Positions 1 to 34,544 of a DNA stretch of 34,544 bases are shown in pieces. The first letter of the stretch is position 1. Each line of letters begins with the position of its first letter. A program made the position numbers and the translations under genes. This stretch comes from Candidatus Altarchaeales archaeon WOR_SM1_SCG. Its GTDB lineage: Archaea; Altiarchaeota; Altiarchaeia; IMC4; WOR-SM1-SCG. The stretch is from contig MCBE01000033.1 in assembly GCA_001723845.1 (NCBI GenBank), forward strand, positions 1 through 34,544. Reading direction: 5' to 3'. Under the pieces are notes generated by a model. It was not told the origin of the DNA, ran no database searches, and was given only the letters and a program-made list of their open reading frames with translations.

Positions 1-95
1 ACTCTGAAGAGATAACAAAATAATAACATATGTCCGCAGGTTAGTGATTTTGAGATTTTTCAGATGAAAAACTTGCAGAGAAGGTAGGGTTAATT

Positions 96-644
96 ATGAT
101 AGATAATGCCTCTGTGAAAATCCCTGTTGAATGTGAAAACAAAAATGAAAACCCGGCAGAGAGAATAAGATTAACAAAAAACGAGAAAAAAGTGTTATGC
201 GCACTTGTAGAGATGCCTGATGCTAAAAATGACGAAATAACAGTCAGAACAAAGGTATCAACTCATGTGGTAAGCAGGATAAAGAAAAAATTATTTGAGA
301 ACGGAATAATAAAGCTGAGAAACATCCCGGATTTAAAACTGCTGGGTTTTGAACTGATTGCTTTCATGCACATAAAATATAAAATTGATAAGGGAAACGA
401 GCATGAACATCAACCGGCAGAGATATTCGGGATAAACAGCGATGCTGAGTCGGCAACATTTTGTTTGTTTAAAAATTATACCGATTACGAAGAGTACTAC
501 AACAGAAAACTGCAATATCTCGGGGAAAATGACCTGATAGATGAAGAACCTGCTGTTTTACTGTTTCCGGTACAAAAATTAAAACCCGCAAAAGAGTTTA
601 GTTTCGCACCACTGGTGAAAAAAGTGCTTGAGATTGACAGTTAA
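96..644 (+). CDS. Winged-HTH transcriptional regulator (Lrp/AsnC-like N-terminal HTH)
   Basis: 182 aa; N-terminal LTKNEKKVLCALVEMPDAKNDEITVRTKVSTHVVSRIKKKLFENGIIK reads as a wHTH. Confidence 0.6.
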   Translation: MIDNASVKIPVECENKNENPAERIRLTKNEKKVLCALVEMPDAKNDEITVRTKVSTHVVSRIKKKLFENGIIKLRNIPDLKLLGFELIAFMHIKYKIDKGNEHEHQPAEIFGINSDAESATFCLFKNYTDYEEYYNRKLQYLGENDLIDEEPAVLLFPVQKLKPAKEFSFAPLVKKVLEIDS

Positions 645-662
645 TTTTAAAAAAATTTCAAT

Positions 663-2816
663 TCACACATACTTCATCAACTCCTCCTTAACTCTCTTAA
701 TTCTCGGCGTCTCGGTCCTTCCCGCTAAAATATCAAGAATCAGCGACGGCGTTATTTTTTCTGATTTTTCAAGTTCATTGACAATTTTATATTTGGGCCA
801 TGTTCTTTTTGCATCAATCCCGGAAGCGTATGCAATATCAATAAGTGCCGGTGTTGCGGTCTGCCCGAGAATTGAAGATTTATTTTTTTTCCATTCAATT
901 TCTTTTTTTGATATTTCGGGTTTCGTCTTCTCTTTCTTTGCGGGCTTTTTCTTTTCCTCTTTTTCCTCTGACTTCAGCAATTCATCCTTTACTCTTTTAA
1001 TCTTTTGCGTTTCCTTTTGTTTCTCAAGAACTTTAAGAACAAGCGATGGCGTTAACTTTTCCGATTTGTGTATGGTACTGGAAACATCGCCTTTTTTTGC
1101 CCCTGATTTAATTTCAATTTTTGCCTTTTTTGCAATCTCTGTAAGAATCGGAAGGGTTAATTCATTCAATAATTTTTTATTTATTTTTAATTTTTCTTTA
1201 ATTTCTTTTTCCGGTTTTACGCGTCCTTTATCTATATTCAACAACACATCCCTGGCTTTTTTAATTTTTGCGGTTTCTTCCTGTGCATCCAGGACTTTAA
1301 GGACAAGTGAAGGCGTTACTTTTTTTGAACCGCTTATAATCTCAACCGCCTCACCTTTCAGCATTCCCGTTGCTAATTTAATTTTTGCCTCCTCTGCAAT
1401 CTCGGAAAGAACCCAGACCTCCAATTCATTCAATAATTCTTTATCAACTTTTGATTTTTCTTTGATTTCTTTTTTCGGTTTTTCTGCCTTCCCCGGTTTT
1501 TTTACCTCTTTTTCCCGGGGTTTTTTTGTTTCCTCATGCTTCTTCTCTTTCTCTTTTTTCGGGATAAATTCTTCTTCATATTCGTGCATCTTTATTTCTA
1601 TTTCGGTTTTTTTTGCTCCCGTTGATTCTTCTGCCTTAAGACCCCCGCCGTAAGCATCAAAAAGCTTCGTAGAAACCTTTTCATGTTCTGTTGCAAGTTC
1701 TTCAAGTTCCTTCAGCCGTTTAAGTACCGAGGGCATGTAGGTTACAAGCAGGGTAATTGATGCTAAATTTTTCTTTGTGATCGCAATACCGAAATGCGTC
1801 TCATGCGACTCGGTCCGCTCCTTTAACAACTGGAAAACAGCATTTGTATTGATTCTTCCCTTTCTTTTAAGGTAGTAGGAAGGAACCCGAAGCATTGCCA
1901 GGCTTTTCATGCAGTCGTCAGGTTTAACATCTTTCAGCGTCATTCGCTTGAATGAACGCTCAATTAAACTGTCAACATTCACCTTCTGGTAGCCCCCAAA
2001 AGGAATAAGATACCTTGAAAAAGGTCTTATCCTGTCGCTGACACGAGAAAGCGTTGCAAACCCCGGCTTTGATTTAAGTCCCGATTTAAAGGTAATCGCG
2101 GTTATAATATCCTGGATATCAATAACCGGCGGGTTTAGTGCATAATCCGAGGGGCGTATTTTTTCAAGGATTGTCCCGAGCAGAATGTCAATCAAGCTCT
2201 GCGCCACATACATATTGTACTGTTTAAACATTGACTCCATGCTTTCAAGGTGTGAAATTCTTTCATTGTCAACAAGAATGTAAGCATCAACATAATCAAA
2301 TAATTCATTTAAACACCGCCATGCGTTCCATGCAGTTATGTCTCCTTCTTTTACCGCGGGAAGAACACCTATTGCAATAACGGGAATATCAAATAATTCT
2401 TTAATTGCCCTTGCAACAAAAGGAGATGTCCCGCTTCCTGTTCCCCCGCCGAGACCCACGGCAAGAAAAACAACGGGAGCAGAACGCCTGTCTTTTCCCA
2501 TACCTTCAATTCTTTCCTTTAAGGTCTTTTTAAGATTTGAATAATGGGATTTAATTATTTCACTCCCCTTAACAGGGTCCTTTCCAAATCCGCCGACAAC
2601 AAGTTCATCAAACCCCTCGGTTACGCCGTCAACAAAGCCGTGCGTCTTTGAAACACCAATCCAGTATTTTTTATTTAAATTCTCGAGATTCATCAAGTCC
2701 TGCGTGGCTGAATTTATCACTATCGGGGTTGCAATCTTAAACATGTTCTTATGAGAAAACATTGCATCAACAATTCCGCAGCCGCACTGACCTGCCCCTA
2801 TAAACGCATGAGCCAT
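663..2816 (-). CDS. Tubulin/FtsZ superfamily GTPase (CetZ/FtsZ-like) with charged linker and three C-terminal ~75-aa SAP-like repeats
   Basis: GAGQCGCGIVDAMF N-terminus, GGGTGSG tubulin signature loop, NPPVIDIQDI acidic segment; C-terminal repeats ending TPSLVLKVLDAQEETAKIKKARD / TPSLVLKVLEKQKETQKIKRVKD / TPSLILDILAGRTETPRIKRVKE. Confidence 0.85.
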   Translation of the reverse strand: MAHAFIGAGQCGCGIVDAMFSHKNMFKIATPIVINSATQDLMNLENLNKKYWIGVSKTHGFVDGVTEGFDELVVGGFGKDPVKGSEIIKSHYSNLKKTLKERIEGMGKDRRSAPVVFLAVGLGGGTGSGTSPFVARAIKELFDIPVIAIGVLPAVKEGDITAWNAWRCLNELFDYVDAYILVDNERISHLESMESMFKQYNMYVAQSLIDILLGTILEKIRPSDYALNPPVIDIQDIITAITFKSGLKSKPGFATLSRVSDRIRPFSRYLIPFGGYQKVNVDSLIERSFKRMTLKDVKPDDCMKSLAMLRVPSYYLKRKGRINTNAVFQLLKERTESHETHFGIAITKKNLASITLLVTYMPSVLKRLKELEELATEHEKVSTKLFDAYGGGLKAEESTGAKKTEIEIKMHEYEEEFIPKKEKEKKHEETKKPREKEVKKPGKAEKPKKEIKEKSKVDKELLNELEVWVLSEIAEEAKIKLATGMLKGEAVEIISGSKKVTPSLVLKVLDAQEETAKIKKARDVLLNIDKGRVKPEKEIKEKLKINKKLLNELTLPILTEIAKKAKIEIKSGAKKGDVSSTIHKSEKLTPSLVLKVLEKQKETQKIKRVKDELLKSEEKEEKKKPAKKEKTKPEISKKEIEWKKNKSSILGQTATPALIDIAYASGIDAKRTWPKYKIVNELEKSEKITPSLILDILAGRTETPRIKRVKEELMKYV

Positions 2817-2874
2817 CTTTTTTGATTATTATATTAAGTATTAAAACTAAAACTAAATTAATAAAAGATTACGG

Positions 2875-2965
2875 GCTGGTTGGTGGGGGTTAGGGGTTAG
2901 TGGTTAGGGGTTGGGGGTTGGGGGTTAGGGGTTGGGGGTTGGGGGTTAGGGGTTAGGGGTTGGGG
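2875..2965. repeat. Degenerate G-rich telomere-like tandem repeat (GGGGTTA/GGGGTTG)
   Basis: ggttggtgggggttaggggttagtggttaggggttgggggttgggggttagggg... read directly. Confidence 0.95.
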
Positions 2966-3157
2966 AATTTGATAAGTTCTGATTCCTGTTCTTACCTGAC
3001 TCTTATAATCGAGGAATTATGGAGTATAACCAAAAAATCAGATATTACATCATACTGCAATTATGAATTTCAATAAAATTTTATGTGCGGTCAGGCAGCG
3101 AATTAAAATTTAATTTATTTTGATTCGTAACCGATAATTAATATAAAATTCAGAATG

Positions 3158-3208
3158 ATTTCACTTCGTTCAAACATTTCCTCGTATAACTCGGAAATGA
3201 ATAACAAA
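3158..3208 (-). repeat. Dispersed palindromic repeat, copy A (CATTTCCGAGTTATACGAGGAAATGTTTGAACGAAGTGAAAT on minus strand)
   Basis: CATTTCC/GGAAATG hairpin; same words recur at 18504-18568 and, degenerate, at 4215-4247. Confidence 0.7.
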
Positions 3209-3309
3209 ATTTTAGTTTAATTTACACGAAAATTGAAAACCGCAGCGCAGGAAATTTTTTTAAAATTATTTTTTTGATTTAAATATTCCTGTTTGTAATT
3301 ATTAATAAC

Positions 3310-3546
3310 ATGAGAACCGAAATCAATAATTACATCGTGGTTGACAGCGAAATTTGCCATGGAAAACCCACTTTCAGAGGAACAAGAGTCATGGTTTCCA
3401 TTGTCCTTGAAATGCTTGAAGCGAGAGCCAGTACTAAAGAAATTATTGAAGCATACCCTTCCCTGACTGAAAGGCATATTGAAGCTGCTCTAAATTTCGC
3501 CGCTCATCTCGTTGAAAAAAGTTTTGCTAACATGGCACCGGCATAA
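3310..3546 (+). CDS. DUF433-family antitoxin
   Basis: VDSEICHGKPTFRGTRVMVSIVLEMLEARASTKEIIEAYPSLTERHIEAALNFA is characteristic of DUF433. Confidence 0.85.
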   Translation: MRTEINNYIVVDSEICHGKPTFRGTRVMVSIVLEMLEARASTKEIIEAYPSLTERHIEAALNFAAHLVEKSFANMAPA

Positions 3547-3548
3547 AA

Positions 3549-3893
3549 ATGAAATTCTTACTGGATGAAAATGTACACCACGGTTTATTCCGTTTTTTGG
3601 TTAAATCAGGGCATGATGTGAAATTATCCCCCATGAGTATTAAAAACGGTATGGTTTTTGAATTAGCAGTAAGAGAGGAAAGAATACTTATTTCCCGTGA
3701 TGCCGACTTTATAGACCCGTTTTTATATCCTCCTTCCGGGCATTTTGGAATCTGGCTGCTGAGGATTCATCCCAAAGATCTGGAAGCACAGAAGCGCGCA
3801 ACATCCAGATTACTAAAGCAATTTTCATTACCTGAAGAATTTAAAGGAAAGGTTATCAAAATACTACCTGATGAAGAGTTTGAATTTTTATAA
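3549..3893 (+). CDS. DUF5615-type PIN-like toxin
   Basis: MKFLLDENVHHGLFRFLVKSGHDVKLSP ... ERILISRDADF; starts 2 nt after the DUF433 ORF. Confidence 0.85.
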   Translation: MKFLLDENVHHGLFRFLVKSGHDVKLSPMSIKNGMVFELAVREERILISRDADFIDPFLYPPSGHFGIWLLRIHPKDLEAQKRATSRLLKQFSLPEEFKGKVIKILPDEEFEFL

Positions 3894-3974
3894 AGATTAT
3901 TTTTTACTCAAATTTCTAACAAATTTTTCTGCCTTTTGCAAGAGAAGTATTCTGTACATGTTGCTCAATATTAA

Positions 3975-4208
3975 TTAATCAATATCACCAAAAACTTCAT
4001 CAAATGTTGCATAGTCGCCCTTTTGCATTTCGTTTCTAATTTCATTTATTTCTTTAAGTTCTGATTCTTTCAGTTCCTCAAATCCCGGGAAATTATCAAT
4101 CTTCGTATCAATACCAACCAGTAATTGCTCAATATGTTCAAGTTTTTGTATCGCTAATTCTGCCATTTTAAAATTTATTTTAAAAGATTTAATGCGATTA
4201 CATCGCAA
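3975..4208 (-). CDS. Small antitoxin-like protein, no partner visible (true start probably internal Met MAELAIQ...)
   Basis: MAELAIQKLEHIEQLLVG...ELKEINEIRNEMQKGDYATFDEVFGDID resembles small archaeal antitoxins. Confidence 0.45.
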   Translation of the reverse strand: MRCNRIKSFKINFKMAELAIQKLEHIEQLLVGIDTKIDNFPGFEELKESELKEINEIRNEMQKGDYATFDEVFGDID

Positions 4209-4459
4209 TATCCGCTCGTATGACTCATGGATGAACGGGGTGAAATTATTTTGTATTTATTGAGATAATTAAATTTTTATTTAATCAAATTTTTACAATA
4301 TTTAGATGAACCCCTCTAATTAACCCCAAATTCCAATTCTATCTTACGAAAAAAACGCACCATTGTAACCGCAGCCCCCCTATGTGAACAATGCCCATCA
4401 TCCCGGTAACATCATCCTGACTTTGAGTGCGGATGTCGCTTCACCGCTTTTAATTTTGT

Positions 4460-6190
4460 TCACCTCACCCTCACAGCCATCCCCCTGTCAAAATCCATAA
4501 TCTCCTCTGGCGACAGGTGCAGCGTTCCAACCCGAATTAATTTATCATTTTCATCAACCACAAGCACTTCATCACCGCACCTCAGGTCAGTGTCAATTTC
4601 CTTTACAAACTTACAAAAAACGCTTTTTCCTTCCGTTACAAAAGGTAATGCTTCATCGTCAACAACAACCCTTAATTTCGGATACTCAAATTTCTCGTGC
4701 AGTTTTCCTGCTAAATTCATCTTCGGAATTATCAGGTGGTCTCTTGCCCTCACCGATGCTATGAGTTCTCTCCTGTTTTTCGCATCATATATCCATCTTA
4801 TGCGGCGGGTTTTTCTTGAGCGAACAATTCTTACCTTATCATCAATTAAGTCACCTGCTCCGGAGCCGAATTGATAATCCATTATCTTTTTGATTTTATG
4901 AATATCTCTAATTCCTGACCCCTGACCCCTGGCACCTTCTTCATTTTCAAGACGCTCCGGAACCAGAATGCAGTTGAAAGGATAAATATCGCAGATTTCA
5001 GCCGGGACCTCGCCGAACGGGTGAATTTTAATTAAATTTTCCGAGCATACTCTTTGAAGCCGTTTTTTTGCATTCACGACTTCACTCCTATAATTTGATT
5101 CAAATCCCGCGTAAAAGAAGGCGGATGTTTTTGTTATTGAGTCAATCTTTGAAAGCCATTCACCGTGCTCAACCATTTTTTCAATTCCCGATATAAGCGC
5201 CGGGTGAGACCTTGCCCGCATCTGTATTAATTCCCAGAGATTATCTTCAACAATCGCCTGCTTTACTCTCCGGAGTTCTTCAAAACACACGTAAAGGTTG
5301 TGCTTTGCAAGTAATTTTTCATCTAATTCACTGATTTTATAATTCAAGCATACCGGGCATGAGCATGGTAAATAAGAAAGTTCATGCAGGTGTTTTGTCC
5401 CGCTCGGTGTAATGTACCTCCCGTTCTGCGCATACAATGCGTACGCTGCTGAATCAAAAAGGTCGCATCCCATGCCTGCTGCAATTCCAAAAACCATCGG
5501 ATGCCCGAGACCGAAGGCATGAACCGCGCGGTTTTTTGGTATGCTTTCCTTTACCGCTGCAATAACATTAATCAGATCGGAAAACCTGTAGTCCTCCATT
5601 AATTTAACGATTCCCCCGACAGCGACGAGTTTGAAATTTTTCCCGATTTCTTCCGCTGCTCTTTTTCTCAGGTCAATGTATCTTGCACCCTGGATTCCCG
5701 CGTTTATAATTAAATTTAAATTTAATTTTTTTGCTTCCTCTGCGCGGGCAAGTGTTATTTCAAGCTGCTCCTCGGCACGGGGCTTGTAGGCATCGGGAAG
5801 CGACGGGATGTCAAGAAAAGATGCGATGTCTGATCCGATTTTCTCCTGGAATCTCAGGATTTCCTCGTTTGTCGTTGTCACCGCACCATAGACCATCATC
5901 TGGTATGAGCCGGAGTCTGTCGCGACAATGCCGTCAAAATCCAGGTATTTATGAATGCCTTTATCCGTGATTTCATCACGCAATTTCTCGTTTTTCAAAA
6001 TGATGTACGCGTTTGTCATGATAACCTTAACACCAAATTCCTTTTTCAATTCTTCAATCGTGATTAAGGGCTTATTCGGGTTATAGACCGGCATCAATGT
6101 CGGTGTTTCAATTTCCCTGTTATTGATTTTTAATTTTCCTATTCTTGCTGCTATGTCTTTTGATTTTATTTCAAAATTCAGGTCTGCCAT
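4460..6190 (-). CDS. tgtA: Archaeal tRNA-guanine(15) transglycosylase with C-terminal PUA domain
   Basis: IGKLKINNREIETPTLMPVYNPN, DSGSYQMMVYG, LPCSCPVC zinc site, C-terminal PUA-like region (GKSVFCKFVKEIDTDLRCGDEVLVVDENDKLIRVGTLHLSPEEI). Confidence 0.95.
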   Translation of the reverse strand: MADLNFEIKSKDIAARIGKLKINNREIETPTLMPVYNPNKPLITIEELKKEFGVKVIMTNAYIILKNEKLRDEITDKGIHKYLDFDGIVATDSGSYQMMVYGAVTTTNEEILRFQEKIGSDIASFLDIPSLPDAYKPRAEEQLEITLARAEEAKKLNLNLIINAGIQGARYIDLRKRAAEEIGKNFKLVAVGGIVKLMEDYRFSDLINVIAAVKESIPKNRAVHAFGLGHPMVFGIAAGMGCDLFDSAAYALYAQNGRYITPSGTKHLHELSYLPCSCPVCLNYKISELDEKLLAKHNLYVCFEELRRVKQAIVEDNLWELIQMRARSHPALISGIEKMVEHGEWLSKIDSITKTSAFFYAGFESNYRSEVVNAKKRLQRVCSENLIKIHPFGEVPAEICDIYPFNCILVPERLENEEGARGQGSGIRDIHKIKKIMDYQFGSGAGDLIDDKVRIVRSRKTRRIRWIYDAKNRRELIASVRARDHLIIPKMNLAGKLHEKFEYPKLRVVVDDEALPFVTEGKSVFCKFVKEIDTDLRCGDEVLVVDENDKLIRVGTLHLSPEEIMDFDRGMAVRVR

Positions 6191-6218
6191 CTTATTAATT
6201 TATTATTCATTAAATAAT

Positions 6219-6297
6219 GAGGGGAAGGGAGTTACCACCCCCTTCCCCTTCATGAACCCTAACCCCTGAAGCGAGTTGCAACTATCGTGGCAACTCA
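6219..6297 (+). repeat. Compound double-hairpin repeat, copy 1
   Basis: GGGGAAGGG(6221-6229)/CCCTTCCCC(6240-6248) followed by GAAGCGAGTTGCAACTATCGTGGCAACTCACT; GAGTTGC/GCAACTC inverted arms. Confidence 0.8.
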
Positions 6298-6414
6298 CTA
6301 ATTAAATTTTAGTTAAATTTAAAGAGATTTTTAAAAATCTAATTAATTATAAATTTGTTTTTATTCATTACCTAACTGACTTCACAGTTACTATAATACT
6401 TTTAAATTTTAGAT

Positions 6415-9400
6415 TTAATCAAGTTTTATACCAAATTGTTCAAGTTTAAAACGGATAATTTCATCTAAATTTTGTATATCCTTTTGTTCTAACCCCAGCA
6501 ACTTTAATCTATTCTTTTTGTAGATTTTTTCCTTTATTTTCTTACTTTTTCTGTATGATTCATCATTCATCATTCCCCAATACTCAATATATAAATCATG
6601 ATCCGCCAGATACCAGTCGCAGTACCTGAGTTCTTTTATCGGAAGTTTCTTTTCAACTTCATGTTTTATGTTATGGTGATACAGCCAGTTATCAATAAGC
6701 AGTTCAGGCATTGACCTTACTAAGTGTGTATCATCAGTTTTGATTTCACGAGGTATATCCCTTTGCATATCCTGCATCTTCTTATGTTTAATGCAGTCAT
6801 AACAGTATTCATATTTCCGGGGTATCTGGATTCCGCAGAACTTGCAGGTGTTTATGACTTTTTCGTCCGACTCTGTTGTTTTTTGAGTTTTTATTTCAGG
6901 TTTTGTTTTTATTCCCTGCAGGGGTTTTGTTTCCGGGAGGTCTGTGCCTTCATGTCCCGTCTCCTTTATTCTTACTATCGCTTTAGATTTCCCTGATTTC
7001 AACACAAAAATTACAACCACAATAATCAAAGCAATAGCAATGATAAATAGCGGATTCTGCCACCAGATACTATCTTCTTTTTCTTTTTGCACTCCTGCGG
7101 GACTTGCCTCTTCTTCCTTTGATGCTCCAACATCTGCTTTTTCTTCAGCATGGCATTTCTTATCCTCGCCGCAGTATTTATCAGGAGAACAGTATTCTCC
7201 GCCGCAGAACTGCCAGATTGTTACTGTTTTATCCAAACTTTCATGATGCTTGTTTTCATCATCTCCTTCATACCACCAGTAAACTTCACCGGAAAACCTG
7301 AAATCCCCTGGGTTGTTGGAACTGAACTCTACACTTATATGTTTTTCACTCCCTGATGGAATGTTAAACCCTAATAAACCTCTCGTTCCCAAATCCTCAA
7401 CATTCACAGTATTATGGATTTCAACATCATCCGGTATTTTAATCTCCATTTTCCCGATTATTTTAGGGTTGTTTAGTTTGTTTGTAACCTGAAATGTAAT
7501 TTTCCCCGGGCTTCTTGACACCGCAGATAACACCTGAATATCTATCGCCGGTTGCAATGGTACTGAAATACAGGTCTTGGATTTACTTAAACAATATTTG
7601 CTTTTACATTCCTCATTACAGTCGCAGTGTTCGCCAACCCCTAATTCCAGGCAATTATCACATCTCTCTGTAATCGCGCACGGGCAGTAACCTGTGCTTG
7701 CAGGTCCTTTAGACTCAGGGCATTTGTCTATGCAGTCATTTCCGCCATCACCATCTGAGTCAAGGTCTCTCCTGTTTTTGTTCTGGGAGTTTGAATCATC
7801 GCAGTCAACATCCGATGTAACACCGTCACAATCCCTGTCGTTCGGGTCTGTTGTGCAGTATCCGCCTTCGCACCTGCATGAGCATTCTTCTGTTTGATAC
7901 ACACATTCTCCATTCAGGCATGTTCCCTCATGATATCTTAATCTTCCTGAGCAGTAACTGTCGCAAACCATACCGTAGCAAAGGTCGCAGTCCTGCGGGC
8001 ATGAAATAGCAGTTTCGCCTTCAGCACATATTTCATCACCGCAAACTATCGGTGCAGGACAATCTTGAAGGCAATTATTATAATCCTCTCCACTATCGCA
8101 AATATCATTTCCACAACTCGCAGAGCAGTCATTGTCATTTGCGGAATTACAGCCGGAAGAACAGCAGCCGTCACCACCCACGCATGAGTTTATTGTTGCA
8201 TGCGAGCATGATGCAGAACAGGTTCCTGCATTACTACAAGAATCAACTGTGCAGGAGTTCCCATCATTGCATTCTGAATTTGAATTACAATTCGGTATTA
8301 CACAACTTCCTGCACAGCAAATCTTCCCGGAAGAGCATCCGCAGTCGCCGGGACATGAAGAGTAAGTTTCTCCTGATTCGCAAATATTGTTTCCGCAGGC
8401 AACAGAGCAGTCATTATCGTTTGCGGAAGTGCAGCCGGACGGACAGCATCCATCACCTCCTGAGCATGAAGTTATTGCAGCATGCGAGCATGATGCTGAG
8501 CATGTTCCAGCATTACTACAGGAATCAACTGTGCAGGGGTTCCCGTCACTGCATCCTGAATTTGAATTACAATTCGGGGTTACACAGCTCCCTGCACAGC
8601 AAATCTTTCCGGAAGTACAATCGCAGTCGCTTGAACATGAACTGCATGTTTCTCCAGATTCGCAGACACCGTTTCCGCAACTTACAGAGCAATCGTTATC
8701 AGTTACAGAATTACAGCCAGAAGGGCAACAGCCGTCACCGCTCAAACAGGATGTTATTGTTGTATGCGCGCATGATGCAGAACAGGTTCCTGCATTACTA
8801 CAAGAATCAAGTGTGCAGGTGTTTCCGTCACTGCAATTTGAATTTGATGAGCACGCAGGAGTTAGACAGTTTCCAGCACAGCAAAGTTTTTCGGAAGAGC
8901 ATCCGCAGTCGCCGGGACATGAAGAGCAGGTTTCTCCACTTTCGCAAACGCCGTTCCCACATTTTTTAACACAGTAATTTGAAGAACAATACTCATCGTT
9001 CGCACAATCGCTATTAGAACAGCAACTGTTCGTTCCCGAATACCACGCCCCAACACAGCATTTTCCAGTAGTGGCATAGCATGTTCCACCACAGAAAGTT
9101 CCATCTAAACAATTATAAAGGTAGATATCCCAATTACCATTTCTATTATCCATCCATACAATTTTATCCCCGTAGCTTGCTATAATGTTAAACTGATTAG
9201 AAATGACTGTCGTTATTCTTTTTTCGGTGTTTGTTGATAAATCATACCTGTAGATACCCAGAGAATTATCTCTATCATCCATCCATATAATTTTATCCCC
9301 GTAGATTGCAGGACTCCCTTGCATAGAACCGGCTGGCGTTATTCTTTTTTCGGTGTTTGTTGGTAAATCATATAGGTAGACATCCAACTCCCACATACCA

Positions 9401-9954
9401 TTTCTATGATCATCCCATACGATTTTATCCCCGTAGATTGATAGATAATCTTTTTGGGAAATGACTGTCGTTATTCTTTTTTCAGTGTTTGTTGATAAAT
9501 CATACATGTAGATATCCGAATTGCCGTTTCTATAATCAGACCATACGATTTTATCCCCGTAGATTGCTGGATACTTTTGGTGGGAACTGTCTGTTGTTAT
9601 TTGTTTTTCGGTGTTTGTTTTTAAATCATACATATAAATATCATGATTGCCATTTCTATAATCCTGCCATACAATTTTATCCCCGTAGATTGCAGGATAA
9701 CGTTGACTAGAACTGTCCGTCGTTATTCTTTTTTCGGTGTTTGTTTTTAAATCATACATGTAGATATCATCATTACCATTTCTATTATCATACCATACAA
9801 TTTTATCCCCGTAGATTGCAGGAGAAAATTGATTAGAACTGTCTGTCGTTATTTGTATTTCATTTGCTTGCATTGTTTGTGCAATTAAAATTATGATTAA
9901 TGTTGTTGCGATTAAAATTCTGCGCAAACGTTTATAATTGTGTTTTCTACTCAT
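6415..9954 (-). CDS. Transmembrane surface protein: signal peptide, ~6 TolB-like propeller repeats, ~3 Cys-rich repeats, stalk domain, TM helix, cytoplasmic zinc ribbon and PD-(D/E)XK-like nuclease domain
   Basis: Repeats IYGDKIVWxDxRNGNxDIYMYDL; CGNGVCESGETCSSCPGDCGC; TM PLFIIAIALIIVVVIFVLK; CKFCGIQIPRKYEYCYDC; C-terminus RSMPELLIDNWLYHHNIKHEVEKKLPIKELRYCDWYLADHDLYIEYWG...YRKSKKIKEKIYKKNRLKLLGL. Confidence 0.8.
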   Translation of the reverse strand: MSRKHNYKRLRRILIATTLIIILIAQTMQANEIQITTDSSNQFSPAIYGDKIVWYDNRNGNDDIYMYDLKTNTEKRITTDSSSQRYPAIYGDKIVWQDYRNGNHDIYMYDLKTNTEKQITTDSSHQKYPAIYGDKIVWSDYRNGNSDIYMYDLSTNTEKRITTVISQKDYLSIYGDKIVWDDHRNGMWELDVYLYDLPTNTEKRITPAGSMQGSPAIYGDKIIWMDDRDNSLGIYRYDLSTNTEKRITTVISNQFNIIASYGDKIVWMDNRNGNWDIYLYNCLDGTFCGGTCYATTGKCCVGAWYSGTNSCCSNSDCANDEYCSSNYCVKKCGNGVCESGETCSSCPGDCGCSSEKLCCAGNCLTPACSSNSNCSDGNTCTLDSCSNAGTCSASCAHTTITSCLSGDGCCPSGCNSVTDNDCSVSCGNGVCESGETCSSCSSDCDCTSGKICCAGSCVTPNCNSNSGCSDGNPCTVDSCSNAGTCSASCSHAAITSCSGGDGCCPSGCTSANDNDCSVACGNNICESGETYSSCPGDCGCSSGKICCAGSCVIPNCNSNSECNDGNSCTVDSCSNAGTCSASCSHATINSCVGGDGCCSSGCNSANDNDCSASCGNDICDSGEDYNNCLQDCPAPIVCGDEICAEGETAISCPQDCDLCYGMVCDSYCSGRLRYHEGTCLNGECVYQTEECSCRCEGGYCTTDPNDRDCDGVTSDVDCDDSNSQNKNRRDLDSDGDGGNDCIDKCPESKGPASTGYCPCAITERCDNCLELGVGEHCDCNEECKSKYCLSKSKTCISVPLQPAIDIQVLSAVSRSPGKITFQVTNKLNNPKIIGKMEIKIPDDVEIHNTVNVEDLGTRGLLGFNIPSGSEKHISVEFSSNNPGDFRFSGEVYWWYEGDDENKHHESLDKTVTIWQFCGGEYCSPDKYCGEDKKCHAEEKADVGASKEEEASPAGVQKEKEDSIWWQNPLFIIAIALIIVVVIFVLKSGKSKAIVRIKETGHEGTDLPETKPLQGIKTKPEIKTQKTTESDEKVINTCKFCGIQIPRKYEYCYDCIKHKKMQDMQRDIPREIKTDDTHLVRSMPELLIDNWLYHHNIKHEVEKKLPIKELRYCDWYLADHDLYIEYWGMMNDESYRKSKKIKEKIYKKNRLKLLGLEQKDIQNLDEIIRFKLEQFGIKLD
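8045..8958 (-). repeat. Internal ~280-bp tandem coding repeats (Cys-rich modules)
   Basis: Three copies plus a partial of CGN.(V/I)CESGET...CCAGSC..P.C.SNS.CSDGN.CTVDSCSNAGTCSASC.H. Confidence 0.85.
9120..9860 (-). repeat. Internal ~120-bp tandem coding repeats (propeller blades)
   Basis: Recurring 'attttatccccgtagattgcagga' on + strand, encoding PAIYGDKI. Confidence 0.85.
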
Positions 9955-10918
9955 TTTTAAATGTATTTAACTTTGAATCTAAATGCCAGGTTTTATAATT
10001 TTTTATAAATTTTACACACACATCCAATCTCTCATGAATTTTTAGATATTCATCGACTATTCCCAAACCCCTTTTGTAGTCAGATGGTTCCAATATGCCA
10101 GATGCTGGATAACGAGTGCAAGATTCGTGAGGACCGGTAAGCAGAGAAATATTGGTAAGAATTGCAGGTTTAGGATTTCTGATTTTTATACTCCATTTTA
10201 TATTCTCTATTATATTTTCGCAAAAATTTCCTATAAACTTCATATACTGTTCCTGCTGAGGTTCTTTTATCTTCTGATTGACTTTATTATAAATTCTAAT
10301 ATAACAATCATCAAAATAATCTTTGCTTTTCTTTCCATAAATTTTAAAAAACTGTTTATCAATGTTTTCTTTTATTCCTTCCTCCTCAGCTATTTTCTTT
10401 ATACTTCTCCAATCCCTAAGGTATTTATCTCCATCTTTCAGAATCTCTCCATTAGTATAATCGTTATTTTCATCAAAAGCGTCAAAAGGAAATTGTAGAT
10501 GGAATAGTATTTTTTCTTTTTTCATTTGCAGTATGTCTGATTTATCTAAATTCATAACTTTCTCTTCTAGTTCGTACTTATCTTTTGCAGTTTTCAATAT
10601 TTGAGAAATATCGAGTACATGAAATTTGTAATGCAATGTAAGTTGGTTATGCAAAGTGTGTCCAAGAAAAAGCAAGTGGATACTTTTTATGATATTCGTA
10701 TTAACGGGTGTGTGAGAAAACTTCCATAAATCTTCTGGTTCAAACCCCATAATCACAAAATACGCCTTTATCGCTTTTTCTGCAGATTGTTGTAAAAGAT
10801 AAACGGCTTGAGGATACTCTTCTTTGTGATATAAAATTTTACTTGCACCCAAGTCCTTTTCTGCAATTTCCAGAAGTTTTTCAGCAAACTCTAAATTTCC
10901 TTTATTATTTTCTACCAT
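9947..10918 (-). CDS. HEPN-domain-like protein, coupled upstream of the transmembrane nuclease-like gene
   Basis: FAEKLLEIAEKDLGASKILYHKEEYPQAVYLLQQSAEKAIKAYFVIMG is a HEPN N-terminus; ORF overlaps the next start by 8 nt. Confidence 0.75.
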   Translation of the reverse strand: MVENNKGNLEFAEKLLEIAEKDLGASKILYHKEEYPQAVYLLQQSAEKAIKAYFVIMGFEPEDLWKFSHTPVNTNIIKSIHLLFLGHTLHNQLTLHYKFHVLDISQILKTAKDKYELEEKVMNLDKSDILQMKKEKILFHLQFPFDAFDENNDYTNGEILKDGDKYLRDWRSIKKIAEEEGIKENIDKQFFKIYGKKSKDYFDDCYIRIYNKVNQKIKEPQQEQYMKFIGNFCENIIENIKWSIKIRNPKPAILTNISLLTGPHESCTRYPASGILEPSDYKRGLGIVDEYLKIHERLDVCVKFIKNYKTWHLDSKLNTFKNE

Positions 10919-10974
10919 TTTTAGATTTATTTTGTATTGTATTATCTGTTTGTGGTTTTGTTTAAATTTTTATT

Positions 10975-11043
10975 TTATTTTTTTGCTTTATTGCTTTTGC
11001 TTTGGTTTTCGTTTCCTTTTTTTGTTTTAATTTCGGTTTTCAT
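10975..11043 (-). CDS. Tiny Lys-rich ORF (22 aa) with upstream GAGGTGA
   Basis: gaggtgaaaaaaATG; translation MKTEIKTKKGNENQSKSNKAKK*. Confidence 0.3.
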   Translation of the reverse strand: MKTEIKTKKGNENQSKSNKAKK

Positions 11044-11169
11044 TTTTTTCACCTCTTTTTTTGTTTTAAATTTATCTTTTGTTATGCTACGTGATGCTAT
11101 GATTTGTATGCTTTTTTACTCTAATCAAAGCAGACATTTCTTCGTTATTTCACCTACTTTTCTACTAAC

Positions 11170-11271
11170 CTATTTAGATTTAGATTTAGATTTTTCGTTT
11201 TTCATTTTTACCTCAAGCCGGGGATCAGGTGTTTTTCTATCGGGTTTGGTTTCTTTAGTTTCTTCTGTCAT
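11170..11271 (-). CDS. Small basic ORF (33 aa), 4 nt downstream of the 3-TM gene
   Basis: Translation MTEETKETKPDRKTPDPRLEVKMKNEKSKSKSK*. Confidence 0.35.
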   Translation of the reverse strand: MTEETKETKPDRKTPDPRLEVKMKNEKSKSKSK

Positions 11272-11275
11272 TTTA

Positions 11276-11749
11276 TCAATTTATGAGTTTGCTTATTACA
11301 AATAATATTAAACCGATACAAAGTGTAAATATTGAAACATTCACACGATCTGCTCTTTTACCTATTCTTTTCTGATTTTCTTTGAATGATTCTATAAAAT
11401 TAACAATAACCTGCTCTTTAACTTCATCAGACTCATCAGTTCTATAGTGTTCGTATAACGCATCTGGATCAGGGCCTAATCTATAATCTTCAACTTTATA
11501 TGCAAAAAATGCTGAGAATAAAGAAATAAAGAAAAGGATAAGAGCCATTATAAAAAAACAATATCTGTGACACGCCATTATTGGTTTATTTGTAAATATA
11601 ATACCCAATAATACAGCCACAAAACCAAGTATTATACTTGCTTTTGTATTTAAGTTTTCTAATGCTTGAAATTGATTCTTTAATTGATCTTTTGTTTCGT
11701 GATAAATTAAATCCAAGGTATCGCTTGGTATCTTATTCTTGTTTTCCAT
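11276..11749 (-). CDS. 3-TM membrane protein resembling SLATT/Pycsar-type TM effectors
   Basis: LENLNTKASIILGFVAVLLGIIF + YCFFIMALILFFISLFSAFFAY + VNVSIFTLCIGLILFVISKLI topology. Confidence 0.5.
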   Translation of the reverse strand: MENKNKIPSDTLDLIYHETKDQLKNQFQALENLNTKASIILGFVAVLLGIIFTNKPIMACHRYCFFIMALILFFISLFSAFFAYKVEDYRLGPDPDALYEHYRTDESDEVKEQVIVNFIESFKENQKRIGKRADRVNVSIFTLCIGLILFVISKLIN

Positions 11750-11791
11750 TTTTTAAATTTTTAGATTTATTTTGTATTAATATTATTATTT

Positions 11792-12310
11792 TCAATACCC
11801 GAGTTCGTTCAAAACAGATATAACATTAATCGCAGGCATCCCCGTACTCTTGCAAATTTTTAATATATCATCTTCTGTTTTTATATCCCCTGCAAGTTTA
11901 CCCATGACCGAAAGTGTGTGGGAAACGGCATCCTCGGGAAGCATGAAGTAAATAACTCCTTCAATTTTTGATTTCCCTAAAAAACCTTTCTTCACAAGAG
12001 AATTTAGTGTAATTGACGCATGGGTTTCATACTGCAAACTCTTGTGTGTTTTGCCGAATTTTTCAATAATATCATCTCTTGTAACTGGTTTTTTCTGTTC
12101 CAGAACAAATTCCATAACCATTTTTTCCACTTTCGCGATTTTTGGCGGCTGCTTTAGTTTTGAAGTTTCTCTTTTAAATTCCTTCAGCCGCAGTAAAAAC
12201 AGGGATTTTGTTTGACGGTCTATTAAAATACCGCTGATTTCTTTTGCAAGGTCTTTTCCTTCCTTATCCATACTTTTTAGTATGGATGCTAACATATTAA
12301 CTTCATCCAT
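11792..12310 (-). CDS. Winged-HTH-like protein
   Basis: VEKMVMEFVLEQKKPVTRDDIIEKFGK...LNSLVKKGFLGKSKIEGVIYF; SD-like AAGGAGGT upstream; overlaps JAMM gene by 8 nt. Confidence 0.55.
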   Translation of the reverse strand: MDEVNMLASILKSMDKEGKDLAKEISGILIDRQTKSLFLLRLKEFKRETSKLKQPPKIAKVEKMVMEFVLEQKKPVTRDDIIEKFGKTHKSLQYETHASITLNSLVKKGFLGKSKIEGVIYFMLPEDAVSHTLSVMGKLAGDIKTEDDILKICKSTGMPAINVISVLNELGY

Positions 12311-12950
12311 TTTTGTTTACCTCCTTAGGTTTTGATTCTTTTGTGTAAAATGCAACCTCGTGGTCGTGGGTTATGCTGCTCCATTTTATTGTGTTTTCCT
12401 TTATCTTTTCGTAATCTTTTTTTGCACGAACCGAACCGCCGCTTATCGCATGAATGCCGTAAAACACTTCTGTTCCCGATGAGTATTGTTTTATCTTTTG
12501 TGCAGTTGTTCTGAAAAATAACTTGTCTTGCGTGCTTGGCAGGGGTTCTCCTCCGGGGTGAGTGTGCAGTATCACAAGTAATTCCGGCAATTCCCCGGTT
12601 TCTGCTCTGATGTGTGCAATCATATTTTCTACATTCACATTCGCTTCCTTTGAGTCCGAACCATAGAGAACATCTTCACTTGAAAACTGGTGCAGCGTAT
12701 TTACCCTGTGCGAACATCCTGAAAGAGCGTATAAAATCTCAATATCCTCATGCTCTGGTCTGAATATTGATTGCGCCCTTATCTCCATATTTTTTAAAAT
12801 AGACGGAGGAAGGAGAATTCCTTCGTCTGATTTCGTCTGATTTTCTAATTTTTCAGCGTCTTCAGATTTCCTCTTCTCTTGTTTTTTTCCCGGCTTCTCA
12901 AACTCTACTATTAAATTGCCGTCCTCAACAAGTATTTCCCATTCAGTCAT
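12303..12950 (-). CDS. JAB/MPN (JAMM) metalloprotease-like protein
   Basis: HTHPGGEPLPSTQD matches H-x-H-x7-S-x2-D. Confidence 0.85.
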   Translation of the reverse strand: MTEWEILVEDGNLIVEFEKPGKKQEKRKSEDAEKLENQTKSDEGILLPPSILKNMEIRAQSIFRPEHEDIEILYALSGCSHRVNTLHQFSSEDVLYGSDSKEANVNVENMIAHIRAETGELPELLVILHTHPGGEPLPSTQDKLFFRTTAQKIKQYSSGTEVFYGIHAISGGSVRAKKDYEKIKENTIKWSSITHDHEVAFYTKESKPKEVNKNG

Positions 12951-12963
12951 TGCTTATTAAATA

Positions 12964-13725
12964 TTAGTCTTTTTGTCTAAATATTACTTGTGACTTCTTT
13001 GCAAACCCTATAATCACCGCGATACCCAATAAAACTGCAACAACCAACAGTATCTGATTTGCGGTTGGTTCGGGGAGTGTGTTCTTTACTTCTGTGCCGC
13101 AGGAGTCCTCACCGGGTTTCTGAATGCAAACTTCACCCAAGTTCCTGTTTATGTGGACTGTGTGGTCAAACCCGATCTGGTGCAATTTATCATCACCTTT
13201 CCATTTCCAGTAGAGTGTTGCAGACGCCCGGTAGTCTCCCGCTTCTTTTGCAGTAAATGGTATTTCAATGTAAGTTACACCCCCTGAGGGTATATTCAAT
13301 TTTATAGTATTGTAACTTGCTTTGCCCTCCAATGCTCCAATAGATCCAGAAACTTCAACATCATCGGGAACATCCAGAATTATCTGGGCTTCAATACCTG
13401 GGTTTCCCATAATGTTTGTCACCTGCACCGCTAATCTCCCCGGGTTTTTATCATCGGCACTTATCGCTTTTGAACTGAAATGCGGAGCTACTGGCTCAAC
13501 ATTTTCAGTTTCTTCTTCGTTTGTTGGCGGATCATCACCAACATATTCTATTTCGGCTGCATCGTCTGTTGCAGTTTCAACCACTTCATCTGTAATGTTC
13601 ACATCAGTGGTTTGGTTGCTGATGTTCTCAGCAGAAACACCTGCCGAAATAACCAGTAGTCCCATCAGCAGAACTACCAGCCCCATGACCAATTTCAGGT
13701 CTTTTGTTGTTTTTTTCATTTTCAT
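12964..13725 (-). CDS. Secreted, membrane-anchored protein with CARDB/stalk-like domain
   Basis: N-terminal signal sequence, C-terminal TM (ILLVVAVLLGIAVIIGFAKK), domain paralogous to the stalk of the 1179-aa protein. Confidence 0.7.
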   Translation of the reverse strand: MKMKKTTKDLKLVMGLVVLLMGLLVISAGVSAENISNQTTDVNITDEVVETATDDAAEIEYVGDDPPTNEEETENVEPVAPHFSSKAISADDKNPGRLAVQVTNIMGNPGIEAQIILDVPDDVEVSGSIGALEGKASYNTIKLNIPSGGVTYIEIPFTAKEAGDYRASATLYWKWKGDDKLHQIGFDHTVHINRNLGEVCIQKPGEDSCGTEVKNTLPEPTANQILLVVAVLLGIAVIIGFAKKSQVIFRQKD

Positions 13726-13976
13726 TTAGTTTATTATATATTTAATATTGTTATAACAATAATTATTATTGTTATGTTATATATTAGGAAGTCATCCTTT
13801 AAAAAGGAAAAGCGAAAATATCTTTTTCGTTCGGTATGCAGAAATCTGATAACTGAAATATATATAATTTAGTTTATATAAAATTCTTTGATTTTTGCGG
13901 TAAAATTTCTGGAAAAATAAGAAAAATTGGCGAAAATGTCAAAATTTTAATTTAAATTTTAAAATTAGTGAAGAAA

Positions 13977-14066
13977 ATCAGTGAGTTGCAAATATAGTTG
14001 CAACTCGCTTCGGGGGAAGAGGTTTAGAAAGGAGAGGGGGCGGTAGCCCCCATCTCCTTCTTTTTC
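13977..14066 (-). repeat. Compound double-hairpin repeat, copy 2 (inverted relative to copy 1)
   Basis: GAGTTGCAAATATAGTTGCAACTC (13983-14006) and GGAGAGGGGGCGGTAGCCCCCATCTCC (14031-14057); reverse complement shares GAAGCGAGTTGCAACTAT...GCAACTCACT with copy 1. Confidence 0.8.
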
Positions 14067-14145
14067 AATCAAAATTGATAAAAAATTGATAAATCGAAAA
14101 GTTACCAAAATTTTTATTATTTCAATTGAATCTTAATTTTAATGT

Positions 14146-15300
14146 ATGAATCACAATACTGTCATCGTCAGGTACGGCGAGATTTTTTTAAAGAGCGACT
14201 ATGTCAGGAAAAAATTTGAAAACAAATTAATTGAAAATCTTGTACTGAAATTAAAAAATAAAAATCTTTCCCATAAAATTATTAAAAAAAGACATCGGCT
14301 TTATATTGAATCGGATGATGAAAGAAACATAGAAAGAATTGCACAAGAAGTTAAAGATGTCTTTGGAATTGTTTCCGTAAGTCCTGCAATAAAGACAGGT
14401 GCGGAAATGGAAAAAATCGCAGATATTGCCGTGAATTTTTCAAAAAATTTAATTAATTCAAATAATTCTTTTGCCGTAAGAACTCACAGAACGGGAAACC
14501 ACGAGTTCTCAAGCATGGATGTTGACCGGGAAATCGGTGCAAAAATCCTGGAAGAAACATGCTCAAAGGTTGATTTGACAAATCCTGATAGGGTAATTTT
14601 CATTGAAATACAGGATGATTGCGCATTTATCTTTGATGAGAAAATTAAAGGCACGGGCGGCATGCCTTACGGGACACAGGGAAGGGCAGTTGCTTTAATA
14701 TCGGGCGGGATTGATTCTCCAGCGGCAGGTTTTATGATGATGAGGCGGGGATGTGAATTGTCTGTTGTTCACTTCGGGAATGAAATTGACGAGATAATTA
14801 AAAAACTGGAAAATTATTCTGTTCATAAAATTAAAATTTATAATATTGAAAGGGAAATTTTCAATGAAATCCTGGGTGAAATTTCAAAGGTTGCGGGGAA
14901 ATATACCTGTGTTGTCTGCAAAAGAATGATGTTAAAATTCGCGGGAAAAATTGCAGAAGCCACAAACGCGAAAGGAATTGTAATGGGCGACAGTTTAGGG
15001 CAGGTCGCAAGCCAGACGCTTGATAATTTAATGGTTGTAAATTCTGCCGCATCCTACCCGGTATATCGCCCGCTGATCGGGATGGATAAAGAAGATATTG
15101 TGCAAATCGCAAAAAAAATCGGGACTTATGAATTGCAGAGCAAGGAAGGATGTACATTTACGCCGAAGAAGCCGTCAACTTCCGCTGATTTAAGAAAAAT
15201 TGAGGAGATTGAAAATGAAATCGGGATTGATGAGTTGATTGAAAAATTTATGAAAAATTTTATTCACAACTTAACTCCCATCAACCCCGCAATAGTATGA
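14146..15300 (+). CDS. thiI: tRNA 4-thiouridine synthetase ThiI (THUMP + PP-loop)
   Basis: [10 protein letters not shown] start, [22 protein letters not shown]-loop motif, CVVCKRMM. Confidence 0.92.
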
Positions 15301-16433
15301 ACATCCTTATCTCCCCTGCCTGACAGGTTTATAACCAGAACATCATTTTTTGAATAATTCTTTGCAATCTTCATTACATGAGCAACAGCATGCGCGGACT
15401 CAAGTGCAGGGATAATTCCTTCAAGTTCGCAAAGTGTCCGAAAAGCATTTAATGCCTCATCGTCTGTTGCATTAAAAACCTTCAAGCGTCCTTTTTTATA
15501 AAGGTCGGCAAGTTCAGGTCCCACGCCGGGGTAATCCAGCCCTGCCGAAACGCTGTGCGAGATTTGAATCTGCCCGTATTTATCCTGGAGCAGTTTCGTG
15601 TGCATGCCGTGAAGCACGCCGTTTTTTCCCGCATACAACGATGCCCCGTGTTTTCCTGTTTCAACTCCATGCCCGCCTGCTTCAACGCCGTGAAGTTCAA
15701 CCTCGTCATCAATAAAATTATAAAAAATTCCCATTGCATTGCTTCCTCCCCCGACGCATGCAACAATTGCATCGGGAAGATTTCCCTCTGCTTTTAGTAC
15801 CTGCTCTTTTGTTTCAATGCCGATTATTTTTTGAAATTCCCTGACAATCAAAGGATACGGGTGCGGACCGACAACGCTTCCGATTAAATAATATGTATCG
15901 CGGACATTTGCAACCCAGTCGCGCATTGCTTCATTTATCGCGTCCTTAAGTGTCTGCGAGCCGGAATAAACAGTAATTACTTTCGCACCCATGAGTTCCA
16001 TCCTGAAAACATTTAATTTCTGCCTTTCAACATCCTCGGAACCCATATAGACCTCAATATCAAGGTTTAAAGCAGCACCTGCAATTGCCGTTGCAACCCC
16101 GTGCTGTCCTGCACCTGTTTCCGCTATAAGCCGTTTTTTACCCATCTTTTTTGCAAGAAGCGCCTGACCTAATGTATTGTTTAATTTATGCGCCCCCCCG
16201 TGAACAAGGTCTTCTCTTTTTAAATAAATTTTTGCCCCGAGTTCTTTTGAGAGATTTTTTGCATAATAGAGGGGTGTTGGTCTTCCCGCGAATTTTTCAA
16301 GATATGCTCCCAGTTCCCCTGTGAAATCATCGCGGTTTGAAATTTTATTGAATGATTCCTCCAATTCCGAGAGTGCATACATCAGCACTTCAGGTGCGAA
16401 CTGCCCGCCGTAGTCGCCGAATTTTGTATTCAT
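15264..16433 (-). CDS. trpB: Tryptophan synthase beta subunit
   Basis: [48 protein letters not shown]. Confidence 0.97.
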
Positions 16434-16461
16434 TTTTTTAATTTTTTAATTTTATATGAAT

Positions 16462-16914
16462 TTATTTCCAGACAACCATCCCCTGATTGTTTATCCCCTC
16501 CAATTTATCTGAAAAAGTTACATAATCCTCTTCTATTTCTTTTTTGAGATAGGGGTCAAAATAAACCACCCCCTTAGGCGAATATCCGTTTACGATAACC
16601 GAATGTAATGTTTTTGTGTTTTCAATGTATGCAGGATAAATCCATATAATCACCGGAATTTCCCGGGACACAAAATTAAATATATTATTTAAACTAAGAG
16701 TAATCCTTGAACAGTTAAACCCAAGTTCTTTAACCCCCTTTTCCGCGTTTTCCGGCTTTGTGCCGAACAGTGTGGTTTTGCAGAGTCCTGCTATTTTTTG
16801 TTCATCAAGTTTTTTACCCAGGAGTTCAAGACAGATTCTGATGCATGCAGGTAAGCAAGTCCATCTTTTTTCTTGTTTGCGGTGGGGTTTTGTTATGTGT
16901 TTCTCTTTTATCAT
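16462..16914 (-). CDS. Peptidase C39-like (papain-like) protein
   Basis: RWTCLPACIRICLELLG ... LHSVIVNGYSPKGVVYFDPY (Cys/His/Asp spacing). Confidence 0.65.
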   Translation of the reverse strand: MIKEKHITKPHRKQEKRWTCLPACIRICLELLGKKLDEQKIAGLCKTTLFGTKPENAEKGVKELGFNCSRITLSLNNIFNFVSREIPVIIWIYPAYIENTKTLHSVIVNGYSPKGVVYFDPYLKKEIEEDYVTFSDKLEGINNQGMVVWK

Positions 16915-16932
16915 CTTTTGATTTCAAGTACA

Positions 16933-17739
16933 CTAAAAAGCTATTTTTCTCTTTTTTATATTCTTTTTTATTTTGTATAAAAATTCATCATCATTGAGAT
17001 TCATTTTGCTAATATAATCTACAGCACCTGCTTTAATACTATCCTTACGAGCATCAGGATCGTCTCTGATTGAAAACATCACTATTGGCGTATCTTTTGT
17101 TTCAGGACTTTGTTTTAACAATCTACAAATACGAATACCCTCATTACTTGGATCATGACCGGGCATTATTATATCTAATAATATCAAATCACAATTTTCT
17201 TCTTTAGCCATTTTTAAAATTTTAGATTCGTCTATAACGTGGCTCATCCTCATACAACGTATAGAATAATCTTCTCCTTGTTTCTCCAACATGCTTCGCG
17301 CTACTTGAAGCCATTTTTCCTCATCATCTATTACTAATACTTTCTTCTTATGTTCCAGTATTTCCTCTGCTCTTTTCAACATATCTTCTTCATTACCTGA
17401 TTTCTCCGGAATAAAATGCCCTTCAGCAGTAAAATAAACATCGCCAACAACATCTCCGGTATATATTTTTATCGGCACCTTCCAGATTTTCTCTCTTTTC
17501 AAAAATTTGATGTCTCCGATGCCGACGGCATCGCCGAGATTTTCCAATGAATACAAAATTGCTTTTTTCTCAATTGCTTTCATTGTTAATTTTTCAGGGT
17601 AAATTTTAATTAGAGAGTCCCCTATTTCAACCTTCATGGGTGTTCCTTCGGTTATTCCTGATTCTTCCAATAAAGTTGATGGGATACTCAACCCGCCTTT
17701 CTTTCCCAGAAAAACTTCTTTTATGGTAGTTGCAGCCAT
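16933..17739 (-). CDS. AbrB/SpoVT-like DNA-binding domain fused to a response-regulator receiver domain
   Basis: LGKKGGLSIPSTLLEESGITEGTPMKVEIGDSLIKIYP + VLVIDDEEKW...CDLILLDIIMPG...IVMFSIRDD...GAVDYISK. Confidence 0.8.
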   Translation of the reverse strand: MAATTIKEVFLGKKGGLSIPSTLLEESGITEGTPMKVEIGDSLIKIYPEKLTMKAIEKKAILYSLENLGDAVGIGDIKFLKREKIWKVPIKIYTGDVVGDVYFTAEGHFIPEKSGNEEDMLKRAEEILEHKKKVLVIDDEEKWLQVARSMLEKQGEDYSIRCMRMSHVIDESKILKMAKEENCDLILLDIIMPGHDPSNEGIRICRLLKQSPETKDTPIVMFSIRDDPDARKDSIKAGAVDYISKMNLNDDEFLYKIKKNIKKRKIAF

Positions 17740-17788
17740 TACATAAATAAATTATATTTTTACTTAATTTAAATATTATTTTTCAATA

Positions 17789-18406
17789 TCAATATCTGTA
17801 AACATTCCCGTATTCATCATACTCGTAAAGCGGTCCTGACCTTTTCCTGAAGTAATAACCGCAGATTACTCCTGCAACAATGCCCCCGAGATGGGCGCTG
17901 TTTGCAACATTTGCGATGCCCCCGAATATAAACATTGCAAAAAAGAACGCCACCACAACTGCTACGGGAAGTGTAATCGGGACAGGGAACGGAAACAAAT
18001 AAATCCTCTGGTCCGGACGAAGAATTGCAAGAGCAGTGAATATTCCGAAAATTGCACCCGATGCACCGATTGCTGTTGCATGATGACCTAAAAGCAAAAC
18101 ATCCCATAATATGAAAAATATTCCTCCCATAATGCCGCCTGCAAGATATGTCAATAAATATCTCTTTGCCCCGAGTATTGATTCAATGTACTGCCCGATG
18201 AAAAATAACGCTAACATATTAAAGAAAATGTGCCAGAGCGAGTAGTGCGTAAACATTGATGTTACAAAAGTCCACGGGAGTAAAAGTTGAAGTGCAAGCA
18301 AGTTAATTAAACCGGGCAGGATATGCACTGACAGAAAGATGAGCATGTTAATTATAATAATTATCATTGTAATATTCAGGTTCATTCCAAAGAAGTTTCT
18401 GTTCAT
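17789..18406 (-). CDS. Rhomboid-family intramembrane serine protease
   Basis: HYSLWHIFFNMLALFFIG, GASGAIFG, SAHLGGIVAG. Confidence 0.92.
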   Translation of the reverse strand: MNRNFFGMNLNITMIIIIINMLIFLSVHILPGLINLLALQLLLPWTFVTSMFTHYSLWHIFFNMLALFFIGQYIESILGAKRYLLTYLAGGIMGGIFFILWDVLLLGHHATAIGASGAIFGIFTALAILRPDQRIYLFPFPVPITLPVAVVVAFFFAMFIFGGIANVANSAHLGGIVAGVICGYYFRKRSGPLYEYDEYGNVYRY

Positions 18407-18484
18407 TTTTGTGCTTTAATTTAAATTAAAATTCAATTGTATTAAGAATTTTATTTTTATCAGAACTCATGTTAATTTTATTAA

Positions 18485-18640
18485 AATTCTAAGTGTATTG
18501 GAGCATTTCCGAGTTATACGAGGATTTACGAGTCATACGAGTAAATGCTTGAACGAAGTGAAAGGAAATATTGCGAGTGGTAACGAAGCATAAAGCGGAA
18601 ATACGCTGGCGCTCGTCGGGAGCCGCCCGACATTTAAATT
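18485..18640 (+). repeat. Mosaic palindromic intergenic repeat
   Basis: aagtgtattggagcatttccgagttatacgagg...tgaacgaagtgaaa...cggaaatacgct...cgtcgggagccgcccgac; modules recur at 3158-3208 and 22085-22145. Confidence 0.75.
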
Positions 18641-18679
18641 AAATTTCAGAAATATTAATGAATTAAAATATCAATAAAA

Positions 18680-19402
18680 TTACAGCACCCCCATGAGTTT
18701 ATGCACCTGCGGGACAATTCTTACATCCGATAAATATTTACCGCAGGCATCTGCCAAATTTAAAATTTTTTTTACACCCGGCTTTTCTTTTACTTCGCCG
18801 TGTGGGGTTACGGGCTGTAAAATTAGGGGAACATCAAGGTCATGGTTTTTAAGGTCCTTTGCAACTTTTTCAATCGTTTTACTTTCCGTTCCCGGAAGCA
18901 CGACAATTTTTACAAACAAATTTTTGTCTTTCAGGATTTTTAATGTCTCAATTGAATTTTCATAAAATTCAGGATAATCAATTTTTATATCCGCCGCGAC
19001 AAAATCAACGCAGGTCTTAATTTTTTTTGCATTTTTTGGAAGTGTGGAGTTTGTTTCAAGGTAGAGGGGAATATCAACAAAATTTTTCAGTTCTTTTATG
19101 AAACCGGGGTAAAGCAGCGGCTCTCCTCCGGTAAGCGTTATTGAGTGAAGGTCGTATGTTTTCAAATTCAGAATAATTTCCGAAATATTTTCATCGGAAA
19201 GAGGATTCTTAATTTTTTTAAAATTTTCGCTTCCCGGCTTCGTTTCAACATTACAGTATCCCGGTAAATCCCTTGAAGGCGTATCGCAATAGATACAGTT
19301 CAGATTGCAGAGGGGAAATCTTATAAAAATTTGACGCACCCCCGTATATATTCCTTCTCCCTGTGTGCTTGAGAAAATCTCGCGAATGTGTTCTTTTTGC
19401 AT
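18680..19402 (-). CDS. queE: 7-carboxy-7-deazaguanine synthase-like radical SAM enzyme
   Basis: REIFSSTQGEGIYTGVRQIFIRFPLCNLNCIYCDT (C-x3-C-x2-C), TLTGGEPLL. Confidence 0.9.
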   Translation of the reverse strand: MQKEHIREIFSSTQGEGIYTGVRQIFIRFPLCNLNCIYCDTPSRDLPGYCNVETKPGSENFKKIKNPLSDENISEIILNLKTYDLHSITLTGGEPLLYPGFIKELKNFVDIPLYLETNSTLPKNAKKIKTCVDFVAADIKIDYPEFYENSIETLKILKDKNLFVKIVVLPGTESKTIEKVAKDLKNHDLDVPLILQPVTPHGEVKEKPGVKKILNLADACGKYLSDVRIVPQVHKLMGVL

Positions 19403-19408
19403 TGTTTA

Positions 19409-21853
19409 TTACTTTAGATAGGTATATGCCTCTTTCATGTCTCTCGGGATAATTAATTTTAATCTTTTAAGCGCGTGTCTTGCAGAATCACTCACCGTAC
19501 GGTTGGAATCCCTGCATAATTTAATAACAATTTCAATAACTTCCCTGTTCCTTTCATTCGGGATTACCATTGTAAGACCCCCGATGGCACGAACAGAAGC
19601 GTCTCTTACGCTCCAGTCCTCGTCCCCTGCTAATTTTAATAATGAAACGAGTAATTGTTCTTTCATGTCCCTTGGTATTATGTTTCGGAGCTGCCCCTGT
19701 GCCCATGCGGCGGAATGCCTGACTGTCCACTGGCGGTCATTGGTTAATTTCAATAAACTTTCAGAGACCTCGCGCTTCGCATCCTCATGCACGAAACCTA
19801 CAAATTTACCAAGGGCAAGCGCGGCAGGACCCCTTACATTCCAGTCGGAGTCACCCGTTAACCTGATAAGTCCTTTTATAACACTTTCCATCATATCGGC
19901 AGGAATATCATCTTTCAGTTTCCCTATTGTAAGTGCAACATGCCCCCGTACATTCGTATCCTCATCGCGGGATGCTGCAAATACCTTATTTATTATTATG
20001 TTTTTAAAACCCGCGGGTATTATACCCTGGTCTTCTAATTTTCCAAATGCCCAGATACTTCCGCCGCGAACATTCCAGTCCTTATCATCAATCGTTTTTA
20101 GTAATTCTGTGATTACTTTATCGCGCATGTCTACCGGTATAATATCTCTTAACTTTCCGACAGACCATACAGCATAACCGCGAACAATCCATGTTTCATC
20201 CCCTGTCATTTCCAGCAAGCGGCTTATAACTTTTTTACGCATCTCCTTCGGGATTACCCCGTCCATTTCCCCGATTGCCCATGCCGCAGGGCTTCTGACG
20301 GAAGGTTCAAAGTCCTGCGTTACCGCGAACAATTTTTCAGTGACCTCGTTTCTTTCAACATCACCTGATATGATTACGCTTAATTTACCAAGGGATTTCA
20401 CAGTATGCATCCTGACATACCAGTTATGGTAGCTGCTCAGTTCAAGCATGCGGTCTACGGCTTTATGCCGCAGGGCATAAGGTATTTTATCTTTCAGTTC
20501 CCCTAATGCCCACACAGCAGATGACTTGACATTAAGACCGACATCCTCGCTTAGACCCATCACAATTTTAACAATTTCCTGTCTTGCGGTTAAATCCTCG
20601 GGAAGCATGTTCTTCAAAGAACCAAGTGTTTGCGCAACCGAACTTCTAACCGCTTTATCCTTATCTTTGCTCAAAACCATTAATTTACCGACAATTACGG
20701 GCAGTTTATCCTTCGGGATGATTGCGCTTAACCTGTTGATGTTTTTAATTGCCAGGTTTTTTACATACCAGTCATCATCATAAAATAGTTCGGCTATCCG
20801 ATCAAAGAGAGCAGTTCTCATTTCCGGGGGAATTTCTTTAAAATTACCCAGTGCGTGAGTAGCATAACGCTTTACATCCAGCACGGGATCACGGGTCAGG
20901 GTTAATAATTTATTTAAAATTTTTGTGCGAATACTTCCAGGTACAATATTAACAAGGTCTGATGCCGCAATGACACATGATACCCTGATTTCAAAGTCCT
21001 TATCATTACTTAATTCCATAAGCAGGTCAATAATATCTTCAATAAGCCTCTCGGGAATAAAAACCGAGACGATGCCCAGGACCTCACACGCAGCCGCCCT
21101 TATTTCTTTATCCCCGTCTTTTGTAAGTTTTAATAAATTTTGCACAAATTCATCCTTTGCCTGCACGGGTATTGTTTTAAGCATACCTGAAAGTGATTTC
21201 GCGGCAGAAGCGCTGTCTGTCCAGTGCTCCTCTTCCGAGAGAATTAATAATTTATCAATTATTTGTTTTTGCGGTTCTGCAACTATCAAACCTTTTATTT
21301 TAGATATGGGAAATGAAGCGATTCTTTTTGAATATTCCTCTTCCTCCTCGCTTATTTCAAGCAGCCGCCGGACAACCTTCTTCATCATGCGCCCCGGGAC
21401 AGCGTCCTTTAAATTTCCAAGAGCAACGGCGGCAAATCCCCGCACATTCTGGTCAAAGTCCTTGCTCAAATCCAGCACCCTTTCTACAACTTTCACCTTG
21501 GCATTTGCGGGAATGCGGTTCCCCAGTTCTCCAAAAGAAATTGCTGCCGCGCTGCGAATTCCCCATTCCCTGTCATAACTTAACCTGATGAGACGCTCTG
21601 TTGCAACCCCCATCATACCTTCTGCAAAAATAACATCTTTTAACTGCCCGATACTGATTGCCGATGCATGCCTTACAATACTTTTTTTATCCTTGCTCGC
21701 ATTTATGATATTTTTTATTGTCTTTCTTCTCATCTCAAACGGGATTCTTGTTTTCAGTTCCCCGAGCGAGCGAATTGAAGATACGCGGACATACTCGTCG
21801 TGGTCATCCATTGATTTAAACAGTTTGTTTACATATAAACGCAGGTCTGTCAT
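19409..21853 (-). CDS. HEAT-repeat protein (~20 repeats)
   Basis: Repeated DxxWxVRxxAxxALGxLxxxIPxxMRxKVIxRLLxL units across 814 aa. Confidence 0.9.
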   Translation of the reverse strand: MTDLRLYVNKLFKSMDDHDEYVRVSSIRSLGELKTRIPFEMRRKTIKNIINASKDKKSIVRHASAISIGQLKDVIFAEGMMGVATERLIRLSYDREWGIRSAAAISFGELGNRIPANAKVKVVERVLDLSKDFDQNVRGFAAVALGNLKDAVPGRMMKKVVRRLLEISEEEEEYSKRIASFPISKIKGLIVAEPQKQIIDKLLILSEEEHWTDSASAAKSLSGMLKTIPVQAKDEFVQNLLKLTKDGDKEIRAAACEVLGIVSVFIPERLIEDIIDLLMELSNDKDFEIRVSCVIAASDLVNIVPGSIRTKILNKLLTLTRDPVLDVKRYATHALGNFKEIPPEMRTALFDRIAELFYDDDWYVKNLAIKNINRLSAIIPKDKLPVIVGKLMVLSKDKDKAVRSSVAQTLGSLKNMLPEDLTARQEIVKIVMGLSEDVGLNVKSSAVWALGELKDKIPYALRHKAVDRMLELSSYHNWYVRMHTVKSLGKLSVIISGDVERNEVTEKLFAVTQDFEPSVRSPAAWAIGEMDGVIPKEMRKKVISRLLEMTGDETWIVRGYAVWSVGKLRDIIPVDMRDKVITELLKTIDDKDWNVRGGSIWAFGKLEDQGIIPAGFKNIIINKVFAASRDEDTNVRGHVALTIGKLKDDIPADMMESVIKGLIRLTGDSDWNVRGPAALALGKFVGFVHEDAKREVSESLLKLTNDRQWTVRHSAAWAQGQLRNIIPRDMKEQLLVSLLKLAGDEDWSVRDASVRAIGGLTMVIPNERNREVIEIVIKLCRDSNRTVSDSARHALKRLKLIIPRDMKEAYTYLK

Positions 21854-21969
21854 TTTTGAGTCGTACTAAAAATATTGGGATAATGATTCTATTATATTAA
21901 ATATTAAGAATTTAAAGATTAATAAATCAAATTAATAAACAATTAATTCGGGCTCAATAAATTTAGTTT

Positions 21970-22016
21970 TGAGGGATTAGGGGTTAGTTGTTAGGGATTA
22001 GGGGTTGGTGGGCTGG
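21970..22016. repeat. Second G-rich (GGGATTAGGGGTTAG) degenerate repeat
   Basis: gagggattaggggttagttgttagggattaggggttggtgggctgg. Confidence 0.8.
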
Positions 22017-22034
22017 AATTTTGATAATAATTTT

Positions 22035-22088
22035 TTAATTTTTGGTCTGTAGTATCTTCATCCTGCCCCGAGTCTCCATGTAAAGGTC
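22035..22088 (-). pseudogene. Remnant of aIF5A C-terminus, copy 1
   Basis: Minus-strand translation PDLYMETRGRMKILQTKN* parallels ...LLYLECMGRKKILRTK* of copy 2. Confidence 0.5.
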
Positions 22089-22183
22089 GGGTCACGCTCC
22101 CGACGATAGCGGAGCGTATTTCCGCTACGCTCCAATACACTAAGGAATTTTGATAATAATTTTAAATTTTATTTCAATTCAAT

Positions 22184-22333
22184 TTACTTGGTCCGGAGTA
22201 TCTTCTTCCTGCCCATACACTCCAGGTAAAGCAGTTCAACACCCTCGGATAACTTGTCTTTTAACGCGTCAGGGATCGGAAGTTCAAATGTTTCATAACT
22301 CTCCATGCCCATGTCGGAAATTCCCGACGAGAA
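22184..22333 (-). pseudogene. Remnant of archaeal translation factor IF5A C-terminus, copy 2
   Basis: Minus-strand translation SGISDMGMESYETFELPIPDALKDKLSEGVELLYLECMGRKKILRTK*; in-frame stop just upstream (22334-22336). Confidence 0.6.
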
Positions 22334-22354
22334 TCAGCGGGCTTTTCAGCCCAC

Positions 22355-23254
22355 TTAGGAATTTAATAATAATTTTTGATTAGCTACGATTATTCCTGAA
22401 CCGTGATCTACGGTTATCTGCGGGTTGAATGATAATTCCTTTAGCTTCTTCTTGTTTTCCATGAACCGGGCTTCAGGATCGGTTACACTAACTGCTTTCT
22501 GCCCGCTTTTCTCTATCTCTTCACTCATTTTCTCTAACTTTTCCTCTATCCTCTCCTTCTGCTTTTCATTGCCCGTAGCATGTTTCTCAACAAGTTTCTT
22601 TCCCGCGCGCCGTAGTTTCTTTCCCTTTGACTTTTCTATTTCCTTTATCTTTTCCCGTACCTTCTCCTTTAATTTCTCCGGATTATTAAGTTCCTCCGGA
22701 AGTTCATCGCCTCTTCTGTCTCCATAGAGTTTATCCTCTTTCTCATCTAATTTAATCCCTTTTTCTATAATTTCTTTTATCCATTCTATATCTTCCTTAC
22801 TCAGCACATGATTGTTTGAGGCATTTGCCTTTATTTTTGTCCCGTCTGTTGAGAGATGACCCAAATTCAGTATTCCGAGCTCGTGGGCAATGGCAACGAC
22901 CTTTTTGAATGTTCTTTCAATTAACTCTTTGTTATCCTTCCGAAAGAGACATATTGTTCTGAAATCGGGCTTTTTGTTGCCTGTAAGATAAACATATATG
23001 AAATTCTCGCGAGCTAACTTATCAATATCTCTTGATGACCACACCCCGTCAATTGATGCCTGAACCAACAATCGCAATAACATTTTTCGCGGGTAGGCAG
23101 GACTTCCAGGCGTGCCGATATATTTTTCTTCAATACCACTTACATCTATCTCTTTTACTATTGCTGCCACAAGGTTACAGATGTGGTCTTTTGGTACCAT
23201 GTCATTTGTTGTTATAAACATGGCTTGTCCTATTGTGTCTTCTTGTAATGCCAT
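22355..23254 (-). mobile_element. Truncated IS1182-type transposase (DUF772 N-terminus plus start of DDE domain)
   Basis: GTPGSPAYPRKMLLRLLVQASIDGVWSSRDIDKLARENFIYVYLTGNKKPDFRTICLFR ... DGTKIKANAS ... NPQITVDHGSGIIVAN then ends QKLLLNS*. Confidence 0.85.
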
Positions 23255-23277
23255 TTTTAGTAATAAAATTATTTAAA

Positions 23278-24789
23278 TCACAACAATTCTTCGGGACTTT
23301 TATTCTCATTTACCAGTTCCAGGATAGTGTCGTTATCCCTGTAGTATTCTGCGATTATTTTTCCGACATCGTTAATATCCATCACCTTGTGTTCAAGCAT
23401 CCAGTCCAGTATCATTGATTTTTCAGATAAATTTTGATTCATTTCCTTTTCCGTCATGCCCACGAATTCTTCTAACTCTTCTTTAAGGCGAACGCTCGGG
23501 TTTACCGCCTTTACATAATCCATATTTGGATCCCACTGGTATACGACATTTAAATCGGGAATTCCTCCGCCCGGTTTTTTTACAAGTTCCACGACTTCAA
23601 ATGTACGCCTTATTCCTGTTCTCCTGTTCCTGTACTGGACACAAATTAAATGCAGTGAACCTAAAACCGTCCCGGGAATACTCATCGGGGGGTTTGTAAT
23701 CCTGTCAACAACCTCTATTGCGCGCTCCGCGTGAAATGAGGCATAAGTTGAATGCCCGGTGTGCATTGCTTCAAACATGATTTCAGCTTCCCGCTTTGCT
23801 CTTACTTCTCCAACCACAATCCTGTCGGGACGCTGCCTCAGGGCATTAACCATAAGGTCAAGCATTGAAATTTCTCCCCCGCCGTGCGGGTTCGGGGGGC
23901 GCGTTGTCATCGGGATCCAGTGCGAGTATTCGGGCAGCTGCAATTCCCGGGTATCCTCTATTGTAAGGATTCTCTGGTTCGGGGGAAAAAACGGCATTGT
24001 TGCATTAAGCAAACTTGTTTTCCCGGAGCCTGTGCCGCCTGCGACAAGCATACTGAATTCGTACTCCATTGCAAGCCATATAAACGCCGATGCTTCCGCG
24101 CTTATTGTTTTCCACTTGGGCTGCATCATGTGGCTCATTGTCCAGGGAGTTCTTGAAAATCTGCGAATTGTAATTGTATTGCCCCGTGTTGATATCGGGA
24201 AGAGGGTCGCATTAACCCTGTCCCCTGAAATCAGGTGGGCGTCAAGCAGCGGCTCAAGAGCGGTAATTTCTCTTCCTACCTGTCTTGCAATCCTTGCCGA
24301 ATACTCCTCTATCCAGTTTTCATCGGGAGGGACAATATTTGTTTTAAGCCACCCGTATTTTTTATGATAAATCCAGATGGGCTCATTACTCTGGTTTACG
24401 ACAATTTCTTCAATATTATCATCCGCAAGTAAATATTCAATCACCCCCAGCTCCATTGTTTCTCCTACAACCACGCTTGCAAGGATTTTTACATCTTCGG
24501 GGTCTAAATTTGGAAATAAATCATGTATTTTTTCTCTTGCTCTTTTTAAAAATTTTGCTTTCGTTTCGCCGAACAACCTCGGGTCAAGCACTTCCTTTAT
24601 CTCAATTTCAACTTCCCTTGCAAGAATTCCTTTTAAATTCTCAAGCATTATTTTTGTTGCGTCGCCTATTGTGACACTTGACAGGTGGTAGTGCAGCACA
24701 TAATCCTCAACATCCAGAATTTTAACTTCTGCCGGGACCGCTTCTGTCGGTAGGGTGTATAAATCTACCTCTTCAACTTTTCTTACCAT
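23278..24789 (-). CDS. Type II/IV secretion (archaellum/pilus) ATPase
   Basis: VAGGTGSGKTSLLNA Walker A, ILTIEDTRELQLPE, ALRQRPDRIVVGEVR, AMHTGHSTYASFHAE. Confidence 0.95.
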   Translation of the reverse strand: MVRKVEEVDLYTLPTEAVPAEVKILDVEDYVLHYHLSSVTIGDATKIMLENLKGILAREVEIEIKEVLDPRLFGETKAKFLKRAREKIHDLFPNLDPEDVKILASVVVGETMELGVIEYLLADDNIEEIVVNQSNEPIWIYHKKYGWLKTNIVPPDENWIEEYSARIARQVGREITALEPLLDAHLISGDRVNATLFPISTRGNTITIRRFSRTPWTMSHMMQPKWKTISAEASAFIWLAMEYEFSMLVAGGTGSGKTSLLNATMPFFPPNQRILTIEDTRELQLPEYSHWIPMTTRPPNPHGGGEISMLDLMVNALRQRPDRIVVGEVRAKREAEIMFEAMHTGHSTYASFHAERAIEVVDRITNPPMSIPGTVLGSLHLICVQYRNRRTGIRRTFEVVELVKKPGGGIPDLNVVYQWDPNMDYVKAVNPSVRLKEELEEFVGMTEKEMNQNLSEKSMILDWMLEHKVMDINDVGKIIAEYYRDNDTILELVNENKSPEELL

Positions 24790-24850
24790 TAATTATTTTT
24801 AAAATTTAAATTTAATAAATAAATTTAAATAATTAATTGAATTAACTGAA

Positions 24851-25318
24851 ATGAAAGTAATAATGACGGGACCTGACTTTCTTATAGAACTTGTGAATAA
24901 AGAAGGTAAAATCCCTATCCCGGTGGCTGCAAAGAAATTGAATGTGAACCGTGCACAGATAACCGCCTGGGCGGAAGTCCTTACTCGTAAAGGGGTAGTC
25001 GGGATTTATTATCCCCTGGCAGGCGACGGTGTTTTAACAAAAGGAGGAGTAAAATTAACGGGAGCGGAAAACACCGTAAAAGAGACAAAAACGAGTGATG
25101 ATCTGATATTATTAATGAAAGAACACACTTTTCTAAAATTTGATAAAGCGGTAAATAAACTTGTTATTGAGCCGGATACTCTTAAAAAATGGGTAAAAGA
25201 ACTTGAAGAAGAAGATGTAATTGAATCGGAGACATATTTTTTCGGTGATATCGGGCTGATGAAGAGTAATAATTTTTTAAATAAATTGGAGGAAATTGAA
25301 GGTAAGAAGAAAGGATAG
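24851..25318 (+). CDS. Tandem winged-HTH-like protein
   Basis: IPVAAKKLNVNRAQITAWAEVLTRKGVVGIYYPLAGDGVL and a second LEPDTLKKWVKELEEEDVIE-type unit. Confidence 0.5.
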   Translation: MKVIMTGPDFLIELVNKEGKIPIPVAAKKLNVNRAQITAWAEVLTRKGVVGIYYPLAGDGVLTKGGVKLTGAENTVKETKTSDDLILLMKEHTFLKFDKAVNKLVIEPDTLKKWVKELEEEDVIESETYFFGDIGLMKSNNFLNKLEEIEGKKKG

Positions 25319-25344
25319 TTAATAAAATTTTTATTAATTTTTTA

Positions 25345-27585
25345 TTAATTACCCCTCAATTTAATTATCTCTTTTATCCTGCGATAACAAACATCGGCAA
25401 AAAACAGTAAAAGGGCAATTACCGCAAAATACTTCCGGATGTATTCCTTTTTCGGGATTTCCGACTTCTGCTCCTTAATATATTTATTTATTTCGTCTTT
25501 TAACTCACCGGTTTGAGTTACCCGATAAACATTACCTATCTCTCGCAGTGCATTTTCATTTACTCCTAAATTCATGTACTCGGGAGGATAATTTTCAATA
25601 TTAATGTAATTTTGTTGTTCAATTCCCCCGGCTGCCCAGTTTATTGTCCGATAGATAATGCTTCCATCGTATATATTTTCCGCCCAGGAACTCCCGTCGT
25701 CTAAGGCAAGTGATGCGACTCTTCCAAGCCCGCATCGCCAGACAGCAAGTATCGTTTCTCCCTCCCTGGTTATTAAAACCTGTGCGTCCTTCTTTTTTGA
25801 AACCCTGTTAAAATCATTAACCTCTGCCGTAAGTTCCATATTCCTGGTTATAAAATGATTGTAGTCGGAAATTTTAACGCTGCCTGAAATTGTCCTGTTT
25901 TCTATTTCCTTGATATTCAACTTCAATCCGGCAAGTTCCTCCGGCTTGTAATATGTTCCGTTCGTAGCACTTGAAAGTTCTTTTAAGAACGCGGAATTAA
26001 CACTTTCGCCAATCCCGACGGTTAAGATTGTAATGTCATTTTCCTCCATCGTTTTTGCTATATCCCTGCTTCTTTCCTCGTCCCATTGAAAATTCAGGCG
26101 CCCGTCTGAAAGAAGTATCACATACCCGCCGTCTTTTCCAAGTTCTATTTGAGCGTCCCTGATGGCTTTACTCATTATTGTCCCCTGTGTCGGCGTCGTG
26201 GAAAAGGATAAAATTTTATCAATTAATTCCTCTTTTGATAATTTCCCGCTCAGGTATCTAAACTCGCCTCCTATAAGGTGCTGGATAATATACATATTAT
26301 CGTCAAATGCAATAACACCAAGATAGTCATCCTCGTCCATTACTTCAACGAGTCCTGCGGCTTTTATTTTAACATCTTCAATTTTTTGAATGTTTTTTCC
26401 TTTTTCAGTGAAACTCCCGGAAATGTCAATTAAAATCATAATCCTGACCTCGCTTCCTCTCTCTTCTCTTGGAACGGAAATCACGGGAAGAATTTTTTCA
26501 AAATTACTGTTATTGTAGTTTCCCCTCTCATAAGAATTATTCCCCCCGACAACCATAAGCCCTCCTCCGTTTTCAACAAACTCCCGGAAAATTTTATAAT
26601 TATTTTTTAGGTCACCTGCCGGTATGTTGTTTAAAACAACCGCATCATAATCGTTTAAATCCTGGTCCCGGATTGTGTTCACTGTATTTATCCTGTATGC
26701 GTTTAAAATTTCCGACAGCGGTCCGTATTTTGAATTTGAAACAAACAGGATTTCAGGTCCCAAAACAGCATTTATGTCTTTTGCGAACCTGTTGTTTACC
26801 TGGAAAAAATCGCTTCCATGAGGGATTACTTCTGCCGCCACATTGTATGTTTTTTCCTCTTTAAATGTATAATTGAAAGGAATTACTTCTACTGCTTTTG
26901 TTTGAGAAATTTCTTTTGTGAACACGGAAGATCCGACTTTCAAATTTAAATTATAATTAATATTTTCGCTCCCTGTTTTTTTCACAACCACATTGATTTT
27001 CTGCTCAATCCCGATTAAAGCATAGTTATCGCACGCAACACTTACCGAAATATCGCTTTTCGGGTTTTCGGGCGCAATTGAAAAAATAATTGAATCAATA
27101 TTTGTTCCTGTCTTTTTCATATCCTTGCCGTAGTTGCTTTCGCCGTCTGTTCCAAGAATTATTATATTATTTTTTACAGGGTTTAGCGAGCCAAGGTATA
27201 AAGCATCGCCTATTGCCGTTCTCTCGCCTTCTGAAAAATTGCTTATACCTACAAACTCATTATCTCTTTTTAAATTTTCATATAATTTGTAAATTTCAGA
27301 GTCAAAATTTTCATACAAATTCATGCTTGCGGATTTGTCAAGAAGGATTGTTATTGCACTCTCTTCGGTTGATTCCTTTACCACGACAAACGGGGAAGAA
27401 ATTGCCGCAAACACAAGGAAAAAAATTAGGGACCTGATGATTAAATAATTTCTCTTCCTGCTTTTTTGGCTTTCTCCGGCATCTTTAAATAAATAAAAAT
27501 ACAGAACCAACACTGCCGGGATTGTTAAAAGCATCATCTGCGGCTCTTCAAAGCCAAAGGTTTTTATTGTTTCTATTATTTCCAT
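25345..27585 (-). CDS. Membrane-anchored von Willebrand factor A-domain protein (BatA/glutamine amidotransferase-like architecture)
   Basis: VRIMILIDISGSFTEKGKN MIDAS-like DxSxS, ILLSDGRLNF; N-terminal and C-terminal TM helices. Confidence 0.8.
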   Translation of the reverse strand: MEIIETIKTFGFEEPQMMLLTIPAVLVLYFYLFKDAGESQKSRKRNYLIIRSLIFFLVFAAISSPFVVVKESTEESAITILLDKSASMNLYENFDSEIYKLYENLKRDNEFVGISNFSEGERTAIGDALYLGSLNPVKNNIIILGTDGESNYGKDMKKTGTNIDSIIFSIAPENPKSDISVSVACDNYALIGIEQKINVVVKKTGSENINYNLNLKVGSSVFTKEISQTKAVEVIPFNYTFKEEKTYNVAAEVIPHGSDFFQVNNRFAKDINAVLGPEILFVSNSKYGPLSEILNAYRINTVNTIRDQDLNDYDAVVLNNIPAGDLKNNYKIFREFVENGGGLMVVGGNNSYERGNYNNSNFEKILPVISVPREERGSEVRIMILIDISGSFTEKGKNIQKIEDVKIKAAGLVEVMDEDDYLGVIAFDDNMYIIQHLIGGEFRYLSGKLSKEELIDKILSFSTTPTQGTIMSKAIRDAQIELGKDGGYVILLSDGRLNFQWDEERSRDIAKTMEENDITILTVGIGESVNSAFLKELSSATNGTYYKPEELAGLKLNIKEIENRTISGSVKISDYNHFITRNMELTAEVNDFNRVSKKKDAQVLITREGETILAVWRCGLGRVASLALDDGSSWAENIYDGSIIYRTINWAAGGIEQQNYINIENYPPEYMNLGVNENALREIGNVYRVTQTGELKDEINKYIKEQKSEIPKKEYIRKYFAVIALLLFFADVCYRRIKEIIKLRGN

Positions 27586-27891
27586 GTTTTTAATAATTAA
27601 AATAAAAAGGAAAATTAATGGGGATTTTAGACAAAGAAATAATAGGTAGAAAATTTTAGTAATGGGATTGGGTTGAATCTTTATTGAATTTAGGTGTGTA
27701 ATCAGAGAATATTTGTATATTAATTGATTTTAACTTTAAATGTGCATTAAATTAAATATGAGATTTCAAAATATTTAAATCAGGATGTTTTATACAACAC
27801 CAGGGTCAGTTTTTTAAGTTACATATCCTGTGGTGGTGCTATTTTGTTTGCATCCAGGTATTTCATATTTAAGATTGAATTTTATTAAAAT

Positions 27892-29463
27892 TCACTCATT
27901 AATTTTCCGCTTCAAAGCCGCGCGTACAAGTCCCAGGAAAAGAGGCGCCGGGTTTTCAAGCCGCGACTGGTACTCCGGGTGGAACTGGCATGCTGTAAAA
28001 TAAAGGTGTCCTGGCAGTTCAACCATTTCCATGAGATTCCCGTCAGGCGATTTACCCGAAAATTTAAGCCCGTTCTCCTCAAGGAATTTTATGTAATCGG
28101 GATTTACTTCGTACCTGTGCCTGTGCCTCTCGGAAATCTCATCTTTTTTATACAGTTTATGCGCGGTTGTGTTTCTTTCAAGAACGCAGGGGTATGCGCC
28201 CAGCCGCATTGTACCTCCTTTCTTATAAATTTTTCTCTGCTCAGGCAGGATGTCAATTACGGGATGCTCAACATTTTTGTTGATTTCCGTTGTATTTGCC
28301 TCAAGCCCGCAGACATGTCTTGCAAATTCAATAATTGCAACATGCATACCGAGACATATCCCAAGGAACGGGATATTGTTTTCCCTTGCAAATTTTACCG
28401 CATTAATTTTTCCCTCAACCCCTCTCATTCCAAAGCCGCCGGGGACTAAAATCCCGTCAAGAACCTTTAAATCACCAGATTTTATTTCTTCGGATTCAAA
28501 CCAGTGTAAATTTACCCTGCAATTATTTGCAGCCCCTGCATGCTTAAATGATTCCTTTATACTTAAATAAGCGTCTTCAAGCCCTGTGTATTTCCCGACA
28601 ATCCCGATGTCTATGTCGTGCGCGGGACTTTCAATTTTTTCAACAAAATTTTTCCATTTATTAAATTCCGGAGCCAGGTATTTCAACTTTAATTTATCAC
28701 AAATTATGCTGCCTAACTTTTGCTTTTCAAGAATCAAGGGAATTTTATAAATATCATCAACATCGGGACTTCCCATCACGCATTTATCATCCACGCCGCA
28801 AAACATTGCAATTTTTTTCCTTGTTGATTCCTCAAGATCCTGCTCGCACCTCCCTATTATTATTTCAGGTCTTATACCAAGCCCGAGAAGTTCCTTTGCA
28901 CTGTGCTGCGTGGGTTTTGTTTTCTGTTCACCAGTTGTTACTATCGGGACATAAGAGAGGTGAATAAATAAAAATTCATTATATTTTTTTATTGACATCT
29001 GCCTCAAGCTTTCCAGAAAGACCATGGTTTCAATATCCCCTACCGTGCCTCCGACTTCAATAAGAACAATATCGCTTTTTAGTTTTTCAATTTCCCCTTC
29101 AATCTCATCCGTAATGTGCGGAATAATCTGCACGGTCTTTCCAAGGTAATCGCCTCTTCTTTCCTTATCAATAACCGATTTATAAATTTTCCCGGTTGTT
29201 ATATTGGAATTCCCGTCAAGGTCAATATTCATAAATCTTTCATAGTGCCCGAGATCAAGGTCTGTTTCACTGCCGTCGCGCAAAACATAAACTTCACCGT
29301 GCTCATAGGGATTCATAGTCCCGGGGTCAACATTTACATAACCGTCAATCTTGATTGGAATTGTATTAAAATTCATTGCCTTCAAAATCCTGCCGATTGA
29401 CGCGACGACAACACCTTTTCCAAGCCCTGAAAGGACTCCTCCTGTAACAACGATATATTTCAC
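27892..29463 (-). CDS. pyrG: CTP synthase
   Basis: KYIVVTGGVLSGLGKGVVVASIG; GATase domain LGICLGMHVAIIEFAR. Confidence 0.98.
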   Translation of the reverse strand: MKYIVVTGGVLSGLGKGVVVASIGRILKAMNFNTIPIKIDGYVNVDPGTMNPYEHGEVYVLRDGSETDLDLGHYERFMNIDLDGNSNITTGKIYKSVIDKERRGDYLGKTVQIIPHITDEIEGEIEKLKSDIVLIEVGGTVGDIETMVFLESLRQMSIKKYNEFLFIHLSYVPIVTTGEQKTKPTQHSAKELLGLGIRPEIIIGRCEQDLEESTRKKIAMFCGVDDKCVMGSPDVDDIYKIPLILEKQKLGSIICDKLKLKYLAPEFNKWKNFVEKIESPAHDIDIGIVGKYTGLEDAYLSIKESFKHAGAANNCRVNLHWFESEEIKSGDLKVLDGILVPGGFGMRGVEGKINAVKFARENNIPFLGICLGMHVAIIEFARHVCGLEANTTEINKNVEHPVIDILPEQRKIYKKGGTMRLGAYPCVLERNTTAHKLYKKDEISERHRHRYEVNPDYIKFLEENGLKFSGKSPDGNLMEMVELPGHLYFTACQFHPEYQSRLENPAPLFLGLVRAALKRKINE

Positions 29464-29701
29464 TTTTAGTTATTTATGTAATTTTAAATTATAATTAATG
29501 TTATATTTATAGATTTAAGAATTTATAAATTCAAAAATGATTAGATAAAAAAAACTTTTCCCCAAAAATTTAATAAAAATTAAAAAAGCAAAATGGACGA
29601 ACATGATGTATATGCGTATGATATGAAAATAATATGACTATTTAATATGACTATTAAATTTTCAATTCTAATTTTAATTATCAAATTATCGGTTTCCAAC
29701 A

Positions 29702-30523
29702 ATGAACATACAGGAAAAATTTAACGAATTAAAATTTAAAGAAGAACTTGCATTTATGCCGTATATCGCAGCAGGAGACCCTGATGTTGAGACCACGGTT
29801 GAAATTTTAAACACGCTTATTGAAAACGGCGCTGACATAATTGAATTAGGCATGCCTTTCTCGGACCCGATTGCAGACGGGCCGACAATCCAGGCGGCAT
29901 CGGAACGCGCACTGAAAGCTGGAATGAATACGGATGTTTATTTTGAAATCTGTAAAAAGGTAAACCCAAAAATCCCGGTAATTGCAATGACCTACTACAA
30001 TATTATTTTGCAGTACGGTCTTTTACGGTTTGCAAAAAAGTGCAAAGATTCGGGAATTTACGGAATTATTGTTCCCGACCTTCCTGTTGAGGAATCCGAG
30101 CCGCTTCTTTCTGCCTGCAAAAAATATAATATAAATTTAATTTTTCTTGTCGCGCAGACAACAACTCCCGATAGGTTGGAAAAAATACTGAAACATGCAG
30201 AGGGCTTTGTTTATCTTGTTTCGCTTCTCGGTGTTACGGGCGCAAGGGAAGAGGTCGATAAAACCGCATCCGAACTTGTTTTAAGGGTTAGAAAAAAGAC
30301 GGAACTTCCCCTGTGCATCGGATTCGGGATTTCCAATGCGCTGCATGTTGAGCAATTAAAATTAAATTCAGGGGTCAACGGTGTGATTGTCGGAAGTGCA
30401 ATTGTAAATATAATCGGGGAAAATTTAGGTGATAAGGAAAAAATGCTTTTTGAGTTGAAAAATTTTGCGGGGAAAATGAAAGACGCGACAAAAAAGAAAA
30501 TAGTTTTAAAGGTGCATGAATGA
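29702..30523 (+). CDS. trpA: Tryptophan synthase alpha subunit
   Basis: FMPYIAAGDPDVETTVEIL, IELGMPFSDPIADGPTIQAASERAL, GFGISNALHVEQL. Confidence 0.97.
   Translation: MNIQEKFNELKFKEELAFMPYIAAGDPDVETTVEILNTLIENGADIIELGMPFSDPIADGPTIQAASERALKAGMNTDVYFEICKKVNPKIPVIAMTYYNIILQYGLLRFAKKCKDSGIYGIIVPDLPVEESEPLLSACKKYNINLIFLVAQTTTPDRLEKILKHAEGFVYLVSLLGVTGAREEVDKTASELVLRVRKKTELPLCIGFGISNALHVEQLKLNSGVNGVIVGSAIVNIIGENLGDKEKMLFELKNFAGKMKDATKKKIVLKVHE
30064..30498 (+). repeat. Direct repeat copy 1: 3' part of trpA
   Basis: Aligns without indels to 32794-33228 at constant offset 2730 with a small number of substitutions. Confidence 0.95.
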
Positions 30524-30822
30524 CCTAACTTGATTATAGTTAAAGTTCCTATTTATTAACCTTCAATGCGTAAAATATAATAGGCATCATGTTTTGTTTC
30601 AGATCTTTCACTAAAAACTATTAAATTTCAAAATATTTTTAAAGGATTCAATTTATTTTTAAAGGATTCTAATTTAATAAAAGATTTAATAAAATAAGAT
30701 AAAACCAAATTGCAGAATACCAAATTTAAAGAAGATGTTCCACATTTTTCCGGAAAAAATTTCAATCAATATATAAAGAGTTCCAATCTAATATATATAA
30801 TATGTAATGAAAGAGCCATGCA

Positions 30823-31155
30823 TTGCTCCATGGAACAGTGAAAAAGAAGAAAAATAATATTTTAGGTGCGTTTGAAGGACTTAAAGCAAGTGAGAACTTT
30901 AATTCAGAAGTGATTAGTATGGCTACAATGATTGAGAACCTGACTTTCAATTCTAATCCAGATGAAATATCTTCAGCATTGGATGAATTCTCAGAAAAAT
31001 ACCCCCGTGATGCAAAATACATCAGGGAAAATCATCCAGCATTCTTTGCGAATGTAGATGTTGCATTATCTAAAAAACATTGGGATGTGGAATATATTAA
31101 AATAAGAAAATTGATGATGGAAAAACTTAACATTAAACTCTTTATCACGTATTAG
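30823..31155 (+). CDS. Hypothetical protein, first ORF of cassette between trpA repeats
   Basis: 110 aa ORF; ends 1 nt before next ORF start. Confidence 0.5.
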   Translation: MLHGTVKKKKNNILGAFEGLKASENFNSEVISMATMIENLTFNSNPDEISSALDEFSEKYPRDAKYIRENHPAFFANVDVALSKKHWDVEYIKIRKLMMEKLNIKLFITY

Positions 31156-31156
31156 A

Positions 31157-32341
31157 ATGTATGAGATAACTACTGAACCTGGCCTTGAATCGGTTGGGAA
31201 GTATTGTGAAGAGGTAATTGATTTTTCAAATGATGTATTTTGGAAACCTTTTGATGTAAAAATGCATCTGCCATGTCCATACATAATTGGGTATTTTGTA
31301 ATAGAACCCAAGAATATGTATTTAGAAACGGTTACTTGTGGTTATATACCTAAAGAAGCATACGTTCATGTTTATAGTGCGACGCATGTTTCCCGTAAAA
31401 TAATTGACAATTTAGAATCTAATTTTTCAAAATACAGATTGATGTTAGAATTTGAACAGGTAGCGAGCGCTTTTCCTATTGGCAAACGTGATGCAAGTCC
31501 GCGATTTTCTCAGTGCATCGCGGAATATACTACTAGATTAAAGTGGGCATCTATGAATGGACATGATTCAAGAATCGTCAGTTTGCCAGATATTGTTATG
31601 CACAGCTTATTTAAATGCTCATATGATGGGGAAGAGGTGCTTAGAAATATTGGCGAGTATTTGTTCAATAAAAAATTAGGCGCTGAACATGCACGAAATA
31701 ATTTAGCGGAAAGTCTCAATATAGAAAAAGAAACTATGTCAAAACTTGAAAAAGCAACGCGGTTGAAGGATATTATCCGAATAGCAAGTACAGAGTTTAA
31801 AGATTTTGATAAAAATTTCTATAAATATTCTATGAAACCTTCAAAACCAAATGATGCTGCATCAACTGCACAATTTTTCCTGCTTGAAAATGTAGGTAGT
31901 TCGTTTTGTGCAAAAAGACCTATATGCTCTTATCTTGATTCTGATAAGTATTTGTTTAGATTGAAGATGACATACCCGAGAACCGGTAAAGTTAATGAGA
32001 AAATGAGAAATGCTTTTATGGATGAAAAAATATCTCTGTCCAGCAGTGCAAGGATTTCCCGAATAGATGAAAAAAAATGGAAAATAACTGATGGAACTGT
32101 GTTATATAGGATAGTGGATACTGGTGGAAAACTAAATATATACTTTGATAGTGAACAAATATGGAAGTTTCCAGTTCATTTAACTGACCCTAAAATCGGG
32201 GATTTGGGATATGTTGGTGAGATTATTGTTGGTGAAAAAACAAACGAAATAATCAAACACACGTCAATAGATGAGATGGAAAAACAGGCAATATTATTAG
32301 ATAAAAAATTTGAAAATTATGATGGAAAGAGACAAAGCTAG
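31157..32341 (+). CDS. Hypothetical protein of unknown family, cassette ORF 2
   Basis: 394 aa long ORF with no recognisable domain. Confidence 0.7.
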   Translation: MYEITTEPGLESVGKYCEEVIDFSNDVFWKPFDVKMHLPCPYIIGYFVIEPKNMYLETVTCGYIPKEAYVHVYSATHVSRKIIDNLESNFSKYRLMLEFEQVASAFPIGKRDASPRFSQCIAEYTTRLKWASMNGHDSRIVSLPDIVMHSLFKCSYDGEEVLRNIGEYLFNKKLGAEHARNNLAESLNIEKETMSKLEKATRLKDIIRIASTEFKDFDKNFYKYSMKPSKPNDAASTAQFFLLENVGSSFCAKRPICSYLDSDKYLFRLKMTYPRTGKVNEKMRNAFMDEKISLSSSARISRIDEKKWKITDGTVLYRIVDTGGKLNIYFDSEQIWKFPVHLTDPKIGDLGYVGEIIVGEKTNEIIKHTSIDEMEKQAILLDKKFENYDGKRQS

Positions 32342-32789
32342 TGATTTAAAAGAATTTGGAGTGAAGGGGCATTTTCCACAGAAGGAAAGGTATTCTTGTA
32401 TTCCGGCAAGTGTTCGTACTGTTATTTATAAAAAGTTTAATAAATTTATCTCTGAATATTATATTAGAAAACTTCTTGAAATGAATAACAAGCGCGGCGG
32501 GACAACACTTAAGAATCTTATCAAATTGGAAGAATTAGGATACAAAGCGGAATGTAAACGAATGCAAATAAATGACATCCTACAGGAAGATTTACCAGTT
32601 ATTTGTTTTATAAATCGTGATTGGGGCGACACTACATCTAATCACGCAGTAGCTATAGATAAGATTGATGAAAATAAAATTACAATTTTAAATCCTGGAC
32701 ATTGTACTGAAAAATATGGAAAGGACATATTTGATATTCTTCATGCAGGAGGATCTAAGGTAGTAATTTATATATCAAAAATTAGTTAG
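32310..32789 (+). CDS. Peptidase C39-like protein, cassette ORF 3
   Basis: KERYSCIPASVRTVIYKKF ... SNHAVAIDKIDENKITILNPG; overlaps ORF 2 by 32 nt. Confidence 0.6.
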   Translation: MKIMMERDKASDLKEFGVKGHFPQKERYSCIPASVRTVIYKKFNKFISEYYIRKLLEMNNKRGGTTLKNLIKLEELGYKAECKRMQINDILQEDLPVICFINRDWGDTTSNHAVAIDKIDENKITILNPGHCTEKYGKDIFDILHAGGSKVVIYISKIS

Positions 32790-32793
32790 GTAA

Positions 32794-33250
32794 AATTATT
32801 GTTCCCGACCTTCCTGTTGAGGAATCCGAGCCGCTTCTTTCTGCCTGCAAAAAATATAATATAAATTTAATTTTTCTTGTCGCGCAGACAACAACTCCCG
32901 ATAGGTTGGAAAAAATACTGAAACATGCAGAGGGCTTTGTTTATCTTGTTTCGCTTCTCGGTGTTACGGGCGCAAGGGAAGAGGTCGATAAAACCGCATC
33001 CGAACTTGTTTTAAGGGTTAGAAAAAAGACGGAACTTCCTCTCTGCATCGGATTCGGGATTTCAAAAGAGAAGCATGTTGAGCAATTAAAATTAAATTCA
33101 GGAGTTGACGGTGTGATTGTCGGAAGTGCAATTGTAAATATAATCGGGGAAAATTTAGGCGATAAGGAAAAAATGCTTTTTGGACTAAAAAATTTTGCGA
33201 GGAAAATGAAAGACGCGACAAAAAAGAAGGTGGAGGTTCTTAATGTGTAA
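32794..33250 (+). pseudogene. trpA: Truncated trpA 3' fragment (direct repeat copy 2)
   Basis: IIVPDLPVEESEPLLSACKKYNINLIFLVAQTTTPDRLEKILKHAEGF... with no N-terminal half. Confidence 0.95.
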
Positions 33251-33251
33251 T

Positions 33252-33908
33252 TCATTCCCTCTCCCTTCCCATATAATCCCAGTGTTTTATATAACTCAAT
33301 ATTTTCCCGGTTACATAATATATGGGCTGTGAGGCATCTATTACCGGTGTTTTGGATTCTTCTGCCTGCCTGACAAGATAGTCGTGCGTTATCCTGATTT
33401 CTTTGAAATAATTCAGGTGGTCTCCTCCTCTTCTTCGCTCAAGCGCCCTCTTTAAAAATCTCTCCTTGTGAACTTCTTCATCAACTTTCAAAATAAAAGG
33501 ATAAATTTTTGCGCGCTTTTTAAAATCATCAAGTCCAAGTTCCGAAAAATTTAAATGCACTCCTTCAATTATTATATTATTCATTTCGTCAATCGCCCTT
33601 CCAATCATCCTGCGTATTGCGGGAATCACCATTGAAACATGGCTTGTAAAACCTATAATAACCAGTTTATCAAATTCCATATCCTCTGATAACCATTCAT
33701 AATTCGGGAGTTTCTCGTATGCGCTGTATGACGATTGATGTAAAATCGGCGCGTATTCCTTCATTATAACGCCTCTAAGCACTTCTCGCACATAATCCGT
33801 TTCTACGGTGTGGGTTATATCTAATTTTTTTGATAATTCAATTGCCGTTGTTGATGTTCCGACGCCTGACGAGCCGCCGAGAAGAATGATTAGCGGTTTT
33901 TTCTCCAT
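33252..33908 (-). CDS. P-loop kinase, 2-phosphoglycerate kinase-like
   Basis: LIILLGGSSGVGTSTTAIELSKKLDITHTVETDYVREVLRG; IIIEGVHL. Confidence 0.8.
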   Translation of the reverse strand: MEKKPLIILLGGSSGVGTSTTAIELSKKLDITHTVETDYVREVLRGVIMKEYAPILHQSSYSAYEKLPNYEWLSEDMEFDKLVIIGFTSHVSMVIPAIRRMIGRAIDEMNNIIIEGVHLNFSELGLDDFKKRAKIYPFILKVDEEVHKERFLKRALERRRGGDHLNYFKEIRITHDYLVRQAEESKTPVIDASQPIYYVTGKILSYIKHWDYMGRERE

Positions 33909-33943
33909 GTTTAATATTAAATTTTAAAATTATTACATAATTT

Positions 33944-34405
33944 TTATTCATAACCCCCCCACACATTCCCCGCACTTGTATGATTAATGCTTGTTTCGTT
34001 ATCCGTAAAACTTATCACGAGAACCAGATTATATGCATCGCCCCGGGACCCTTCCGGGCAGTTTTCCACGGTAAAAGTTTCGGATTCGCCGGAAGTCAAA
34101 TCTTCGGAATCTGTATTTATGCACTCGTCACTGTAAATTTTAACTTTTATTTCATTGATGTTTATTGATCCTCCTGCATTGTTTGTTAATATACATTCAA
34201 AATTCCCGCCTGTTTTGTAAGAAAATCCCGCGAGTTCAACCTCCCCGAAACCGGAATACCCTGAGCCTGCAGTGCTTCCGAGATCAAAAATTCCCAGCTG
34301 CCATATTACAACCGAGGCAGTAATTATAATTATTATTGCCCAGCCGTAAGTCATAAGATATTCCATTGCACTTTGCCCTTTATTTCCTGTTTTTTGATTT
34401 TTCAT
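33944..34405 (-). CDS. Class III signal peptide (archaeal type IV pilin-like) protein
   Basis: KNQKTGNKGQSAMEYLMTYGWAIIIIITASVVIWQLGIF. Confidence 0.85.
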   Translation of the reverse strand: MKNQKTGNKGQSAMEYLMTYGWAIIIIITASVVIWQLGIFDLGSTAGSGYSGFGEVELAGFSYKTGGNFECILTNNAGGSININEIKVKIYSDECINTDSEDLTSGESETFTVENCPEGSRGDAYNLVLVISFTDNETSINHTSAGNVWGGYE

Positions 34406-34544
34406 TGCTGTTAATTATATAATGTCACATTACATAAACCTGGAATTTTGTTCCAAGTTTCATTAAATTCTTATTAAAATTCATTCTAAAAATATTAAAA
34501 ATCTCGAAAGTCCAAGAAAAGTTCTCTTTATTTTTCTGGTGAAA

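Follow-up and report, generated by a model that had tools for sequence, protein, structure and literature searches.

The locus lies in the genome of Candidatus Altarchaeales archaeon WOR_SM1_SCG (GCA_001723845.1; a 2.55-Mb assembly, 74% complete), on contig MCBE01000033.1, of which positions 1 to 34,544 were analyzed as a single window of 34,544 nt. A preliminary description had proposed six sizeable, closely packed genes on one strand, and all six open reading frames were found on the minus strand, together with several smaller features:

12964..13725, minus strand: stalk protein, 253 aa (ORF, hydropathy, comparison with the stalk at a second locus, C22)
12303..12950, minus strand: JAMM/MPN+ protease-like protein, 215 aa (Prok-JAB above cut-off; C22 copy)
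11792..12310, minus strand: winged-helix regulator (wHTH), 172 aa, with a BlaI/Penicillinase_R-like central domain (Penicillinase_R profile; C22 copy)
11276..11749, minus strand: three-TM protein resembling PycTM, 157 aa (PADLOC PycTM profile)
11757..11778, minus strand: 22-nt direct repeat AATACAAAATAAATCTAAAAAT, copy 1, 5′ of the PycTM-like gene (repeat search)
10917..10938, minus strand: 22-nt direct repeat, copy 2, extending into the HEPN start codon (repeat search)
10945..11075, minus strand: truncated remnant of a surface-protein gene (alignment to the starts of two intact C22 genes)
9947..10918, minus strand: HEPN-domain protein, 323 aa (PF05168)
6415..9954, minus strand: receptor-nuclease, 1179 aa (TIGR04275, PDC-S69, shared unit, TM, structure model)
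13746..13775, minus strand: overlapping perfect palindromes, a candidate operator (Markov-shuffle test)

Both of the 8-nt overlaps proposed earlier are real, namely those between the JAMM and wHTH genes (12303/12310) and between the HEPN and receptor-nuclease genes (9947/9954), as is the tight spacing of the stalk and JAMM genes (12964/12950), where the intervening space is 13 nt. The three-TM and HEPN genes are separated by a 357-nt gap that holds the surface-gene remnant. Neighbors of the locus include TGT, ThiI, a Rhomboid, and a C39 peptidase. A scan of the neighboring genes found no known defence genes flanking the locus, and PADLOC returned single-domain matches but no whole-system match for it.

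The first three genes of the run form its core. The stalk protein possesses an N-terminal hydrophobic segment, an acidic linker, an unclassified ectodomain of ~115 aa, a TM segment (224-242) and, with topology assigned by hydropathy, a short, basic cytoplasmic tail (KKSQVIFRQKD). The JAMM signature noticed in the preliminary description is confirmed by a Prok-JAB score of 29.9 bits (cut-off 25) and by a canonical E-x(n)-HTH-x7-SxxD set (E71/H129/H131/S139/D142) that is complete in both the window and C22 copies; EXnHS/THX7SXXD is the JAMM motif (PMC300881). A structure model, built from two sequences only, failed (pLDDT 32) because relatives are too few, and the fold assignment therefore rests on Pfam and the motif. 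The winged-helix assignment likewise holds, with a score of 26.3 bits against the BlaI repressor family (Penicillinase_R, PF03965; cut-off 22.6). Upstream of the stalk, 20-50 nt before its start, are palindromes of 23 nt (with a 1-nt center) and 16 nt; when the 150 nt upstream were Markov-shuffled 2000 times, 7 shuffles equalled them. Positioned at the operon promoter, they represent a candidate operator; their conservation was sought at C22 and not found.

The stalk, JAMM, and wHTH genes are repeated in the same orientation at C22, which resides in the same genome. The two JAMM copies are 75% identical (dN/dS about 0.14) and the two wHTH copies 87% identical (dN/dS about 0.12), ratios that point to purifying selection on both proteins, while the stalks are 56% identical over their C-terminal ~170 aa. 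The three-TM, HEPN, and nuclease genes were sought at C22 and are absent; the unit there holds two large surface proteins and an AlbA/HATPase regulator, without effector genes. The trio is a repeatable three-gene module that, in its window copy, has gained three further genes.

Outside of this genome, no clear JAMM relatives were found in 394 archaeal genomes, nor when the GTDB species genomes were scanned by pattern. Weak JAMM profile matches in five other genomes (E 6e-4 to 6e-3) were set aside; three are N-terminal matches to proteins of 447-458 aa, one of which, inspected whole, is unrelated to JAMM. A pairing of JAMM with wHTH across the archaea was also rejected, the sole significant diverged wHTH (G141, E=8e-11) having no adjoining JAMM. 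Neither protein was found in viral contigs, sequence searches of solved structures returned nothing useful for the JAMM, wHTH, HEPN, or nuclease proteins, and no report of this gene combination was found in the open-access literature, as far as it was covered.

The three-TM protein had been called effector-like, and it does contain three TM segments (35-53, 64-82, and 138-156) and match PADLOC PycTM profiles (best E=7.7e-8) with its first two TM segments, over the first half of the profile; a lone relative occurs in another genome (G027). The HEPN-like N-terminus was also borne out by PF05168 (38.6 bits, cut-off 22), although this match covers residues 12-60 only and most of the remainder has no assigned domain. 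A motif scan found no RX4-6H anywhere in the 323 aa, and a canonical RNase was rejected on this basis. Both genes are AT-rich, with a GC content of 0.28-0.30 versus 0.36-0.43 for the core. The 22-nt direct repeat occurs in only two copies in the 2.55-Mb assembly, even with up to 2 mismatches allowed, against an expectation of 0.01 in the window. The surface-gene remnant consists of a 5′ end and about 22 codons followed by a stop, and its full-length relatives are found only at C22. The repeat and remnant are rearrangement traces located where the extra genes join. A conserved six-gene system, as previously envisioned, is rejected because only three of the genes recur, and the AT-rich composition and rearrangement scars also argue against co-evolution of all six; the proposal is supported only in part, by the shared recurrence of the stalk, JAMM, and wHTH.

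The sixth gene had been described as a transmembrane protein with a nuclease-like end, and every element of that description was found. Its N-terminal part comprises a signal/TM segment (10-28), a β-propeller of Msarc repeats (about 34-280; TIGR04275, E=4e-106), and Cys-rich repeats (about 280-800), a kind of surface repeat common across the host genome. These are followed by a stalk-like ectodomain (about 803-915), a TM segment (969-987), a zinc ribbon, and a PD-(D/E)XK nuclease domain (1056-1178; PADLOC PDC-S69, E=5.5e-34). With topology again predicted by hydropathy, the 1179-aa protein would be a single-pass receptor at the cell surface, with a nuclease as its cytoplasmic tail. The AlphaFold model of this nuclease domain has a pLDDT of 86.8, and Foldseek matched it to I-Bth0305I, TnsA, and Vsr, the best PDB matches being 3r3p (E 4e-3, prob 1.00), TnsA, and Vsr. 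Among viral proteins, the model had 97 matches at E<=1e-3, with DUF559 proteins and homing/restriction endonucleases among them. Residues conserved in the family are kept (E55, D84, E95, and K112, fragment numbering), and as modelled the domain belongs to the Vsr/TnsA/I-Bth0305I group with its catalytic residues intact.

The receptor-nuclease is tied to the trio by a juxtamembrane-TM-tail unit that occurs nowhere else in the genome, its three copies being those of the window stalk, the C22 stalk, and the receptor-nuclease. The ectodomain carried on this unit varies from short (window stalk) to LamG plus Cys-rich repeats (C22 stalk) to β-propeller plus Cys-rich repeats (receptor-nuclease). Exterior sensing, as suggested in the preliminary description, would fit such an architecture, and the locus may serve in envelope-sensing defence of an undescribed kind.

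The best reading, held only tentatively, is that of an envelope module of sensor, metalloprotease, and repressor, similar to a split BlaR/BlaI, that acquired lethal or DNA-cutting effector genes. The surface protein, with its replaceable ectodomain and conserved juxtamembrane-TM-tail unit, would sense an outside event and engage the cytoplasmic JAMM enzyme, whereupon the BlaI-like regulator would be released or cleaved and expression from the operon promoter altered. The window copy would have acquired as effectors the PycTM-like membrane protein, within the same tight gene run, and the translationally coupled HEPN-like protein and receptor-nuclease. Effector levels would then rise on encounter with a virus, element, or competitor, and the receptor-nuclease would cleave nucleic acid at the membrane, close to the entry point, or kill the cell. 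This reading is supported by recurrence of the trio at C22, the low dN/dS, the variable ectodomain on a shared unit, the BlaI score of the wHTH, the promoter palindromes, the conserved nuclease residues, and the precedent of BlaR1, whose metalloprotease domain faces the cytoplasm and has a role in BlaI derepression (PMC9834060). It is weakened by the lack of flanking defence genes, by the absence of both the palindrome and the effectors from C22, by the poor JAMM model, and by the ubiquitin-like (SAMP/Ub) conjugates on which characterized archaeal JAMM enzymes act (PMC4443979, PMC6043591).

Almost as probable as this reading is that the trio is instead a lineage-specific regulatory unit for surface adhesins or envelope maintenance, with no defence role, and that recombination brought in the PycTM-like, HEPN, and nuclease genes as unrelated passengers. 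The C22 unit, where the large surface proteins and the AlbA/HATPase regulator stand in place of effectors, is in keeping with this, as are the abundance of Cys-rich surface repeats in the genome and the scars and AT-rich composition that mark the extra genes; a mere passenger, however, is hard to square with the rare unit that the receptor-nuclease and stalk have in common. The same anchor argues against a distinctly unlikely alternative in which the HEPN and receptor-nuclease genes are an independent, toxin-like pair inserted beside the trio and expressed from a promoter captured from the former surface gene, as their 8-nt overlap, the upstream 357-nt gap with the remnant and its 5′ region, and the 22-nt repeat at the HEPN start would suggest. 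Least probable is a ubiquitin-like regulatory pathway in which the JAMM protein, resembling a desampylase or deubiquitinase, removes a small modifier carried by the stalk or by the regulator. The canonical EXnHTHX7SXXD motif and the SAMP/Ub substrates of comparable archaeal enzymes (PMC4443979, PMC6043591) favor it; against it, no E1, E2, or ubiquitin-like gene was recognized among the scanned ORFs of either locus.

The sensor, metalloprotease, and repressor reading has a more specific and rather unlikely form, that of an undescribed archaeal immune locus in which the juxtamembrane-TM-tail unit carries exchangeable ectodomains, one member is fused to a cytoplasmic PD-(D/E)XK nuclease, control is exerted by the JAMM protein and BlaI-like repressor, and the single-pass receptor would itself be the DNA-cutting effector.

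Compared with known systems, the locus resembles BlaR1/BlaI and MecR1/MecI in combining a membrane sensor, a cytoplasmic metalloprotease, and a BlaI-family winged-helix regulator in one operon. Here, however, the protease is a separate, soluble JAMM rather than an M56 domain of the sensor (profile searches found none in the stalk), and the sensor is a single-pass archaeal surface protein without a β-lactam link; repressor cleavage is putative, and JAMM enzymes are not known to cleave a wHTH repressor. The JAMM protein shares its catalytic residue set with HvJAMM1, AfJAMM, and archaeal Rpn11 but begins with a distinct N-terminal region (about 55 aa) and recurs together with a surface protein and a wHTH, with no ubiquitin-like partners nearby. 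The three-TM protein recalls Pycsar through its PycTM match, but membership was rejected because no pyrimidine cyclase (PycC) was found, either in the locus or, by a search for Guanylate_cyc (PF00211) in which controls were positive, in the assembly, which is 74% complete. HEPN proteins (PF05168) share the N-terminal helices, whereas the present protein, at 323 aa, has a long stretch without an assigned domain and lacks both RX4-6H and an adjoining MNT partner. PDC-S69/HEAT_CxxC_PD-DEXK proteins and the widespread archaeal zinc-ribbon nucleases of ~195 aa have the same zinc ribbon, nuclease domain, and conserved residues, but in the 15 named genomes examined these relatives are soluble (one frame ends at a contig end), while here the domain forms a cytoplasmic receptor tail. 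Most known prokaryotic defence systems sense intracellular events; a surface receptor with its own cytoplasmic nuclease would, if the reading is correct, give archaea an alarm that passes directly from outside to inside, and JAMM enzymes would gain a role beyond ubiquitin-like trimming. Even without a defence role, the trio is a lineage-specific module for signalling that can be tested.

The locus at 6415-13725 is real, unusual and partly explained. Its six genes had been proposed to form one undescribed membrane sensor/effector system, and reading of the window's ORFs bore out all six on the minus strand at the coordinates first proposed:

12964-13725, minus strand: stalk protein
12303-12950, minus strand: JAMM protease
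11792-12310, minus strand: wHTH protein
11276-11749, minus strand: PycTM-like protein with three TM segments
9947-10918, minus strand: HEPN-like protein
6415-9954, minus strand: 1179-aa receptor-nuclease

Within this run, the stalk and JAMM genes are separated by 13 nt, an 8-nt overlap joins JAMM to wHTH, the wHTH and PycTM-like genes lie 42 nt apart, and the HEPN-like gene overlaps the receptor-nuclease gene by 8 nt. The sole loose joint, of 357 nt, falls between the PycTM-like and HEPN-like genes. Elsewhere in the window are a 717-aa protein (663-2816, minus strand) whose tubulin/FtsZ-type GTPase domain (PF00091, E=3e-20) is accompanied by a long extra region and which exceeds ordinary FtsZ in size, and a response-regulator receiver domain fused to a MazE/AbrB-like N-terminus (16933-17739, minus strand).

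Contig 33, which is the window, belongs to a 2.55-Mb, 300-contig, 74%-complete assembly that contains exactly two copies of both the JAMM and the wHTH. The JAMM assignment holds, since the protein passes the Pfam cut-off and its catalytic set is complete, and the wHTH exceeds the Penicillinase_R (BlaI) cut-off. The second copies lie on contig 22 in the order stalk, JAMM, AlbA/HATPase regulator, two surface proteins, wHTH; the stalk there (603 aa) has a LamG and Cys-rich ectodomain, and the surface proteins (661 and 665 aa) are related to each other. Between the two loci, JAMM is 75% and wHTH 87% identical (dN/dS about 0.14 and 0.12, respectively), and the stalk C-terminal domain evolves faster (dN 0.37). 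Because the wHTH start context on contig 22, AACAAAAAATGGATGA, is similar to the window's overlapped start, it is suggested that the trio was formerly contiguous and was later split there by insertion. A candidate operator 20-50 nt upstream of the window's stalk start consists of two perfect palindromes that overlap each other; 0.35% of shuffles reach this, and the contig 22 locus lacks the palindromes.

Several other features of contig 22 were recorded. The AlbA/HATPase regulator (L003, a stretch of this contig, 11997-13403) has matches at E=2e-21 to the pAgo and Aga profiles of PADLOC, which are probably due to a common Schlafen-AlbA/HATPase region. About 15 kb from the trio, a STAND-like group (stretch L004, 15459-18863 and 13317-14666) comprises a 1134-aa CHAT, NB-ARC and TPR protein with adjoining ATPase and TPR genes. 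A 909-aa DNA-ligase-like ORF (L004, 4330-7059) carries an apparent intein, judged by eye only, from near ...GFRCVSGLTPIY... to near ...CLHNCQIHKN....

Pattern scans, which detect close relatives only, found no JAMM relatives in GTDB genome contigs or viral contigs, and 394 archaeal genomes gave nothing beyond five weak partial matches. The wHTH has one clear diverged relative, in genome G141 (E=8e-11), without an adjoining JAMM; the trio is thus known from a single genome, at two loci. PycTM-like relatives in two other genomes, G027 and G048, stand away from JAMM and wHTH.

A profile built from the final ~170 residues of the stalk marks three places in the genome, namely both stalks and, in the 1179-aa protein, residues ~803-1000, with no matches among 29 relatives. 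This unit consists of an unclassified ectodomain, a TM segment and a basic cytoplasmic tail with the pattern I-x-R-x-K-[DE]; outside it, the three ectodomains are wholly different. The 1179-aa protein has a Methanosarcina-type beta-propeller (TIGR04275, E=4e-106) in its N-terminal part, and its tail runs on into a zinc ribbon and then the nuclease. The predicted nuclease-like end was confirmed by matches to PADLOC PDC-S69 (E=5.5e-34) and HEAT_CxxC_PD-DEXK. Since hydropathy indicates, besides a signal-like N-terminus, only one later TM (969-987), the nuclease should, by positive-inside reasoning, be cytoplasmic. It conforms at every fully invariant position of an alignment of 16 related sequences, including E55, E95 and K112 (fragment numbering), and retains the nearly invariant D84. 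Its confident model (pLDDT 86.8) has PDB matches to TnsA, Vsr and the catalytic domain of I-Bth0305I; their E-values are modest (best 4e-3), but the matches are consistent with each other and with the motifs in the sequence. Viral structural matches include DUF559, homing and restriction endonucleases. The relatives from named archaea and bacteria are soluble proteins of ~140-300 aa, including one of 194 aa in Candidatus Altiarchaeales archaeon IMC4, and none of those examined has a receptor fusion (the frame in L047 ends at a contig edge, with a hydrophobic N-terminal stretch). An identical 194-aa protein, at identical coordinates, is the nuclease match in G003, a genome assigned to the order of the window's host, which is therefore probably an archaeon of the Altiarchaeales. 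A UvrD-type helicase on contig 224 (L020, 13-2400, minus strand) has an inserted domain weakly like this nuclease (E=2.9e-4).

The PycTM-like, HEPN-like and nuclease genes are absent from the contig 22 locus and have no close copies elsewhere in the 74%-complete assembly; weak HEPN and nuclease matches occur on other contigs. The joints of these genes carry REARRANGEMENT scars. A 22-nt direct repeat sits immediately 5′ of both the PycTM-like and HEPN-like genes, and the assembly has no further copies even when two mismatches are allowed. A surface-protein gene that is intact twice on contig 22 is represented between these two genes by its 5′ end alone, truncated after about 22 codons. GC content is 0.28 and 0.30 in the PycTM-like and HEPN-like genes, versus 0.36-0.43 in the trio. 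These traces point to a probable gain or relocation of either the effector genes or the repeat-bounded PycTM segment, and the former surface-gene 5′ region may now drive the HEPN-like and receptor-nuclease genes. Although all six genes could form a unified immune system, modular assembly is favored by the second locus, which lacks effector genes, and by the rearrangement scars. Foremost among the new findings are the trio of stalk, JAMM and wHTH, which recurs, and a receptor-nuclease built on the stalk's anchor.

Both remaining domain assignments of the preliminary description stood: the HEPN-like N-terminus is above cut-off over residues 12-60, and the three-TM protein matches PADLOC PycTM (E=7.7e-8). 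Because no RNase motif is present in the HEPN-like protein, whose gene overlaps that of the receptor-nuclease, a nuclease partner or inhibitor is as plausible as a toxin. Pycsar's PycTM has been described as a disrupter of membrane integrity (PMC11224242). No cyclase that could signal to the PycTM-like protein was found in this 74%-complete assembly; if an effector, that protein is therefore probably under other control. The trio itself is best read as a sensor/metalloprotease/repressor signalling module resembling BlaR1/BlaI (PMC9834060): the sensor would be an ectodomain that can be swapped on a constant TM unit, the regulator would be BlaI-like, and the protease would here be a soluble JAMM, with the module at the window's locus controlling, or sitting beside, membrane and nuclease effectors.
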